From NCBI GenBank assembly GCA_030431475.1, contig JAUIJD010000024.1, positions 1 through 64,000 of the forward strand: a DNA stretch of 64,000 nucleotides, written 5' to 3'. Position 1 is the stretch's first letter. Each line of letters starts with the position of its first letter. A program made the translations under genes and the position numbers. Under the pieces are notes generated by a model. The model worked only from the letters and a program-made list of their open reading frames with translations, made no database searches and was not told where the DNA came from. Source of the stretch: Verrucomicrobiia bacterium (GTDB lineage: Bacteria; Verrucomicrobiota; Verrucomicrobiia; Verrucomicrobiales; Akkermansiaceae). Shown piece by piece: positions 1-64,000 of this stretch.

Positions 1-1
1 C

Positions 2-157
2 AAGCACTGGATCACCAACGCGGCGACCGAAGGTTTCAACAGCCGCATCCAGGCGATCAAGGCCGCAGCGAGGGGATTCAGGAACTTCGAGCATTACCGT
101 ATTCGCATCCTATTCTTCTGCGGCCGCATCACGCTGCGACCCGATCCCACCCACTAA
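2..157 (+). CDS. ISL3-family transposase, C-terminal end (partial)
   Basis: The window opens inside a reading frame whose last 51 residues run to a TAA at 155-157. The segment contains ITNAATEGFNSRIQAIK followed by AARGFRNFEHYRIRI. This is the conserved end of ISL3-type DDE transposases (TN..EG.NS.I...K..ARG.R....R.RI). The rest of the element lies outside the window, so its integrity cannot be judged. The next gene is on the opposite strand and its terminator lies between the two. The family assignment rests on pattern recognition of a short segment. Confidence 0.7.
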   Translation, partial: KHWITNAATEGFNSRIQAIKAAARGFRNFEHYRIRILFFCGRITLRPDPTH

Positions 158-173
158 AACCCCGGAAGAGCCA

Positions 174-206
174 AAAAAAGAAGCGGCCGTCCCGAAGGAC
201 GGCCGC
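174..206 (-). terminator. Intrinsic terminator of the porin gene
   Basis: A perfect 10-bp stem, 183-192 pairing with 197-206, closes a CGAA tetraloop. On the minus strand it is followed by a T run (the A run at 174-180 on the plus strand). It lies about 30 bp past the stop of the minus-strand porin gene, as expected for a rho-independent terminator. Confidence 0.85.
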
Positions 207-235
207 TCGTTGATTGAAGTGTCGGAGAAACCCGA

Positions 236-1027
236 TCAGAAGCCGACCGCGAGGGTCACGCCACCGACGAGGTATTCCTGACCACCGGTGCCGTAAAGGT
301 CGGTCACGAGACCGCCGTCACCATCGGTGTACTTGACGTAGGGGGTCAGGGTCACGCCTTCGCGGAATTCCCACGGAAGAGCGGCCGAGAGGTACCAACC
401 CTGGAAGCCGTCGGCGGTCGAACCGGGAGTCACACCCAGCTTGGACGAACCTTGGCCACCGTGACCGTCGGCGAAGGCGAAGCCCGCACCAAGGTCAAGC
501 GAGAGGCACTCGTTGAACTCGATGCTGTAGCCGATCGAGTTGTCCCAGTACCAACCGTTGAGCTCGTCGAAGTCATAGTACCAGGTCGAACCGAAGGACA
601 GGCCGAACGGAAGCTCGTAGCTGGCACCAAGGTAGATTTCCTGGGTGTTCGAGAAGCCGGCGGCCGTCGAGATGTCCGGGAAGTAGTAGTAGATGTAACC
701 AAGCTCGAGGGTCAGGTCACCAACGCTGTAGCTAGCGGCGGCGTAGAGGTCGAGCTCGTCAGCGTTCGCGCCGAACATGGTGCCACCGGCAGCATTGACG
801 CTGTCGAAGCTGGCGTACCAAGCACCGGCGCTGAGGCCGAAGGCTCCGAAGTCGGCGGCCACGTCAACACCACTCTCAATGAGGTCGTTGCCGAAGTCGA
901 CGAATCGGAATTCGTACATGTTGTGATAGCCGACGTGGACTTCACCTTCAATTTCCGCCGAAGCGTAGCCAGCCACGAGGGTGGAGGCAGCGGCCAGGGC
1001 GCCAACGGTTTTGCTGTAGTTGCGCAT
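236..1027 (-). CDS. Outer-membrane beta-barrel protein, TorF-type putative porin
   Basis: A 263-residue secreted protein. A signal peptide (residues 1-24, cleavage after YASA) precedes EIEGEVHVGYHNMYEFRFVDFG, which resembles the start of the TorF/gcw_chp family of putative porins (S.N..... YRGi..s...). The rest alternates aromatic and polar residues in repeated amphipathic strands (for example LELGYIYYYFPD and ASYELPFGLSFGSTWYYDFDE). It ends in a C-terminal Phe (TLAVGF), typical of barrel proteins inserted by BamA. It is divergent from the ammonium transporter and both genes carry sigma-54 promoters, so a role in uptake of a nitrogenous solute is inferred; the substrate is unknown. A good terminator follows. 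Confidence 0.8.
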   Translation of the reverse strand: MRNYSKTVGALAAASTLVAGYASAEIEGEVHVGYHNMYEFRFVDFGNDLIESGVDVAADFGAFGLSAGAWYASFDSVNAAGGTMFGANADELDLYAAASYSVGDLTLELGYIYYYFPDISTAAGFSNTQEIYLGASYELPFGLSFGSTWYYDFDELNGWYWDNSIGYSIEFNECLSLDLGAGFAFADGHGGQGSSKLGVTPGSTADGFQGWYLSAALPWEFREGVTLTPYVKYTDGDGGLVTDLYGTGGQEYLVGGVTLAVGF

Positions 1028-1104
1028 CGTATTTCGTTGTTCGGTTGCTGCGATTGACCCTCCGAGGACGGCTTGGCCGACTCCGGAAGAGACTTGGTTT
1101 CGTT

Positions 1105-1120
1105 AGCATCGACCGTGCCA
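1105..1120 (-). promoter_or_regulatory. Sigma-54 (-24/-12) promoter of the porin gene
   Basis: Read on the minus strand the site is TGGCACGGTCGATGCT. The GG (1119-1118) and GC (1107-1106) dinucleotides are separated by exactly 10 nt, as RpoN promoters require. There is one deviation from the TGGCACG-N4-TTGC consensus (A for T before TGC). Transcription would begin near 1095, leaving a leader of about 67 nt before the ATG at 1027. Confidence 0.7.
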
Positions 1121-1387
1121 TTTTAGTGGCCGGACACTGCCTAACCGCGGATTCATTAAGAAACCTTGATATTCGTGTCCAGTAAAAAAGCAGGAATGCT
1201 ATCGCTCGCGCGGCAGCCTGATAGTCGCCGGCCGGCCCACGTGCAAGGCATTTCACTGTCCCGATTTCAGACTTCTCTCCCGGCCTTCGCCGCGCCCCTC
1301 GATCCAAGGAGGGTGGAGAAACCGGTGGGATGACGGGGCGCTTGATCCGGCCCCGGGGACTCCATGTGTACGTGACGAAATTCACGG

Positions 1388-1404
1388 TTGGCACGCCGCT
1401 TGCT
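1388..1404 (+). promoter_or_regulatory. Sigma-54 (-24/-12) promoter of the ammonium transporter gene
   Basis: TTGGCACGCCGCTTGCT matches the RpoN consensus (T)TGGCACG-N4-TTGC(A/T) throughout, with GG at 1390-1391 and GC at 1402-1403, 10 nt apart. The expected start site near 1414 lies about 30 nt before the ATG at 1446. An inverted repeat (CGTGA-N6-TCACG, about 1370-1385) sits immediately upstream. The rest of the 418-bp divergent region (1028-1445) holds no gene I can support, and I could not pick out a convincing NtrC site. Confidence 0.85.
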
Positions 1405-1445
1405 TCTCCGCCGCCGAGTTCAACTCCAACAACCGCGAACTAACC

Positions 1446-2816
1446 ATGCGAATGCTAAAGAAACTGATGTTCCTCACCCCCCTCGCGCTCGTGGCACCCG
1501 CCATGGCGCAAGAGGATGAGTACCGACCCGACTACGACGCCCTGATCGAAAGCCAGGGTGATTACGCCTACGCCTTCGACTTCTTCACCACCTCCATGCT
1601 GTGGACGGTGATCGCGGCGGCCTTGGTCTTCATCATGCACCTTGGCTTCGCCACTCTCGAAGCCGGCCTCACCCAGAAAAAGAACACGGTCAACATCCTG
1701 TTCAAGAACTGCTTCATCATCGCGATCGGTGTCGTCACCTACGCGCTGGTCGGCTTCAACACCCACTACCCCGGCGACTTCAACGGCTGGTTCAGCCTCG
1801 GCGGGATGATTGGTGACCTCAACGCCGACGGCGGTGACACCTTCGGTTACGGCGGCCTCGGTCTCGCCATGACCGGCTACGGTGATTTCATCTTCCAGGC
1901 GATGTTCGCGGCCACCGCCGCCACGATTGTTTCGGGTGCGGTCGCCGAGCGCGTCAAGCTCCCGACCTTCATGATCTTCGCCACCATCCTCGTCGGATTC
2001 TGGTATCCGGTCGTCGGCTCCTGGCACTGGGGCGGTGGCTGGCTCGGCGGTCTCAACGGCGGCAACGGCTTCAAGGACTTCGCCGGCTCGGCCGTGGTTC
2101 ACGCCTTCGGTGGCTTCGCCGCCCTCGCCTGCGTGCTCGTTCTGGGTCCCCGCCGCGGCAAGTACACCGCGGAAGGCGTCAAGCCCATCCTCCCGCACAA
2201 CCTCCCGCTCGCGGCGATCGGTGTGTTCCTCCTGTTCTTCGGCTGGTTCGGCTTCAACGGCGGTTCCGTCCTCTCGGCCGCTCCGGGTCCGCTCGGCCTG
2301 GTCTTCACGACCACCACGCTGGCGGCCTGCACCGGTGCCCTCGGCGCCATGGCCACTTCCTGGGTCACCCTCAAGAAGCCTGACCTGTCGATGACCCTCA
2401 ACGGCTTCCTCGCCGGTCTCGTCGGGATCACCGCCAACGCCGACATCGTGTCCGCCACCGGCGCCCTCGTCATCGGCCTGATCGCCGGCATCATCGTGGT
2501 GCTTTCGGTCCTGTTCTTCGACAAGATCAAGATCGACGACCCGGTCGGCGCGATCTCCGTCCACGGCATCTGCGGCATCTGGGGCATCCTGGCTGCGGCG
2601 CTCTTCGAGGTCGTTCCGGAAGGTGCCGAGAAGCAGTTCTCGATCGGGGGCCAGCTGCTCGGCGTGGTCGCCGTCGGCGCCGCCGCCTTCATCTTCTCCT
2701 TCGTGGTGTTCTTCATCCTGAAGCTCATCATGGGAGTCCGCGTGAGCGAAGAAGAGGAGCACGAAGGTCTCGACGTGGCCGAGCACGGTGTCCCGGCCTA
2801 CACCGACCACCAGTAA
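1446..2816 (+). CDS. amt: Ammonium transporter, Amt family
   Basis: A 456-residue inner-membrane channel for ammonium. A cleavable-looking signal sequence (residues 1-21, ending VAPAMA) is followed by about eleven hydrophobic helices. Family landmarks are FATLEAGLTQKKN, the region AATIVSGAVAERVK, WHWGGGWL, and FFGWFGFNGGS. The twin pore histidines appear as His219 (SAVVHAFGG) and His373 (ISVHGICGIWG). The C-terminal tail is acidic. No glnB/glnK gene is next to it here, although amt is often paired with one. A near-perfect sigma-54 promoter indicates nitrogen-limitation control, shared with the divergent porin, and a strong terminator follows. Confidence 0.95.
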   Translation: MRMLKKLMFLTPLALVAPAMAQEDEYRPDYDALIESQGDYAYAFDFFTTSMLWTVIAAALVFIMHLGFATLEAGLTQKKNTVNILFKNCFIIAIGVVTYALVGFNTHYPGDFNGWFSLGGMIGDLNADGGDTFGYGGLGLAMTGYGDFIFQAMFAATAATIVSGAVAERVKLPTFMIFATILVGFWYPVVGSWHWGGGWLGGLNGGNGFKDFAGSAVVHAFGGFAALACVLVLGPRRGKYTAEGVKPILPHNLPLAAIGVFLLFFGWFGFNGGSVLSAAPGPLGLVFTTTTLAACTGALGAMATSWVTLKKPDLSMTLNGFLAGLVGITANADIVSATGALVIGLIAGIIVVLSVLFFDKIKIDDPVGAISVHGICGIWGILAAALFEVVPEGAEKQFSIGGQLLGVVAVGAAAFIFSFVVFFILKLIMGVRVSEEEEHEGLDVAEHGVPAYTDHQ

Positions 2817-2840
2817 GATTCCTCGAATCCCACTCTCACA

Positions 2841-2875
2841 GCAGGCGGCCCGCACGGGCCGCCTGCTTCTTTTTT
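2841..2875 (+). terminator. Intrinsic terminator after amt
   Basis: An 11-bp GC-rich stem (2841-2851 with 2856-2866) with a GCAC loop is followed by TTCTTTTTT. It lies 25 bp after the amt stop codon, on the same strand. Confidence 0.9.
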
Positions 2876-2909
2876 GCGATGGCACCGCGGGCCCGCCTCG
2901 CCTAAGCGG

Positions 2910-3392
2910 ATGTCCGTGACGCGTCGCCGCAAGATTCTCCTCGGCCTCCTCATCCCCACCCTCCTGCTGGCGGTCTGGCAGTGGTTTTTCCGTCCGTATG
3001 CCTGGCGACCCGACCCGGACGCCGCCTGCCGCATCGAATTCGCCCAGCTGCGGCGCGACCGGGATTACCACTGGCTCGATCTCCGGCTCGAGGTCACCGA
3101 GCCGGGGCGCTTCCGCATCGACGAGAACCTCGCCCTGCTCACCGCCTCCGCCCGGGAGATCAAGCCCGCCGGCCTCACCTTGGAAGGCGCGGGGTCAGCC
3201 GATCTCGACCCGGGTGCCCCCGCCCTGGCCGCCACCGAGGCGCTGGCCCTCCGATTCTGGATGGAGCCGGGCGATTTCGACGGTCCTCTCCAGCTCCGGA
3301 TCAACGGCGCTTCGCTCCACGTCCGCAGGGGATCCGAAGCACCTTCCCTCGAGGATGGCGAAACCGAAATCCACCGCACCTGCCGCTGGTGA
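2910..3392 (+). CDS. Hypothetical membrane-anchored protein
   Basis: A 160-residue protein of unknown function. It has a basic N-terminus (MSVTRRRK), one hydrophobic segment (about residues 9-26, LLGLLIPTLLLAVWQWFF) and a soluble, probably periplasmic, beta-rich remainder. The start at 2910 is preferred over an in-frame codon at 2874, which would fall inside the amt terminator's T tract. The stop TGA overlaps the ATG of coaX by one base, so the two are translationally coupled. I recognise no domain. Confidence 0.6.
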   Translation: MSVTRRRKILLGLLIPTLLLAVWQWFFRPYAWRPDPDAACRIEFAQLRRDRDYHWLDLRLEVTEPGRFRIDENLALLTASAREIKPAGLTLEGAGSADLDPGAPALAATEALALRFWMEPGDFDGPLQLRINGASLHVRRGSEAPSLEDGETEIHRTCRW

Positions 3393-4129
3393 TGAACCTG
3401 CTGCTCATCGATAACTCGAACACCCGCACGAAGTTCGCCCTCAGCCGGAGGGCCGGCGACATCAGCTCGGAGTTCTGGCTGCCGACGGCCGACCTTTCGA
3501 CCGGGCGGCTCGAGGAGGCGCTGGCGGGATTCGATTTCGACGCGAGTGCGATCTGCTCGGTCGTGCCGGCGAAACAGGAGGTGCTGGACGCCTGCCTCGC
3601 CCCCCGTGGACCCGTCCATCACCTTTCCTGCCACAGTCCGCTCGGCATCGAAATCGACTACCCTCGGCCCGAAAGCATCGGCGCCGACCGGCTGGCCAAT
3701 GCGGTCGGGGTCGTCGCCCGCCACGGCCATCCCGCCATCGTGATCGACTTCGGCACGGCGGTGACCTTTGACGTGATCTCACCCGAGCCGGCCTACGCCG
3801 GGGGCGTCATCGCGCCCGGACTCGGGGCGATGGGCGAATATCTCGGGCGCCGGACGGCGCTGCTGCCGCAGGTCGAGCTCGCCGAACCCGACAGCGCGAT
3901 CGGAAAATCCACCGCCGACGCCATGCGCGCCGGTGCCGTGATCGGCTACCGGGGCCTCGTCCGAGAGATCATCTCCGCCATCCGCGCCGAGCTCCCGAAA
4001 CCCGCCACCGCGGTCGCCACGGGCGGCGACGCCGCGCTGATCGCCGCCGGCGTGGCGGAGATCGACGCCGTCGACCCGGATCTCACGCTGGCAGGCATCG
4101 ACCTTGTCGCACGCCGTGTGTTCGGTTGA
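3392..4129 (+). CDS. coaX: Type III pantothenate kinase
   Basis: A 245-residue protein that phosphorylates pantothenate, the first step of coenzyme A synthesis. Family motifs appear in order: the N-terminal phosphate-binding strand LLIDNSNTRTKFAL, the substrate region ESIGADRLANAVG, and IVIDFGTAVTFDVI followed by YAGGVIAPGLG. The length fits the family (about 240-260). The ATG overlaps the upstream stop as TGATG; longer in-frame starts upstream would overrun the preceding gene and give arginine-rich sequence. A ROK-family gene follows 22 bp later on the same strand. Confidence 0.93.
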   Translation: MNLLLIDNSNTRTKFALSRRAGDISSEFWLPTADLSTGRLEEALAGFDFDASAICSVVPAKQEVLDACLAPRGPVHHLSCHSPLGIEIDYPRPESIGADRLANAVGVVARHGHPAIVIDFGTAVTFDVISPEPAYAGGVIAPGLGAMGEYLGRRTALLPQVELAEPDSAIGKSTADAMRAGAVIGYRGLVREIISAIRAELPKPATAVATGGDAALIAAGVAEIDAVDPDLTLAGIDLVARRVFG

Positions 4130-4151
4130 AATCCCGCATTCACCCCCACCC

Positions 4152-5105
4152 ATGAGCAATACAGAAATCGCCCTCGGCATCGACTTCGGCGGCACATCGG
4201 TGAAGTCGGGTGTCGTTTTCCGCGGCCAGGTGATCGACAGCGCGCCGCCCATCGCCACCCAGGATTTCGACGGACCCGAACCCCTGATCGAGGCGCTGCT
4301 CCAGACGATCGCGACGCTTCGTGACCGCCATCAGGCCATCGCCGCGATCGGCATCGGCATGCCCGGCTTCATCGATTTCGACAAGGGGCTCGTCCATGCC
4401 CTCACCAACGTTCCCGGCTGGGAGTCCTTCCCCCTGCGCGACCGCCTGGAGGAGCGGCTCGACGTCTCGGTCACGGTGGAGAACGACGCCAACTGCATGA
4501 CTTACGCCGAATGGCGACGGGGTGCCGGACGCGGTCTCGACAACCTGATCGCGATCACCCTCGGGACCGGTGTCGGCGGCGGCGTCGTCGCCAACGGCCG
4601 CATGGTCCGCGGCAGCCGATTCGGCGCCGGCGAGGTCGGGCAGATGTCCATCGACTGGGAGGGAAAGCGGGGCCACTACGGGAATGCCGGCGCGCTGGAG
4701 GAATACATCGGCAACCAGGAGATCGCCGTTCGTGCCCGCGAGCTCTACGCCGAAGCCGGCGTCGAGAAGGCGCTCAGCGACGTCACGCCGCAGCAGCTTT
4801 CCAAGCTCGCCCACGCCGGCGACGAAACCGCGCTGAAGCTTTGGGACGAAATCGCACGCCAGCTCTCGAGCGCGTTGATGAGCTGCTGCTGGCTGCTCAA
4901 TCCCCACGCGATCATCATCGGTGGCGGCGTCGCCCGTGCCGGCGACGTGCTGTTCTCCCCGCTCACGCAGCACCTCTACGAGCAGCTCTCCGACCCGTTC
5001 CGCGAGAACCTCATGGTCCTCCCCGCCCGGTTCGGCAACGAGGCCGGCATGGTGGGGGCCGCCGCGCTCGCGCTCGAGGAAGCCGGCTACGCCGTGGATC
5101 CCTGA
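4152..5105 (+). CDS. ROK-family sugar kinase (glucokinase-like)
   Basis: A 317-residue ROK protein. The N-terminal ATP-binding loop is GIDFGGTSVKSGVV, and the catalytic Asp is probably in TVENDANCMTYAEW. GTGVGGGVVANG and the ROK signature region GAGEVGQMSID follow. The usual zinc-binding CxCGxxGCxE is degenerate: GKRGHYGNAGALEEYIG has no cysteines although the following Glu is kept. It may be an N-acyl-sugar kinase or glucokinase; the substrate cannot be read from sequence. The start at 4152 is chosen because an in-frame ATG at 4104 would overlap coaX. Confidence 0.85.
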   Translation: MSNTEIALGIDFGGTSVKSGVVFRGQVIDSAPPIATQDFDGPEPLIEALLQTIATLRDRHQAIAAIGIGMPGFIDFDKGLVHALTNVPGWESFPLRDRLEERLDVSVTVENDANCMTYAEWRRGAGRGLDNLIAITLGTGVGGGVVANGRMVRGSRFGAGEVGQMSIDWEGKRGHYGNAGALEEYIGNQEIAVRARELYAEAGVEKALSDVTPQQLSKLAHAGDETALKLWDEIARQLSSALMSCCWLLNPHAIIIGGGVARAGDVLFSPLTQHLYEQLSDPFRENLMVLPARFGNEAGMVGAAALALEEAGYAVDP

Positions 5106-5177
5106 CCCGCCGCAACGATTCGAGACTGCGGCCGCTTTGCGGTTTCCAAGCTCGCCGGCGCACGCTAACTCCCGCGC

Positions 5178-6326
5178 GTGCGCTACGATTTCCACACTCC
5201 GATCGACCGCCGCGGAACCGGCTGCATCAAGTTCGACCGCCGTCCCGAACTCGATCCGTTCTGGGTCGCCGACATGGACTTCGCCTCCTGTCCGGAAATC
5301 CTCGAAGCGCTTCACCGCCGGGTCGATCACGGCGTCTTCGGCTACGCCCAGGCCCATGAAGGGCTCGAGGAAGCGATCGACTCCTACCTTTCCTCGCGCC
5401 ACGGCGTCCGGACCGACCGCGACCACCGCCTCCATCTCGGCGGACTCGTCCCGGCACTTTCGCTCGCCGCGCGCGCCTTCTGCCAGCCCGGCGAGGCGGT
5501 GATGACCTGCACGCCGGTCTATCCACCCTTCCTCGGCGTCCATCGCGATGCCGGCGCGCGCCTGATCACCGTCGACCACACCCTTGTCGACGGTCGCTAC
5601 ACCTTCGACTGGCAGGCGATGGCCGACGCCGTCACCGAGGACACCCGCGTCTTCCTCCTCTGCAACCCGCAGAATCCCCTCGGCCGCGTGTTCAACGCCG
5701 GGGAGGTCGAGCAGCTCGCCCGGTTCTGCGCCGAGCGCGACATCGTGCTCGTCTCCGACGAAATCCACTGCGACCTCATCCTCGACGAAGCCGCCACCCC
5801 GCACTTCTCCGCGTTGCGCCTCCCCGAAGACCTCCGGAAACACTGCATCACCCTGCTTTCCCCCAGCAAGACCTGGAACATCGCCGGCCTTGGCTACGCC
5901 TTCGCGATCGCCGAGGACGACTCCATCCGGCGCCGCTTCGCCGCCACCCGCGGTCACACGCTCACCGAGATCAACGCGCTCTCCTACTACGCCGCCGAAG
6001 CCGCCTACCGCCACGGCGAGCCGTGGCGACGGGAACTGCTCGCGTATCTGCGGGCCAACCGGGAAGCCTTCGACACCTTCTTCCGCGAGCGGCTGCCGGA
6101 AATGGCTCCCGTCCCGGCCGAAGCCACCTATCTCGCCTGGGTCGAAGCCCGTTCGCTCGACGAGAAGAACCCGGCGGACTTCCTCGAAAAGGAAGCCGGG
6201 TTGTTCCTCTCGGACGGCAATTTCTTCGGCTGGCCCGGCTACTACCGTTTCAATCTCGCCTGCCCCCGCCCCCGCCTGCTCGAAGGGCTCGAGAAGATCG
6301 CCCGGGCTGCCTCCAAGGGCGCATAG
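5178..6326 (+). CDS. PLP-dependent aminotransferase/cystathionine beta-lyase, MalY/PatB type
   Basis: A 382-residue fold-type I PLP enzyme. The opening YDFHTPIDRRGTGCIKFD and FWVADMDFASCPEI are hallmarks of the MalY/PatB group, which cleaves cystathionine or similar C-S substrates. Later landmarks are FGYAQAHEG, CNPQNPLGRVF, the Asp of SDEIHCDLIL, and the PLP lysine in LLSPSKTWNIAGLG. The C-terminal FNLACPRPRLLEGL carries the carboxylate-binding Arg region. The start is a GTG at 5178. Neighbours on the same strand are separated by 60-70 bp. Whether it acts as a beta-lyase or an aminotransferase is not decidable from sequence. Confidence 0.9.
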   Translation: MRYDFHTPIDRRGTGCIKFDRRPELDPFWVADMDFASCPEILEALHRRVDHGVFGYAQAHEGLEEAIDSYLSSRHGVRTDRDHRLHLGGLVPALSLAARAFCQPGEAVMTCTPVYPPFLGVHRDAGARLITVDHTLVDGRYTFDWQAMADAVTEDTRVFLLCNPQNPLGRVFNAGEVEQLARFCAERDIVLVSDEIHCDLILDEAATPHFSALRLPEDLRKHCITLLSPSKTWNIAGLGYAFAIAEDDSIRRRFAATRGHTLTEINALSYYAAEAAYRHGEPWRRELLAYLRANREAFDTFFRERLPEMAPVPAEATYLAWVEARSLDEKNPADFLEKEAGLFLSDGNFFGWPGYYRFNLACPRPRLLEGLEKIARAASKGA

Positions 6327-6383
6327 CCGCCTTCGCCGGCGAAGGCAACTTGGCGCTTTTCCCACGGCGCGCCCGCGTCCAGA

Positions 6384-7070
6384 ATGCGCGCCATGCGACG
6401 CCTCCTCCTGACGCTCCTGCTTTTCGCACTCGCGCCACTGGCCCAGGCCGATCACGTGATCCTCACCGGTGGCCCCGCGCTCCGGAAGTGGGAGAACCTG
6501 CGCGTCTCCGAGGACCGCCACGACCGCTGGTGGGCGAACTTCATCCGGGCCTCGACGCTGCGCATGGTCGAACTCCGCAAGGCCTACGGCCAGAACGCCC
6601 GCATCGTCTGGATCGTCCACCGCGACGGCTACCGCACCCGCTCCGCCGAGGACGGCAAACCCTACACCACCTGGATCGCCGACCTCGCCCGCAAACGCAA
6701 CGTCACCCTCAAGTGGTTCGACTCCAAGGGCGGGCTCATCTCCTCGCTCAACGGCCTTCCCCGCGGCTCGGTCGAGACCTTCGACTTCTTCGGCCACAGC
6801 AACAAATACGCGTTCATGTTCGACTACGGCAACGACATCATGGCGGCGTCCACCCTCTGGCTCCATCAGGATGAACTCGGGCGGATCAAGAGCTCCATCT
6901 TTGCCAGGAACGCCTACTGCAAGAGCTGGGGCTGCCACACCGCCGAGAGCATGAGCAAGGTCTGGAAGCGCAAGCTCGGCGTGCCGCTCGAAGGCGCCCA
7001 CGGTCCGACCGACTATTCCTGGGTCGGCCGCGGGAAGCTGCCCATCGTCAAGGGCCGCTGGGGCACCTGA
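6384..7070 (+). CDS. Secreted protein of unknown function with a possible His/Cys dyad
   Basis: A 228-residue protein with a signal peptide (MRAMRRLLLTLLLFALAPLAQA, cleavage near residue 22). The start could also be the ATG at 6393. The body has two suggestive spots. FDFFGHSNKYAFMFDYG places His138 after a hydrophobic strand. NAYCKSWGCHTAES places Cys184 after another. This strand-His ... strand-Cys spacing resembles clan CD cysteine peptidases (caspase/gingipain-like), but that is only an inference. It lies 14 bp before bioB on the same strand, with no evident functional link to biotin. Confidence 0.6.
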   Translation: MRAMRRLLLTLLLFALAPLAQADHVILTGGPALRKWENLRVSEDRHDRWWANFIRASTLRMVELRKAYGQNARIVWIVHRDGYRTRSAEDGKPYTTWIADLARKRNVTLKWFDSKGGLISSLNGLPRGSVETFDFFGHSNKYAFMFDYGNDIMAASTLWLHQDELGRIKSSIFARNAYCKSWGCHTAESMSKVWKRKLGVPLEGAHGPTDYSWVGRGKLPIVKGRWGT

Positions 7071-7084
7071 ATCCATTTTCCACC

Positions 7085-8074
7085 ATGAAATTCGACGAAC
7101 TCAAAAGCCTGTTCGAGCTCCCATTCTTCGAGCTCCTCAAGCGCGCCCGCGAGGTGCACGAAGCCCACTGGCCGCAGGCCGAGGTCCAGCTCTGCACCCT
7201 GCTCTCGATCAAGACCGGCGGCTGCTCCGAGGACTGCTCCTACTGCTCGCAGTCGGCTCGCTACAACTCCGGCGTCGAGGTCGAGCGGCTGATGGAGAAG
7301 GAAGCCGTCATGCAGGCCGCCCGCACCGCGCGTGAAAACGGTTCGACCCGGTTCTGCATGGGCGCCGCCTGGCGCGGCGTGCGCGGTGGCACCCAGCGCT
7401 TCGAGCAGGTCGTCGAGATCATCGAGGACGTCTCCTCGCTCGGCATGGAGGTCTGCGTCACCCTCGGCGAACTCGGCCCCGATGAGGCCAAGCGGCTCAA
7501 GGAAGCCGGCGTCACGGCCTACAACCACAACGTCGACACCTCCCCCGAGCACTACCCGAACATCGTCACCACCCACACCTACGAGGACCGGCTGCGGACG
7601 ATCCGTCACGCGCAGGACGCCGGCATGTCGGTCTGCTGCGGCGGCATTCTCGGTCTCGGCGAGACGAACGACGACCGCCTGAAAATGCTGGAGGTCATTT
7701 CCGAGTTCAACCCGCAGCCCGAGAGCGTCCCGATCAACTCGCTCATGCCCATGCCCGGCACCCCGCTGGAGGGCTCCGATCCGGTCGACGTCTTCGACGT
7801 GATCCGCATGATCGCCGTTGCCCGCATCGCGGTGCCGAAGGCCAAGGTCCGCCTCTCGGCCGGTCGCGACCGGATGTCCGACGAGACCCAGGCCCTCTGC
7901 TTCTTCGCGGGTGCCAACTCGATCTTCTACGGCGAAAAGCTCCTCACCGCCGGAAATCCCATCGTCGAACACGACCGGGCGCTTCTCAAGAGGCTCGACC
8001 TCGACACCCTCGCCCCCAACCGCGACCTCGAGGCTCCCGCCGCGGACGAAGAGCGCCCGCTCTGCCCGGCGTAG
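7085..8074 (+). CDS. bioB: Biotin synthase
   Basis: A 329-residue radical-SAM enzyme that inserts sulfur into dethiobiotin. The radical-SAM cluster ligands are Cys47, Cys51 and Cys54 (GGCSEDCSYCSQSARY), exactly the BioB motif. Other family landmarks are FCMGAAWRG, the strand VCVTLGEL, YNHNVDTSPEHYPNI (auxiliary cluster and substrate region), CCGGILGLGET, INSLMPMPGTPLE, and the late RLSAGRD and FAGANSIFYGEKLLT. Length is typical. The only other biotin gene here is bioF at 35.9 kb, so the pathway is split. An ABC transporter gene follows 21 bp later. Confidence 0.97.
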   Translation: MKFDELKSLFELPFFELLKRAREVHEAHWPQAEVQLCTLLSIKTGGCSEDCSYCSQSARYNSGVEVERLMEKEAVMQAARTARENGSTRFCMGAAWRGVRGGTQRFEQVVEIIEDVSSLGMEVCVTLGELGPDEAKRLKEAGVTAYNHNVDTSPEHYPNIVTTHTYEDRLRTIRHAQDAGMSVCCGGILGLGETNDDRLKMLEVISEFNPQPESVPINSLMPMPGTPLEGSDPVDVFDVIRMIAVARIAVPKAKVRLSAGRDRMSDETQALCFFAGANSIFYGEKLLTAGNPIVEHDRALLKRLDLDTLAPNRDLEAPAADEERPLCPA

Positions 8075-8095
8075 CCGACGTCCGCCGCAGGAGCC

Positions 8096-9808
8096 ATGCT
8101 CGCCCGCCTTCGCCATCACCGAGGTCGTGCGGCACTGGTCGTCCTGCTCGGCGTCGTCGGCACCGCCCTGGTGCTCGTCCTCCCCGCCGTGGCCCGGCAT
8201 TTCACCGACGTGGTGATCGGGGAAAAGCGCCCCGACCTCGTCCTTCCGACGGCGCTGGTCGGCCTCGCCGCCATCGCCGCGCGGCAGACCCTTCTCGCCC
8301 TCCGCTCGTTGACGGCTCAGGCGCTCGAGTCGCGCCTCGTCCACGAACTCCGGGTCGAGATGTTCGACCGCCTCCAGCGCCAGCCCATCCGCTGGTTCGA
8401 CCGCAACCGCTCGGGCGAGATCATGAGCCGCGTCTCCACCGACGTCCCCAACGTCCAGAAGCTCCTCACCGAAGCCCTCGACGTCGCCCTGCCCGCCGCA
8501 CTCCAGTTCCTCGTCGTCCTCGCCGCGATGTTCTGGCAGGACTGGCGGCTGGCGCTCGTCACCATCGCGCCGTTGCCCGTCATCGGACTCGTCACCTGGC
8601 GTCACTCCAAGGTCGCCGAGCCCCAGTGGCGCGAATCCGGCGAAGCCACCGCCGAGCTCCACGCCCTGCTCCACGACTCGCTCTCCGGCATCCGCCAGAT
8701 CAAGGCCTACACCGGCGAGCCCGAAAGCCTCGACCGATTCGCCGACGCCTCCAGGGAGACCCGCACGAAATACATGCGCGTCATGCGCGGTCAGTCGCTC
8801 ATCTGGCCCGGCGTCTCCATCCTCGCCGAAGCCGGCATCATCGCCATGGTCGCCTTCGGCTCGTGGCGCGTCCTCCAGGGCGAGATGGATGCCGGCATCC
8901 TCTTCTACTTCCTCTTCGCCTGGGGCTTCCTCTTCGAACCGATCTCCAAGATCAACCCCCTCAGCCAGACCCTCAACCGCGGCACCGCCTCCGCCAAGCG
9001 CGTCTCCGAAATCCTCGACCGCCCACCGGAGAGCCACCTCACCGAAGGCAAACGCCCCACCGCCCTCCGCGGCGAGATCCGCTTCGAAAGGGTCGGCTTC
9101 TCCTACGATCCCGAGTCGCCCGCCGTCGCCGACATCTCCCTCCAGGCGCAGCCCGGCGAGACCATCGCCCTCGTCGGCCCCACCGGCGCCGGAAAATCCA
9201 CGCTGCTCCACCTCATCGCCCGCTTCTACGAACCCGACAGCGGCCGCATCCTCCTCGACGGACATCCCCTGTCCGACCTCTCCAAGGAATGGCTGCGCGA
9301 CCACCTCGGCTACGTCACCCAGGAGAGCTTTCTCTTCAACGCCACCCTGCGCGACAACCTCCTCCTCGCCCGGCCCGACGCCTCCGACACCGAAATCCGT
9401 GCCGCCCTCGATGCCGCCAACGCCCTCGGTTTCGTCGAGGAACTCCCCGAAGGGCTCGACACCCTCGCCGGAGAACGAGGCACCCGCTTTTCCGGCGGCG
9501 AACGACAGCGCCTCTCCATCGCCCGCGCCCTGCTCCGCAACCCGCCCATCCTCCTGCTGGATGAAGCCACCTCCGCGCTCGACAACCGCACCGAGAAGCT
9601 CGTCCAGCAGGCGCTCGAGCGCCTCCGCGCCGATCGCACCAGCTTCGTCATCGCCCACCGCCTCAGCACCATCGAGGCCGCCGACCGCATCCTCGTTCTC
9701 AAGGACGGCCACCTCGTCCAATCCGGCACCCACGCCGAACTCATCGCCCAAGACGGACTCTACCAGCGCCTCCACCGGGGTGGCTTCAGCCAAGCCCCCG
9801 GCACCTGA
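8096..9808 (+). CDS. ABC exporter, fused permease/ATPase (MsbA-like)
   Basis: A 570-residue half-transporter. An exporter-type membrane domain (about residues 1-300, six hydrophobic helices) is followed by an ATPase domain (about 330-570). ATPase motifs are Walker A GPTGAGKST near residue 361, Q-loop YVTQESFLFN, signature FSGGERQRLS near 467, Walker B ILLLDEATSALD and H-loop AHRLSTIE. The likely cargo is lipid A or another lipid, as for MsbA, but cargo cannot be read from sequence. A second similar protein is at 54.7 kb (about the same length and layout). The start at 8096 lies 21 bp after bioB. Confidence 0.92.
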   Translation: MLARLRHHRGRAALVVLLGVVGTALVLVLPAVARHFTDVVIGEKRPDLVLPTALVGLAAIAARQTLLALRSLTAQALESRLVHELRVEMFDRLQRQPIRWFDRNRSGEIMSRVSTDVPNVQKLLTEALDVALPAALQFLVVLAAMFWQDWRLALVTIAPLPVIGLVTWRHSKVAEPQWRESGEATAELHALLHDSLSGIRQIKAYTGEPESLDRFADASRETRTKYMRVMRGQSLIWPGVSILAEAGIIAMVAFGSWRVLQGEMDAGILFYFLFAWGFLFEPISKINPLSQTLNRGTASAKRVSEILDRPPESHLTEGKRPTALRGEIRFERVGFSYDPESPAVADISLQAQPGETIALVGPTGAGKSTLLHLIARFYEPDSGRILLDGHPLSDLSKEWLRDHLGYVTQESFLFNATLRDNLLLARPDASDTEIRAALDAANALGFVEELPEGLDTLAGERGTRFSGGERQRLSIARALLRNPPILLLDEATSALDNRTEKLVQQALERLRADRTSFVIAHRLSTIEAADRILVLKDGHLVQSGTHAELIAQDGLYQRLHRGGFSQAPGT

Positions 9809-10020
9809 CCCAAAGCCGCGCCGCAACGGGGCCCCGCAAAGGAGCGCCGGGTTTGCCGTAAGGCACCCCGACAAAGTCGGCGGCACCCGGCTGGAGCCCA
9901 AGCGCCACCTCTGCCGGAGAGTCCTCACCCTTGCATCACTCCTCTTCGCTCACACCAAGGCGGCGAAGACCACCCATGCAAAGGCCACAACCGCCCCATC
10001 GAACTGCCCCGAGGCTACAG

Positions 10021-10706
10021 CCGGGTAAACCCCAATGCCATTAAGGATTGAGAGGATCTCGCTTCTTCGCCCCGGCAGGGGCATGTGAGATTAGCCGGTG
10101 GCGCGAGCCACCGGAATCCCGCATGCAATGAATCCGTGCCCCGGCAGGGGCACTCGAAACCGCCCGCCAGGCCTCGACGCACCTTTCTCTCCATTTCCGC
10201 ATCGTTTTCTCAACGAAACACCGCGCTACGGAATGGCGCGACCGCCTCCACGCCGATCTCGGTGGCGTGGCCGATCACGTCCACCTCTCCTCGGGCTCAC
10301 CGCGACCGCACGCCTCGCCGATGGGGTTCGCGACATGAAGGCGGCTTCCTCCAAGTGGGTGCATGAAGAGTCGGGAGACCGCGCCTTTGCATGGCAGCAA
10401 GGCGATGGCGCATTCACCGTCAGCCCGTCCCACCCCGAAAACGTCCGCAACTCCATCGCCTCGCAAGAGGAGCATCACCGGAAACCGACGTTCCAAGAGG
10501 AATAGCTGGAACTCTTGCATCGTTGCGGCGTCGATTTCGACGAACGCGATTTGTGATGACGCCCCCTTCCGCCGCCCTTCTCGGGCGGGATCATTCTTTC
10601 CCGGGATTCCGGTGGCTCGCGCCACCGGCTAATTTCCCCGATCCCTGCCGGGATCAATAAGCGCTCCGCTGGGATCGAATGCTTAACGGCATTGGGGTAA
10701 ACCCGG
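10021..10706. mobile_element. Degenerate REP-transposase element bounded by inverted repeats
   Basis: A noncoding block of about 690 bp with symmetric ends. The outer repeat (10023-10045 against 10682-10704, inverted, about 20 of 23 bases matching) encloses several hairpins. GCCCC-GGCA-GGGGC occurs at 10069-10082 and 10138-10151; a TGCC-loop hairpin at 10640-10655 is its opposite-strand counterpart. An 8-bp stem CCGGTGGC with GCGA loop is at 10095-10114, and its inverted copy with TCGC loop is at 10609-10628. A broken REP-associated transposase lies between. The remaining gap (9809-10020 and 10707-10780) shows nothing I can identify. Confidence 0.7.
10183..10556 (+). pseudogene. REP-associated (Y1/HUH) transposase remnant
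   Basis: Joining two frames recovers a RAYT-like protein. Frame one reads FRIVFSTKHRA and then GGVADHVHLS, holding the His-x-His (10276-10284) of the HUH active site. Frame two then reads LADGVRDMKAASSKWVHEES, AFAWQQGDGAFTVSPSH, and SIASQEEHHRKPTFQEE, followed by an in-frame TAG (10503-10505) and LELLHRCGVDFDERDL up to TGA 10556. Defects are: about 25 codons missing between FSTKHR and GGVADHVH, a frameshift just after the His-x-His, the internal TAG, and Asp/Ser where intact relatives have Tyr (GYGAF, YIxxQ). It cannot encode an active enzyme. Confidence 0.75.
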
Positions 10707-10780
10707 CGCTCCAGCCCTCCACCGCCTCATCATCAGAAACACGCTACCAAAACCGATCACCCTGGGTTAGTCTCCAAACC

Positions 10781-10960
10781 GTGACCGATTCCTTCCGTGA
10801 GCCGCTGAAGAAGAAAGTGGGCGGCTCTCTAACCAAGGTGAGCCCGCTCAAGCGGCTCGCCATGCTCCAGCGCAACGCGCTCATGCTTCGTGGCGGAAAA
10901 TGGCAGCCCCCAACCGACGATGGAACCCTCGTTCGAAAAACTGTTGGTCCGGCTCGCTGA
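10781..10960 (+). CDS. Small basic protein of unknown function
   Basis: A possible 59-residue product starting at GTG 10781 (VTDSFREPLKKKVGGSLTK...). It is Lys/Arg rich and contains a helix-like central stretch (LTKVSPLKRLAMLQRNALML). Its 3' end overlaps the start of the downstream nucleotidyltransferase gene by 41 bp in another frame. Such overlap is common for small partner or antitoxin genes. I recognise no domain, and the call rests on its position and composition only. Confidence 0.45.
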   Translation: MTDSFREPLKKKVGGSLTKVSPLKRLAMLQRNALMLRGGKWQPPTDDGTLVRKTVGPAR

Positions 10961-11393
10961 GGCCGACATCCGGTTCGTCATCGTCGGCGGAATCGCCGTC
11001 ACGCTCCAGGGCTACGTCCGCCTGACCGAGGACATCGACCTGCTGATCGATCCGTCGCCCGACAACATCCGGGCTCTTCTCGACTCCCTCGCGACCTATG
11101 GCGAAGGCTTTGCCCGCCAACTGGCCCTTGAGGACTTCTCACCGGAAGAGGGTGCCATCCGGATCGTGGAGGAAACCGAGCAGTGCCAGATCGATCTCTT
11201 CACGGTCATGTCAGGCCGGACCTACGCCGACGTGATCCAAGATGCCGCAAAGTTCATGGTCGGAGGACACGCGGTCCCCTACGCCTCCAAGGCATCGCTC
11301 ATCGGCTGGAAATCGAAATCTGTCCGCGAGAAGGACCAGCTCGACGCCTCCGCGCTCCGAATGCTGCAGGACGATCCCTCCGCCTTCGACTGA
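10920..11393 (+). CDS. Nucleotidyltransferase-fold protein (AbiEii/MNT-like)
   Basis: A 157-residue protein with the minimal nucleotidyltransferase signature: strand IRFVIVGGIAVTLQGY followed by RLTEDIDLLIDPS, providing the GG and the two catalytic carboxylates (D-x-D). A third carboxylate is plausible in QCQIDLFTVMSG. The end (KSKSVREKDQLDASALRML) matches the K..R.KD..D...L pattern of AbiEii-type or DUF6036-like proteins. Members act as toxins or as orphan nucleotidyltransferases. The ATG at 10920 is preferred; a GTG at 10890 would add ten residues. It sits directly downstream of a decayed mobile element, so recent acquisition is possible. Confidence 0.7.
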   Translation: MEPSFEKLLVRLAEADIRFVIVGGIAVTLQGYVRLTEDIDLLIDPSPDNIRALLDSLATYGEGFARQLALEDFSPEEGAIRIVEETEQCQIDLFTVMSGRTYADVIQDAAKFMVGGHAVPYASKASLIGWKSKSVREKDQLDASALRMLQDDPSAFD

Positions 11394-11418
11394 CCGCCTC
11401 ATCCTCGCCAGCCGACCG

Positions 11419-12792
11419 ATGCACCGCCTCCTTCTCACCCTCCTCTCCATCGGCCTCGGCATCCTCGCTTTCCCGCCCGTCCACTGGCACCCGCTGGCGC
11501 TGGTCTCGCCCATCCCCTTTCTCTTCGCACTCCGCGATACCAGGCCGGCACCGGCCCTCGGACTCGGCCTGCTTTACGGAGTCGGGCTCTTCGCCGGCAC
11601 CCTCAACTGGCTCGCCGCCCTCTTCGGCTCCTTCGCCATCCTCCTCTTCTTCATCCTCGCGCTCTTTTCCACCCTCTTCGCCGCCATCACCGCAAGCCTT
11701 GCCGGTCCGCTCGCCGGACGGAAATGGCTGCCCTTCGCCATCGGCGTCCTGTGGACCGGCACCGAGTATTTCCGCTGCGAGTGGTTTACCCTGCGCTTCC
11801 CCTGGATCACTCCCGGCACCGGTCTCCCCCCCGGATATCTCACGCCGTGGATCGGCGTCTATGGCGTCAGCCTGCTGGTCGCCACCGCGGCCGCCGCCAT
11901 CGCCTTCCGGCAAACGAAGGTCGGCCTCACCCTGCTCGCCGCCGTTGCGCTGACGGCCTACCTTCCCCAGCCGTCGACGCCCGAAGGGCATCTCACCGTC
12001 GCCGCCGTGCAGGGCGAGGGCGTCCCCTTTGAGCGGCTCGTCGCGCTCTCCAAGCAGGCCGAAGCTCCGCTCGACGCCATCGTCTGGCCCGAGATTTCCG
12101 TCGTCCCCGACATCCGGACCAAGCCCAAGCAGCTCGCCGCCGTCCGCCAGCTCCTCGCGGAAAACAAGGCCGCTTTCCTGACGGTTGGCACCGTGACCAA
12201 GCTCGACGCCGGCCGCTGGTCCAACACCGCCGTGACCATCGGCCCCGACACCATCCTCGGCAGCTACGACAAGAACCGACCCGTGCACTTCATGGACGAC
12301 GGCGAGCCGGCCACCTCGGTCCCGACCATCGACACGCCCCTCGCCCGCCTCGGCACCACCATCTGCTTCGACAACGACTACGCCGCCGTCGTTCGCCAGG
12401 CGGTGCTCAATGGCGCCGAGCTTTTCCTCGTCCCCAGCATGGACGCCGCCTCATGGACCGCCCGCCAGCACCTCCAACACGCCGAACTCGCCCGTCACCG
12501 CGCCGCCGAGAACGGCCGCTGGTTCGTCGTCTCCTCCAGCTCCGGGCTCACCCAGGTCATCGACCCCCGCGGACGTCGCATCGCCGAGCTGCCGCTCTTC
12601 GACCCCGGCGTGCTCGTCGCCCAGGTCGGAAAGCGGAGCGACCTCACCTTCTACACCCGCCTCGGCTGGCTCATCGGTCCGGCCTGCACCGTCCTCTCGG
12701 TCCTGCTCCTCATCGCCAACTCCGTCCTCTCCAGACGCCAAGCCGCCACGGAGCGTGAACCAACGTCCGCCTCCGTCGACCCGACAGGCTGA
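11419..12792 (+). CDS. lnt: Apolipoprotein N-acyltransferase-like protein
   Basis: A 457-residue membrane enzyme. About six N-terminal hydrophobic helices (residues 1-180) precede a periplasmic nitrilase-like (CN-hydrolase) domain and a final transmembrane helix. The catalytic triad is visible as Glu225 (WPEIS), Lys285 (SYDKNRPVHF) and Cys316 (TTICFDND). NGAELFLVPSMDA and RAAENGRWFVVSSSSG follow, as in Lnt. Lnt adds the third acyl chain to lipoproteins in the inner membrane; several lipoproteins occur in this window. It is slightly short for Lnt (about 500). The start at 11419 opens with MHRLLLTLL; upstream in-frame sequence overlaps the previous gene. Confidence 0.85.
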   Translation: MHRLLLTLLSIGLGILAFPPVHWHPLALVSPIPFLFALRDTRPAPALGLGLLYGVGLFAGTLNWLAALFGSFAILLFFILALFSTLFAAITASLAGPLAGRKWLPFAIGVLWTGTEYFRCEWFTLRFPWITPGTGLPPGYLTPWIGVYGVSLLVATAAAAIAFRQTKVGLTLLAAVALTAYLPQPSTPEGHLTVAAVQGEGVPFERLVALSKQAEAPLDAIVWPEISVVPDIRTKPKQLAAVRQLLAENKAAFLTVGTVTKLDAGRWSNTAVTIGPDTILGSYDKNRPVHFMDDGEPATSVPTIDTPLARLGTTICFDNDYAAVVRQAVLNGAELFLVPSMDAASWTARQHLQHAELARHRAAENGRWFVVSSSSGLTQVIDPRGRRIAELPLFDPGVLVAQVGKRSDLTFYTRLGWLIGPACTVLSVLLLIANSVLSRRQAATEREPTSASVDPTG

Positions 12793-12805
12793 AGCCCGCG
12801 CTCCC

Positions 12806-14479
12806 TCACCAAGGCATCGGAAACGCCCGCATGAAGTCATGCACGCGGTCCCGGAGCGCGTGGAGCGCTTCTTCGTTGCCGACGTTGGCCAGGCCCTCGG
12901 CGATGAAGTCGGCCACCTGCTCGATGTCCTTCTCCACCATCCCGCGGGTCGTCACCGCCGGGGTGCCGATGCGGATGCCGCTCGGTTTCATCGGGGTGCC
13001 GGTGTCGAAGGGAATCGCGTTCTTGTTGACCGTGATCCCGGCCTCGTCGAGCGCGTTGGAGGCGTCGGACCCGTTGAGGTCCTTGCCCCGCAGATCCACC
13101 ATCATCACGTGGTTGTCCGAACCGCCGGAAACGATGCGGTAGCCGTGCTCGGTGAGCCGCGCGGCCATCGCCCGCGAGTTCGCCACGACCTGCTCCTGGT
13201 AGCTCTTGAAGTCCGGCTTCAGCGCCTCGCCGAAGCACACCGCCTTGGCGGCGATCACGTGCATCAGCGGCCCGCCCTGGATGCCGGGGAAGACCTGCGA
13301 GTTGATCTTCTTCGCGAACTCCTCCTTGCAGAGGATGATCCCGCCGCGCGGTCCGCGCAGCGACTTGTGCGTCGTCGAGGTCACGAAGTCCGCGTGCGGC
13401 ACCGGGCTCGGGTGCACGCCCGCGGCGACCAGGCCGGCGATGTGCGCCATGTCGACGAAAAGATAGGCCCCGACTTCGCGGGCGATCTGCCCCATCCGCT
13501 CGAAGTCGATCACGCGCGAGTAGGCGCTCGCGCCGCAGGTGATCAGCGCCGGCTTGGTCTCGCGGGCCAGCTCGGCGAGGTGATCGTAGTCGATGCGCTC
13601 GTCCTCCTCGCTCACCCCGTAGTGGGTGACCTCGTAGAACTTGCCGGAGAAATTCGCCTTGTGGCCGTGGGTCAGGTGACCGCCGTGGGCGAGGTCCATG
13701 GTCAGGATCTTGTCGCCCGGCTTGAGCACCGAGAAATACACCGCCGTGTTCGCTTGCGAGCCCGAGTGCGGCTGCACGTTGGCGTGCTCCGCACCGAAAA
13801 GCTCCTTGGCGCGCTCGATCGCGAGCGTTTCGACCACATCGACATTCTCACAGCCCCCGTACCAACGACGGCCGGGGTAGCCCTCGGCATACTTGTTGGT
13901 CAGCACGGAGCCCTGGGCCTCCATCACCGCCGGCGAGGCGAAGTTCTCGGAGGCGATCAGTTCGATGTTGAAACGCTGGCGCTGCTCCTCGTCGACGATC
14001 GCCCGGTAGATGTCCGGGTCGGTGACCTCGATGCGCGAGCCGGAGGCCTTGCACACGCGGCGCTCATGGCGTCCGCCCTCGAACTCCGTGGAAAGGAAGG
14101 CATCGACCATCGCCGCGCCGGTCCCGGCATCGACGACCTTGCCGCCGAGGCAGAGCACGTTGGCGTCGTTGTGCTGGCGGGTGATGACGACCTCCTCGAC
14201 GGTCCGCACGTTGGCGCCGCGGACGTGCTCGTGCCGGTTCACCGCCATGCAGACGCCGACGCCCGAGGTGCAGCAGAGGATGCCGAAGTCGTGGGTGCCG
14301 TCGCCGACGTTTCGCCCGACCAGGTTCGCGTAGTCCGAGTAGTCGACCGAATCAGGCCCCTGGGTGCCGAAGTCACTCACCTCGTGGCCGGCGGCCTTGA
14401 GATGCGCCACCAGGGCGTCTTTCAGTTCCACTCCGCCGTGATCGGCGCCGATCGCAATTCGCAGGGTCTTCTCGCTCAT
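12806..14479 (-). CDS. rpiB-glyA: Fusion of ribose-5-phosphate isomerase B and serine hydroxymethyltransferase
   Basis: One uninterrupted 557-residue frame. Residues 1-145 are RpiB-like: [11 protein letters not shown], catalytic Cys70 in [18 protein letters not shown], and [13 protein letters not shown]. From about residue 152 a full-length SHMT follows: [62 protein letters not shown] lysine 372 in [13 protein letters not shown], and [15 protein letters not shown] near the end. Both parts look catalytically complete. A single protein would link pentose-phosphate metabolism with serine/one-carbon metabolism. The gene is convergent with lnt (13 bp apart) and 67 bp downstream of a phosphatase gene on the same strand. 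Confidence 0.93.
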
Positions 14480-14546
14480 GAAATGGGGTCGGGCTTGGAT
14501 GCCGCAGGGGAAATGACCCGCACCCCCCGGAAATGCAACCCCCGAC

Positions 14547-15023
14547 TCACCCGGAGGTCTGCTCGATGAAGGCGATCAGGGTGGGAATCGCCTGATCGAG
14601 CGTCTCGGCCACCGCCCGGTAGGCCGCTGCGCCGCTGCCGATCGGATCCGGCACGTCGCAGCCGACGCCCCGCCCCGGCAGGTCCACGAACTCGCAGGCG
14701 AGGTAGAACTTGTCCTCGTGCTCGGGGAACATCCCGTGCAGCGCGGCAAGGTGCTGACCGGTCATGGCGAAAACGTGGGTCGCCTCTTCGATGAGCTCCT
14801 CGCTCACCGGGCGGCTGCCGAAACCCTCGAGCGTGATGCCGCGCTCGCGCAGCAGGTTCTCGGTGTCGGCACTCACCGGTCCGCCCGGGTAGGCCGCCAC
14901 GCCGGCCGAGGACACCTCGAAATCATCGCGATCCGCGACCGCCGCCCGGAACAGGCCCTCGGCCATCGGACTGCGGCAGGTGTTTCCCGTGCACACGAAT
15001 AGGACCTTTTTCTTCTCCGACAT
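14547..15023 (-). CDS. Low-molecular-weight protein phosphatase (YwlE-like)
   Basis: A 158-residue protein. The active-site P-loop is [17 protein letters not shown] (Cys11 to Arg17) and the general-acid loop is DVPDPIG, both diagnostic of LMW phosphatases. The Thr after the Cys matches YwlE-type enzymes, which dephosphorylate phospho-arginine, but tyrosine specificity is not excluded. The start MSEKKKVLF at 15023 is favoured over a longer in-frame start, because the extension has no family resemblance. The rpiB-glyA fusion follows on the same strand, echoing the ywlE-ywlF(rpiB)-ywlG-glyA order of Bacillus subtilis. Confidence 0.9.
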
Positions 15024-15063
15024 CGACGCCACCATGGAAACGCGTCCGCCCGTGGTCAAGTGG

Positions 15064-15166
15064 CGCAAAGCTCCTGCTTTGCGAGAGCTCCCCACCGGCT
15101 CCGCCGTGGGGCGCACCATCTCGGAAAGGTCGCCACTACGGCAGCGTTGCCAGCCCCTGGCAACGC
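15064..15166. repeat. Cluster of three short hairpins
   Basis: Three stem-loops lie in the short gap between two minus-strand genes. An 8-bp stem CGCAAAGC/GCTTTGCG has a TCCT loop (15064-15083). CCCCAC/GTGGGG has a 10-nt loop (15090-15111). A 9-bp stem GCGTTGCCA/TGGCAACGC has a GCCCC loop (15144-15166). The first resembles hairpins after genes at 40.6 and 41.5 kb. None has a T tract, so they are not ordinary terminators. Confidence 0.6.
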
Positions 15167-15182
15167 AGGAGCTCTTTCGCCC

Positions 15183-18100
15183 CTACGGCACATCCAGCGT
15201 CACCCGGACGCGCCCGAACCGATGGGTTGCCTCGCTCACCGCGACCGGATCATCCACCGTGACCCGCTCCCACACGGAGTCCAGGCGTTCGACCTCTTCC
15301 GCAGCCTCGACCGGCCCGAGCAATCCAGGATCCCCCCCGAACTCGCACTGGTAGCTCAGCGAAGGGACATCCCGCCGCCGCAGGTAGGTCAGCCGCAATC
15401 GCTCCCCGGCCCGATCCTCGACCGCCGCCACCGGCAGACCGTGGACACCGCCGGCCCCGACGCTTGCGACGCCGGATGCTTCCGGATCCAGGCCGAAGGC
15501 GAACTCGAGAAGCGTCGCCCAGCCATCCCCATCCTCGTCGCCGAGCGGCGCGTCGCTCACGCCGTGGTCCGCCGCCCAATCCTCAAAGGAGATCGGGCTG
15601 ACAACCGTCCACGTATTGGAGACCCGCGAGCCCCGCCCGACGGGATCCACGGCATCGGCCGCCACGGTCACGTCGACCACCCGGGCAGCGGGGGTCACGG
15701 TCGCGACGAAATAATCTCCCGAACCCCGCAGGCCGGTCACCGCACCGCCCGACACCTCGAAGTCCCCGATCGTCAGGTCGTCCACCGACATGTCGAACAC
15801 CACCGTCACCTCGAAAGGCGCCATTTCCATCCCGGTCGGGCCTGCAATCTCACAGCGAGCCGGCCGCCAGCCGATCGGGTCATCGAAACGCTCACCGTCC
15901 GCTCCTCCGCTCCACGTTCCCTCATCCATCGGACTCCAGGTCACGCCGTCGATGCTGTGCTCGATCCGGTAGTCGAGGATCCTGCCGTTGGGGTCGTCCT
16001 GCCGGGGCAGGCAAAGGTGTCCGCCGATCTCCCGGATGGAGCCGAGATCCAGCGTCAGCCGCTGCGGCAGCGCCACCCCTTCGGCGCTCCGCCAGTAGCT
16101 GCCCGAATCGCCATCGATCACCTGGGCAGCCGGATGAAATCCCGTGACCGTTTCCTCGCTGTCGACCCCGGCGACCGACAAGCCCGTGATCGGAAGGGCG
16201 GCTCCGGACGGGCCGAGGACGGAGAACTCCGCGAGGGCCGCGAAATCCGCCGTCGATGTGAGCGCGTGTAGCCGGACGTAGCGCGCCTCGGGCAGGGGCT
16301 CCGTGGCGAAGGCCGCCGCCTCGAGCCCGAGGATGTAGCGTTGGAGGTACTCGACCGCCCCGTGATCCACCACGTTCTTCGCCAGCGGGGGCATGGCGTC
16401 CCCGTTTCCCGCCGCGGCCGTTCGCACGTGGATGGCGGACAGCAGCGGCTCGCCCGGCCGCAGGTAGCGCCCGTCGGGACCGAGCGAGTATGCCCCCGAG
16501 ATCTCCGCCCCCACCATCCCCTGCTTCGCCAGCGGCGTCCCGAGGCGCGCATCGAAACCGCTCCCGGCCGCACCCGGGCGGTGACAGTGCGCGCAGTTGC
16601 TGTCGAGATACGAGCGGACCCGGTGCTCGAGCGGCGCTTCCTCGTCCGAGAGCGACCGCGCGGCGATCAGGTCGGCGATCTCCGCCGCCGTCAGGGTGCG
16701 GTCGAAGGCCCCGAGGTCGTTCAAGGTTTCGATCTGATGGTCGATGCGGCCGGTCGACGGGTAATGAAAGTCCCGGTTGAGCGAGGCGGTCCGGAACCCG
16801 AGCGCCTGCCCGGCCGCCGGATTGTGGCAAAGCAGACAGTCCGCCCGTCCGGGATACTGCCACTCGCGAAGCTCGGTCCCGCCGCCGTCGAGTTCGACCG
16901 TGTAGCTCTCGGTCGCGCCACCGGTCAGCAGGACGGCATCCGTGCCTGCTGCATTCCAGCGATAGGTGACTCCATACTTTCCGCCGCCCTCCGTGCAGAC
17001 GAGGAAACGGGTCTCCAGGCGCTTCACCAAGCCCGGCGAGACCTCGATCTCGAAGTGCTTCACAAACACCGTCCCCTCGGGAAAGCGCCACGGGCCGTGC
17101 TCCTCGAAGCCGATCTTCTCCTCCGGCGAATCAAGCGCCCCGTCGTGCGGCAGGATGATCCACCGGCGCTTGGTGGCACCGTCCGACCACAGGGGGCTCG
17201 CCACGTCGTAGGGAATCACGCCGGCCGCAGGCGTCAGGCTCACCAGATCCTGGAAGACCCCGGTTTGCGACAGCATCGGCGGCGGTTCCGGAAGCACTCC
17301 CTGCGGCGCCAGCTTGAGAATCGTGCCCCCCGCCTGATTGGTTCCGTTCAGGATCATCAGGTAGACCTCCCCGGCGGCATCGGTGCAGAAGTTCGCCAGC
17401 CCGGCCTTCAACCCGGTCGGCAAGCCGGTGACGATCTCCTCGACCTGCGACGCCCCACCCGAATCTCCGGGCTCGAGCGTTCGAACCCAGCCTCGGAAGT
17501 GATCCCCGAAAAGCACCTTCCCTCCGAGGGACGTTGACCATTTCGCGCCCCGGTAGCGCATGCCGCCGATGACCACGGTGCCCTCCTGATGCGAGTACTC
17601 GTGGTCCGGCTCGCACTCGAAGCCTTCGACCACACCCGGCCGCGCCTTCGGCCCGTCGAGCGTCCCTTCGCGATACGCCCACTGGGCGTTCGACTTCCAC
17701 CCGATACGGGTCAGCTCCTCGCGCTCCGCCTGACCGACATCGCCGACCCAGATTTCACCGGTCACGAAGTCCGGATGCACCGCGTGCGGGCTGCGCAGTC
17801 CGATCGCGAAAAACTCCTCCAGCACGCCCCCGGCGGGATCCTGCCAGGGATTGTCGTCCGGGATCCCGTAGCCCTGCGTCGAGCTCGCCGGCCACGATGG
17901 ACCCGAGAACTTGCCCCAGACCGGGTTGTCGACCGGTTGGCGGCGGACCGGGTGCGAGCGCGAGGGATCGTTTTCCACATCCAAGCGCAGCACGCCCCCG
18001 AACAAGCCCTGATCCATCCGCTGGGCCGTGTTCAGCAGATCGTCCTTCGCCCCGCCATCGCCGGTGCTCAGATAGAGGAAGCCGTCCTCGCCGAACCACA

Positions 18101-18683
18101 TGGCCCCGCCGTTGTGGAAACTCTGCGGGTCGTACTGGTTGATCAGTACCTCCTCGCTGCCCGCGTCGATCCGCCCCGTCGTCAGGTTCCACTCGAAACA
18201 TGAGAGCCGCCAGTAACTCCGGTCCTCCAGGTCGAGATAGCTGGGCCGGTGGCTGTAGCAGGCATACACCCGGTTCTCCCCGGCCGTGCCGAACGCGGGA
18301 TGAAACACCAGGCTGTAGAAACCCTGGTCACCCGACGTCTGCGTCTCGACCCGCCAGTCCAGCACCTTCACCACCTCGGCCTGGGTCACCGCCGGATCGT
18401 TGTCGAAACGCCAGAGCCGCCCATCCTTGCCGACGACCAGGAGCTGGCCGCTTCCCGGGACCTCGAGAAGGCGCAACGGATCGACGAAGGTCAGGTGGGG
18501 AAAGGCGTTCACCGCCTGCCAGCCCGTCGGCTCGCCCGGGGCCTGCGGCGGAAAGGTGCCGTTGAAGTAGGCACCGACCGGAGCGAGGGCGTCCAGGCCA
18601 CCGCCGGCCACCGCCGAGACCCCGAGAGCCCATGCCATCAGCACCCTTCGCACCGGGCATCGGTAGCCGATGGGAACATCCAC
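15183..18683 (-). CDS. Secreted beta-propeller/diheme cytochrome/discoidin multidomain protein
   Basis: A 1166-residue exported protein. The signal sequence probably starts at Met16 (MAWALGVSAVAGGG; codon at 18638). Domains in order: a sugar/sorbosone-dehydrogenase-like beta-propeller (about 35-460; GDQGFYSLVFHPAFG, LYLSTGDGGAKDD, DDNPWQDPAGG, RSPHAVHPD, GEIWVGDVGQ); a diheme cytochrome-like region with CLLCH near 614 and CAHCH near 694; a discoidin-like F5/8 type C domain (about 800-925); an Ig-like domain; and a C-terminal module with a calcium-site-like DEDGDGWATLLEFAFGLDP. A periplasmic or extracellular dehydrogenase passing electrons to its own hemes is inferred; the substrate is unknown. 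An interrupted paralogue lies upstream. Confidence 0.85.
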   Translation of the reverse strand: MDVPIGYRCPVRRVLMAWALGVSAVAGGGLDALAPVGAYFNGTFPPQAPGEPTGWQAVNAFPHLTFVDPLRLLEVPGSGQLLVVGKDGRLWRFDNDPAVTQAEVVKVLDWRVETQTSGDQGFYSLVFHPAFGTAGENRVYACYSHRPSYLDLEDRSYWRLSCFEWNLTTGRIDAGSEEVLINQYDPQSFHNGGAMWFGEDGFLYLSTGDGGAKDDLLNTAQRMDQGLFGGVLRLDVENDPSRSHPVRRQPVDNPVWGKFSGPSWPASSTQGYGIPDDNPWQDPAGGVLEEFFAIGLRSPHAVHPDFVTGEIWVGDVGQAEREELTRIGWKSNAQWAYREGTLDGPKARPGVVEGFECEPDHEYSHQEGTVVIGGMRYRGAKWSTSLGGKVLFGDHFRGWVRTLEPGDSGGASQVEEIVTGLPTGLKAGLANFCTDAAGEVYLMILNGTNQAGGTILKLAPQGVLPEPPPMLSQTGVFQDLVSLTPAAGVIPYDVASPLWSDGATKRRWIILPHDGALDSPEEKIGFEEHGPWRFPEGTVFVKHFEIEVSPGLVKRLETRFLVCTEGGGKYGVTYRWNAAGTDAVLLTGGATESYTVELDGGGTELREWQYPGRADCLLCHNPAAGQALGFRTASLNRDFHYPSTGRIDHQIETLNDLGAFDRTLTAAEIADLIAARSLSDEEAPLEHRVRSYLDSNCAHCHRPGAAGSGFDARLGTPLAKQGMVGAEISGAYSLGPDGRYLRPGEPLLSAIHVRTAAAGNGDAMPPLAKNVVDHGAVEYLQRYILGLEAAAFATEPLPEARYVRLHALTSTADFAALAEFSVLGPSGAALPITGLSVAGVDSEETVTGFHPAAQVIDGDSGSYWRSAEGVALPQRLTLDLGSIREIGGHLCLPRQDDPNGRILDYRIEHSIDGVTWSPMDEGTWSGGADGERFDDPIGWRPARCEIAGPTGMEMAPFEVTVVFDMSVDDLTIGDFEVSGGAVTGLRGSGDYFVATVTPAARVVDVTVAADAVDPVGRGSRVSNTWTVVSPISFEDWAADHGVSDAPLGDEDGDGWATLLEFAFGLDPEASGVASVGAGGVHGLPVAAVEDRAGERLRLTYLRRRDVPSLSYQCEFGGDPGLLGPVEAAEEVERLDSVWERVTVDDPVAVSEATHRFGRVRVTLDVP

Positions 18684-18701
18684 CTCAAGAACCCGTGCAC
18701 C

Positions 18702-20804
18702 TCACGGCGAAAGCGTGACCCGTACCCGACCGAACCGACGCGGAGCGGTGCCGACGTTTTCGGTGTCGAGCACCGTGACCCGCTCCCATTCCTCATCGAC
18801 ACCCTCCACGCTCGGCACGGCCGTCGCCGCGGAGAACGACGCCGGACCGTCCCCGAACTCGGGCTCGTAGGTCAGCCCGGTCGCCCCCCGCCGCCGCAGG
18901 TAGGTCAGCTCGAGCCTTCCCGACGGGCCGGGCTCGGACAAGCGCACCCTCGGCAAGCCGGACGCCGGAATCCCCCCGTCGTCGATCCGGCGGTCCGAAA
19001 CCGCCGGGTCGAGGCCGAAGGCAAACTCGAGCAGCTTGGCGATCCCGTCGCGATCCTCGTCGGCGAGCGAGGTGGCCACCGTGCCGTCGACTCCGGCCGC
19101 GAGCGCCCAGACCTCGTAGGCGCTCAGGACCGTCGACGAGAAGGGGTTGGAGGCGTGGTTGAGCGCGCCTTCATCATCCACCGCCACCCCCTCCGGAATC
19201 TGGACCGCCACCGATCCGGCTGCCGGAGAAAGTTCGACCTGATAGGTGGCGCCGACGCCGCTGAAATCTGTCACACTCCCGCCGGTCACCAGCACGTCGG
19301 AGGCCTCGAAGCCGGTCACCGCCTCCGAGAAACTCACCGAAACCGTGAAGGGCCCCGCCACCGCTCCGGCCGGCCCGACGAGCGTGGTCAGCGGCCTCAC
19401 GCTCTCGAGCCAGATCGTGTCGATCCGCGTCCCGTCGTCGCGGGCGTAGAGTTCCATCGTGTGGGCACCGGCCGATAGCGTGAACACGCTGGGGCTCGTC
19501 AGCGGATTCCGGGTGCTGTTGGCGATATCGAGATGGAACTGGCCTGTGCCCACGTTGCCATCCTGGTTGGTGTGCCACGGGTCGGGCCCGGCATCGCCGT
19601 CAAACCCGAGATAGAACGAATCGCTGCTGAAGTCGTCGGACCGGGTCGTGCCCCTCACCCGGTAGTCCCCGGTCCGCGGAATCACGGGAGCGAAGGACAC
19701 CTTCAAGCTGGCATCGAAATCCCAGGTCGAGCGCGATTCCTGGGGCGTCCACAGGTAGGCCCCACCGCTCGCCGAGGCATCCGCCACGACCTCGAACCCT
19801 GCGACGATGTCGGCCGCTTCCGCCTCGAACCACAACCGCTGGTTCAGGAACAGGGTGGAAAGCGTGACGCCCCCTCCCATGACATTGCCGACCGTGTCGA
19901 CCACGGCGCCATCGACCAGATCGATCCTCACGGTCCCCTCGCTGGCCGGCGTGATGGTCAGGCGATAGTCGAAGCCCTCCGCCACGATCGCATCCAGCGT
20001 GCCGTTGGTGACGATCAGGTCGGAGGCGTCCAGTCCGTTCACCTCCTCACCGAACCCGAGCATCGCGTCGAAGGTGCCCGTCACCTGGGGTGCCACCCCG
20101 GAGAAAACGGGGACCGGCGGGAGGGTGTCGATGAAATCGACGCTCAACACGGCCGACGCGAGACTACCCTCGCCCTCGGGATCGACGGCGTCCGCCGGCA
20201 CCGACACCGAAACCGTCGCGGCGGTCGGGAGGATCGTCGCCACGTAGTAGTAGCCGACACCGCGCACGGCAGCGACCGAACCGCCGGTCACCTGCAGGTC
20301 CGCCCCGTCAAAATCGTCGACCGCCATGTCGAAGACCACCGTGACGTCGAACGCGCCGCCGACCGTGCCCGAAGGCCCCGCGAGCTGGCAACGTGCCGGC
20401 CGCCGGCCGGCGTCCTCATCGAACCGGCGCGTGCCGGTGCCGTTCGACCAGGTTCCCGAGTCCATCGGAATCCAGTTCGTGCCGTCCGAACTGTGGTGAA
20501 CCTCGTAGTTCGCGATACGGCCGTTGGCGCTGTCCTGACGCGGAACGTACTCGTAGCCGCCGACCGCCCGCACCGATCCGAGATCGAGCGTGAGGTGGTG
20601 GGGCAAGGGAGCTTCGTAGGCACCCCACTCCGTGTGCCAGAATGTCCCGGAGTCGCCATCGATGGCATGCGCGGCCGGGTTGAAGGCATCGACGGTTTCC
20701 TCCGAATCGAAATCGGCGACCGAAATCTCCGAGACCGGAATCACCGCGCCCGAGGCATCGAGCACGCGCAACTCCGCAACCGTGGTCCACGGGTTGCCGT
20801 TCAC
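18702..20804 (-). CDS. C-terminal part of the second cytochrome/discoidin protein, cut off by an in-frame stop
   Basis: A 700-codon open frame in the same frame as the gene ending at 20886; only one TAA and 27 sense codons separate them. The earliest start here is an internal GTG (VNGNPWTTVAEL), so independent expression is unlikely. Content: a discoidin-like domain (about 1-110; HAIDGDSGTFWHTEWG, LTLDLGSVRAVGGYEYVPRQD), Ig-like domains, a carbohydrate-binding-like domain (about 330-480; FEAEAADIVAGFEVVADASA, DFSSDSFYLGFDG), another Ig-like domain, and the C-terminal module with DEDRDGIAKLLEFAFGLDP. It is probably part of one broken or recently mutated gene of 1509 codons plus stop. Confidence 0.65.
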   Translation of the reverse strand: MNGNPWTTVAELRVLDASGAVIPVSEISVADFDSEETVDAFNPAAHAIDGDSGTFWHTEWGAYEAPLPHHLTLDLGSVRAVGGYEYVPRQDSANGRIANYEVHHSSDGTNWIPMDSGTWSNGTGTRRFDEDAGRRPARCQLAGPSGTVGGAFDVTVVFDMAVDDFDGADLQVTGGSVAAVRGVGYYYVATILPTAATVSVSVPADAVDPEGEGSLASAVLSVDFIDTLPPVPVFSGVAPQVTGTFDAMLGFGEEVNGLDASDLIVTNGTLDAIVAEGFDYRLTITPASEGTVRIDLVDGAVVDTVGNVMGGGVTLSTLFLNQRLWFEAEAADIVAGFEVVADASASGGAYLWTPQESRSTWDFDASLKVSFAPVIPRTGDYRVRGTTRSDDFSSDSFYLGFDGDAGPDPWHTNQDGNVGTGQFHLDIANSTRNPLTSPSVFTLSAGAHTMELYARDDGTRIDTIWLESVRPLTTLVGPAGAVAGPFTVSVSFSEAVTGFEASDVLVTGGSVTDFSGVGATYQVELSPAAGSVAVQIPEGVAVDDEGALNHASNPFSSTVLSAYEVWALAAGVDGTVATSLADEDRDGIAKLLEFAFGLDPAVSDRRIDDGGIPASGLPRVRLSEPGPSGRLELTYLRRRGATGLTYEPEFGDGPASFSAATAVPSVEGVDEEWERVTVLDTENVGTAPRRFGRVRVTLSP

Positions 20805-20885
20805 CTCGGAAAGCGCAGTCAGCCGGAGGTAGCGGGCCTGCGGCGCCGGGGTGGTTTGAAAGTCGGCGGGATCCAGCGCGCTGAT

Positions 20886-23231
20886 TTAGTCCGCCATGGC
20901 GGACACCGCCTCGTCGTCGACCACGTTCTTGGCCAGCGGCGGCATCGCGTCGCCGTTCCCCACGGCGGCGAGACGGACGTGCAGTGCCGACAGCGACGGG
21001 TCGCCCGGCTTGAGGTAGCGACCGTCGGGACCGAGGTCGAAGAAGCCCTGGATCAGCGCGTCCACCAGATTCTGCTCGTCGAGCGGCGTCGCAAGGCGGG
21101 CATCAAACCCCTCGACCTGCCCGCCCGGCTGGTGGCAGTGGGCACAATTCGAGTCGAGGTAGGAACGCACGCGGTGCTCGAGCGGCGCCGACTCGTCGTC
21201 CAGCGGACGGGCCTCGATGAAATCCCGGAGCTCCTGCTCGCCGAGGAAGCGGTCGAACATCCCGAGAGCGTTGAGGGTCTCGAGCTGGTTCGCCGTGCGC
21301 CCGGTCGCGGGGTAGAAATGATCCCGGTTGAGCTGGTGGGTGCGGAATCCCAGCGCCTGCCCGGCCGCCTCGTTGTGACAGATCAGGCAGTCCGCCCGCG
21401 AAGGATAGTCCCAGTCACGGGTCTCGACGCCCCCGCCTTCGAGCGCCACCTCGTACGACTCGATCAGTCCGCCGGTCAGCAGCTCGGCATCGGTGCCCGC
21501 CTCGTTCCACTTGTAGGTCATCCCATACTTCCCGCCCGCGTCGGTGCAGACCAGAAACCGCGTCTCCAGGCGCTTCACCACCCCGGGCGCGGTTTCGACC
21601 TCGAAATGCTTCACGAACACGGTGCCGGCCGGAAACACCCAGTTGCCCTCCGCGCTGAAGTCGATCTGTTCGGCGGACGTGTCGTGGATGCCGTCGTTGG
21701 GGAGGACCACCCAGCGGCGCTTCGCCGCCGCATCCGACCACAGCGGATTGGCGACATCGTAGGGGATCACTCCGGCGGCCGGCTCCAGGGTCCCGAGATC
21801 GTCGAAGACCCCGGTCTGCGACAGCCACGGCGGCGGCTCGGTGGAAATCCCCTGGGCCTGGAGTTTCATGATCGTTCCTCCCGGTTGATCGGTGCCCGCC
21901 AGGTTCATCAGATAGATCTCGCCCGAGTCGTCGGTGCAGAAGTTCCCGAGTCCGGCCTTTGCACCGGTGTCGAAGCCCTCGAGGATCATCTCGACCACCG
22001 GGGCACCGCCGCCGGCGTCCGGCTCAAGCGTCCAGATCCGCCCTCGGACGTGGTCGCCGAACAGCACCTTGCCGCCGAGCTGGTCCGCCCACTTCGCCCC
22101 GCGGTAGCGCATGCCGCCGATGATGCACGTGCCCGTGCCCCGACCGTAGTCGTGCACCGGAAACTCATCCACGCCGATCAGGCTGCCGGGCTTCGCCTTC
22201 GGACCGCCGGTGAAGCCTTCCTGATAGGCCCATTGGGCGTTCGACGCGGAGCGGATCCGGGTCATTTCCTCCCGCGTCCCCTGGCCGACGTCGCCGACCC
22301 AGATGTCTCCGGTCAGCCGGTCGAGATGCATCGAGTGCGGACTGCGCAGCCCGACCGCGAAAAACTCCTCGAGGATCCCCCCCACCGGATCCTGCCACGG
22401 GTTGTCGTTCGGGATGCCGTAGCCCTGCGACGAACTCGCCGGCCAGGCGGCACCCGTCGGCTTGTTCCAGCCCGGGTCCTCGGTCGGCTGACGGCGAATC
22501 GGATGCGATTTCGCCGGATCGTTGTCGACATCGATCCGGAACACCCCGCTGAAGAAGCCCTGATCGATCTTCTGCGTGTTGTCGTAGGCGTCGCCGGACC
22601 CGCCGCCGTCGCCGCAGGAGATGTAGAGGAAGCCGTCGTCGCCGAAGAACATCGCCCCGCCGTTGTGCCAGCTCTGGGGGTCGTACTGGTTGATCAGGAT
22701 GTTCTCGCTGGCGGGGTCGAGCGTGCCCGTGGCCGACTGCCAGTTGAAGCGGGACACCCTCCAGTAGGTCCGGTTGTTGTCGTCCACGCCGAGCACCGGA
22801 CGATGGTTGTAGCAGACGAACACATGGAACTCGCCCGGGGCCCCCACCTGACCGAAGTCCGGATGGCAGACCGCGCTGTAGAATCCCTGGTCGCCGGAGG
22901 TCTCGGTGAAGTCCCGCCAGTCCAGCACCTCCACGACTTCGGCCTGCGTCACCCCCGGATCGTTCTCGAAACGCCAGAGATGACCGTTCTTTCCCACCAG
23001 CAGAAACTCGTCGGTGCCGGGAATTTCGGTCATCGAGAGCGGATCGACGAAGCTCAGGTTCGGAAAGGCGTTCACCGCCTCCCAGCCGGTCGCCGTGCCC
23101 GGAGCGGAGGCGGGCAGCAATCCGTTCAGATAGCCTCCCACCGCCTCAGGGCCGTCGAGACCGGCTTGCTGGCCACGGACCGATCCGAGCCCGAGCGCCA
23201 GCATGAAGCTCACTTTGACAACCCATTCCAT
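20886..23231 (-). CDS. Beta-propeller/diheme cytochrome protein, truncated paralogue
   Basis: 781 residues, aligning almost without gaps to the first 782 residues of the neighbouring 1166-residue protein. Signal sequence: MEWVVKVSFMLALGLGSVRG. The propeller carries GDQGFYSAVCHPDFG, LYISCGDGGGSGD and GDIWVGDVGQGTREE. The hemes are CLICH near residue 614 and CAHCH near 694. It stops at TAA (20886-20888), where the paralogue has TAC for Tyr783, so one base change explains it. The product still has complete propeller and heme domains but lacks the discoidin and sorting-like C-terminus. It may be a functional short form, a pseudogene or a sequencing error. Confidence 0.8.
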   Translation of the reverse strand: MEWVVKVSFMLALGLGSVRGQQAGLDGPEAVGGYLNGLLPASAPGTATGWEAVNAFPNLSFVDPLSMTEIPGTDEFLLVGKNGHLWRFENDPGVTQAEVVEVLDWRDFTETSGDQGFYSAVCHPDFGQVGAPGEFHVFVCYNHRPVLGVDDNNRTYWRVSRFNWQSATGTLDPASENILINQYDPQSWHNGGAMFFGDDGFLYISCGDGGGSGDAYDNTQKIDQGFFSGVFRIDVDNDPAKSHPIRRQPTEDPGWNKPTGAAWPASSSQGYGIPNDNPWQDPVGGILEEFFAVGLRSPHSMHLDRLTGDIWVGDVGQGTREEMTRIRSASNAQWAYQEGFTGGPKAKPGSLIGVDEFPVHDYGRGTGTCIIGGMRYRGAKWADQLGGKVLFGDHVRGRIWTLEPDAGGGAPVVEMILEGFDTGAKAGLGNFCTDDSGEIYLMNLAGTDQPGGTIMKLQAQGISTEPPPWLSQTGVFDDLGTLEPAAGVIPYDVANPLWSDAAAKRRWVVLPNDGIHDTSAEQIDFSAEGNWVFPAGTVFVKHFEVETAPGVVKRLETRFLVCTDAGGKYGMTYKWNEAGTDAELLTGGLIESYEVALEGGGVETRDWDYPSRADCLICHNEAAGQALGFRTHQLNRDHFYPATGRTANQLETLNALGMFDRFLGEQELRDFIEARPLDDESAPLEHRVRSYLDSNCAHCHQPGGQVEGFDARLATPLDEQNLVDALIQGFFDLGPDGRYLKPGDPSLSALHVRLAAVGNGDAMPPLAKNVVDDEAVSAMAD

Positions 23232-23286
23232 CCGTCTCAGCTACGATGGATCCGAACCCACGGCAAGCGACAAGCTCCAGCCGCCG

Positions 23287-25410
<2,124 letters not shown>

Positions 25411-25461
25411 CAAACTGTTCAAATGAACCAATCCACGAGCCTCCGGTCAAGCCCGCGACCC

Positions 25462-26751
25462 TCACCCCACCAGGTCCCCGATCGAGCCGAAGTCCGGCGT
25501 GAACAGCCGCTGATACATCCGCGCCGCGTAGCCGTCACTCATGCCGGCCAGGAAATCGCACACCAGCCGCGCCCGTTCCCACTCGCTTCCGGCCGACGCG
25601 ATTTCGTCCGCCGCGTCCTCCGGCAGGAGCTGGAACATCTGCCCGTCGATCGCCTCGCCCTTGACGTAGCGTTTCTCCAGCAGCTCCCACAGCATCCGCA
25701 GCATGTGGCTGCCCTTGTGCTCGAGCTGCTTGAGCTGCGGCGAAAGGAACACCACCTCGAAGGCCAGCCGTTTGAACACCTTCGACTCGGCCCGCACCTC
25801 CGGATCCACCACCAGCCGGAACCGGTAGCGATTCGTCGATCCGCTCATGAAGTTCGTGTCGCTCTCCAGCGAGGTCGCCCGGATGTAGCGCCCGATCCGC
25901 TTGCCGACAAAGGGGTCGACGCTCTCGCGCCGGATCGCATTCATCAGCTCCCCCAGCGGGGTGCCCTCGCCGGTCGACTCCCCCGACTTTTCCGCCCAGC
26001 GCTCGATCCGTTCGAGGTTCAGGAAACCCGCGCGCACGCTGTCGGAGAGGTCGTTCAGCGAGTAGGCGGTGTCGTCGGCCCAGTCCATCACCTGGCACTC
26101 GATCGACTTGAACCCGTCGCGCACGTCGCCCGGGACCAGCTCGGCCGGAAAATCGTGGCCTCCCAGGGCCCAGTCGAGGGCGTCCTGCTGGAAATCGTAG
26201 AGGAAGTGGTTCTCCGGGACGTCCTTCTCGAGATACTTCCTCTCGCTCCACAGCGACTTGTACTTCAGCACCGCGTCGGTGAAGGCACGGCTCGGATCCA
26301 TCCCGGTGCGCTTCGCGGAAAAGATCCGCTCGCACAACAGCCGCAGCGTCTGGGCGTTGCCCTCGAAGCCGCCCCACGCGGCCATCAGGTGGTTCAGCGT
26401 CCGCTCGCCCGCGTGACCGAAGGGCGGGTGCCCGAGATCGTGCGAGAGGCAGGCGGCCTCGACCAGGTCGGGGTCGATGAAGAAGTCGTCCGCCAGCGGA
26501 TCGCCCTGCGCCCGCAGCCAGTGGCAGATCGAGCGGCCGATCTGCGCGACCTCCAGCGAGTGGGTCAGGCGCGTACGGTAGAAGTCGTACTCGCCGCTCC
26601 AGAAGACCTGTGTCTTGTTCTGCAACCGCCGGAAGGCGGGCGTGTGGAGCACGCGGTCCCGGTCGATCTGGAACGGCGTCCGAAAGTCGCCTTCCTCAGT
26701 CCGGCCCGAGCGCCGCTCGAGGTCGAAGGCTCCGTAAAAGCGATTCCGCAT
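25462..26751 (-). CDS. dgt: Deoxyguanosinetriphosphate triphosphohydrolase-like HD protein
   Basis: A 429-residue HD-domain enzyme of the dGTPase family, hydrolysing dNTPs to deoxynucleoside and triphosphate. Family features: the opening DRDRVLHTPAFRRLQNKTQVF, then TRLTHSLEVAQIGRSI, HD motif AACLSHDLGHPPFGHAGE, and YDFQQDALDWALGGHD...MDWADDTAYSLNDLSD, supplying the metal-binding H...HD...D set. Length is typical. It lies between RecQ and a membrane protein gene on the same strand; co-regulation with RecQ is possible (51 bp gap). Confidence 0.93.
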   Translation of the reverse strand: MRNRFYGAFDLERRSGRTEEGDFRTPFQIDRDRVLHTPAFRRLQNKTQVFWSGEYDFYRTRLTHSLEVAQIGRSICHWLRAQGDPLADDFFIDPDLVEAACLSHDLGHPPFGHAGERTLNHLMAAWGGFEGNAQTLRLLCERIFSAKRTGMDPSRAFTDAVLKYKSLWSERKYLEKDVPENHFLYDFQQDALDWALGGHDFPAELVPGDVRDGFKSIECQVMDWADDTAYSLNDLSDSVRAGFLNLERIERWAEKSGESTGEGTPLGELMNAIRRESVDPFVGKRIGRYIRATSLESDTNFMSGSTNRYRFRLVVDPEVRAESKVFKRLAFEVVFLSPQLKQLEHKGSHMLRMLWELLEKRYVKGEAIDGQMFQLLPEDAADEIASAGSEWERARLVCDFLAGMSDGYAARMYQRLFTPDFGSIGDLVG

Positions 26752-26809
26752 GGACCGTCCTTAGCCCGCCGGTGTCCCGGCGGGCAAAGGAAAACAGTCC
26801 GGAGGGAAA

Positions 26810-27571
26810 TCACTGGGTCCCGGCGGCCGCCTGGGCGGCCTTGATGTCCTCGAGCGTGGTCTCTTCCATGCCACTCAGGCCCTTGGCCACGGTGCCCATG
26901 GCGGCGAGCTTGCCCTTGCGGACCGCGAAGCCGTCGGCCTCGTCGCCCATCAGCTCGCGCAGTTCCGCGGTCATGTTGAGATCGTCGTCCTCGGACACGC
27001 TGTTCGGATCGACGCCGAGCATTTCGGTCGCGGAGTTGATGTGGTCGCCACGCACCGCCACCTCCTTGAGGGCCTCGTCGAAGCTCTCCTTGGTGTTGGC
27101 CATGGTCTTGACGTCGTTCACCCCCTCACCGAGGTGGTGGACAAAGGTCTCGAACTTGCCGCGGAGCTCCGGATTCACCGCCACCACCGTCACCGGCGTG
27201 ACGAAGAGCGCCAGCAGGGCCACGTTGGCGACGAGCTTCACCCGGCCCTTCTTCTTGGTCAGGCGGGAATCACGCTCCTCGAGCATGGCCGCGAGCTCCT
27301 GGTCCTGCTCGGTGTGATGCTGCTCGACCTTGGCTTCCGGCTTCGGCTCGGCCGGCGCCGCACGCTCGGCTTTCTCCTCGACCGGCGCCTCCGCCGCCTC
27401 CACCGCGGCCTGCATCGCCGAAACCTTCAAACGGGAGGTTTCGGTCGCCGGCCGCTCGGAGCGGGTCTCGAGCGTCTTCTCGGTCACCGAGATTTCGGGT
27501 TTCCGCATGGCTTCATCGCACAAGGCCTTGATACGATCCGACTGAGTCACGAACTGGTTTTGGGAAGGCAT
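26810..27571 (-). CDS. Single-pass membrane protein of unknown function
   Basis: A 253-residue protein. A charged, Ala/Glu/Pro-rich N-terminal half with no predicted fold (for example EAPVEEKAERAAPAEPKPEA) precedes a basic stretch (RLTKKKGRVK). One transmembrane helix follows (about 113-131, LVANVALLALFVTPVTVVAV), then a helical C-terminal domain. There is no signal peptide, so a cytoplasmic N-terminus is inferred. I recognise no family. The short gap to dgt (58 bp) suggests co-transcription. Confidence 0.65.
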   Translation of the reverse strand: MPSQNQFVTQSDRIKALCDEAMRKPEISVTEKTLETRSERPATETSRLKVSAMQAAVEAAEAPVEEKAERAAPAEPKPEAKVEQHHTEQDQELAAMLEERDSRLTKKKGRVKLVANVALLALFVTPVTVVAVNPELRGKFETFVHHLGEGVNDVKTMANTKESFDEALKEVAVRGDHINSATEMLGVDPNSVSEDDDLNMTAELRELMGDEADGFAVRKGKLAAMGTVAKGLSGMEETTLEDIKAAQAAAGTQ

Positions 27572-27831
27572 GACAATTTAGATATCCTGAATATGTGGAA
27601 AGCTGAACTCCGTAATCGCGTAAGCGCAAAATATGCGGGGTTTCCGCCCCTGTTTCCGGCCTGACACCACGATTTCTCGTTTCCGGCCGGGGTTCTCCGC
27701 CGTTTCCGGGAGCTCTTCGCAAAATCGCCATTCCCCGGGTTGCGATCCCATCCCCACCCTCGGGCCGCCCCGCGACGAAGCCCGCTTTTTAGGTCGTCGG
27801 CTGGTCCGCGATCCGCTGACATCTCCCCCAG
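27572..27831. other. Divergent intergenic region
   Basis: 260 bp between the starts of a minus-strand and a plus-strand gene. The left 60 bp are markedly AT-richer than the surroundings (GACAATTTAGATATCCTGAA at 27571-27590), which fits a promoter region for the minus-strand gene. I could not assign -35/-10 boxes with confidence and saw no RNA gene or repeat here. Confidence 0.4.
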
Positions 27832-29745
27832 ATGCCCCACTTTCTCGCCCTTGCCCACGGCTCCGGCATGTCGCCCCTGGTCTTCCTCACGCTGATCCTG
27901 GCCATCGGGGTGCTCGCGCAATGGCTCGCGTGGCGCTTCAAGCTGCCCTCCATCCTCCTGCTTCTCGCCTTCGGCTTCGCCCTGGGCCAGTGGACCGGCG
28001 TCAAGATCGACGACTATCTCGCCCAGGGCGATGCCCAGTTCAATCCGCTGCTCTCGGCGGTGGGTCTGTTCGTGGCGATCATTCTCTTCGAGGGCGGCCT
28101 GACCCTCAAGTTCAGCGAACTGCGCGAGTCCGGCCTCCCGGTGCTGCGGCTGTGCACCATCGCCGTGGGCATCTCGATGGCCCTCACCGCGGTCTTCATG
28201 TCCCAGGCGCTGGGCTACGACATCCGCCTCGCCCTGCTTTCCGGCGCGATCCTCACGGTCACCGGTCCGACCGTGATCGCCCCGCTGCTGCGCCACGTGA
28301 ATCCGACGCGGAAGATGGCCTCCATTTTCAAATGGGAGGGCATCGTCGTCGATCCGATCGGCGCCATCCTCGGCGTGCTCGTGTTCAAGGCGGCGCTGGC
28401 GTCCGACGCCGACACCGCCTGGCTCCAGATCCTGGTTTCGACCGGCAAACTGCTGCTGGTCGGCGTGGCCGGTGGTTACCTCCTCGGCAAGATCGTCGAG
28501 ATCCTCCTGCGCAAGCACCTCATCCCCGACTTCCTCCAACCCGTCTTCCTGCTGGCGGTCGTCGCCGTCGCCTTCACCGCCTCGAACCTGGTCGAAAAGG
28601 AGGCCGGCCTGCTGACCGTCACCGTGCTCGGCATCGCGCTCGCCAACCAGCGCTCCGTCTCGGTGAAGCACATTCTCGAGTTCAAGGAGAACCTCCGGAC
28701 GCTCATCATTTCCTCGCTCTTCATCGTGCTCTCCGGGCGGGTCACGGTCGACGACCTCGCCGAGACCCTGTGGAAGGGCATCGCGCTGCTGGTCTTCCTG
28801 ATCCTCATCGGCCGCCCGCTCTCGGTGTTCGGCTCGCTGCTCGGATCGAACCAGACGACAAGCAAGGAACGCATCTTCCTCGCCTTCCTCGCGCCCCGCG
28901 GCATCGTCGCCGCGGCGGTTGCCTCGATCTTCGCCCTCGAGTTCGAGATCGCCGCCACCTCCGGCGGCAAGTTCGGCGACAAGGCCGCGCTCATCGCCAG
29001 CCAGTCGAACGAGATCTCGGCGCTGATCTTCCTCGTGATCATCGGCACCGTCGCCGTCTACGGCCTGGCCGCCGCCCCGCTCGCCCGGGGGCTCGGGCTC
29101 GCTTCGAAGAACCCGACCGGCATCCTCTTCGCCGGGGCCGACTCGTGGGCCCGGCGCGCCGCCAAGGCGCTGGCCGACGACGGCCACCAGGTGATGCTCC
29201 TCGACACCAACTACGCCAACATTTCCGCCGCCAAGATGCTCGGACTCGAGGCCCATCGCGCCAACATCCTGTCGGAGTTCGCCGAGGAGGAGCTCGACTT
29301 CAACGGCCTCGGGTCGCTGATCGCCGGCACGCCCAACGACGAGGTCAACTCGATGGCCTCCCAGCGCTTCATCCACCAGTTCGGCCGGGCCGGGGTCTGG
29401 CAGATCGCCCCCCAGGACCGCGACCGGGGGCACAAGACCTCCGCGGCGTCCGACGTGCGCTCGCAGGTCTGCTTCACCGGCGCGCCCGACCACGCCACGC
29501 TGCAGCGCTTCACCGCAAGCGAGGGGGTCGTCAAGAAGTCCCAGATCACCGAGGTCTTCACCCTCGAGGACTTCCGGCTCACCTACGACGGGAAGCCCTA
29601 CCACGTCCTTTTCCTCTCCGATGAATCGAAGGGGCTGCGGCCGGCCCCGGTCGAGCTCGAGCGGGTGGCGCCGGGCACCACCCTCTACGTGCTTCTCCCC
29701 AAACCCGAGACAAACGGTGATAAAGGAGCGAATGGCGGCGAGTAG
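27832..29745 (+). CDS. CPA1-type sodium:proton antiporter with C-terminal NAD-binding domain
   Basis: A 637-residue cation/proton antiporter. The N-terminal part (about residues 10-420) has some twelve hydrophobic helices, with the family motifs FEGGLTLKFSEL, GAILTVTGPTVIAPLLRHV and the ion-site region KWEGIVVDPIGAILGV. A TrkA-N-like Rossmann domain (about 424-540; GILFAGADSWARRAAKALADDG) and an RCK-C-like end follow, which suggests regulation by nucleotide. It exchanges Na+ or K+ for protons at the inner membrane; ion choice is not readable. The next gene starts 12 bp later, so the two are probably co-transcribed. Confidence 0.9.
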   Translation: MPHFLALAHGSGMSPLVFLTLILAIGVLAQWLAWRFKLPSILLLLAFGFALGQWTGVKIDDYLAQGDAQFNPLLSAVGLFVAIILFEGGLTLKFSELRESGLPVLRLCTIAVGISMALTAVFMSQALGYDIRLALLSGAILTVTGPTVIAPLLRHVNPTRKMASIFKWEGIVVDPIGAILGVLVFKAALASDADTAWLQILVSTGKLLLVGVAGGYLLGKIVEILLRKHLIPDFLQPVFLLAVVAVAFTASNLVEKEAGLLTVTVLGIALANQRSVSVKHILEFKENLRTLIISSLFIVLSGRVTVDDLAETLWKGIALLVFLILIGRPLSVFGSLLGSNQTTSKERIFLAFLAPRGIVAAAVASIFALEFEIAATSGGKFGDKAALIASQSNEISALIFLVIIGTVAVYGLAAAPLARGLGLASKNPTGILFAGADSWARRAAKALADDGHQVMLLDTNYANISAAKMLGLEAHRANILSEFAEEELDFNGLGSLIAGTPNDEVNSMASQRFIHQFGRAGVWQIAPQDRDRGHKTSAASDVRSQVCFTGAPDHATLQRFTASEGVVKKSQITEVFTLEDFRLTYDGKPYHVLFLSDESKGLRPAPVELERVAPGTTLYVLLPKPETNGDKGANGGE

Positions 29746-29757
29746 TTCGCTTCAGCC

Positions 29758-31446
29758 ATGATGCGATCCTTCAAGCACGCCTTCTTCTGGCTCTCCGGCG
29801 CCGGCACCGAGACCCTCGAACAGTGCCCGAACTGGGAGCAGCGGAAATACGTGGCCTTCGGCGCGACCGTGCTCGTCCCCTGCGCCTTCGCCTTCATCGC
29901 CTGCGCCTACGCGCTCTCGACCCTCACCGACAAGGCCACCGTCATCTACCCCGTCGCCGCGGTCTGGGCCTTCATCATCCTCACCATCGACCGCGCCCTG
30001 CTGGCCGGCTACCGGCCCTTCCTTTCCTGGACGCGCAAGCTCTCGCAGTTCGCCCTGCGCCTCGGCGTCGCGATCCTGATGGGCCTCACCATCGCCCACC
30101 CGCTGGTGCTGTTGTTGTTCCGCGACACCATCACCTCGGTCATCGAGGAGGACCGCGCCGCCGAGATCGTCGTCGAGCGCTCCAGATTCAGCGACGCCAA
30201 GGACCAGGTCCGCGGGCTCATGGACGGCCTCGAGCAGAAGATCGCCGCCCTGCAGAAGGACCGCCTCGATACCTACAACGCCCGGTTCATCATCCAGGAA
30301 AGGGCCGAGGCGACCGACGCCATCCCCGGTCTCACCACCGACCAGCAGGCCGAGCTCGACGCCGCCACCAAGGAGGCCACCGCGCCCTTCCGCGCCCGGC
30401 TCGACGTGATCAACCCGCAGCTCGACGAGCTCACCCCGCAGTTCGCCAAGGTCCAGACCGAGCTGACCTTCTGGCAGTCCGAGTACGAGCGCGAGCTCAA
30501 CGGCCAGCGCTCGGGACTCGTCGGCGAAGGACCGCGCGCCCGCTCGATCAAGGCCGACCAGCTTGAACCCCGGCGCGAGGAATCGAAGCGTCTCGCCGCC
30601 CTCCTCGAACACCTCACCGCCGAAAAGGCGACGCTCCAGACGCAGGCCCGCGAGGCGGAAAAAGGGGCCATCGCCGCCTTCGAAACCCGCCTCGCGGAAA
30701 TCAACGCCGCCAACAGGGCCGAGGAGGAGCGCGTCGCCGCGCTCAAGCACCAAGTCGAACAGTCGCAGGCCGATGCCTTCGTCACCCAGCAGAACGCCGT
30801 CCGTGAGGCCCTCGACGTCCAGATCGAAACCCGCAACGAGGAACTGCGGACCGCCCAGGCCGAGCTCGCCGCCATCTCCAGGGAAGAACGTGACCGCATC
30901 GACGCCATCAACGCCGAACCCCGCCGCGATGTCCTCACCCAGACCCTCGCCCTGCACCACCTTTTCCAGCAGGGAGCGGAGGGCGGCAGGTTCGCCTTCT
31001 ATACCTACCTGATCCTGACCGCGCTGTTCATGCTGGTCGACACGATCCCGCTGGTCGTCAAGTTCTTCACCAAGCCGGGCCCCTACGACACCCTGCTCGA
31101 CCGCGACGAGATTTCCTTCGACGCCGAGCACCAGGCCTTCAAGGAAAGCCACGGCCGCTACATGGAGAAGCTCGCCGACGGCAACCTGATCGCCGTCACC
31201 CGCAACAAGCGCCTTGAGCACGCGCTGGTCGACGGCGTCGAGCACTCCCGGGCCGCCCGCGAGTTCCTCGACTCGCTCATCGCCATGGAGCGCTCATTCT
31301 CCGAGCAGATGCGCGTCGAGCAGGAGGCGCACGCCCACTCCGGCCCCGAAAAGCTGGCCATGCTCGAGAAGATGAAGTCGAGCTTCTACGAGGACCTCCA
31401 CCGCCGGATGGAGACCTTTTTCAAGAGCGGCGTGGCGCCGGGCTGA
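29758..31446 (+). CDS. DUF4407 domain membrane protein
   Basis: A 562-residue protein of the DUF4407 family, function unknown. Family features are the opening FFWLSGAGTETLEQCPNWEQRKY, paired helices, the loop IDRALLAGYRPFL, and a further helix pair (about 100-125). A long coiled coil (about 145-400, rich in Glu/Gln/Arg/Leu) precedes another hydrophobic helix (AFYTYLILTALFMLVDTIPLVVKFF) and an acidic/basic cytoplasmic tail. It follows the antiporter by 12 bp. A large imperfect hairpin separates it from the convergent gene downstream. Confidence 0.85.
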   Translation: MMRSFKHAFFWLSGAGTETLEQCPNWEQRKYVAFGATVLVPCAFAFIACAYALSTLTDKATVIYPVAAVWAFIILTIDRALLAGYRPFLSWTRKLSQFALRLGVAILMGLTIAHPLVLLLFRDTITSVIEEDRAAEIVVERSRFSDAKDQVRGLMDGLEQKIAALQKDRLDTYNARFIIQERAEATDAIPGLTTDQQAELDAATKEATAPFRARLDVINPQLDELTPQFAKVQTELTFWQSEYERELNGQRSGLVGEGPRARSIKADQLEPRREESKRLAALLEHLTAEKATLQTQAREAEKGAIAAFETRLAEINAANRAEEERVAALKHQVEQSQADAFVTQQNAVREALDVQIETRNEELRTAQAELAAISREERDRIDAINAEPRRDVLTQTLALHHLFQQGAEGGRFAFYTYLILTALFMLVDTIPLVVKFFTKPGPYDTLLDRDEISFDAEHQAFKESHGRYMEKLADGNLIAVTRNKRLEHALVDGVEHSRAAREFLDSLIAMERSFSEQMRVEQEAHAHSGPEKLAMLEKMKSSFYEDLHRRMETFFKSGVAPG

Positions 31447-31456
31447 GTGGCGCCAG

Positions 31457-31566
31457 ACGGACCGCGGGGTTCCCGCCGCGCAGGCCTGTTCGGAAACGCG
31501 ACACGATCGTCACCCGTGGTCCACGAAATTCGGCCCGGCGTGCGCGGCGGGAGCCACGCGGTCCGT
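31457..31566. repeat. Long imperfect inverted repeat between convergent genes
   Basis: A 29-nt arm at 31457-31485 pairs with 31538-31566 at 26 of 29 positions across a 52-nt loop. It fills the gap between two convergent stop codons. It could act as a bidirectional RNA hairpin or be a mobile-repeat scar; it has no T tract. Confidence 0.6.
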
Positions 31567-31571
31567 TCCGC

Positions 31572-31952
31572 CTACAGACCGACCTCCTGGATCACCTTGA
31601 GAAGCGGGATCCAGGAAGCACACCGGACCACCACCGCCAACGCCGCCAGCAGCAGCGCGACGACCAGTGCATAGACATTCGCCCGAAACCGGTCACGGAT
31701 CGCGAACAAGGCCCCGAACCCGGCCAGCAGCAGCACGACCGCCGCGATCATCGGCAGGTGCAACTTGGATGCCCCCCACACCAGCTGGGTGAACGTCGGA
31801 ACGACAACCGCGCCCAAGTCCGAGAAAAGCGCCATGTATCGTGGAACCATGGAAACCTCCAAAGCGCACCATCCCCCGAGGACAAGCAACACGACTCCCA
31901 CCGCCACGCTCCCCGCGGCATCCACCAGCTTCCACCTTCCTGGATCTTCCAT
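31572..31952 (-). CDS. Small membrane protein
   Basis: A 126-residue integral membrane protein with three hydrophobic helices: about 15-35 (VAVGVVLLVLGGWCALEV), 65-85 (LPMIAAVVLLLAGFGALFAI) and 93-113 (VYALVVALLLAALAVVV). The loop EVSMVPRYMALFSDLGAVVVPTFTQ resembles the conserved segment of small membrane proteins that look like part of type II secretion GspF proteins; I only suggest that. The start MEDPGRW at 31952 avoids overlap with the divergent methyltransferase; an ATG 20 codons upstream would collide with it. Confidence 0.6.
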   Translation of the reverse strand: MEDPGRWKLVDAAGSVAVGVVLLVLGGWCALEVSMVPRYMALFSDLGAVVVPTFTQLVWGASKLHLPMIAAVVLLLAGFGALFAIRDRFRANVYALVVALLLAALAVVVRCASWIPLLKVIQEVGL

Positions 31953-32016
31953 TGCCGAAGCTGAGCTGAAACGACCGGCCTTTCCAAGAGGCAATCCGGC
32001 GCACAGGCTCATCCCC

Positions 32017-32772
32017 GTGCCCGCCTACACCTCCCTCGAAGCCGAACTCCACGACCCGTTCTGGGCGAGCGAGGAGTCGCCCGAACTCGAGTGGCTCGAC
32101 GCCCTGCTCACCGAGTTTCCCGGCCGTTCGCTGGAAGTCGGCTGCGGTTCCGGTCGCCTGCTCCTTCCCCTGCGGCGAAAAGGCCATCCGATCGAAGGCC
32201 TCGAACCCTCGCCGGACATGCTCGAGCTCTGCCGCCGACAGGCCGGCGACCTGGATCCGGTGCTCCACGCCGGCCGCATGGCGGACTTCGAAACGACCGT
32301 CCGATACCGCTCGATCCTCATCCCGGCCTTCACTCTCCAGCTCTCCCCTGACGCCGAAACGGACCTGCAACGCATGCGGGAGCTGCTCACGGACGACGGG
32401 GTCCTCTACCTCACCGTGTTCCGCCCCTTCGCCGAGCTCGAGGGCGACCTCCCGGAAAACGAGTGGTACCCGGACCACGGGATCGAGCTGCCCGACGGCT
32501 CCCGCGCCACCCTCGAAACCCGTCACCGGATCGACCGCCGGCAGCAGATCCTACACCGCGAGCACCACTACCGGCTGGAGAAGGACGGCACGGTCCGCGA
32601 GCACCGGTCAGAGCAGACGATCCGCTGGTTCGAACCCAGACAACTTGCCGGCATCCTTAAGCGCACCGGCTTCCGCATCGAACGCGCCGTCGCCGACTTC
32701 GACGAGTCCCTCCCGGTCACTGAGGACGCCCAGATCATCACCCTCGTCGCCCGCCGGTCGTCGGGGTCCTAA
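32017..32772 (+). CDS. Class I SAM-dependent methyltransferase
   Basis: A 251-residue methyltransferase. Motif I is GRSLEVGCGSGRLLLPL, the acidic end of strand 2 is in IEGLEPSPDML, and the post-II region is YRSILIPAFTLQLSPD with LLTDDGVLYLTVFRPF. The target is unknown. The start at GTG 32017 (VPAYTSLEAELHDPFW) is chosen because upstream in-frame sequence is low-complexity and antisense to the divergent membrane protein gene. A 63-bp heptamer repeat begins 11 bp after the stop. Confidence 0.8.
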   Translation: MPAYTSLEAELHDPFWASEESPELEWLDALLTEFPGRSLEVGCGSGRLLLPLRRKGHPIEGLEPSPDMLELCRRQAGDLDPVLHAGRMADFETTVRYRSILIPAFTLQLSPDAETDLQRMRELLTDDGVLYLTVFRPFAELEGDLPENEWYPDHGIELPDGSRATLETRHRIDRRQQILHREHHYRLEKDGTVREHRSEQTIRWFEPRQLAGILKRTGFRIERAVADFDESLPVTEDAQIITLVARRSSGS

Positions 32773-32783
32773 CACCCAAAGGC

Positions 32784-32846
32784 CGATCACCGACCACCGA
32801 CCACCGACCACCGACCACCGACCACCGACCACCGACCACCGATCAC
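32784..32846. repeat. Tandem heptamer repeat, nine units
   Basis: Seven exact copies of CGACCAC are flanked at each end by one CGATCAC copy, giving 9 x 7 bp without interruption. It fills the gap between two convergent genes and ends exactly before the stop codon of the minus-strand gene. Such microsatellites often vary in copy number between strains. Confidence 0.95.
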
Positions 32847-32847
32847 C

Positions 32848-34290
32848 TCATTCCTGCTCATCGGCGCCGACCTCGACCTCTTCGGCCACCGGCTCGAGCT
32901 TGCGGAAATGCACCTGGCCGACCCGGCGGCCGTCGGTGCTGGTGACCTTCGCCTCCCAGCCGAGGATCTCCATCGTTTCGCCGACTTCGGGGAAACGGCC
33001 GAGCTGCTGGGTGATGTAGCCGCCCACCGTGGTGACCTCGCCACTCTCCAGTTCCAGCGCCTCCTCGATGTCCGAGAGGTCGTTCAGCGTGAGAGTGCCG
33101 TCGACGACGAACTCCTCCTCGTTCACCCGCGCGAACTCGGGACGCTCGTTGTCGAACTCGTCCTGGATATCGCCGACGATCTCCTCGATGACGTTGTCGA
33201 GGAAGACGATCCCCACCGGCGTTCCGAACTCGTCGACCACCAGCGCCAGGTGTGCCCGCTCCTTGAGGAAGAACTTCAGCAGGGTGTCCAGCGGCATCGT
33301 GTCCGGCACTACCTTGAGGTCGCGCCGGATGCGCATCAGGTCCGGGTCGGGGGTCCCCACCAGCTTGAGCACGTCCTTGATGTGGATGAGCCCGATGTGG
33401 TTGTCGAGGTGCCCGCCCTTCACCAGCGGAAAGCGGGTGTGCTTGGTCCGCCGCGCCGTCTCCAGCGCCTTGTCGAAGGCCTGGTCGGCATCCAGGACCA
33501 CCACGTCCTGGCGCGGCGTCATCACGTCGCGCACCCAGAGTTCGTTCAACTCGAGCGCGTTCACCGCGATCTCGCGCTCGGTGTCGGTCACCTCCATCGC
33601 CTCGCCGCTCTGCGTCACCAGCAGCGCCAGTTCCTCGGCCGAGTGGATGTGCTCGCCCTCGGAGATCGGGTCGATGCGGAAAATCTTCTTCAGCAGCAGG
33701 TTGGCCGTGCCGTTGAGCACCCGGATCGCCCAGTGGAACGACTTGTAGAAGATGTGCAGCGGTTTCGCCAGCCGCAGGGTCGTCGCCAGCGCCTTGCGGA
33801 TCGCGATCGACTTCGGCAGCAGCTCACCGATCACCACGTGGAGGAAGGTGAAGGAGACGATGGCCAGCCCGAAGGAAAGCCAGTGGATGATGGGGATGGA
33901 GACCCCCGCCACCGTCAGATTCTCGGGCATGCCGAACTTCCACAAGGCCGGCGAGACGAAGGCCTCGACGAAGGGTTCGCCCAGGAAACCGAGGGCCAGC
34001 GAGGCGATCGTGATTCCGAGCTGGTTGGCGGAAAGGTAGCCGTCGAGGGACTCCACCACCCGCATCGCGGTCGCGGTGCTGCCCGGCTTCTCCTTCTCGA
34101 CGGTTTCGAGCTGACTCGGCCGGACCTTCACGATCGCGAACTCCGACGCCACGAAGAAGGCGTTGAGCAGCAGGAAGAAGGCGATCCCCGCGAGATACAG
34201 CAGGGTCATCGGCAGGGTGGGAAACTCCTTGGAAATCTCGCCACCGCCCGCCGCCAACAGCGGAAGGATGTCTGGAAACCCCTCGATCAC
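32848..34290 (-). CDS. CNNM/CorC-type membrane protein (hemolysin-like, CBS domains)
   Basis: A 480-residue protein with a DUF21/CNNM membrane domain (about 30-215; FFLLLNAFFVASEFAIVKVR, ESLDGYLSANQLGITIASLALG, VIGELLPKSIAIRKA). Two CBS repeats follow (about 235-365, starting VRDVMTPRQDVVVLD; second with HLALVVDEFGTPVGIVFLDNV). A CorC_HlyC domain (about 385-465) completes the standard architecture of Mg2+/Co2+ efflux-related proteins. The E. coli relatives are CorC and YfjD/YtfL. FmdB-like and rpsN genes lie upstream on the same strand. Confidence 0.92.
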   Translation of the reverse strand: MIEGFPDILPLLAAGGGEISKEFPTLPMTLLYLAGIAFFLLLNAFFVASEFAIVKVRPSQLETVEKEKPGSTATAMRVVESLDGYLSANQLGITIASLALGFLGEPFVEAFVSPALWKFGMPENLTVAGVSIPIIHWLSFGLAIVSFTFLHVVIGELLPKSIAIRKALATTLRLAKPLHIFYKSFHWAIRVLNGTANLLLKKIFRIDPISEGEHIHSAEELALLVTQSGEAMEVTDTEREIAVNALELNELWVRDVMTPRQDVVVLDADQAFDKALETARRTKHTRFPLVKGGHLDNHIGLIHIKDVLKLVGTPDPDLMRIRRDLKVVPDTMPLDTLLKFFLKERAHLALVVDEFGTPVGIVFLDNVIEEIVGDIQDEFDNERPEFARVNEEEFVVDGTLTLNDLSDIEEALELESGEVTTVGGYITQQLGRFPEVGETMEILGWEAKVTSTDGRRVGQVHFRKLEPVAEEVEVGADEQE

Positions 34291-34294
34291 GGCT

Positions 34295-34555
34295 TCACAG
34301 CTTTTCGTAAACGCCCTGGTCCCGCTTCTCCAGAATGGTGAAGCCGGCCTTCTTGGCGTCGGTCACCGACAAAGGTTTGGCGACCTTGGGGGTATTCACC
34401 TTGGAAATCACCTTCCGGATGGGATTCCGGCAGGCGAGGCACTTCTCAAGGGGGGCCCGGTCCACGGGCCGGCGAAGTTCGAAACCTTCGCGGCAGATCC
34501 GGCAAGATCGCTCGGGATCTTCGGGATGCTCGGAAACGTATTCGTAGATCGGCAT
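34295..34555 (-). CDS. FmdB-type zinc-ribbon protein
   Basis: An 86-residue protein beginning MPIYEYVSEHPEDPERSCRIC, with CxxC at SCRIC and a second CxxC at KCLACRNPIRKVIS. This is the zinc-ribbon regulatory FmdB family pattern (PiYeY.C..Cg..fe......C..C). The role is probably nucleic-acid or protein binding; it is not established for most members. The stop is 4 bp from the start of the CorC-like gene, so the two are likely co-transcribed. Confidence 0.85.
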   Translation of the reverse strand: MPIYEYVSEHPEDPERSCRICREGFELRRPVDRAPLEKCLACRNPIRKVISKVNTPKVAKPLSVTDAKKAGFTILEKRDQGVYEKL

Positions 34556-34617
34556 GGCGGGACGGGAGGACGAGCGGTTTCCGCCTCCCGTCGAAGGTAA
34601 GGCAAAAAGCCGCGGCC

Positions 34618-34887
34618 TTACCAGCTCGACTTCGTCACGCCGGGGATCATCCCGTGCGAAGCCAGCTCGCGGAAGCTGATCCGGGAGAGACGGAAGCGCC
34701 GAATGAAGGCACGACGACGACCGGTGTACTCGCAGCGATTCACCACCCGGGTCGGGCTGGCGTCGCGCGGCAGCATCGTGAGACCGATGTAATCCTTCTC
34801 CGCCTTCAGCTTGTGACGGAGGTCGGCGTACTTGGCGACGGTGCGCTTTTTGCGTTCGTTGCGGGCAATCCAGCTCTTCTTAGCCAT
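34618..34887 (-). CDS. rpsN: 30S ribosomal protein S14
   Basis: An 89-residue S14 of the small subunit head. It runs from [14 protein letters not shown] to the conserved end [27 protein letters not shown]. Only one Cys (RCEYTGR) is present and the CxxC...CxxC zinc site is absent, so this is the zinc-independent form. The start at 34887 is required for the conserved N-terminus. It is not next to other ribosomal protein genes, which is unusual for the main S14 copy. A stem (34596-34603 with 34615-34622) spans its stop. Confidence 0.95.
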
Positions 34888-35022
34888 AATTCGGGGCGCG
34901 GGAGATACCCCATCCCCCCACCAATGCAAGCCAAATCCGGCATTTTTTCCAGAACTCCCCCACCCTTTCCGCCGGGGATTCCCTCTTGAGAAGGGCTCCA
35001 CTTCCGGCTTTCATCCCCGCCC

Positions 35023-35904
35023 ATGTTCCGGCGTCTCTGCCCGCTCCTCATTCTCGCCACCGCCGCCCTCACCTCGTGCGGCGGGGAAACCCGAAACGGC
35101 CCCTACGTCGAGAACTACCCGACGAGGGCGGCCCCTCCGCATTCCGACGGCATTCCCTCGGTCGCCCCGCCGCAGGTCTTCGGCGAAAGCGCGATCGTCA
35201 TCGACGCCCGCAGCGGCAAGGTGCTCTACGCCAAGAACGCCGACACGATCCGCCCGGTCGCCTCGACCCAGAAGCTCCTCACCGCGCTGGTGGTCCTCGA
35301 TCACGGCAGCCTCTCCGACAAGGTGACCATCCAGCAGAGCGACACCGCCTGCGAGCCGACCAAGCTCTACCTGCGACCCGGCGAGGTCTACACCCGCGGC
35401 GCGCTGACCAAGGCGCTGGTCGTCAAGAGCGGCAACGACGTGGCCCGGGCCCTCGCCCGTGACGTCGGCGGCTCCCAGGAAGGCTTCGCCGCCCTGATGA
35501 ACCGCAAGGCGGCGTCCCTCGGCATGCGCAACTCGCACTTCGTCAACCCCAACGGCCTGCCCGCCCAGGGCCAGTACTCCACCGCCCGCGACATCGCCAT
35601 CGCCGCCCGCAACGCCTACCGCAGCAGCACGATCCGGTCGTGGACCAACACCCAGAAGTACACCTTCCAGTTCGCCAGCGGCCGCACCAAGGTGCTGGAG
35701 AACACCAACAAGGTGCTCAAGCGCCTGCCCTACTGCGACGGCATGAAGACCGGCACCACCAACCGGGCCGGACGCTGCCTCGTCTCCAGCGGCACCTTGA
35801 ACGGTCGCTCGGCGATTGCCGTCGTCCTCAAGAGCAACTCCCGCCACATCTGGGACGACTCGGAAAAGCTCCTGCGCTGGGCGCTCGAGTCCCCCCGCCG
35901 GTGA
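35023..35904 (+). CDS. D-alanyl-D-alanine carboxypeptidase, peptidase S11 family, lipoprotein
   Basis: A 293-residue penicillin-binding protein trimming peptidoglycan stem peptides in the periplasm. The lipobox LTSC puts the lipidated Cys at about residue 19. Active-site motifs: Ser81-x-x-Lys84 (VASTQKLL), SxN in VKSGNDVA, and KTG in GMKTGTTNRAG. There is a short disordered linker after the lipid anchor and no long C-terminal membrane amphipathic helix, so the lipid probably provides anchoring. The gene is divergent from rpsN. Confidence 0.93.
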   Translation: MFRRLCPLLILATAALTSCGGETRNGPYVENYPTRAAPPHSDGIPSVAPPQVFGESAIVIDARSGKVLYAKNADTIRPVASTQKLLTALVVLDHGSLSDKVTIQQSDTACEPTKLYLRPGEVYTRGALTKALVVKSGNDVARALARDVGGSQEGFAALMNRKAASLGMRNSHFVNPNGLPAQGQYSTARDIAIAARNAYRSSTIRSWTNTQKYTFQFASGRTKVLENTNKVLKRLPYCDGMKTGTTNRAGRCLVSSGTLNGRSAIAVVLKSNSRHIWDDSEKLLRWALESPRR

Positions 35905-35934
35905 GGGGCGGCGCCCGACACCGACCCTCGCGAC

Positions 35935-37104
35935 ATGACCGTCCCGGTCATGAACCCCGATCCCCCGACCATGGAAACCCCGGCGCAGGCGCTCGAGAAG
36001 CTGGCGGCCGACGGGCTGCTCCGCCGTCTCCGGGAAACCACGGGCCTCGACGATCCGCGCGTGGTCCGCGACGGACGGGAGCTCTGGAACTTCGCCAGCA
36101 ACGACTACCTCGGCCTCGCCTCGCATCCGGCCATCCGCGCGGCCTTTCATGAAGGCCTCGACCGCTTCGGCCACGGCGCCGGCGCGTCGCGCCTCATCAC
36201 CGGCAGCCAGCCGCCGCACCACCGCTTCGAGGAAGGCCTCGCGGAAGCCAAAGGCACCGGTGCCGCCCTCCTGTTCTCCTCCGGCTTCGCGACCGCCGTG
36301 GGGGTGATCCCGGCACTGGTGGGGAAGGACGACTTCGTGCTCCTCGACAAGCTGAGCCACGCCTGCCTCATCGACGGCGCCCGGCTTTCCGGCGCCACCC
36401 TGCGCGTCTTTCCCCACAACAACCTCGACAAGCTCGGACGCCTGCTCGCCGGCATTCGCGAGAAGCATGCCACCGCCCGCATCCTCATCCTCACCGAGTC
36501 GGTCTTCTCCATGGATGGAGATCTCTGCCCGCTCGCCGGGCTCCTCGAGCTCAAGGAGGCGCACGGGGCCCACCTCCTGCTCGACGAGGCCCACGGCTTC
36601 GGCGTGCTCGGCCCGACCGGCATGGGCCTCGCCGAGCAACTCGGCGTTCAGGACCGCGTCGACTTCCACATGGGCACCCTGAGCAAGGCCACCGGGCTCT
36701 CCGGGGCCTACCTCGCAGGTTCCGCCGAGTGGCGCGATCTCCTCGTCAACCGCGCCCGCTCCTTCATCTACTCCACCGCTCCCCCGCCGGCGCTGGCCCA
36801 CGCGGCCTCCGCCGCCCTCGACCTGATCCGGTCGGAGGGCGGCGACACCCTGCGCCAGCAGCTCCGCGGGAATATCGAGCGACTGGCTCCCGGCCACCCG
36901 AGTCCGATCATCCCGAGGATCCTCGGAACCAACGAGGCCGCCCTCGGCGCGGCCGACGATCTCGAAGCCGCCGGCTTTCTGGTCCCCGCCATCCGCTATC
37001 CCACCGTGCCCCGCGGCACCGCCCGACTGCGCATCTCGGTCTCCGCCCGCCATTCCGCCGAAGCGATCGACGCCCTCGCCGGACAACTCGCATCTTTTCC
37101 CTGA
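35935..37104 (+). CDS. bioF: 8-amino-7-oxononanoate synthase
   Basis: A 389-residue PLP-dependent alpha-oxoamine synthase of biotin synthesis, condensing pimeloyl-thioester with alanine. Motifs: ELWNFASNDYLGLASHP, GHGAGASRLITGSQPPHHRFEEGLA, SGFATAVGVIPAL, DEAHGFGVLGPTGMG, and the PLP lysine (about 251) in HMGTLSKATGLSGAYLAG. The C-terminal RLRISVSARHSAE matches the BioF/Kbl group, and the tail (FLVPAIRYPTVPRGTARLRIS) favours BioF. Internal ATGs at 35950 and 35971 are also possible starts. It is 31 bp after the carboxypeptidase and distant from bioB. Confidence 0.9.
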   Translation: MTVPVMNPDPPTMETPAQALEKLAADGLLRRLRETTGLDDPRVVRDGRELWNFASNDYLGLASHPAIRAAFHEGLDRFGHGAGASRLITGSQPPHHRFEEGLAEAKGTGAALLFSSGFATAVGVIPALVGKDDFVLLDKLSHACLIDGARLSGATLRVFPHNNLDKLGRLLAGIREKHATARILILTESVFSMDGDLCPLAGLLELKEAHGAHLLLDEAHGFGVLGPTGMGLAEQLGVQDRVDFHMGTLSKATGLSGAYLAGSAEWRDLLVNRARSFIYSTAPPPALAHAASAALDLIRSEGGDTLRQQLRGNIERLAPGHPSPIIPRILGTNEAALGAADDLEAAGFLVPAIRYPTVPRGTARLRISVSARHSAEAIDALAGQLASFP

Positions 37105-37160
37105 AAGCTTGACGCTTGCACCCCGTAAGCGCTGCCGTCAGAAATCTGTCAGACAAATTC

Positions 37161-37808
37161 ATGAAACACCTGCTGCTTTCCCTCGCTCTACTTCTTCCAG
37201 CCGTCGCGCTGGAAGAGGGCTTCACCCCACTCTTCAACGGCAAGGACCTGACCGGCTGGAAACGGGTCAACGGCCAGGGCGAATACAAGGTCGAGGGCGA
37301 CTGCATCGTCGGCTTCGGAGAAAACGTCCGCAAAAACACCTTCCTGATCACCGAGAAGACCTACGGCGACTTCGATTTCCGCTTCGAAATGAAGTTCGAC
37401 GACCTCTCGGGCAACTCGGGCATGATGTTCCGCGCCAATCAGAAGCCCGGCGAGGACGGCCGCGTCTTCGGCTACCAGTGCGAGCACGACAACGGCAAGG
37501 ACCGCGCCTGGACCGCCGGCCTCTACGACGAGGCGCGCCGCGGCTGGCTGTTCCCGAACAAGGCGAACAAGGAGCAATGCGCCGCCTTCACCAAGCAGGG
37601 CAAGGAAATCACCAAGTGGGACGACTGGAACGAGATCCGCATCGTCTGCGAGGGCAAGCACATCCGCATCTGGATCAACGGCGAGGAACGAGTCGACTTC
37701 ACCGACGAGGCCGAGGAATTCACGGCCGAGGGTTTCTTCGGCCTCCAGGTCCACTCCGGAAAATCCTGCAAGGTTCGCTGGCGCAACCTGCGCGTGAAGC
37801 CGCTCTAA
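37161..37808 (+). CDS. Secreted DUF1080 protein (3-keto-disaccharide hydrolase-like)
   Basis: A 215-residue protein with a signal peptide (MKHLLLSLALLLPAVA) and one DUF1080 jelly-roll domain. Typical features are the opening FTPLFNGKDLTGWKRV, FLITEKTYGDFDFRFEMKFD, NSGMMFRANQ, the DEARRGWLF region, DDWNEIRIVCEGKHIRIWING, and the closing FFGLQVHSGKSCKVRWRNLRVKPL. Some family members hydrolyse 3-keto-glycosides. The start at 37161 places the basic and hydrophobic signal correctly. It opens a same-strand cluster with a transporter-like, a Gfo/Idh/MocA and a TIM-barrel gene. Confidence 0.88.
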   Translation: MKHLLLSLALLLPAVALEEGFTPLFNGKDLTGWKRVNGQGEYKVEGDCIVGFGENVRKNTFLITEKTYGDFDFRFEMKFDDLSGNSGMMFRANQKPGEDGRVFGYQCEHDNGKDRAWTAGLYDEARRGWLFPNKANKEQCAAFTKQGKEITKWDDWNEIRIVCEGKHIRIWINGEERVDFTDEAEEFTAEGFFGLQVHSGKSCKVRWRNLRVKPL

Positions 37809-37821
37809 TCCGGACGAGCCG

Positions 37822-39456
37822 ATGCGCACGCGACAATCGGAAATCGACGCCATCGAGGACGCGTCGAAGCTCGGCCCGCTCGGCAAGTTCGCCGTCTACA
37901 CCCGCCTCTCCGGCCCCGGCTGGATCCAGGCCGCGGTCACCCTCGGCGGCGGGTCGCTGGTCACCGGCCTCTACCTCGGGGTCGTCGGCGGCTTCCAGTT
38001 CATGTGGCTGCAGCCGCTGGCGATGCTGTGCGGACTGACCATGCTGATGGCGATCTCGCACGTCACCCTGTCGGCCAAGGACCGCCCCTTCGTCGCGGTC
38101 AAGAAACACGTCTCCCCCTCGCTCGCGTGGGGCTGGCTCGCCGCCACGGTGGTGGCCGACGTCGTCTTCTGCGCCGCGCAGTTCGCGCTCGGCACGGACA
38201 CCCTCCAGAACAACCTCGGCGCCTCCGACATCAACCCTTACCTGATCACCGGGATCTTCGCGGTGGTCATCATCACCACCCTGTGGTTCTCGATGCAGGA
38301 GGGGAAAGCCACCGCCGTCATCGACCACGTCCTCAAGGGCCTCGTCGCGATCGTCGTGCTCGCCTTCATGGGGCTGGTGGTGGTGCTGGCGAAAAACGGG
38401 GCCATCCCGTGGGGCCAGCTGTTCAAGGGACTGATCCCCGACTTCCGCGCGCTCTTCGTTCCCACCTCGACCTACACCGACGCGATCGCCGCCTCCGGCG
38501 ACAACGCCGGCTTCTGGACCGACTACATCTCCGGCAACCAGCGCAACGTGATCATCGGTGCCTTCGGCGCGGCGGTCGGGATCAACATGACCTTCCTCCT
38601 GCCCTACTCGCTCAAGCGCAAGGGCTGGGACCGCCGCCATCGCGAGCTGTCCCGCTTCGACCTCGTCCTCGGGCTGTTCGTCCCCTTCGTCCTCGCCACC
38701 TCCTGCCTGGTCATCGCCACCGCCTCGCAGTTTCACGCCAAGGCCGATGCGAAGTTCACCGAAGGCGCCTACCACAAGGTCGTCGATTCCCTTCTCCTCT
38801 CCCAGGACCCCGGCTTCGCCGAACTTTCCGATGAGAAGAAGGCGGCCGCCCGCGAGGCGCTGCCGCAGGCCGACAAGGACCTCGGCGTGATGCTCGCGAA
38901 GCGCGACGCCGCCAATCTCGCCACCTCCCTCGAACCCTTCCTCGGCAAGGCCGCCGGGCTGGTCTTCGGCATCGGCGTGCTGGCCATGGCGCTCAGCACC
39001 ATGATCGTGCACATGATGATGAACGGCTACGCGATCAGCGAGGCCTTCGGCCAGCCGGGCAAGCTCAAGCTGTTCATGATCGGCGCCGCCATGCCGGCGG
39101 TCACCGGCTTCCTCTCGCCCATCGTCTGGGACGGCGGCGCCAAGACCGCGCTGATGGTGCCCGCCTCGGTCATCGCCACCGCGCTGCTGCCCATCGCCTA
39201 CGTCATCTTCCTGCTGCTCATGAACTCGCGACGGACCCTCGGCGAGGACCTGCCGAAGCACCGCGGTCCCATCAACGCCGCCATGCTCGTCGCCACCGCC
39301 ATCGCGACCTTCGCCTCCATCTGGAGCCTCTCCGGAAAGCTCAGCAGCTCCAACCCCTACGAGCACTACTTCGGTCTCGTCGGCCTCATCGCCCTGCCCC
39401 TGCTCTTCGCCCTCGGCCTCATGAGCTTCCTCAAGCGCGAGCGCGGCGGCCTCTGA
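37822..39456 (+). CDS. Nramp-related membrane transporter lacking canonical metal-site motifs
   Basis: A 544-residue protein with about eleven to twelve hydrophobic helices. The first helix SGPGWIQAAVTLGGGSLVTGLY aligns with Nramp TM1, but DPGN is replaced by LGGGS. The helix-6 region GAFGAAVGINMTFLLPYSLKRKGW aligns with GATVMPHN...HS, but Met-Pro-His is lost. A soluble insertion (about 320-365) lies between helices. Without the Asp, Asn and Met that bind Mn2+/Fe2+, a metal substrate is doubtful. Position 14 bp after DUF1080 and 49 bp before a sugar oxidoreductase suggests transport of a sugar derivative (inference). Confidence 0.8.
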   Translation: MRTRQSEIDAIEDASKLGPLGKFAVYTRLSGPGWIQAAVTLGGGSLVTGLYLGVVGGFQFMWLQPLAMLCGLTMLMAISHVTLSAKDRPFVAVKKHVSPSLAWGWLAATVVADVVFCAAQFALGTDTLQNNLGASDINPYLITGIFAVVIITTLWFSMQEGKATAVIDHVLKGLVAIVVLAFMGLVVVLAKNGAIPWGQLFKGLIPDFRALFVPTSTYTDAIAASGDNAGFWTDYISGNQRNVIIGAFGAAVGINMTFLLPYSLKRKGWDRRHRELSRFDLVLGLFVPFVLATSCLVIATASQFHAKADAKFTEGAYHKVVDSLLLSQDPGFAELSDEKKAAAREALPQADKDLGVMLAKRDAANLATSLEPFLGKAAGLVFGIGVLAMALSTMIVHMMMNGYAISEAFGQPGKLKLFMIGAAMPAVTGFLSPIVWDGGAKTALMVPASVIATALLPIAYVIFLLLMNSRRTLGEDLPKHRGPINAAMLVATAIATFASIWSLSGKLSSSNPYEHYFGLVGLIALPLLFALGLMSFLKRERGGL

Positions 39457-39504
39457 GGCGGACCCCGCGACCCCGGTCGCGACCCGACCCACCCCACGAA
39501 TCCC

Positions 39505-40542
39505 ATGAAATTCGGCATCATCGGACCCGGCACCATCGGCCGCTTCCACGCCCAGGCCGTCCAGGCCATGGACGGCGGCGAACTCATCTCGATCTACGGC
39601 CGCAACCCCGAGACGACCCGGGCCTTCGCCGACGACTTCGGGATCGCCGCCCACACCGATCTCGACGCCTTCCTCGCGGAAATCGACATCGTCACCATCG
39701 CCACCCCGTCCGGCGCCCATTTCGAACCCTCCCTCGCCGCGATCCGGGCCGGCAAACACGTCGTCTGCGAAAAGCCGCTCGAGATCACCACCGAGCGCAT
39801 CGACACGATGATCGCCGAGGCGGCGAAGCATGGCGTCACCCTCGCCGCCATCCTCAACCGCCGCTACCACCCGGCGATGGACGCCTTCAAGGCGGCCGCC
39901 GACCAGCAGCGCTTCGGCCGCCTGACCTCCGCCTCGTGCTACGTCAAGTGGTTCCGCGACCAGGCCTACTACGACTCGGCCGCCTGGCGCGGCACCTGGG
40001 CGCTCGACGGCGGCGGCGCGCTGATGAACCAGTCGATCCACACCATCGACGCCCTGCTCCACCTCGCCGGCCCGGTGAAGTCGGTGCAGGCCAGCACCGC
40101 CTGCCTCGCCCACGAGAACATCGAGGTCGAGGACATCGCCATCGCGCTGCTCGAGTTCGAGAACGGCGCCCGCGGCGTGATCGAGGGCTCGACATGCACC
40201 TGGTCCAGCGACGGCCACCCCGCCCGCATCCAGCTCTGCGGCACCGATGGCTCCGTGTTCCTCGCCGACGAGGCCTTCGAGCTGTGGGACTTCCGCGAGG
40301 AAATGCCCGGCGACGCCGAAGTCCGCTCCACCCTCATGAAAGGCGCGACGGCCGGTCTCGGAGCCAACGATCCGAAAGCCATCAACTACGACCAGCACCG
40401 TAGAAACTTCGAGGAGGTCGTTCAGGCCGTCGCCGAGAACCGCGAGCCCGCCACCTCCGCCGCCGAGGCCCGCAAGGCCGTCGAACTCATCAACGCCATC
40501 TACCGGAGCGCCCGCAGCAACGGCGCCCGGGTCGAACTCTAG
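39505..40542 (+). CDS. Gfo/Idh/MocA-family NAD(P)-dependent oxidoreductase
   Basis: A 345-residue enzyme with N-terminal Rossmann motif FGIIGPGTIGRFHAQA, the family signature GKHVVCEKPLEIT (Lys of EKP), and a C-terminal beta-sheet substrate domain with GGGALMNQSIHTIDALLHLAG, whose His is the usual catalytic residue. Such enzymes oxidise sugar hydroxyls or interconvert 3-keto-sugars. It has no twin-arginine signal, so it should be cytoplasmic. Position between an Nramp-like transporter and a TIM-barrel isomerase supports a sugar catabolic role. Confidence 0.92.
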   Translation: MKFGIIGPGTIGRFHAQAVQAMDGGELISIYGRNPETTRAFADDFGIAAHTDLDAFLAEIDIVTIATPSGAHFEPSLAAIRAGKHVVCEKPLEITTERIDTMIAEAAKHGVTLAAILNRRYHPAMDAFKAAADQQRFGRLTSASCYVKWFRDQAYYDSAAWRGTWALDGGGALMNQSIHTIDALLHLAGPVKSVQASTACLAHENIEVEDIAIALLEFENGARGVIEGSTCTWSSDGHPARIQLCGTDGSVFLADEAFELWDFREEMPGDAEVRSTLMKGATAGLGANDPKAINYDQHRRNFEEVVQAVAENREPATSAAEARKAVELINAIYRSARSNGARVEL

Positions 40543-40600
40543 CGTGGCTGCGGCTTCCTGTCCCGCACCCGCGGGACCGTTCCAGCGGCTTCCAGCCGCC
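40543..40600. repeat. Two short hairpins after the oxidoreductase gene
   Basis: A 7-bp stem GTCCCGC/GCGGGAC with ACCC loop (40560-40577) and a 6-bp stem GCGGCT/AGCCGC with TCC loop (40585-40599). The segment begins with CGTGGCTGCGGC (40543-40554), found again at 41493-41504, also immediately after a stop codon. Confidence 0.6.
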
Positions 40601-40615
40601 TCTTCCCATCCCATC

Positions 40616-41491
40616 ATGTCTTCCCCCAAACTCACCGGCTTCGCCGACGAAGCCTCCCGCGACCTCGAGAAACAGATCGCCGCCACCCGGGAACTCGGCT
40701 GGTCCGCGATCTCGGCCCGCATGATCGGCGACCACAACCTGCACGAACTCCCGGAAGCCGATTTCGAGAAGGTCGCCGACCGCCTCGACGAGGCCGGCAT
40801 CCACGTCCCCGAGCTCGGCTCGCTGATCGGCAACTGGGCCAAGACCATCGACTCCGACTTCGCCATCACCCTCGCCGAGGTCGATCGCGCCATCCCCCGC
40901 ATGCAGCGGCTCGGCACCGAAATGGTCCGCATCATGTCCTACGCCCAGCAGCCCTGGGGCGAGGATCAGCACGAGGAAGAGCGCTTCCGCCGGCTGCGCG
41001 AGATCGTCGCCCGCTTCGCCGGCGCCGGCCTGACCGCCGTTCACGAGAACTGCATGAACTGGGGCGGCTTCTCGGCCGAGCACACCCTGCGCCTGGTCGA
41101 GGAGGTTCCCGGCCTCAAGCTGGTCTTCGACACCGGCAACCCCGTCTTCCAGCGCGACCGCTCGAAACCCGAGCCCTTCCCCTGGCAGGATCCCTTGGAG
41201 TTCTGGAAAAAGGTCCGCGAGCACGTCGTCCACCTCCATATCAAGGATTGCCGCAACCCACTCTCCGACGACGTCGAACCGGAGTACACCATGCCCGGCG
41301 ACGGCCAGGCAAAGCTCCGGGAGATCCTCGCCGATGCGAAATCCCGCGGCTACGACGGCTGGATCGCCATCGAGCCGCACGTCGCCACCGTCTTCCACGC
41401 CCCCGATCCCGACGCCGTCGACTGGCAGCAGTGCTACGACTCCTACGTCGAGTATGGCCAACGCTTCGAGGCGCTGATCCAATCGCTCTAA
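40616..41491 (+). CDS. TIM-barrel sugar isomerase/epimerase (AP endonuclease 2-like)
   Basis: A 291-residue xylose-isomerase-like barrel. Motifs: LTGFADEASRDLEKQ, SARMIGDHNLHELPE, ELGSLIGNW, GLTAVHENCMNWGG (metal ligand Glu), LVFDTGNPVFQRDRSKPEPFPW (Asp ligand), VVHLHIKDCRN (His ligand) and a final catalytic Glu in GWIAIEPH. The set is typical of sugar phosphate isomerase/epimerase proteins. The start MSSPKLTGF at 40616 is clear. It is downstream of the Gfo/Idh/MocA gene, a pairing often seen in sugar or inositol pathways. Confidence 0.88.
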   Translation: MSSPKLTGFADEASRDLEKQIAATRELGWSAISARMIGDHNLHELPEADFEKVADRLDEAGIHVPELGSLIGNWAKTIDSDFAITLAEVDRAIPRMQRLGTEMVRIMSYAQQPWGEDQHEEERFRRLREIVARFAGAGLTAVHENCMNWGGFSAEHTLRLVEEVPGLKLVFDTGNPVFQRDRSKPEPFPWQDPLEFWKKVREHVVHLHIKDCRNPLSDDVEPEYTMPGDGQAKLREILADAKSRGYDGWIAIEPHVATVFHAPDPDAVDWQQCYDSYVEYGQRFEALIQSL

Positions 41492-41492
41492 C

Positions 41493-41542
41493 CGTGGCTG
41501 CGGCATCTTGCCGCAGGCCGTTTCGGTGGCATCCTGCCACCG
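41493..41542. repeat. Two hairpins with TCT/TCC loops abutting a start codon
   Basis: CTGCGGCA/TGCCGCAG (41498-41516, loop TCT) and CGGTGGCA/TGCCACCG (41524-41542, loop TCC), each an 8-bp perfect stem. The last base of the second stem is the G of the GTG start proposed for the next gene. No T tract. Confidence 0.65.
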
Positions 41543-42306
41543 TGCCACCCACTCTCGACCAACGCCTTTCCGTCCGCGACCGACCCGCCGGCCCGGTCGT
41601 CATGCGCCAGCGCTGGTCGAACCTCCTCTTCCTCCATTGGCGGGTCGATCCGGACGCGATCCGCCGCCGCCTCCCCGACGGCCTCCACCTCGACCTCCAC
41701 GACGGAGAGGCCTGGCTCGGCATCGTCCCCTTCTTCATGCAGCGCATCCGGCCGGCCTTCCTGCCGCCGGTCCCGGGCCTGTCGTGGTTCCTCGAACTCA
41801 ACGTCCGCACCTACGTCCACGACGACCACGGCATCCCCGGTGTCTGGTTCTTCTCGCTCGACTGCAACCAACCGCTCGCCGTCGGGTTCGCCCGCCGCTT
41901 CTTCCACCTGCCCTACGAGCACGCGACGATGAGGGCGAAGGTCGGCGACTTCATCCACTACGAATGCCGTAGAAACGACCGGGACACTCCCGCCATCTAC
42001 CGCTACCGCCCGGCCGGCGAGGGCACGACGGCCGAGCCCGGATCGCTCGAGTTCTTCCTCGCCGAGCGCTACCTCCTGTTCTCGACCGACCCGGGCGGCG
42101 GCATCCACCACGGCCGCGTCCATCACGAGCCCTACCGTCTCGCCGCCGCCGATTGCCCGGCGTGGTCCGCCGCCCCCGCCACCTGGGACGGCCTCGACCT
42201 TCCCGGCACCCCACCCGATTCCGCCCTCGTCGCCGAGCCCGTCGATGTCGCCGTCTTCCCCTTGCGGAGCGGCTCCGCAGCGAAGCCGGTTCCCCCTTCC
42301 CAATAG
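41542..42306 (+). CDS. DUF2071 family protein (YqjF-like)
   Basis: A 254-residue protein of the DUF2071 family, function unknown. Typical features: VMRQRWSNLLFLHWRVDPDAIRRRLPDGLHLDLHDGEAWLGIVPF, FLELNVRTYVHDDHGIPGVWFFSLDC, and FFLAERYLLFSTDPGGGIHHGRVHHEPY. The start is uncertain. GTG 41542 keeps all conserved sequence and follows the hairpins directly; the ATG of MRQRWSN would cut the N-terminus short. Antisense and upstream frames are Arg-rich and not credible. Confidence 0.82.
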   Translation: MPPTLDQRLSVRDRPAGPVVMRQRWSNLLFLHWRVDPDAIRRRLPDGLHLDLHDGEAWLGIVPFFMQRIRPAFLPPVPGLSWFLELNVRTYVHDDHGIPGVWFFSLDCNQPLAVGFARRFFHLPYEHATMRAKVGDFIHYECRRNDRDTPAIYRYRPAGEGTTAEPGSLEFFLAERYLLFSTDPGGGIHHGRVHHEPYRLAAADCPAWSAAPATWDGLDLPGTPPDSALVAEPVDVAVFPLRSGSAAKPVPPSQ

Positions 42307-42331
42307 ACGCGACGTCCTCCTAAACTGCGCC

Positions 42332-42994
42332 ATGCGCCGTATCGCGCCCCTGCTTCTCCTCCTCTCCCTCCCGGCCCATGCCGGCATGACGGTGATCACC
42401 CTCACCGACGCCGCCAAGGTCCGCCTCGACGTCCTGTCCTTCTTCATCGTCTCCTACCTCCTGCTCGGCTGGGCGGTGAAGGGCCTGTGGAACTCGCTCT
42501 CGAAAACCTTCGAGCGCATGCCCCGACTCAGCTACCGTCGGGCGCTCGCCCTGCTGCTGCTGTCCGGGCTCTTCCTCTACGTCATCCTCACGATGATCTC
42601 CGGCGCCCGCGAGCTGCTCACGCCCGGGGCCTGGGAGAAACAGGGGATCGGCTACCGGGTCCGTGCCGACGGACCGGCGGGCGAATCCAAGGACGCCCGA
42701 CGCGAGCGCCTGGAAGGCCTGCGCGACGAGCTGTGGCGGCACGCCGAAAGTCACGACGGCCAAGCGCCCCTCAGTCCTTTTTCCGGGGAGATCCCCCGCG
42801 AACGCTGGCGGATGAAAGGTGGCCACTACCTCGGCTACGCCAGACCCGAGCGGCTCGGCAACGATCGCGACGTCATCGCCTACGAACCCGCCAGCGCCGG
42901 CCCGCGCCGCTACGTACTCCTCAACGACGGCTCGATCGAGGACTGGGCCGAGGGCAAACTGAACGCCGAACTGAAGAAACGGTGGGAGAAATAG
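42332..42994 (+). CDS. Membrane protein of unknown function
   Basis: A 220-residue protein. Signal-like N-terminus MRRIAPLLLLLSLPAHAG, then two hydrophobic segments (about 37-55, VLSFFIVSYLLLGWAVKGLW; 72-92, ALALLLLSGLFLYVILTMIS) and a charged soluble domain of about 125 residues ending in KKRWEK. The soluble part contains GARELLTPGAWEKQGIGYRVRADG. I recognise no family. The 3' end overlaps the next gene's proposed GTG start by 13 bp, which implies translational coupling in a three-gene set. Confidence 0.65.
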   Translation: MRRIAPLLLLLSLPAHAGMTVITLTDAAKVRLDVLSFFIVSYLLLGWAVKGLWNSLSKTFERMPRLSYRRALALLLLSGLFLYVILTMISGARELLTPGAWEKQGIGYRVRADGPAGESKDARRERLEGLRDELWRHAESHDGQAPLSPFSGEIPRERWRMKGGHYLGYARPERLGNDRDVIAYEPASAGPRRYVLLNDGSIEDWAEGKLNAELKKRWEK

Positions 42995-43746
42995 AATCTC
43001 AACGGCCCGCAGCAGGGGGGCTCGCACCACTCGTCTGGGGCATCGCAGGAGTTTCCGTCGTCATCTCGGTGATGTCCCTCATTGGATGGTTCGGAACTTT
43101 TGTTTGGTTCCCCCTCGTCATCTGGCACCTCGCCACCGGCTGGCTCCGTCACCTTTTCATCAACCTCCCCCATCTCCGCTGGAACCCGACGACCATCACG
43201 CTGTCCCTCGCCGCCGCCGCCATCGCCCTGTTCCTGCTCCACCGCTTCGTCCGCGGTCTCCTCGCCAAACCGCTCCGAGCCACCGTCACCGTACGCGCCG
43301 CCGGCATTTTCCTGGCCGCCACCGCCGCCGCCATCGCCATGACCGGGATCGTCCATGAGCTGGCATGGCTGGCGCGATCGCCCCTCACCTATGATCGGAG
43401 CGGCTCCGCCCGCACCGAAACAATCTCCAACGGCAAACAACTGTTCCTGGTGTTGCTGGAGCTCGACCAGGAAGGAATTCACCCACACAGCGTCGAGGAG
43501 GTCCTCGATCAATATCCTGGAATTGATGACATCGTCAGCTATCCCGCCACCTATCGGCGTAACGGCTACAAAGCACCTTTCGTCCTCTTCCATCCGGGGA
43601 TTTCCCTCTCGAAACTCCCACCGGATGCCCCGCTCATCGGGGCGCTCGGACGTAGCGAAGATCGTATCGTTGTCGTCCTGGTCGACGGCAGCGCCGAACG
43701 GCTGACACCTCAGGAACTCGAACAACGCCTGGCCGCTTCGCCATGA
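42982..43746 (+). CDS. Membrane protein with pilin-like C-terminal region
   Basis: A 254-residue protein starting at GTG 42982 (VGEIESQRPAAGG), overlapping the previous stop. Three or four hydrophobic helices in the first 130 residues are followed by a soluble region starting ETISNGKQLFLVLLELDQEG. That pattern (N.KQL..AL..Y..D...YP) resembles the helix and loop of type II secretion pseudopilins found in many planctomycete and verrucomicrobial proteins. Function unknown. Stop and next start share ATGA (43743-43746). Confidence 0.65.
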   Translation: MGEIESQRPAAGGLAPLVWGIAGVSVVISVMSLIGWFGTFVWFPLVIWHLATGWLRHLFINLPHLRWNPTTITLSLAAAAIALFLLHRFVRGLLAKPLRATVTVRAAGIFLAATAAAIAMTGIVHELAWLARSPLTYDRSGSARTETISNGKQLFLVLLELDQEGIHPHSVEEVLDQYPGIDDIVSYPATYRRNGYKAPFVLFHPGISLSKLPPDAPLIGALGRSEDRIVVVLVDGSAERLTPQELEQRLAASP

Positions 43747-44537
43747 ACGACGACGCCCCACCCCGACGCAGCCACCCGTTCGTGCGCGCGGTGCTGATCG
43801 CCGTCTGCCTCTTCGCCGCCGCCTTTCTGTTCCTGATCCTTCTCGCCGTCCTGCCCCATGCCTTCTTCGAGGCCCTCCTCCACTTCATCGCCGGCTGGGC
43901 CCTCTTTCTCCATCGCAACGGGGCCGCGGTGCTGCGCGACCCGGCCATCCTCGCCAGCGGCGCCGTCGCGACCGTGGCCGCCCTGCTGCTGACCCACCTC
44001 CTCGCCCGAAAGCTGGCACCGGGCCGCTGGCACTGGCGTGCGTCCTTCGCCGTCCTCGGCTTCCTCTTCACCGGCTTCGCCGCCGCCTTCCTCGTCCCGG
44101 GGGTCATCCTCATCCTGCGCACCCCGATGCAGGGCCCATGGACCGAAGGCCGCAGCGGAAGCGAACGGGCGTTCATGACGATGGAGACCCGGAACCTGTG
44201 CCAGGCCCTCACCGCCCACGCCGCCCTCCGGGAGCAAGACCACTACCCCGCCTCGCTCGGCGCCGTGGTCCGTCTCGATGAATTCATCGACCCCGAAGAC
44301 CCCCTTGCCCATGCCGAAGAACGCGGCTTCCTCTACCCCGGTGCGGGTCTGCCGGTGGACCTCGAGGAGCGCTTCGCCCTCCTTCTCTCTCCCGCCTTTC
44401 ACCATCGAGGCGAAACGGTCCGGATCGTCGCGTGGAGCGACTGGAGCTTCGAACCTCGGCCGGTCGATGCGATCGAAGCTCTCCTCGCCGAAACCGAGAC
44501 CCTCGCCCGGCGACTCCGTGAGGAGGCCGGGCGCTGA
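43743..44537 (+). CDS. Membrane protein, third member of a coupled gene set
   Basis: A 264-residue protein overlapping the upstream gene by 4 bp (ATGA). Three hydrophobic helices (about 14-38, 65-85, 97-122) are followed by a soluble region with METRNLCQALTAHAALREQDHYPASLG. This corresponds in place and pattern to the C-terminal region of the preceding protein, so the two look like distant paralogues. Function unknown. The stop is only 3 bp from the convergent hpt stop. Confidence 0.65.
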   Translation: MNDDAPPRRSHPFVRAVLIAVCLFAAAFLFLILLAVLPHAFFEALLHFIAGWALFLHRNGAAVLRDPAILASGAVATVAALLLTHLLARKLAPGRWHWRASFAVLGFLFTGFAAAFLVPGVILILRTPMQGPWTEGRSGSERAFMTMETRNLCQALTAHAALREQDHYPASLGAVVRLDEFIDPEDPLAHAEERGFLYPGAGLPVDLEERFALLLSPAFHHRGETVRIVAWSDWSFEPRPVDAIEALLAETETLARRLREEAGR

Positions 44538-44540
44538 CGC

Positions 44541-45074
44541 CTACATCGCCTCCTGCTTCAAGGTTCCGACGTAGGGCAGATTCCGGTAGCGACCCTTGTA
44601 GTCGAGCCCGTAGCCGATCACGAACTCGTCGCCGATCTCGAAGCCGACGTAGTCCGCCTCGACCTCGACCGCCCGTTCCCGATCCTTGGCAAGCAGGACA
44701 CCACTCTTCACCTCGGCGGCGCCCTCCGCGGCGATCCGCTCGCAGACGGCCGCCAGCGTGCGGCCGGTGTCGAGAATGTCGTCGAGCACCAGCACGCGGC
44801 GTCCCTCGACGTCCGGCAGCTTGTGATCGAGAAAGTCCACCCGTCCGCTGCTCTCCGTGCCGCCGTGGTAGCTTGCCACGTTCAGGCACTCGATCTCCAG
44901 CATCCGCGGCAGCCGGCGCAGCAGGTCGGAGGCGAAGACCAGCGCCCCCTTCAGCAACACGATCACGACGATTACCTCGCCGGGAAAGTCATGGCGGATC
45001 TCCTTCGCCATCGCATCGAGACGCTTCTCGATGACATCCTCCGCGATCAACACCCGTTCGACGTCCGACTCCAT
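44541..45074 (-). CDS. hpt: Hypoxanthine phosphoribosyltransferase
   Basis: A 177-residue purine salvage enzyme converting hypoxanthine (or guanine) and PRPP to nucleotides. The PRPP-binding motif is RRVLVLDDILDTGRTLAAV. Other landmarks are VIVLLKGALVFASDLLRRL, YHGGTESSGRV (flexible loop region), and VGFEIGDEFVIGYGLDYKGRYRNLPYVG near the end, which is typical of HPRT. Its ATG overlaps the TGA of the upstream ftsB-like gene (TCAT on the plus strand near 45074), so translation is coupled. Confidence 0.95.
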   Translation of the reverse strand: MESDVERVLIAEDVIEKRLDAMAKEIRHDFPGEVIVVIVLLKGALVFASDLLRRLPRMLEIECLNVASYHGGTESSGRVDFLDHKLPDVEGRRVLVLDDILDTGRTLAAVCERIAAEGAAEVKSGVLLAKDRERAVEVEADYVGFEIGDEFVIGYGLDYKGRYRNLPYVGTLKQEAM

Positions 45075-45418
45075 CAGCGCGCCCGTTCGGGTCGGTAGAT
45101 CTTCTCATCCGGGAGGTGGAGGTTCAGTCGGTCCCGGGCGTGCATCTCGAGATACTCCGGATCCTCCCGCAGGGCCTCGTAGCTCGCCCGGCTGTCCTCT
45201 TTCACCGCGATCACCTCGCGCTCCTTCTCCTCGATCCGGGCCAGCTCCAGCCGCTTCTCCTCGAGTTGGCGTTTCTGGGGGAGCGCCGAGGCCACCGCCA
45301 GGGCTCCCAGCGAAAGCCCGAACAGACAGAGCACCACCCCGTTCACCCAGTGGATCGCCCGCGTCTGCGCACGCAGACGGGTGATCTTCGAGGAGGCGGG
45401 ATGGGGACGGGAGGCCAT
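45074..45418 (-). CDS. FtsB/DivIC-like septum formation initiator
   Basis: A 114-residue bitopic protein: a short basic cytoplasmic tail, one transmembrane helix (about 26-46, VNGVVLCLFGLSLGALAVASAL), then a coiled coil (KRQLEEKRLELARIEEKEREV) and the conserved end LREDPEYLEMHARDRLNLHLPDEKIY. This matches the divisome FtsB/DivIC family, which links FtsL and FtsQ. Coupling to hpt by overlapping codons is seen; its significance is unclear. Length and topology fit well. Confidence 0.82.
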   Translation of the reverse strand: MASRPHPASSKITRLRAQTRAIHWVNGVVLCLFGLSLGALAVASALPQKRQLEEKRLELARIEEKEREVIAVKEDSRASYEALREDPEYLEMHARDRLNLHLPDEKIYRPERAR

Positions 45419-45463
45419 CGCGGGATGTTTTTAACAAAAGCTAAGCAGTTGACGATGAAAAAA

Positions 45464-45712
45464 GCCCGGTCCGACCGCCAGGGTGATCAAGCCAGGGAGA
45501 GATCGGTTGCTTGATGGAGAAGATCCCAAGGATGACAAGGATGACCATGATGAGATTTCAATCTTGTCGGTCCGACGGTGCGCGGAACGTCCTGCGAGAT
45601 GCCGGAAACCGGAGAAGGGATCCCATTCATCCTGTCCATCATGCTCCCCCATTCCCGGCGTTCCGCATGATTCTTTCCCTACTTTCCCTAGCTTGATCGC
45701 CCGGTCCGACCG
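45464..45712. repeat. Noncoding repeat block upstream of the pyrophosphatase gene
   Basis: In the 411-bp gap 45419-45829 the nonamer CGGTCCGAC occurs three times in the same orientation (45467-45475, 45568-45576, 45702-45710). The flanks also form an inverted repeat: 45485-45498 pairs with 45685-45698 at 13 of 14 positions. The interior holds GGATGACAAGGATGACCATG-like tracts. No credible gene is present. A small hairpin TCCTC/GAGGA (45800-45813) lies just before the hppA start. It looks like a MITE-type or other dispersed element. Confidence 0.55.
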
Positions 45713-45829
45713 CAGACGAAGAGAATCGATCATGTCCGCGGTGGTCAGAAATGCGCACCGAAACCGATTTCACGGATTGCAAATTCACGGGATCCCGAGT
45801 CCTCTAACGAGGATTTCAAACCCTGACCC

Positions 45830-48043
<2,214 letters not shown>

Positions 48044-48067
48044 GCCTCCACCAAACCGGCTTCACAG

Positions 48068-48099
48068 CGCGCGACCGTCCCCGTGGCGGTCGCGCGTTT
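48068..48099 (+). terminator. Probable terminator after hppA
   Basis: A 10-bp stem CGCGCGACCG/CGGTCGCGCG (48068-48077, 48087-48096) with a 9-nt loop is followed by only three T residues. It lies 25 bp after the hppA stop. The weak T tract lowers confidence. Confidence 0.65.
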
Positions 48100-48226
48100 C
48101 CGCGTACTCCGGGGCTCCTCACGGGTAGAACCTTGACTTTTTATAAAAATATTGACTCACTGATCTTAAACATCCCCCAAACACCTCGGCTCTGTGCCCC
48201 CCGGCAGACGGATCTTCACGACTCTC

Positions 48227-50014
48227 ATGAAACTGCTGCCCATCGCCCTTTCGGGCCTTCTTCTTGCTCCGCTCGCCGCCGAATCCCCGGCCCCGACCCG
48301 GATTCACGTCAGCGCCTCCGCCAGCGCGGGCGGAGACGGCACCTCGTGGGCGACCGCCTTCAGCAGCCTCCAGGATGCTCTTGCCGCGGCCACTGGAACC
48401 GTGGGTGACGATGAAATCTGGATCGCCGCCGGCACCTACACGCCGGATCCCGGCGGGAGCGACCAGAATCTGCGTTTCCAGCTCGCGAGCGGGGTGGCGA
48501 TCTATGGTGGCTTCGATGGCAGCGAGACGCAGCTCGGGGATCGCAACCCGAATCCGCTCACCAACGACACCATTCTCAGCGGCGATCTGGCCGGTGACGA
48601 CGGTCCTGACTTCACCAACCGCTCCGACAACAGCTCCCGGGTGGTCGACGGCACCGGGAGCGACAATACCGCGATACTCGACGGTGTCACCATCCGCGGC
48701 GGAAACGCAGGCTACAACGGCGGCGGCTTCGGAGGCGGGTCGCCCACCTTTGTCGGCTGCCTTTTCACCGACAACCAGGCCGCCAACGCCGGGGGCGGCG
48801 CCACCATTTCCTTCGGCACCACCCCGAGCTTCACCGACTGCCACTTCATCGGCAACAAGGCGGGCTTCTACGGGGGCGCGCTCGATTGCTACGCGGCGCC
48901 CGTCCCCTTCCTCCGCTGCACCTTCGAGGAAAACCGGTCGGGCCTCCAGGGAGGTGCCGTGATGAACTTCGCCTCCGCCGCCACCTACTCGTTCTGTTCC
49001 TTCCGGGCCAACGTCGCGTCCAACGGGAGCAACGGCTCCGGCGGCGCGCTCTACATCCGCGCCGAAAGCCCGCCGCTCCTGCACAACTGCGAGATCATCG
49101 GCAACATGGCGGAGTATGGGGGAGGCATCTACCTGCTCGACGCCGACCCCGCGCTCACCAATGTCACCGTGAGCGGCAACCGCGCGACCACCGTCGGCGG
49201 CGGTTTCTATTGCGGCTTCCAGCCATCGGCACCCAGCCTCACCAACTGCCTGGTCTGGAACAACTCGTCCGCCGGATCGGCCGGCACGATCGAATCGACC
49301 ATTGTCGTCGGGACCAGCACGCCCACATTCTCCCATTCCATCGTCCATCACTCCGGTGGCAGCGCTTCGTGGAACGCCGCGGCGGGCAACGACGGCGGCA
49401 GCAACCTCGACGCCGATCCGCTCTTCAACACCGCCGTCGATCCACTGACCGCCCCGACCACGACCGGGGCCTTCGGTCCCGGAGCCGGGAGCCCCGCGAT
49501 CGACGCCGGGCTGGACACCGCCGACCTCGACGGAAGCGGGCCCGGCACCGACACCATCGCCTCGGTCGGCACGGACCTCGCCGGCAACCCGCGCTTCGAG
49601 GGCAACACGATCGACATCGGCGCCTACGAGTACTTCGAAGGATCGGTCGCCACCACCTTTGCCTCCCTGTTCCCCGCGCTCGAACCGGGCGGGGATGAGA
49701 ACGGCAACGGCCTGACGAATTTCACCGACTACGCCCTCGGGGCCGATCCCTCCGCCCCCCACGATCCCTCCGCCATGCCTTTGTTGACCGGCGGCTCGAT
49801 CACCTTCAGCCACCGCGGCGGCGCCAGCGACGTCGACCCGGTCTACAAGAAGTCGTCCACCCTCGGCGGCTGGGTCGCGATGCAACCGGGCATCGACTAC
49901 ACCGTGATCTCGAGCCTCCCGGACGGCGATCGCATCGTGGTCACGCTGGATCTCCTCATCGATTCGGAGACCCACCCGAGGATGTTCTTCATCCAGGAGT
50001 TCGCGGAGCCCTGA
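48227..50014 (+). CDS. Secreted parallel beta-helix protein with choice-of-anchor-type end
   Basis: A 595-residue exported protein with a signal peptide (MKLLPIALSGLLLAPLAA). A right-handed beta-helix (about 25-440) repeats units such as GGGFGGGSPTFVGCLFTDNQA, FTDCHFIGNKAGFYGGAL and LHNCEIIGNMAEYGGGI. GSPAIDAGLD and GNTIDIGAYEY, which follow, are typical of CSLREA/choice-of-anchor Q proteins. A terminal module with GGDENGNGLTNFTDYALGADP is the DxDxDG-type end shared with other secreted proteins here. It may be an adhesin or polysaccharide-acting protein; no catalytic residues are evident. The start at 48227 is preferred to 48194. Confidence 0.8.
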   Translation: MKLLPIALSGLLLAPLAAESPAPTRIHVSASASAGGDGTSWATAFSSLQDALAAATGTVGDDEIWIAAGTYTPDPGGSDQNLRFQLASGVAIYGGFDGSETQLGDRNPNPLTNDTILSGDLAGDDGPDFTNRSDNSSRVVDGTGSDNTAILDGVTIRGGNAGYNGGGFGGGSPTFVGCLFTDNQAANAGGGATISFGTTPSFTDCHFIGNKAGFYGGALDCYAAPVPFLRCTFEENRSGLQGGAVMNFASAATYSFCSFRANVASNGSNGSGGALYIRAESPPLLHNCEIIGNMAEYGGGIYLLDADPALTNVTVSGNRATTVGGGFYCGFQPSAPSLTNCLVWNNSSAGSAGTIESTIVVGTSTPTFSHSIVHHSGGSASWNAAAGNDGGSNLDADPLFNTAVDPLTAPTTTGAFGPGAGSPAIDAGLDTADLDGSGPGTDTIASVGTDLAGNPRFEGNTIDIGAYEYFEGSVATTFASLFPALEPGGDENGNGLTNFTDYALGADPSAPHDPSAMPLLTGGSITFSHRGGASDVDPVYKKSSTLGGWVAMQPGIDYTVISSLPDGDRIVVTLDLLIDSETHPRMFFIQEFAEP

Positions 50015-50113
50015 TTCCGTCCCCCCCGATCCCGCCCGCACGCGGGCGCAATCTCGCCTTGCCGACGGCCTTGGCGGCTGGTTTTCTCCCGGCCCGACTT
50101 TCCCCGAGAGAAC

Positions 50114-51694
50114 ATGGCTAACAAGGACCACACCGACCCCGTCCGCATGGAGAAGATCGTCTCCCTGTGCAAACGCCGCGGCTTCATCTTCCAGTCCGGC
50201 GAACTCTACGGCGGTCTGAACGGCTGCTGGGACTACGGTCCGCTCGGCGCCGAACTCAAGCGCAACCTCAAGGACTACTGGTGGCGCAAGACGGTCCAGG
50301 AACGCGACGACGTGCTCGGCATGGACGGCTCCATCCTCACCATGCAGCAGGTGCTCAAGGCCTCGGGCCACCTCGACGGCTTCAGCGATCCGATGTGCGA
50401 CTGCCTGCTCTCGAAGGCCCGCCTGCGGGCCGACCAGATCGAACCGCAGGACGGCACGGCGGTCTGGTACTCCGGCGCGAGGCACGAGGCCTCCGGCTGG
50501 TCGACCGACCGCCCCTTCGCCGTGCTGGTCCCGGCCGGAAAGGACGCCGATTCAGCCAGGAAGACCGCCCGCCGGTTCTACGGCGAGTTCATGCCCGACA
50601 AGAAGGTCTCGCCCAAGGAGCTCGAACTGCTCGAGGACAAGCGCGAGGAACTGACCGGCACCACCCGTTTCAATCCGGAGAACGGCTCGCTGCTCACCGA
50701 GCCGCGCGAGTTCAACCTGATGTTCAAGACCGCGATCGGCGCCTCGGCCGACGAGAACGATCCCAACGCCACCGCCTACCTGCGGCCGGAGACCGCGCAG
50801 TCGATCTTCGTCCAGTACAAGAACGTCCTCGACTCGAACCGCATCAAGCTCCCCTTCGGCATCGCCCAGGTCGGCAAGTCGTTCCGCAACGAGATCAACC
50901 CGCGCAACTACACCTTCCGCAGCCGCGAGTTCGAGCAGATGGAGATCGAGTTCTTCTGCCGCCCGGAGGACGGCCTGCGCCTCACCGACGAGTGGCTGGA
51001 GTCGCGCCTCACCTTCTACGAGGAAGTCGGCATCCCCCGGGAGAAGCTCCACATCCTCGACGTGCCGGACGGCGAACGCGCGCACTACTCGGAGAAGACC
51101 TACGACATCGAGTACGAGTTCCCCTTCGGCGTGCAGGAGCTCGAAGGCGTGGCCTACCGCACCAACTACGATCTTTCCAAGCACGAGAAGCACTCCGGCC
51201 GCCCGCTCGAGTACTTCGACGAGGAGACCAAGGAGAAGTTCATCCCCCACGTCGTCGAGCCGTCCGCCGGCTGCGACCGCACCGTGCTGGCGATGATCTG
51301 CGAGGCCTTCGACGAGGAGGAGATCACCAACGAGAAGGGCAAGACCGAGACCCGCACGGTGATGCACTTCGCCCCGCGCATGGCGCCCATCAAGGTCGGC
51401 ATCTTCCCGCTCCTCAAGAAGAACGAGGAACAGGTCCGCCTCTGCCGCGAGATCCAGAACACGCTGCAGCCCTGGATGACCGTCTTCTACGACGATGGCG
51501 GCGCCGTCGGCCGGCGCTACCGCCGTCAGGATGAAGTCGGCACGCCCTTCTGCATCACCGTGGACTTCGACACGATCGGCGAGAATGGTCCGGAGCTCGA
51601 GGGCACCGTCACCGTCCGCCACCGCGACTCCATGGAGCAGGAACGCCTGCCCATCGATGGCCTCCTCGCGTGGCTCCTCGAGCGGATCCGCTGA
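50114..51694 (+). CDS. glyQS: Glycyl-tRNA synthetase, single-chain (alpha2) type
   Basis: A 526-residue class II tRNA synthetase charging tRNA-Gly. The N-terminal KIVSLCKRRGFIFQSGELYGGLNGCWDYGPLGAELKRNLK is diagnostic of the eukaryote/archaea-like GlyRS. Class II motifs: YLRPETAQSIFVQYKNV, motif 2 FGIAQVGKSFRNEINPRNYTFRSREFEQMEIEFF, and motif 3 in VEPSAGCDRTVLAMICEAF. The anticodon-binding domain (about 415-520) contains KVGIFPLLKKNEEQ and GRRYRRQDEVGTPFCITVD. It is not the bacterial alpha2beta2 form. Confidence 0.96.
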   Translation: MANKDHTDPVRMEKIVSLCKRRGFIFQSGELYGGLNGCWDYGPLGAELKRNLKDYWWRKTVQERDDVLGMDGSILTMQQVLKASGHLDGFSDPMCDCLLSKARLRADQIEPQDGTAVWYSGARHEASGWSTDRPFAVLVPAGKDADSARKTARRFYGEFMPDKKVSPKELELLEDKREELTGTTRFNPENGSLLTEPREFNLMFKTAIGASADENDPNATAYLRPETAQSIFVQYKNVLDSNRIKLPFGIAQVGKSFRNEINPRNYTFRSREFEQMEIEFFCRPEDGLRLTDEWLESRLTFYEEVGIPREKLHILDVPDGERAHYSEKTYDIEYEFPFGVQELEGVAYRTNYDLSKHEKHSGRPLEYFDEETKEKFIPHVVEPSAGCDRTVLAMICEAFDEEEITNEKGKTETRTVMHFAPRMAPIKVGIFPLLKKNEEQVRLCREIQNTLQPWMTVFYDDGGAVGRRYRRQDEVGTPFCITVDFDTIGENGPELEGTVTVRHRDSMEQERLPIDGLLAWLLERIR

Positions 51695-51746
51695 AGTCGC
51701 CGTCGCGCTCCCGCCATGGAAGCCGTGGCGGTCTACCGTGCCGGAA

Positions 51747-52052
51747 TCACTGGTTCTCCGGCAGCGGCATGTTGATCGCGCGCTGGGACTCCCAGCGTGA
51801 GATCGCACCGTCGTCGTTGACGTCGTAGGCCCGCATCGCTTCGTCGAGTTCCTCGTCGGTCACGCCTCCCACGCCGGACTCCTTGAGCCCCTGCTCGATC
51901 TCGGCGCGGGTCAGCCGGCCATCCGCGTTGTAGTCGAAACGGTCGAACTTCTCCTGGAGCGCCATCACCTTCCGGTTGTGCGCCACCTCCGATTGCGGGT
52001 CGGTGCGGGCACAGGAGACGGCCAGGGGGAGCAGCAGCAGCAGATACTTCAT
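51747..52052 (-). CDS. Small EF-hand lipoprotein
   Basis: A 101-residue protein with a lipoprotein signal (MKYLLLLLPLAVSCARTDP, lipidated Cys at about 14). It has two EF-hand loops, DYNADGRLTRAE and DVNDDGAISRWE, both with Ca2+-compatible Asp/Asn and Glu positions. A surface or periplasmic calcium-binding role is likely; the partner is unknown. The start at 52052 is required for the signal; the longer frame upstream is antisense to rlmH. It is convergent with glyQS and divergent from rlmH. Confidence 0.78.
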   Translation of the reverse strand: MKYLLLLLPLAVSCARTDPQSEVAHNRKVMALQEKFDRFDYNADGRLTRAEIEQGLKESGVGGVTDEELDEAMRAYDVNDDGAISRWESQRAINMPLPENQ

Positions 52053-52139
52053 CTTCACGAAGTATCGGTTCGCGGGCCGCGGCGGACAAGTCCGGAAATC
52101 CCCTTGGTCGGAAGTCCGGTGTCGGCTTGGATGCCGCGC

Positions 52140-52580
52140 ATGCGCCACCGGATCCTCGTCGCGGGAAAGCCCGCCCTTGCCTACGCCAAGTCCGGGGTCG
52201 CCGAGTACCTCAAGCGCCTGTCCCGCTACGGCAGCTACGACCTGGTCGAGCTCAAGGCCGGCGACTCCGAGGCGGTCTCCGCCACCCTGCTCGAGCGCTC
52301 ACGGGGCGACTACCGCATCGCCCTCGACGAACGCGGCGAGGCCCTGACCACCGAGGGCTGGGAACGCCATCTGGGCGCCCTGGAGATGCGCGGCGAGATC
52401 AAGCGGGTATCGTTCCTGATCGGGGCCGCCGACGGCCATACCGGCGCCCTGAGGAAGGAGGCCGACGCCGTCTGGCAGCTTTCGCGGCTTACCCTCCAGC
52501 ACGAGCTGGCGCTGGTGGTGCTGCTCGAGCAGCTCTACCGCGTCGCCACGCTCAAGCGCGGCGAGCCCTACCATCGCTGA
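52140..52580 (+). CDS. rlmH: 23S rRNA (pseudouridine1915-N3)-methyltransferase-like protein
   Basis: A 146-residue SPOUT methyltransferase. Features of RlmH: AKSGVAEYLKRLSRYGSYDLVELK, RIALDERGEALTTEGWERHL, the SAM-binding turn VSFLIGAADGHTGALRKEAD, LSRLTLQHELALVVLLEQLYRVATLKRGEPYHR with the conserved YH end. It should modify helix 69 of 23S rRNA. The start MRHRILVAGK (52140) is favoured; an ATG three codons upstream also fits. The family G-x-x-G-H loop appears as GAADGH. Confidence 0.9.
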   Translation: MRHRILVAGKPALAYAKSGVAEYLKRLSRYGSYDLVELKAGDSEAVSATLLERSRGDYRIALDERGEALTTEGWERHLGALEMRGEIKRVSFLIGAADGHTGALRKEADAVWQLSRLTLQHELALVVLLEQLYRVATLKRGEPYHR

Positions 52581-52595
52581 CGCCACGGCGCCCGC

Positions 52596-52790
52596 TCAGC
52601 GACGCAGGCGCTGGTTCGGCAGGGTGCCGAGTGCTCCCCCACCCTGGCCGGAAACCGGGCGATTCCACGGCTTCGGGTCGGAAGCGGACTGCGGGCGCGT
52701 CGGCTGCGGATCCAGATCCGGATCCTTCTCGGCACAGGAAACCAGAGGCAGGCCCAGGGAGGCGACGGCAACGAGAAGCAGGTAGCGCAT
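52596..52790 (-). CDS. Small lipoprotein of unknown function
   Basis: A 64-residue predicted lipoprotein (MRYLLLVAVASLGLPLVSC, lipidated Cys at about 19) with a mature part of about 45 residues rich in Pro, Asp and Ser. It carries no recognisable domain. Its signal resembles that of the EF-hand lipoprotein nearby, but nothing else does. It is convergent with rlmH and preceded by the terminator of the gene upstream. Confidence 0.6.
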   Translation of the reverse strand: MRYLLLVAVASLGLPLVSCAEKDPDLDPQPTRPQSASDPKPWNRPVSGQGGGALGTLPNQRLRR

Positions 52791-52801
52791 GGCGGGAGCA
52801 T

Positions 52802-52837
52802 AAAAAAACCTCCGCGGCGATCAAGCACGCGGAGGTT
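52802..52837 (-). terminator. Intrinsic terminator of the coiled-coil gene pair
   Basis: A 10-bp stem (52828-52837 with 52807-52816) and an 11-nt loop, followed on the minus strand by a run of seven T residues (A run at 52802-52808). It lies 27 bp past the stop of the minus-strand gene at 52864. Confidence 0.85.
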
Positions 52838-52863
52838 GGAAATGGGTCGGGGGGACGGAGGCC

Positions 52864-53679
52864 TCAGTTGGCCGCCGGCTTGAGCAGCATCACGCGGTCA
52901 CCCGGCTGCAGGACCACACCCGGCGAAACCGTGTCGTAGTCGATCTCGGCGATGGTCTGGCTCGGCTCGATGCTCGAGGGCTGGACCTCGGCGATCACGC
53001 GACCGTCGCGCTTGACGATCATGCGGCTTTGCGGCGTGAAACCGGTGTTGCGACCGGCACCAATCACCACGAAGCCCCAGTCGGAATCGACCGCGGTGAT
53101 GATGGACTCGCGGGCGTTGCGGGCGATGCGCTGGTCACGCTCGGCCTTGCGGTCGCCGAGGCGGGCGATCTCCTCGCGATTGTCGGCGATCTTCTTCTCG
53201 GTGGTCTCGATGGTCTCCTCGATCTCCTCGATCTCGGCGGTGAGCACCTTCCGCTTGTCCTCAAGGGTCGTCATGTTCTCGTTGATCGAGTTCATGTCGA
53301 CATCTCCCTCGAAGCCCATCTCGGCGAACACCTTCTGCACCTCCTCGAGGGCATCCTGGGCCTGCTGGAGCTTCTCGACCTGACCTTCCAGCTCGGCCTC
53401 GATCTCGCCGAGCTCGCGCTTCAGCTCGCGCTCCTTGGATTCGAGCGAGGCGATGCTCTGCTCGACCTCGGCGCGGGCCTTCTCGGCGTTGACGAGGTTG
53501 TTCTTCTCGTCCTTGAGCTGGGCGTCGGTCTTGTCGACCTGGGCCGAGACGTTTTCATTCTGGCGGATCGTATCGATCCGATATTGCTGCTGCTTCTCGA
53601 ACTTCGCCTTGTTGGCGTTGGAGAAATAGGCGGCGCCGACGATGGCGAGGAGCGACAGGATGTAGAACAGGAGCTTCAT
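52864..53679 (-). CDS. Membrane-anchored coiled-coil protein (paralogue A)
   Basis: A 271-residue protein. One N-terminal hydrophobic helix (MKLLFYILSLLAIVGAAYF), a long coiled coil (about 25-190, high Glu/Lys/Gln/Arg with heptad spacing) and a compact C-terminal beta module of about 70 residues: SDWGFVVIGAGRNTGFTPQ ... VVLQPGDRVMLLKPA. The module resembles the C-terminal domain of the next protein, so the two are paralogues. Function unknown; an envelope scaffold or surface role is plausible. It is probably the second gene of a two-gene operon and is followed by a terminator. Confidence 0.75.
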   Translation of the reverse strand: MKLLFYILSLLAIVGAAYFSNANKAKFEKQQQYRIDTIRQNENVSAQVDKTDAQLKDEKNNLVNAEKARAEVEQSIASLESKERELKRELGEIEAELEGQVEKLQQAQDALEEVQKVFAEMGFEGDVDMNSINENMTTLEDKRKVLTAEIEEIEETIETTEKKIADNREEIARLGDRKAERDQRIARNARESIITAVDSDWGFVVIGAGRNTGFTPQSRMIVKRDGRVIAEVQPSSIEPSQTIAEIDYDTVSPGVVLQPGDRVMLLKPAAN

Positions 53680-53715
53680 GGGCTTTTCTTGAAAGGGTTG
53701 CTGCGGTCAGGCGCT

Positions 53716-54600
53716 TCAGAAGTCGAAGTCATCGTCGGCTTCCTCGGCGGGAGCCGCTTCCTCGGCCGCTTCGGGTGCTTCTTCCGCGGGAGCCTCGGCC
53801 GGAGCCGCCTCCTCTTCGGCGGGAGCCGCCTCCACCACCGACGACGGAACCACGCGGTCGCCGACCATCAGGGTGATGTCCTCGGAAACGGAGTCGGGCA
53901 CGATGTCGGCCGAGGCGCGGCTCGATTCAACCGAGCGGACGCGGAGCTGGGCGACGGTCTCACCGCCGCGAACCACGTCCAGCGTCGAGCCGGTGACCAC
54001 TCCGGCGTTGTTGCCGGCGTTGAGCGTGACGAAGCCCCACGGGCCATAGATCGAGCTGATGCGGGCGCTGTCGAAGAACGAGCGCTGCTTCGAGAAGGAT
54101 TCGTTCTGCGAGCGGTAGTTCTCGATGCTGCTGTCGGTGCCGTCGAGCACGCTGAGCAGGTTGGCCCGCTTCGCTTCTCCGGCAGCCTTCTCATCCTCGA
54201 GGCCGGCGATCTCCGAATTCAGGCGGCGCACCTTGGCGGCGAGCTCTCGAAGTTCACCCTGCTCCTTGGTCTGGTCCTCGATCTCGGCAATCTTCTCGGC
54301 ATTGCTCTCGACCTCGGACCGCTTGGAGGCGATGTCGGACGAAAGCTGCTCGTTGCCGGCCTTGCGCTCCTCCTCGATCTTCTGCTTGGCGACGGTGTCC
54401 TCCTGGACACCCGTGCGTTCGTCGATGGTCGCGTCGCGCTCCGAACGGAGTTCGGCCAGCCGCTTGCGGCTGGTGTCGAGACGGCTTTTCTCCGTCTCGC
54501 TGTTGGAAACCTCCTGCTTGAAGGCTTCCTGGTTCTTGTAGGCGACGTAGGCGGACGCCGCGAGAATGACGGCGGTGATGGCAGCGAAAATGTTGGCCAT
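53716..54600 (-). CDS. Membrane-anchored coiled-coil protein (paralogue B)
   Basis: A 294-residue protein of the same architecture as its downstream neighbour: hydrophobic anchor (MANIFAAITAVILAASAYVAY), coiled coil (about 25-175), beta module (GPWGFVTLNAGNNAGVVTG ... MVGDRVVPSSVV), then an acidic Ala/Glu/Pro-rich tail ending DDDFDF. The shared pattern WGFV..-AG.N.G....S...V.R.G...A...........S.A.I..D.VS......GDRV is clear by eye. The tail is unique to this copy. A 36-bp gap suggests one transcript. Function unknown. Confidence 0.75.
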   Translation of the reverse strand: MANIFAAITAVILAASAYVAYKNQEAFKQEVSNSETEKSRLDTSRKRLAELRSERDATIDERTGVQEDTVAKQKIEEERKAGNEQLSSDIASKRSEVESNAEKIAEIEDQTKEQGELRELAAKVRRLNSEIAGLEDEKAAGEAKRANLLSVLDGTDSSIENYRSQNESFSKQRSFFDSARISSIYGPWGFVTLNAGNNAGVVTGSTLDVVRGGETVAQLRVRSVESSRASADIVPDSVSEDITLMVGDRVVPSSVVEAAPAEEEAAPAEAPAEEAPEAAEEAAPAEEADDDFDF

Positions 54601-54707
54601 GAGGTTTTTTGCTTAGACTGGGGTCTTTCGGTTGGCGAAACCTACGGATCCACCGCCTCCCCCGGCAACCCTTAAATGGTTCATCACAAACCTTGACTTT
54701 ACAAAGG

Positions 54708-56486
54708 ATGGACACCGTCTCAACGGTGCGGCGACCGATGAATTCCGTCCTGCGTGTTTTCTCCTACCTGCGGCGCTATCCGGGGCTCGCCACCGCCCAG
54801 TTCTTCTGCGCCACCCTGATGGCTGTGTCGGTGATCGTGTTCCCCTCGATCACCGGCTTCGTCATCGACCACATCCTGCCCGACCCCGCCCGCCAGGGAG
54901 AGCTCGCGTTCTGGGTCGTGGTCGGCGTCGGAAGCTTCTTCCTCAAGGACGGCCTCAACTGCGCCCGCATCCTGATCAACAACCACTTCGAGCAGAACGT
55001 CATCTACGACATCCGCTCCGACCTCTACCGCAAGATCCAGCGTCTGCCGCTGCCGTGGTTCGACTCGCGGCGCACCGGCGACATCATGACACGGGTCGTC
55101 GAGGACGTGACGGCGATGGAGCGGGTGCTCATCGACGGCATCGAGCTCGGGCTGGTCGCCGGCATCCAGTTGATCGCCGTCGGCCTCGTCATGTATCTCA
55201 CCGACTGGCAGGTCGCACTGTGGGCGACGCTCCCCATTCCCATCCTCATCACCGGGGCCTGGATCTACTCGAAGGACGCCCGCCACCGCCACAAGGCGGA
55301 ACGCAACGCGACCTCGGCGCTGAACTCCCTCCTCCACGACAACATCGCCGGCATCCGGCAGATCAAATCCTACGCCGCCGAGGGCGAGGAGCACGCGAAC
55401 TTCAACCGACTCTCCGACAAGGTCCGCGCCGCCACCCTCTACCTGATGAAATGGTGGGCGTTCTACAACCCGAGCATGTCCTTCGCCAGCATGCTGGGCT
55501 ACGCGCTGGTGCTCGGAGCCGGCGGGGCGGCGGTGATCGCCGGAGACATGGAACGCGGCGAGCTGGTGACCTTCTTCCTGCTCCTCGGCCTCTTCTACGA
55601 GCCGGTCACCAAGCTCCGGCAGCTCAACCAGATGATCTTCTCCTCCCGGGCGGCCGGCGACCGGGTCTTCGAGATCATGGACTCGGAGGACGAACCCAAC
55701 GCCTCCACCGGCGAGCGGCTCCCGGATCAGATCGAGGCCCACGTCCGCTTCGAAGGCGTCGGCTTCGCCTACGGCGACCAGCCGACGCTGAACGACGTCG
55801 AAATCGATGCCGCTCCGGGGAAGACGATCGCCTTGGTCGGCTCGACCGGTGCCGGCAAGTCGACGGTTCTTTCGCTGCTGAACCGGTTCTACGAGGTCGA
55901 TGCCGGCCGCATCACCATCGACGGCATCGACATCGCCTCGCTGGCGAAGCCGGCCCTCCGCGAGAAGCTCGGCTACGTCACCCAGGAGCCCTTCCTCTTC
56001 AACGGCACGGTCCGGGAGAACCTCCGGCTGGCGATCCGAGGCGCAACCGAGGAGGAAATGTGGCGGGCGCTGGAAGCGGCCCATGCGGCCAACTTCGTCC
56101 GCGCCCTTCCCCAGCAACTCGACACCAATGTCGGCGAGCGCGGCGTGAAGCTCTCCGGCGGCGAGAAGCAGCGCCTCTCGATCGCCCGCGCGCTGCTCAA
56201 GAACGCCCCCATCCTGCTGCTCGACGAGGCCACCGCGTCGGTCGACTCGGAGACCGAGCGGCAGATCCAGGACGCCCTGGACGCCCTGATGGCCAACCGC
56301 ACCGCCTTCGTCATCGCCCACCGGCTTTCCACCATCCAGAATGCCGACCGCATCTACGTTCTCGAGCTGGGTCGGGTGATCGAGCAGGGCACCCACGACG
56401 AACTGCTGGCCCGCGGCGGAAAGTACGCGGAATTGTGCCGAAAATCGTTCCTCGACCAGCAGCAGCCCGCGAACGCCGGTTTTTAG
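54708..56486 (+). CDS. ABC exporter, fused permease/ATPase (MsbA-like), second copy
   Basis: A 592-residue half-transporter. Membrane domain (about 20-330) with ITGFVIDHILPD, LPLPWFDSRRTGDIMTRVVEDV and DNIAGIRQIKSYAAE. The ATPase domain has Walker A GSTGAGKST (near 378), YVTQEPFLFNGTV, signature LSGGEKQRLSIARALLKN (near 483), LLLDEATASVDSETE and AHRLSTIQ. It is very likely a lipid A or lipopolysaccharide-core exporter, or a multidrug exporter. Met codons at 54708 and 54738 are both possible starts; TTGACT at 54693-54698 would favour the later one if it is a -35 box. The gene is divergent from the coiled-coil pair. Confidence 0.9.
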   Translation: MDTVSTVRRPMNSVLRVFSYLRRYPGLATAQFFCATLMAVSVIVFPSITGFVIDHILPDPARQGELAFWVVVGVGSFFLKDGLNCARILINNHFEQNVIYDIRSDLYRKIQRLPLPWFDSRRTGDIMTRVVEDVTAMERVLIDGIELGLVAGIQLIAVGLVMYLTDWQVALWATLPIPILITGAWIYSKDARHRHKAERNATSALNSLLHDNIAGIRQIKSYAAEGEEHANFNRLSDKVRAATLYLMKWWAFYNPSMSFASMLGYALVLGAGGAAVIAGDMERGELVTFFLLLGLFYEPVTKLRQLNQMIFSSRAAGDRVFEIMDSEDEPNASTGERLPDQIEAHVRFEGVGFAYGDQPTLNDVEIDAAPGKTIALVGSTGAGKSTVLSLLNRFYEVDAGRITIDGIDIASLAKPALREKLGYVTQEPFLFNGTVRENLRLAIRGATEEEMWRALEAAHAANFVRALPQQLDTNVGERGVKLSGGEKQRLSIARALLKNAPILLLDEATASVDSETERQIQDALDALMANRTAFVIAHRLSTIQNADRIYVLELGRVIEQGTHDELLARGGKYAELCRKSFLDQQQPANAGF

Positions 56487-56521
56487 ATGCATCGGGCGGC
56501 CATCGGCGCTTGGTTTGCCAC

Positions 56522-57619
56522 ATGAAAGCCATCACCGCCGCTCTGCTCGCCATCCCGGTCGCGCTCCACGCCGCCACGCTGAACCCCGGCGACGAGGTCT
56601 CCCTCGACGCGATCTCCAAGGCCGACTTCGTGACCGGCGAGGCCCCCGACTCCTGGAAGGAGGGGGAGGTCTACATCCTCGAGTGCTGGGCGACCTGGTG
56701 CGGCCCCTGCATCGCGGCGATCCCCCATGTCGACGAGCTCTACGACAAGTATCATGAGAAGGGCCTCAACATCATCGGCATGAACGTCTGGGAGGACGGG
56801 CGGGACAAGGTGGCCGCCTTCGTCGAGAAGAAGGGCGAAGGCATGTCCTACCCGGTGGCCTATGTCGGCAAGGGCGGGGCTTTCGAAACCGAATGGCTGA
56901 AGCCGGCCGGCGTGACGGGCATCCCCCGGGCCCTGGTGGTGAAGGACGGCAAGCTGCTCTTCGGGATCCACCCGGCGACCTTGAAGGAAAGCACCATCGA
57001 GGCGCTGCTCAAGGGCGGAGAGGCCCAGGACAAGGCGGTCAACCGCGTGGTCAACGGCGAGAAGAACCGCCAGAAGATCAACGATCACGTCCGCGCTTTC
57101 ATGCAGGCATCCCGCGCCGAGGACGTCGAAACGATGGAGAAGGAGCTGGCCGCCATCGAGGCGATCGATGCCGAGAACCGGGTCATCGGCCGGCTTCGCA
57201 CCGACGTCGCCATCGGCCGGCAGGACTGGGACAAGGTGGCGGCCATGCTCAAGGAGAACGACGATCCCCTCGACCGTTCCTACTCGGCCCTGATGGTCTA
57301 CCAGAAGCTCGACCAGCTCGGGGATGAGGCGCCGGAGAAGACCTACGCGACCGTCGCCGAGGTCCTGGCCGACGCCCCGGACGACCAACCGATCTTCGAC
57401 GTGGTCCGCGCCCTGAGCTACCACCGGATCGGACGCGGCGAGGACGCGCTGGCCGCCGCCCGCGAGGCCGCCGAGCAACCGGGCGAGCACTACCCGAAGG
57501 CCCCTTTCGAAGTCTTCGCCAAGAGCATCGAGGACGGGACGCCGATGACGATGCGAGAGGTCATGATGGCGGCGCAGAAGGCCATGGAGGCCGAACGCGC
57601 CAAGGAGAAGGATCAATGA
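56522..57619 (+). CDS. TlpA-like thioredoxin-fold protein with C-terminal helical domain
   Basis: A 365-residue exported protein with a short signal (MKAITAALLAIPVALHA). The thioredoxin/TlpA domain (about 20-165) has the active-site Cys60-x-x-Cys63 (ECWATWCGPCIAAIPHVDEL), NIIGMNVWEDG, and the cis-Pro loop GVTGIPRALVVKDGKLLF. The C-terminal 190 residues are alpha-helical (TPR-like look) and Ala/Glu rich. A periplasmic thiol-disulfide role is likely. It overlaps the next gene by ATGA (57616-57619). Confidence 0.85.
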   Translation: MKAITAALLAIPVALHAATLNPGDEVSLDAISKADFVTGEAPDSWKEGEVYILECWATWCGPCIAAIPHVDELYDKYHEKGLNIIGMNVWEDGRDKVAAFVEKKGEGMSYPVAYVGKGGAFETEWLKPAGVTGIPRALVVKDGKLLFGIHPATLKESTIEALLKGGEAQDKAVNRVVNGEKNRQKINDHVRAFMQASRAEDVETMEKELAAIEAIDAENRVIGRLRTDVAIGRQDWDKVAAMLKENDDPLDRSYSALMVYQKLDQLGDEAPEKTYATVAEVLADAPDDQPIFDVVRALSYHRIGRGEDALAAAREAAEQPGEHYPKAPFEVFAKSIEDGTPMTMREVMMAAQKAMEAERAKEKDQ

Positions 57620-58404
57620 GCGGCTGGAGCCGCCTCTGGCGATGGGTGCGCGTGCCCGTGATCCTCTACGTCGCGCTCGCCCTCTTCGCCTGCACCATGG
57701 CGGACCGGATCATCTTCGTCCCGCCCGCCGCGGGCTACGCGGCCGATGCCGCGGCGCTGACCCGCTTCGACACCGCCGGGGGCGAGTCCATCGCCGCCAT
57801 CCACCTGCCCGCTCCACCGGGACGACCGACCCTGCTCTACTCGCACGGAAACGCCGAGGATATCGGATATTCGCTGCCGCTCTACCGGGACTTCCACGAG
57901 GCCGGCCTCGGCGTCTTCGCCTACGACTACCCCGGCTACGGACACTCGGAGGGGAGCCCGACCGAAACCTCCTGCGAGCGGGCCATCGAGGCCGCCTGGC
58001 AACACCTCACCGGACCGCTCGGCGTGCCCGCGTCGGATGTGGTCATCGTCGGGCGATCCGTCGGCGGCGGTCCTTCGGTCTGGCTCGACACCCGGGTCGA
58101 GGCCCGGGCGCTGGTCCTGATCTCCCCGTTCACCTCCGCCTTCGCGGTCCGCTCCCCCGCCCATCTCATCCTTCCCGGCAACCGGTTCCCGAACGAACGG
58201 CGCCTCCGGAACTCCGACACCCCGCTGCGGGTGATCCACGGCGAGGCCGACCGCATCATCCCGGCATCCCACGGGCGGGCGCTCGTCGCGGCGAGCGCCG
58301 CCACCGACAAGCGCTTCCACGGCATCCCCGGCGCCGGTCACAACGACCTCTTCATCCGCGACGGCGAAGAGATCATCCGCATCATTCGGGATTTCGCCGA
58401 ATGA
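57616..58404 (+). CDS. Membrane-anchored alpha/beta hydrolase
   Basis: A 262-residue hydrolase with an N-terminal hydrophobic anchor (about 10-28, VRVPVILYVALALFACTMAD). The catalytic triad is Ser148 (GRSVGGG nucleophile elbow), Asp212 (HGEADRIIP) and His242 (GAGHNDLF). The oxyanion region YSHGNAEDIG and FAYDYPGYGHSEG resemble ABHD13/ABHD17-like serine hydrolases. The substrate is unknown, possibly acyl-esters or thioesters. The start overlaps the upstream stop, so the two are coupled. Confidence 0.87.
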   Translation: MSGWSRLWRWVRVPVILYVALALFACTMADRIIFVPPAAGYAADAAALTRFDTAGGESIAAIHLPAPPGRPTLLYSHGNAEDIGYSLPLYRDFHEAGLGVFAYDYPGYGHSEGSPTETSCERAIEAAWQHLTGPLGVPASDVVIVGRSVGGGPSVWLDTRVEARALVLISPFTSAFAVRSPAHLILPGNRFPNERRLRNSDTPLRVIHGEADRIIPASHGRALVAASAATDKRFHGIPGAGHNDLFIRDGEEIIRIIRDFAE

Positions 58405-58431
58405 GAGGCCGCCCGCGGCCGGGCGACGACC

Positions 58432-58779
58432 TCACCGGATCCCCCGTTTGCGTCCGGCATCGTCCACGCTGACGTAGCTGACCAGCGTGCCGAAAATGGG
58501 CGGGGCGTCGGGGTTTCTCCGGTCGAACACCTCCACCCGATAGCTCACCGAGGTGTTTCCCTCGCGCTCCCGCTCGCTGCGGATCGAGAGAATGGTGCCC
58601 TCCCGCACCGAATGGTGGAACTCGACCTTGTCCATGCCCACGGTCACGAACTGGCAGTGGGGGTAGTCCAGTGACGCCGCGATCCAGCAGGCCTCATCGA
58701 CCCACGCCAGCAGTCGTCCGCCGAAGAGGAAACCGAGGTGGTTGAGGTCCTCGGGAAGCACCAGTCGTTGCGTTTCCAT
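58432..58779 (-). CDS. Acyl-CoA thioesterase, hotdog fold (YciA-like)
   Basis: A 115-residue single-hotdog thioesterase. Signs of the family: LPEDLNHLGFLFGGRLLAWVDEACWIAAS with the conserved Asp-Glu, and VTVGMDKVEFHHSVREGTILSI, followed by VEVFDRRN and IFGTLVSYVSVD. It hydrolyses acyl-CoA; the chain preference is unknown. The start METQRLVLPEDL (58779) overlaps the upstream DoxX stop as TGATG and gives the family N-terminus; longer in-frame starts read into DoxX coding sequence. Confidence 0.88.
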   Translation of the reverse strand: METQRLVLPEDLNHLGFLFGGRLLAWVDEACWIAASLDYPHCQFVTVGMDKVEFHHSVREGTILSIRSEREREGNTSVSYRVEVFDRRNPDAPPIFGTLVSYVSVDDAGRKRGIR

Positions 58780-59243
58780 CAGAAGAACCGGCGTTTCTTC
58801 TCCTTGTAAATCCCGGCGTCCAGCGACCACCGACCCGCCCCCGCGATGATCAGGGCGAGGCAGGCGAAAAGATAGAGGAGTGCGGGCTCCTTCGCTCCCG
58901 CGGCCGGCAGGAACACCGGACCGTCGCCGTGCACCTGGAAGGCGGCGACCAGCATCGCGAAGGCCAGCAGGAACGCCGCCGGACGCGTCGCCAGGCCGAG
59001 CACCAGCAGGCCGGCCGCCCCGACCTCCGCCACCAGCGTCGCCACCAGGCTCACGGGCTCCGACATGTAGGAGAGCGGCCAGATGGTCGGCACCGTCCAG
59101 CCGTCCTTCTTCTCCTCGAAGGCCTGGAGTTTCGGCCAGCCGTGGCCGATCAGCATCATCAGCCCGAAGCCGGCCCGCAGCACGAGAAGCCCCGTCGAGG
59201 CGATGGCGTCGCGCGTCCCGCAGTCGAAAAGGAAGCGCTTCAT
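58779..59243 (-). CDS. DoxX-family membrane protein
   Basis: A 154-residue protein with four hydrophobic helices and the DoxX pattern: LLVLRAGFGLMMLIGHGWPKLQAF, SLVATLVAEVGAAGLLVLGLATRPAAFLLAFAMLVAAF, and YLFACLALIIAGAGRWSLD. Members are membrane proteins of uncertain role in redox or sulfur chemistry. It overlaps neighbours on both sides (TGATG with the thioesterase, ATGA with the KH/R3H gene), so the three form one translationally coupled unit. Confidence 0.85.
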   Translation of the reverse strand: MKRFLFDCGTRDAIASTGLLVLRAGFGLMMLIGHGWPKLQAFEEKKDGWTVPTIWPLSYMSEPVSLVATLVAEVGAAGLLVLGLATRPAAFLLAFAMLVAAFQVHGDGPVFLPAAGAKEPALLYLFACLALIIAGAGRWSLDAGIYKEKKRRFF

Positions 59244-59695
59244 GATTGCTTCGGCTTGAGGGTGATCCGCTTCAGGCGATCACTGCCGCCCGGGGACACG
59301 CTTTCGACTTCCTCGACATCGACCAGCGCGTTGTGGACGATGCGCCGGTAGTAGGCGTTGAGAGGACGGATCCGGAACGGCTTGCCCGAGGCCTTCACCC
59401 GCTCCGCCAGGCCACGCACCTCCTCGATCAGGTGGTCCTCCTGGATCGCCCGGTAGTGCTCGCAGTCGATCTTCACCCGCTTCGCGTTCGGGAAGTGCTT
59501 CTTCAGCACGCGGTTCACGAGATACTGGAGGTCGTCGAGGCGTTCGCCATCCCGGCCGATCAGGTGCTGGCTCTCGCTCGTCAGGATCTGCAGGCAGGGA
59601 CCGTCCTCTCCCTCCTGGATCTCGATGTTCACCGGGAAATCCAGATGACCCAGCATGGTATCGAGGATCTTCTTCGCCGCTTCCTCCGCTTTCAT
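59240..59695 (-). CDS. Jag-like RNA-binding protein (KH and R3H domains)
   Basis: A 151-residue protein. A type II KH domain (about 20-80) has ILTSESQHLIGRDGERLDDLQYLVNRVLKK with its GxxG-like GRDG loop. An R3H domain (about 85-140) ends in ...AYYRRIVHNAL (R-x3-H). It corresponds to the SpoIIIJ-associated Jag/KhpB family, which binds RNA and influences division, but without the usual N-terminal Jag-N domain. It is the first gene of the coupled set with DoxX and the thioesterase. Confidence 0.85.
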   Translation of the reverse strand: MKAEEAAKKILDTMLGHLDFPVNIEIQEGEDGPCLQILTSESQHLIGRDGERLDDLQYLVNRVLKKHFPNAKRVKIDCEHYRAIQEDHLIEEVRGLAERVKASGKPFRIRPLNAYYRRIVHNALVDVEEVESVSPGGSDRLKRITLKPKQS

Positions 59696-59725
59696 GTCCT
59701 GAAGCTAACAGTCCGTCCGCGCCGG

Positions 59726-60169
59726 TCAATCGTCGGACTCCCACCGCGAGGCAAGTTCCTCCGCCCGTGCCGCCAGCGCCGCCTTCTCCTCATCACTGAA
59801 TTCGTAGGGCTCGATCTTGCCGATCCCGAGCGTCCCGATCACTCGCCCGCCATCAGCCGAAAACACCGGCACGGCCAGCGACCCGGAGACTTTCGTCTGC
59901 CTCGCCCCCTCCTTGGCAACGCCGCCCAGATCCTGCTGCAGATTGCAGAGTTCCACCGGCTCGCGGGTCGCCGCCGCCGCCCCGGCGATCCCTTTTCCAA
60001 AAGGAATCCGGGCGATCACCGGCATCAGCGCCTCCGGAACCCCGAGGACCGCCTCAAGGTCCAGCCATTCCCCGTCGACCGACCGGTGGATGGTCCCGGT
60101 CTGGCAATGAAACGCCTCCAGGACCTCCGCCAGCCACGGAGTCCATCCGCTCTCCGAACCCTTGCTCAT
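59726..60169 (-). CDS. GAF-domain protein
   Basis: A 147-residue single-GAF protein: EVLEAFHCQTGTIHRSVDGEWLDLEAVLG, ARIPFGKGIAGAAAATREPVELCNLQQD, and SGSLAVPVFSADGGRVIGTLGIGKIEPYEFSDEEKAAL. The GKGIAG and GTLGIGK motifs place it near GAF domains that bind small ligands; the ligand is unknown. The start at 60169 (MSKGSESGW) is set by loss of resemblance upstream. It is antisense to nothing credible. The 216-bp gap to the divergent symporter gene holds no feature I can name. Confidence 0.8.
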   Translation of the reverse strand: MSKGSESGWTPWLAEVLEAFHCQTGTIHRSVDGEWLDLEAVLGVPEALMPVIARIPFGKGIAGAAAATREPVELCNLQQDLGGVAKEGARQTKVSGSLAVPVFSADGGRVIGTLGIGKIEPYEFSDEEKAALAARAEELASRWESDD

Positions 60170-60385
60170 GAGCGGGAGTCTCCCGCCACCGTCGCCTCCC
60201 GGCCAAGCCGAAATCCCGCCTCCCCGGAAAAAGCCGCCAACGCCCGGCGTTCCCGCGAAATCCCGTAGCAGGCCCCTGACGCGGCGGAACCGGACCCGCC
60301 TACGCTCACACTCGGACCTTGTCGGGCCCCGGCCAGCCTCATTAGATCCACGGCACCGCCGAACGGTCCAAACCAAGGCAAACCC

Positions 60386-62491
60386 ATGAACAGCATCGAA
60401 GTCATCCTCTTCATTGTCGCCGTTGTCGGCGTCGTCGGTCTCGGCATCTGGAAAAGCCGCGACGAAGTCCACGCCGAGGAAGCCGGCGCCTCCGGCTACT
60501 TCCTCGCCGGCCGCGGCCTGACCTGGTGGCTGGTCGGCTTCTCCCTCATCGCCGCCAACATCTCGACCGAGCAGTTCGTCGGGATGTCGGGCTCCGCCGC
60601 CAACTGGCTCGGCATGGCGATCGCCTCCTACGAGTGGATGGCCGCCGTGACCCTCGTGTTCGTCGCCTTCTGGTTCCTGCCCCGCTTCCTCAAGGCCGGC
60701 CTCTACACCATCCCCGAGTTCCTCGAGTACCGCTTCGACGGCGTGGCCCGCCTCGCCATGGCCATCCCGGCCATCGTGACCCTGGTCTTCGTCACCACTT
60801 CCTCGGTCATCTTCTCCGGCGCCAAGTTCGTCTCCGAGTACTACAACAACGTGCCCATCCTCAACAACCTGACCGCGATGTGCTGGCTGATCGCCGCGGT
60901 CGCGGCCATCTACGTCTTCGTCGGCGGCCTCAAGGCCTGCGCCTGGACCGACCTCATCTGGGGGGCGGCGCTGGTGCTCGGCGGCGCAGTGGTCATGTAT
61001 TTCGCCTTCCAGACCCTCGCCGAGAAGCCGGCCGAGGAACTCATCCTGACCAAGGTCGAGAATTCCGATGCCACCGCGGCCGACCTCGAGGGGGCGGGCG
61101 CCTGGGAACGGTTGATGCTGTTGAACGACGGCAAGAACGGCGAGGCCGTCGCCCGCAACGGGGACAACCTCGCCGGCGGAAAGATGCACATGGTCCGTCC
61201 CAAGGAGGATTCCGACATTCCATGGACCGCCCTGCTCGTCGGCCTCTGGATCCCCAACTTCTTCTACTGGGGCCTCAACCAGTACATCGTCCAGCGGACG
61301 CTCGGCTCGAAATCCCTCGCCGAGGGCCAGAAGGGCATCGTGTTCGCCGCCTTCCTCAAGCTGATCATCCCCTTCGTGGTGGTCATTCCCGGCATCCTCG
61401 CCTTCAACCTGTTCTCGGGTGACCTGCGCCAGTCGGCGGTCAAACCGAACGCCACCGCCCTCGCCGGCGCCGGGTTGGTGGAGGATGCCACCGCCCTGGC
61501 GGGCACCGTTTCGAACGAAACGCTGCGCGAGGACATCATGAAGGGCGTCAACCTCGCCGCCGACGGCGCCGACGACAAGACCGCCCTCACGGCCAACGCC
61601 GAGTTCGTCCAGTACAACGGGGAACTCGCCGACAAGATCCTGGCCCGCAATGCCACCCTCGCCGGCAGTGGCGACGAGATCGACGCCACCCTGGCCAGTC
61701 TTGCCGAGGAACTCGAAGCGCAACCCGGCGACCCCGGGGTCGTCGCCAGCGCCATCAACCAGTTCGCCGACGAGGCGGTGACCGCCGGCTCCCCCGGTGG
61801 CGGCGAACTCAAGGGTCACGACTACGACGCCGCCTTCCCGGTGCTGGTCCGCAACCTGATCAAGGACTACTGGTGGATCTCCTGGTTCGTGCTGGCCGCC
61901 CTCTGCGGCGCGGTGATCAGTTCCCTGGCCTCGATGCTGAACTCGGCCTCGACCATCGCCACCATGGACCTCTACTCGAAGTTCACGGGGGTCACGGATT
62001 CCACCCGGCTGGTCTCGGTCGGCCGCATTTTCGTGGTGATCTTCGTCCTGCTCGCCGCGCTGGTCGCGCCGAAACTGAACAACTTCACCAGCATCTTCGC
62101 CTACATCCAGGAGTTCCAGGGCTTCATCTCCCCGGGCATCCTCGCGGTGTTCATCTTCGGCTTCTTCTCGCACCGGACGCCCCGCTGGTTCGGCGTGGTC
62201 GGCATCCTCACCAACGTGGTCGCCTACGCCGCCTTCAAGTGGCTGCTCGGACCCTGGATCGTGGAAAACGGCTGGTGGTACTCGGATTCGATCGCCTTCC
62301 TCGACCGCATGGCGCTCTGCTTCTTCATCGTCGTGCTGCTCGGCATCATCATCACGCTGGCCAAGCCGCTGCCGAAGCCGGTGGACCTCCCGGTGAACGA
62401 CCAGATCGCGCTCGAAACCTCGCCCATCGCCAAGGTGGTCGGCATCGGCGTGATCGTCCTCACGGTCGTCCTCTACGCGGTCTTCTGGTAA
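60386..62491 (+). CDS. Sodium/solute symporter (SSS family), sugar type
   Basis: A 701-residue transporter. SGLT-like signatures: SGYFLAGRGLTWWLVGFSLIAANISTEQFVGMSG, GLYTIPEFLEYRF, FVGGLKACAWTDLIWG and WIPNFFYWGLNQYIVQRTLGSKSLAEGQKG. The later SLASMLNSASTIATMDLY is the Na2-site and helix-8 region. An extra soluble loop of about 140 residues (about 342-485), rich in Ala/Asp/Glu, interrupts the core after helix 7 and probably faces the periplasm. Na+-coupled uptake of galactose, lactose or similar sugars is inferred from the downstream beta-galactosidase. A terminator follows. Confidence 0.92.
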   Translation: MNSIEVILFIVAVVGVVGLGIWKSRDEVHAEEAGASGYFLAGRGLTWWLVGFSLIAANISTEQFVGMSGSAANWLGMAIASYEWMAAVTLVFVAFWFLPRFLKAGLYTIPEFLEYRFDGVARLAMAIPAIVTLVFVTTSSVIFSGAKFVSEYYNNVPILNNLTAMCWLIAAVAAIYVFVGGLKACAWTDLIWGAALVLGGAVVMYFAFQTLAEKPAEELILTKVENSDATAADLEGAGAWERLMLLNDGKNGEAVARNGDNLAGGKMHMVRPKEDSDIPWTALLVGLWIPNFFYWGLNQYIVQRTLGSKSLAEGQKGIVFAAFLKLIIPFVVVIPGILAFNLFSGDLRQSAVKPNATALAGAGLVEDATALAGTVSNETLREDIMKGVNLAADGADDKTALTANAEFVQYNGELADKILARNATLAGSGDEIDATLASLAEELEAQPGDPGVVASAINQFADEAVTAGSPGGGELKGHDYDAAFPVLVRNLIKDYWWISWFVLAALCGAVISSLASMLNSASTIATMDLYSKFTGVTDSTRLVSVGRIFVVIFVLLAALVAPKLNNFTSIFAYIQEFQGFISPGILAVFIFGFFSHRTPRWFGVVGILTNVVAYAAFKWLLGPWIVENGWWYSDSIAFLDRMALCFFIVVLLGIIITLAKPLPKPVDLPVNDQIALETSPIAKVVGIGVIVLTVVLYAVFW

Positions 62492-64000
<1,509 letters not shown>

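Follow-up and report, generated by a model that had tools for sequence, protein, structure and literature searches.

Gene organization of the locus

The window, i.e. the whole 64,000-nucleotide stretch of DNA analyzed here, comes from a Haloferula-like bacterium and shares its first base with a contig of 65,607 bases. Near its start, a porin gene and the ammonium transporter gene amt1 lie divergently on either side of a 418-bp intergenic gap, and each gene is preceded by a -24/-12 site for sigma-54 (RpoN). The features of the locus are as follows:

181..208, minus strand: terminator-like hairpin 3' of the porin gene; 12 pairs, run of 7 T
236..1027, minus strand: porin gene; 263 aa, signal peptide (by eye), C-terminal Phe, remote relative of the TorF/Gcw_chp family
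1106..1120, minus strand: sigma-54 -24/-12 site of the porin, TGGCACGGTCGATGC; one mismatch, exact GG-N10-GC
1132..1189, minus strand: conserved block, approximately CTGGACA-N12-TTTCTTAA in the porin direction, from the alignment of genus loci
1389..1403, plus strand: sigma-54 -24/-12 site of amt, TGGCACGCCGCTTGC; no mismatch, exact GG-N10-GC
1446..2816, plus strand: ammonium transporter gene amt1; 456 aa, matches to PF00909 and TIGR00836
2840..2867, plus strand: terminator-like hairpin 3' of amt; 12 pairs, run of 6 T

The sequence-only reading of this DNA had described the same divergent gene order, as well as two GG-N10-GC sites on opposite strands. Both descriptions hold, with a shift of at most one base in the coordinates of the sites. 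Amt1 is a member of the ammonium transporter family, as shown by its matches to PF00909 (E = 2.6e-111; 372.6 bits, cut-off 23.2) and TIGR00836 (380.6 bits, above the cut-off of 343.3). Judging from the site spacing, transcription is predicted to start at about 1095 on the minus strand and about 1414 on the plus strand, which would give leaders of about 68 nt and 32 nt for the porin and amt, respectively.

Terminator-like hairpins of the minimum kind accepted by the tool were found three times in positions 1-3000, compared to 3.1 expected by chance. Since this count is at the chance level, the position and the stem length carry the weight, and the 12-pair hairpin with a T run behind each gene suggests that the porin and amt are probably each transcribed alone. 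No Rfam match was found around the gap. The C-terminal end of an ISL3-type transposase (positions 2-157, plus strand; PF01610, E = 3e-12) sits at the contig edge, just past the porin terminator.

Frequency of the sites in the window and the genome

The sites were scored against TGGCAC-N5-TTGC, which we take to be the sigma-54 consensus. In the 64-kb window, one site with no mismatch and one site with a single mismatch contain the GG-N10-GC core, and these are the two gap sites; the numbers expected from first-order Markov resamplings of the whole window are 0.08 and 1.9, respectively. When the 418-bp gap itself was resampled 20,000 times, sites with at most one mismatch on both strands appeared at a frequency of 0.0001.

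Genome-wide, one-mismatch sites are not enriched (178, compared to 291 for the reversed pattern), and a lone match therefore carries little weight and proves nothing. The weight of the gap sites rests on their position and conservation. The tighter pattern TGGCACRNNNNWTGC occurs nine times in 4.73 Mb, compared to two occurrences of the control, and two of the nine are the gap sites.

Sigma-54 factor and its activators

The lack of an rpoN gene had been named beforehand as a ground for rejecting the proposed RpoN control. An intact rpoN gene with all three sigma-54 domains (PF04552, PF04963, and PF00309) is present in the genome. PF00158, searched for as the mark of the activators, yielded 12 matches, of which three are strong, one is weaker, and eight are weak. 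Among the four PF00158 proteins inspected, the GAFTGA motif is carried by the three strong ones, and the weaker fourth is without it.

All four activators scanned fall short of the cut-off of the NtrC equivalog model TIGR01818 (558.6 bits), the best of them scoring 428.8 bits. The most NtrC-like activator, encoded on contig C93, has a counterpart with 72-86% identity in each of the other 17 genomes of the genus, which is split in two pieces in one of them (G015). Its gene adjoins a prepilin-like gene. About 2.6 kb from the activator gene, another gene, pilin-like, is preceded at 71 bp by an exact sigma-54 site (L036, G000:C93:14145), which is perhaps part of a pilin branch of the sigma-54 regulon. 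In the genome G022, both glnK and the porin are preceded by sites, and a clear orthologue of this activator was not found. In six upstream regions, no match to an NtrC-type dyad of the proteobacterial consensus beat the resamplings.

Conservation of the two sites within the genus

The porin and amt are divergent neighbors in 14 of the 18 genomes of the genus; in the other four, the genes are apart (G003 and G015) or the contig ends (G004 and G005). The amt-side site is found in all 14 genomes with neighboring genes, with at most one mismatch in 13 and with two mismatches in one. At six loci (L011, L012, L014, L015, L016, and L018), the neighboring Amt is only about 28-33% identical to that of the window and nearer to the genome's other amt type, and the amt-side site is still there.

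On the porin side, a site with at most one mismatch is present in 6 of 17 genus loci, whereas it is degenerate or absent in the remaining 11. The six loci with an intact site are all six rows of the window's clade in the porin tree (support 100/99). These 11 loci count against a universal link between the porin and nitrogen.

A five-way alignment of the gap shows both sigma-54 sites as conserved stretches. The block at 1132-1189 was found, with small changes, in all 16 aligned genus loci, even where the sigma-54 site of the porin is lost. No sigma-70 match was found in this block or around the gap, and the block was not found before porins outside the genus. The block may serve the porin as an additional promoter or as an activator site.

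Conservation beyond the genus and a three-gene form

A scan of named genomes yielded 37 loci, some of them within the window's genus. In 34 of these (L091, L100, and L101 were dropped because their upstream DNA was missing), a sense site with at most one mismatch was sought in the 250 bp that precede the first aligned residue. Such a site lies before the porin at 23 of the 34 loci, six times as an exact match, compared to 1.8% of 11,764 control stretches, although some of the 23 are doubtful, such as those of L103 (at -234) and L110.

In 10 of the 37 named loci (L095, L096, L098, L102, L104, L107, L109, L111, L113, and L116), amt1 and a second transporter gene, amt2, are divergent and the porin gene lies behind amt2; L104 and L116 are near-copies of each other (94% over 1.6 kb). 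The sites of amt1 and of the porin have at most one mismatch in all ten loci, and that of amt2 in eight, with two mismatches in the other two. In the eight loci with amt2 sites of at most one mismatch, the amt1 and amt2 sites are 53-55 bp apart. A CGCGCGCG tract is seen 26-29 bp past the first base of the amt2 site in eight of the ten loci (L095, L096, L098, L102, L104, L107, L111, and L116). L118 (Persicirhabdus) resembles the window, with amt1 and the porin divergent and both sites present. Intact sites on both sides are also seen in Haloferula rosea KCTC 22201 and H. luteola YC6886 (L083 and L084). Conversely, L106 is a counter-example, where the divergent pair is without a porin site and the amt site has two mismatches.

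In the porin tree of 36 rows, the presence of the site is explained by four changes, compared to a mean of 10.9 after shuffling, and none of 500 shuffles was as low. Nine loci (L003, L005-L007, L009-L011, L013, and L018) are represented in the tree by named copies. The tree left out L019-L031, L091, L098, L100, L101, L114-L117, and L119; among these, L098 and L116 have an upstream site, and L114, L115, L117, and L119 are without one. Ten genus rows lacking the porin site form one clade (98/91). L087 (Luteolibacter marinus) is also without the site, yet it falls outside this clade, so that more than one loss within the genus is needed if the site is old.

These distributions suggest that the porin site is probably old and was lost in part of the genus, and that the three-site cluster of amt1, amt2, and the porin would be the old form, from which the window's lineage would have lost amt2 at this locus. 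The root of the tree serves for drawing only, and the direction of these changes is therefore what we infer rather than what the tree gives. In G019, a genome of the same family that is 99% complete and has rpoN, no match was found for the porin, PII, or an ammonium transporter.

Other members of the candidate regulon

The main PII gene (glnK) was surveyed at 30 PII loci, with all genus genomes covered except G009. In all 17 genus genomes fetched, a -24/-12 site is located at -41 to -45 of glnK, and it has at most one mismatch in 16 of them. Over the whole set, 21 of the 30 loci have such a site with at most one mismatch; eight of the nine misses are outside the genus, where 5 of 13 loci have it. 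In genus loci such as L076, L132, and L134, the -24 element of glnK is directly preceded by a conserved A/T-rich tract like GTTTTAAAAAATT.

The sequence-only reading had called for a search for further sites before transport genes. The first base of another exact tight site lies 30 bp before the start of a gene for an AGCS-family amino-acid carrier, whereas the genome's second amt has no such sigma-54 site. The targets of the nine tight sites were read by eye from the ORF layouts, which left L032, L078, L080, L081, and L082 with no assigned target. At L077 (G000:C17:74410-74682), a second, divergent PII gene adjoins a gene of the Sbt_1 bicarbonate transporter family, and these two genes presumably resemble the SbtA/SbtB pair.

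The placement of amt and glnK under sigma-54 is the classic nitrogen pattern, and nitrogen limitation is therefore the most likely signal.

Family, fold, and charge of the porin

The window porin had been called TorF-like, and this description applies remotely, through its homologues. By itself, the protein matches neither TIGR02001 nor PF09694, whereas 18 of 34 aligned porin sequences match TIGR02001 at E <= 0.01 (best 5.4e-15; judged by E-value, not by the curated cut-off). In a smaller set of homologues, 10 of 22 match TIGR02001 and 5 of 22 match PF09694, each at E <= 0.1. A PorP_SprF assignment of the window porin was rejected, the match (E = 0.01) being below the family cut-off. When the porin profile was run against the sequences of PDB chains, nothing matched at E values up to 1.

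The hallmarks of an outer-membrane porin are present, namely the signal peptide, read by eye, a barrel in the structural model, and an aromatic residue at the C terminus, which is Phe in 32 of the 34 aligned porin stretches. The AlphaFold2 model is a confident barrel with 13 strand elements, one of them short (mean pLDDT 84.8, pTM 0.81). The best structural matches by Z-score include the KdgM, NanC, and VhGalP porins. The top match is KdgM (4pr7; Z = 17.2, rmsd 2.3 over 170 residues, 14% identity), and NanC (2wjq) follows with Z = 16.3, rmsd 3.1 over 191 residues, and 8% identity, whereas Foldseek ranks OmpG first. Because KdgM is tied with autotransporter and FapF barrels, the predicted fold suggests a porin-like barrel and no more.

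After removal of the first 25 residues, the window porin has 32 acidic and 4 basic residues and a net charge of -28, whereas KdgM/NanC-type porins carry acidic sugars. The net charge of the 34 aligned porins ranges from -7 to -40, with L099, L103, and L105 at only -7 to -9. The charge of the window porin is compatible with a cationic solute or a cation path, but surface proteins of marine organisms may be acidic anyway.

Proposed regulation and its alternatives

Judged from sequence, sigma-54 control of both the porin and amt is strongly supported. The RpoN dependence that had been proposed for both genes is supported by the intact rpoN, the GAFTGA-carrying activators, the conserved sites, and the glnK site found throughout the genus genomes fetched, and a regulon shared by the porin and amt is likewise well supported. 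As for the proposed link to nitrogen limitation, the candidate targets amt and glnK are nitrogen genes and make this signal likely, whereas no NtrC-type dyad was found in the six upstream regions and none of the four scanned activators reached the NtrC cut-off.

The reading that we favor, with good though not full confidence, is that two back-to-back sigma-54 promoters respond to an NtrC-type activator upon nitrogen shortage and serve uptake by Amt1 and the porin, in a lineage that lost amt2 here. RNA polymerase with RpoN would sit in a closed complex at both -24/-12 elements, and an NtrC-type AAA+ activator, acting from a putative site, would open both promoters when nitrogen is short. The porin and amt would each form a transcription unit of their own, ended by a separate terminator. 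Amt1 would carry ammonium across the inner membrane, and the small, strongly acidic beta-barrel porin would make the outer membrane more permeable to ammonium or to some other nitrogen compound that is small and probably cationic.

Three other explanations have to be weighed against this one. That GC-rich DNA produced both sites by chance is very improbable: one-mismatch sites are indeed common genome-wide, whereas the rarity of sites on both strands of the resampled gap and the conservation of the sites argue against it, and a chance origin was rejected on the basis of the gap resampling and the excess of porin-side sites in the upstream scan. A stronger, though still improbable, alternative is that both promoters depend on sigma-54 and answer another signal (carbon, envelope, oxygen, or amino acids) through another activator, without a nitrogen regulon. 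The activators, which are not clear NtrC orthologues, the missing NtrC box, and the prepilin-like and pilin-like genes near the most NtrC-like activator would all fit such a signal. Set against these observations, the genes seen here whose sites are best conserved are amt and glnK, the classic nitrogen targets, and one more of the nine tight sites precedes a gene for an AGCS-family amino-acid carrier.

A third explanation, to which we assign a similarly low probability, holds that the porin is driven mainly from a promoter in or near the block at 1132-1189, that its -24/-12 site is a fading relic, and that amt alone is under nitrogen control. The block is conserved throughout the genus, including loci without the porin site, and the porin site itself has one mismatch in the window and is degenerate or absent in most genus loci. 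The site is, however, intact in every row of the window's clade and in most named loci outside the genus, and the block is without a sigma-70 match.

As the pattern is kept in many relatives, the porin probably has a part in scavenging ammonium or some other small compound of nitrogen, and our best guess for its solute is ammonium or a small amine. A narrower version, in which the porin of the Verrucomicrobiota would be regulated by nitrogen, select for cations, and form a two-membrane uptake pair with Amt, as an outer-membrane channel dedicated to the entry of ammonium or small amines, is rather improbable. Ammonium is usually thought to pass general porins. The porin remains next to an ammonium transporter, with sigma-54 sites, including at loci whose transporter belongs to a different Amt subfamily, suggesting that the outer-membrane step may be worth regulating. 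Together, amt1, amt2, the porin, and glnK constitute a concrete candidate nitrogen regulon for the Verrucomicrobiota and provide a lead on the role of a hitherto uncharacterized porin family.

Comparison with known systems

The proteobacterial glnK-amtB regulon of sigma-54 and NtrC shares with the present set the placement of amt and glnK behind -24/-12 sites. Unlike in that regulon, amt and glnK are unlinked here, a porin is in the set, and NtrC is unassigned. Genes like nlmA, which lie beside glnK-amtB, presumably belong to the Gcw_chp/TorF family. A TorF gene linked to glnK-amt in Proteobacteria was sought among 60 of 136 matching plasmid records with an ammonium transporter. None is annotated in four of these records, whose tables are incomplete, and none was seen by eye among ORFs of at least about 100 aa in two unannotated records, in one of which the ORFs were covered from about 1.6 kb before glnK. 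Among the titles listed on TorF/Gcw_chp, NlmA, Verrucomicrobia, and Akkermansiaceae nitrogen genes, no description of the porin/amt arrangement with sigma-54 sites was found.

According to the passages available, nlmA-glnK-amtB of Herbaspirillum seropedicae is raised under nitrogen limitation in an NtrC-dependent manner, and NlmA is most probably periplasmic (PMC3023670). In H. seropedicae, these three genes form one operon, whereas here the porin and amt diverge, each with its own site, and glnK lies at another locus.

A further parallel is the porin BCAL3473 of Burkholderia cenocepacia, which, in the passages available, is raised by nitrogen depletion from a promoter with -12 and -24 sigma-54 elements, is repressed by a small RNA, and is raised in an ntrC deletion mutant, and whose loss leaves ammonium use unaffected (PMC10117139). 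BCAL3473 resembles the window porin in being an outer-membrane porin with sigma-54 elements in its promoter; unlike the window porin, it is not paired with an ammonium transporter in those passages (PMC10117139). The Burkholderia porin supports the general idea of a nitrogen-regulated porin, which this precedent makes less new but more plausible, and speaks for amines rather than ammonium as the solute.
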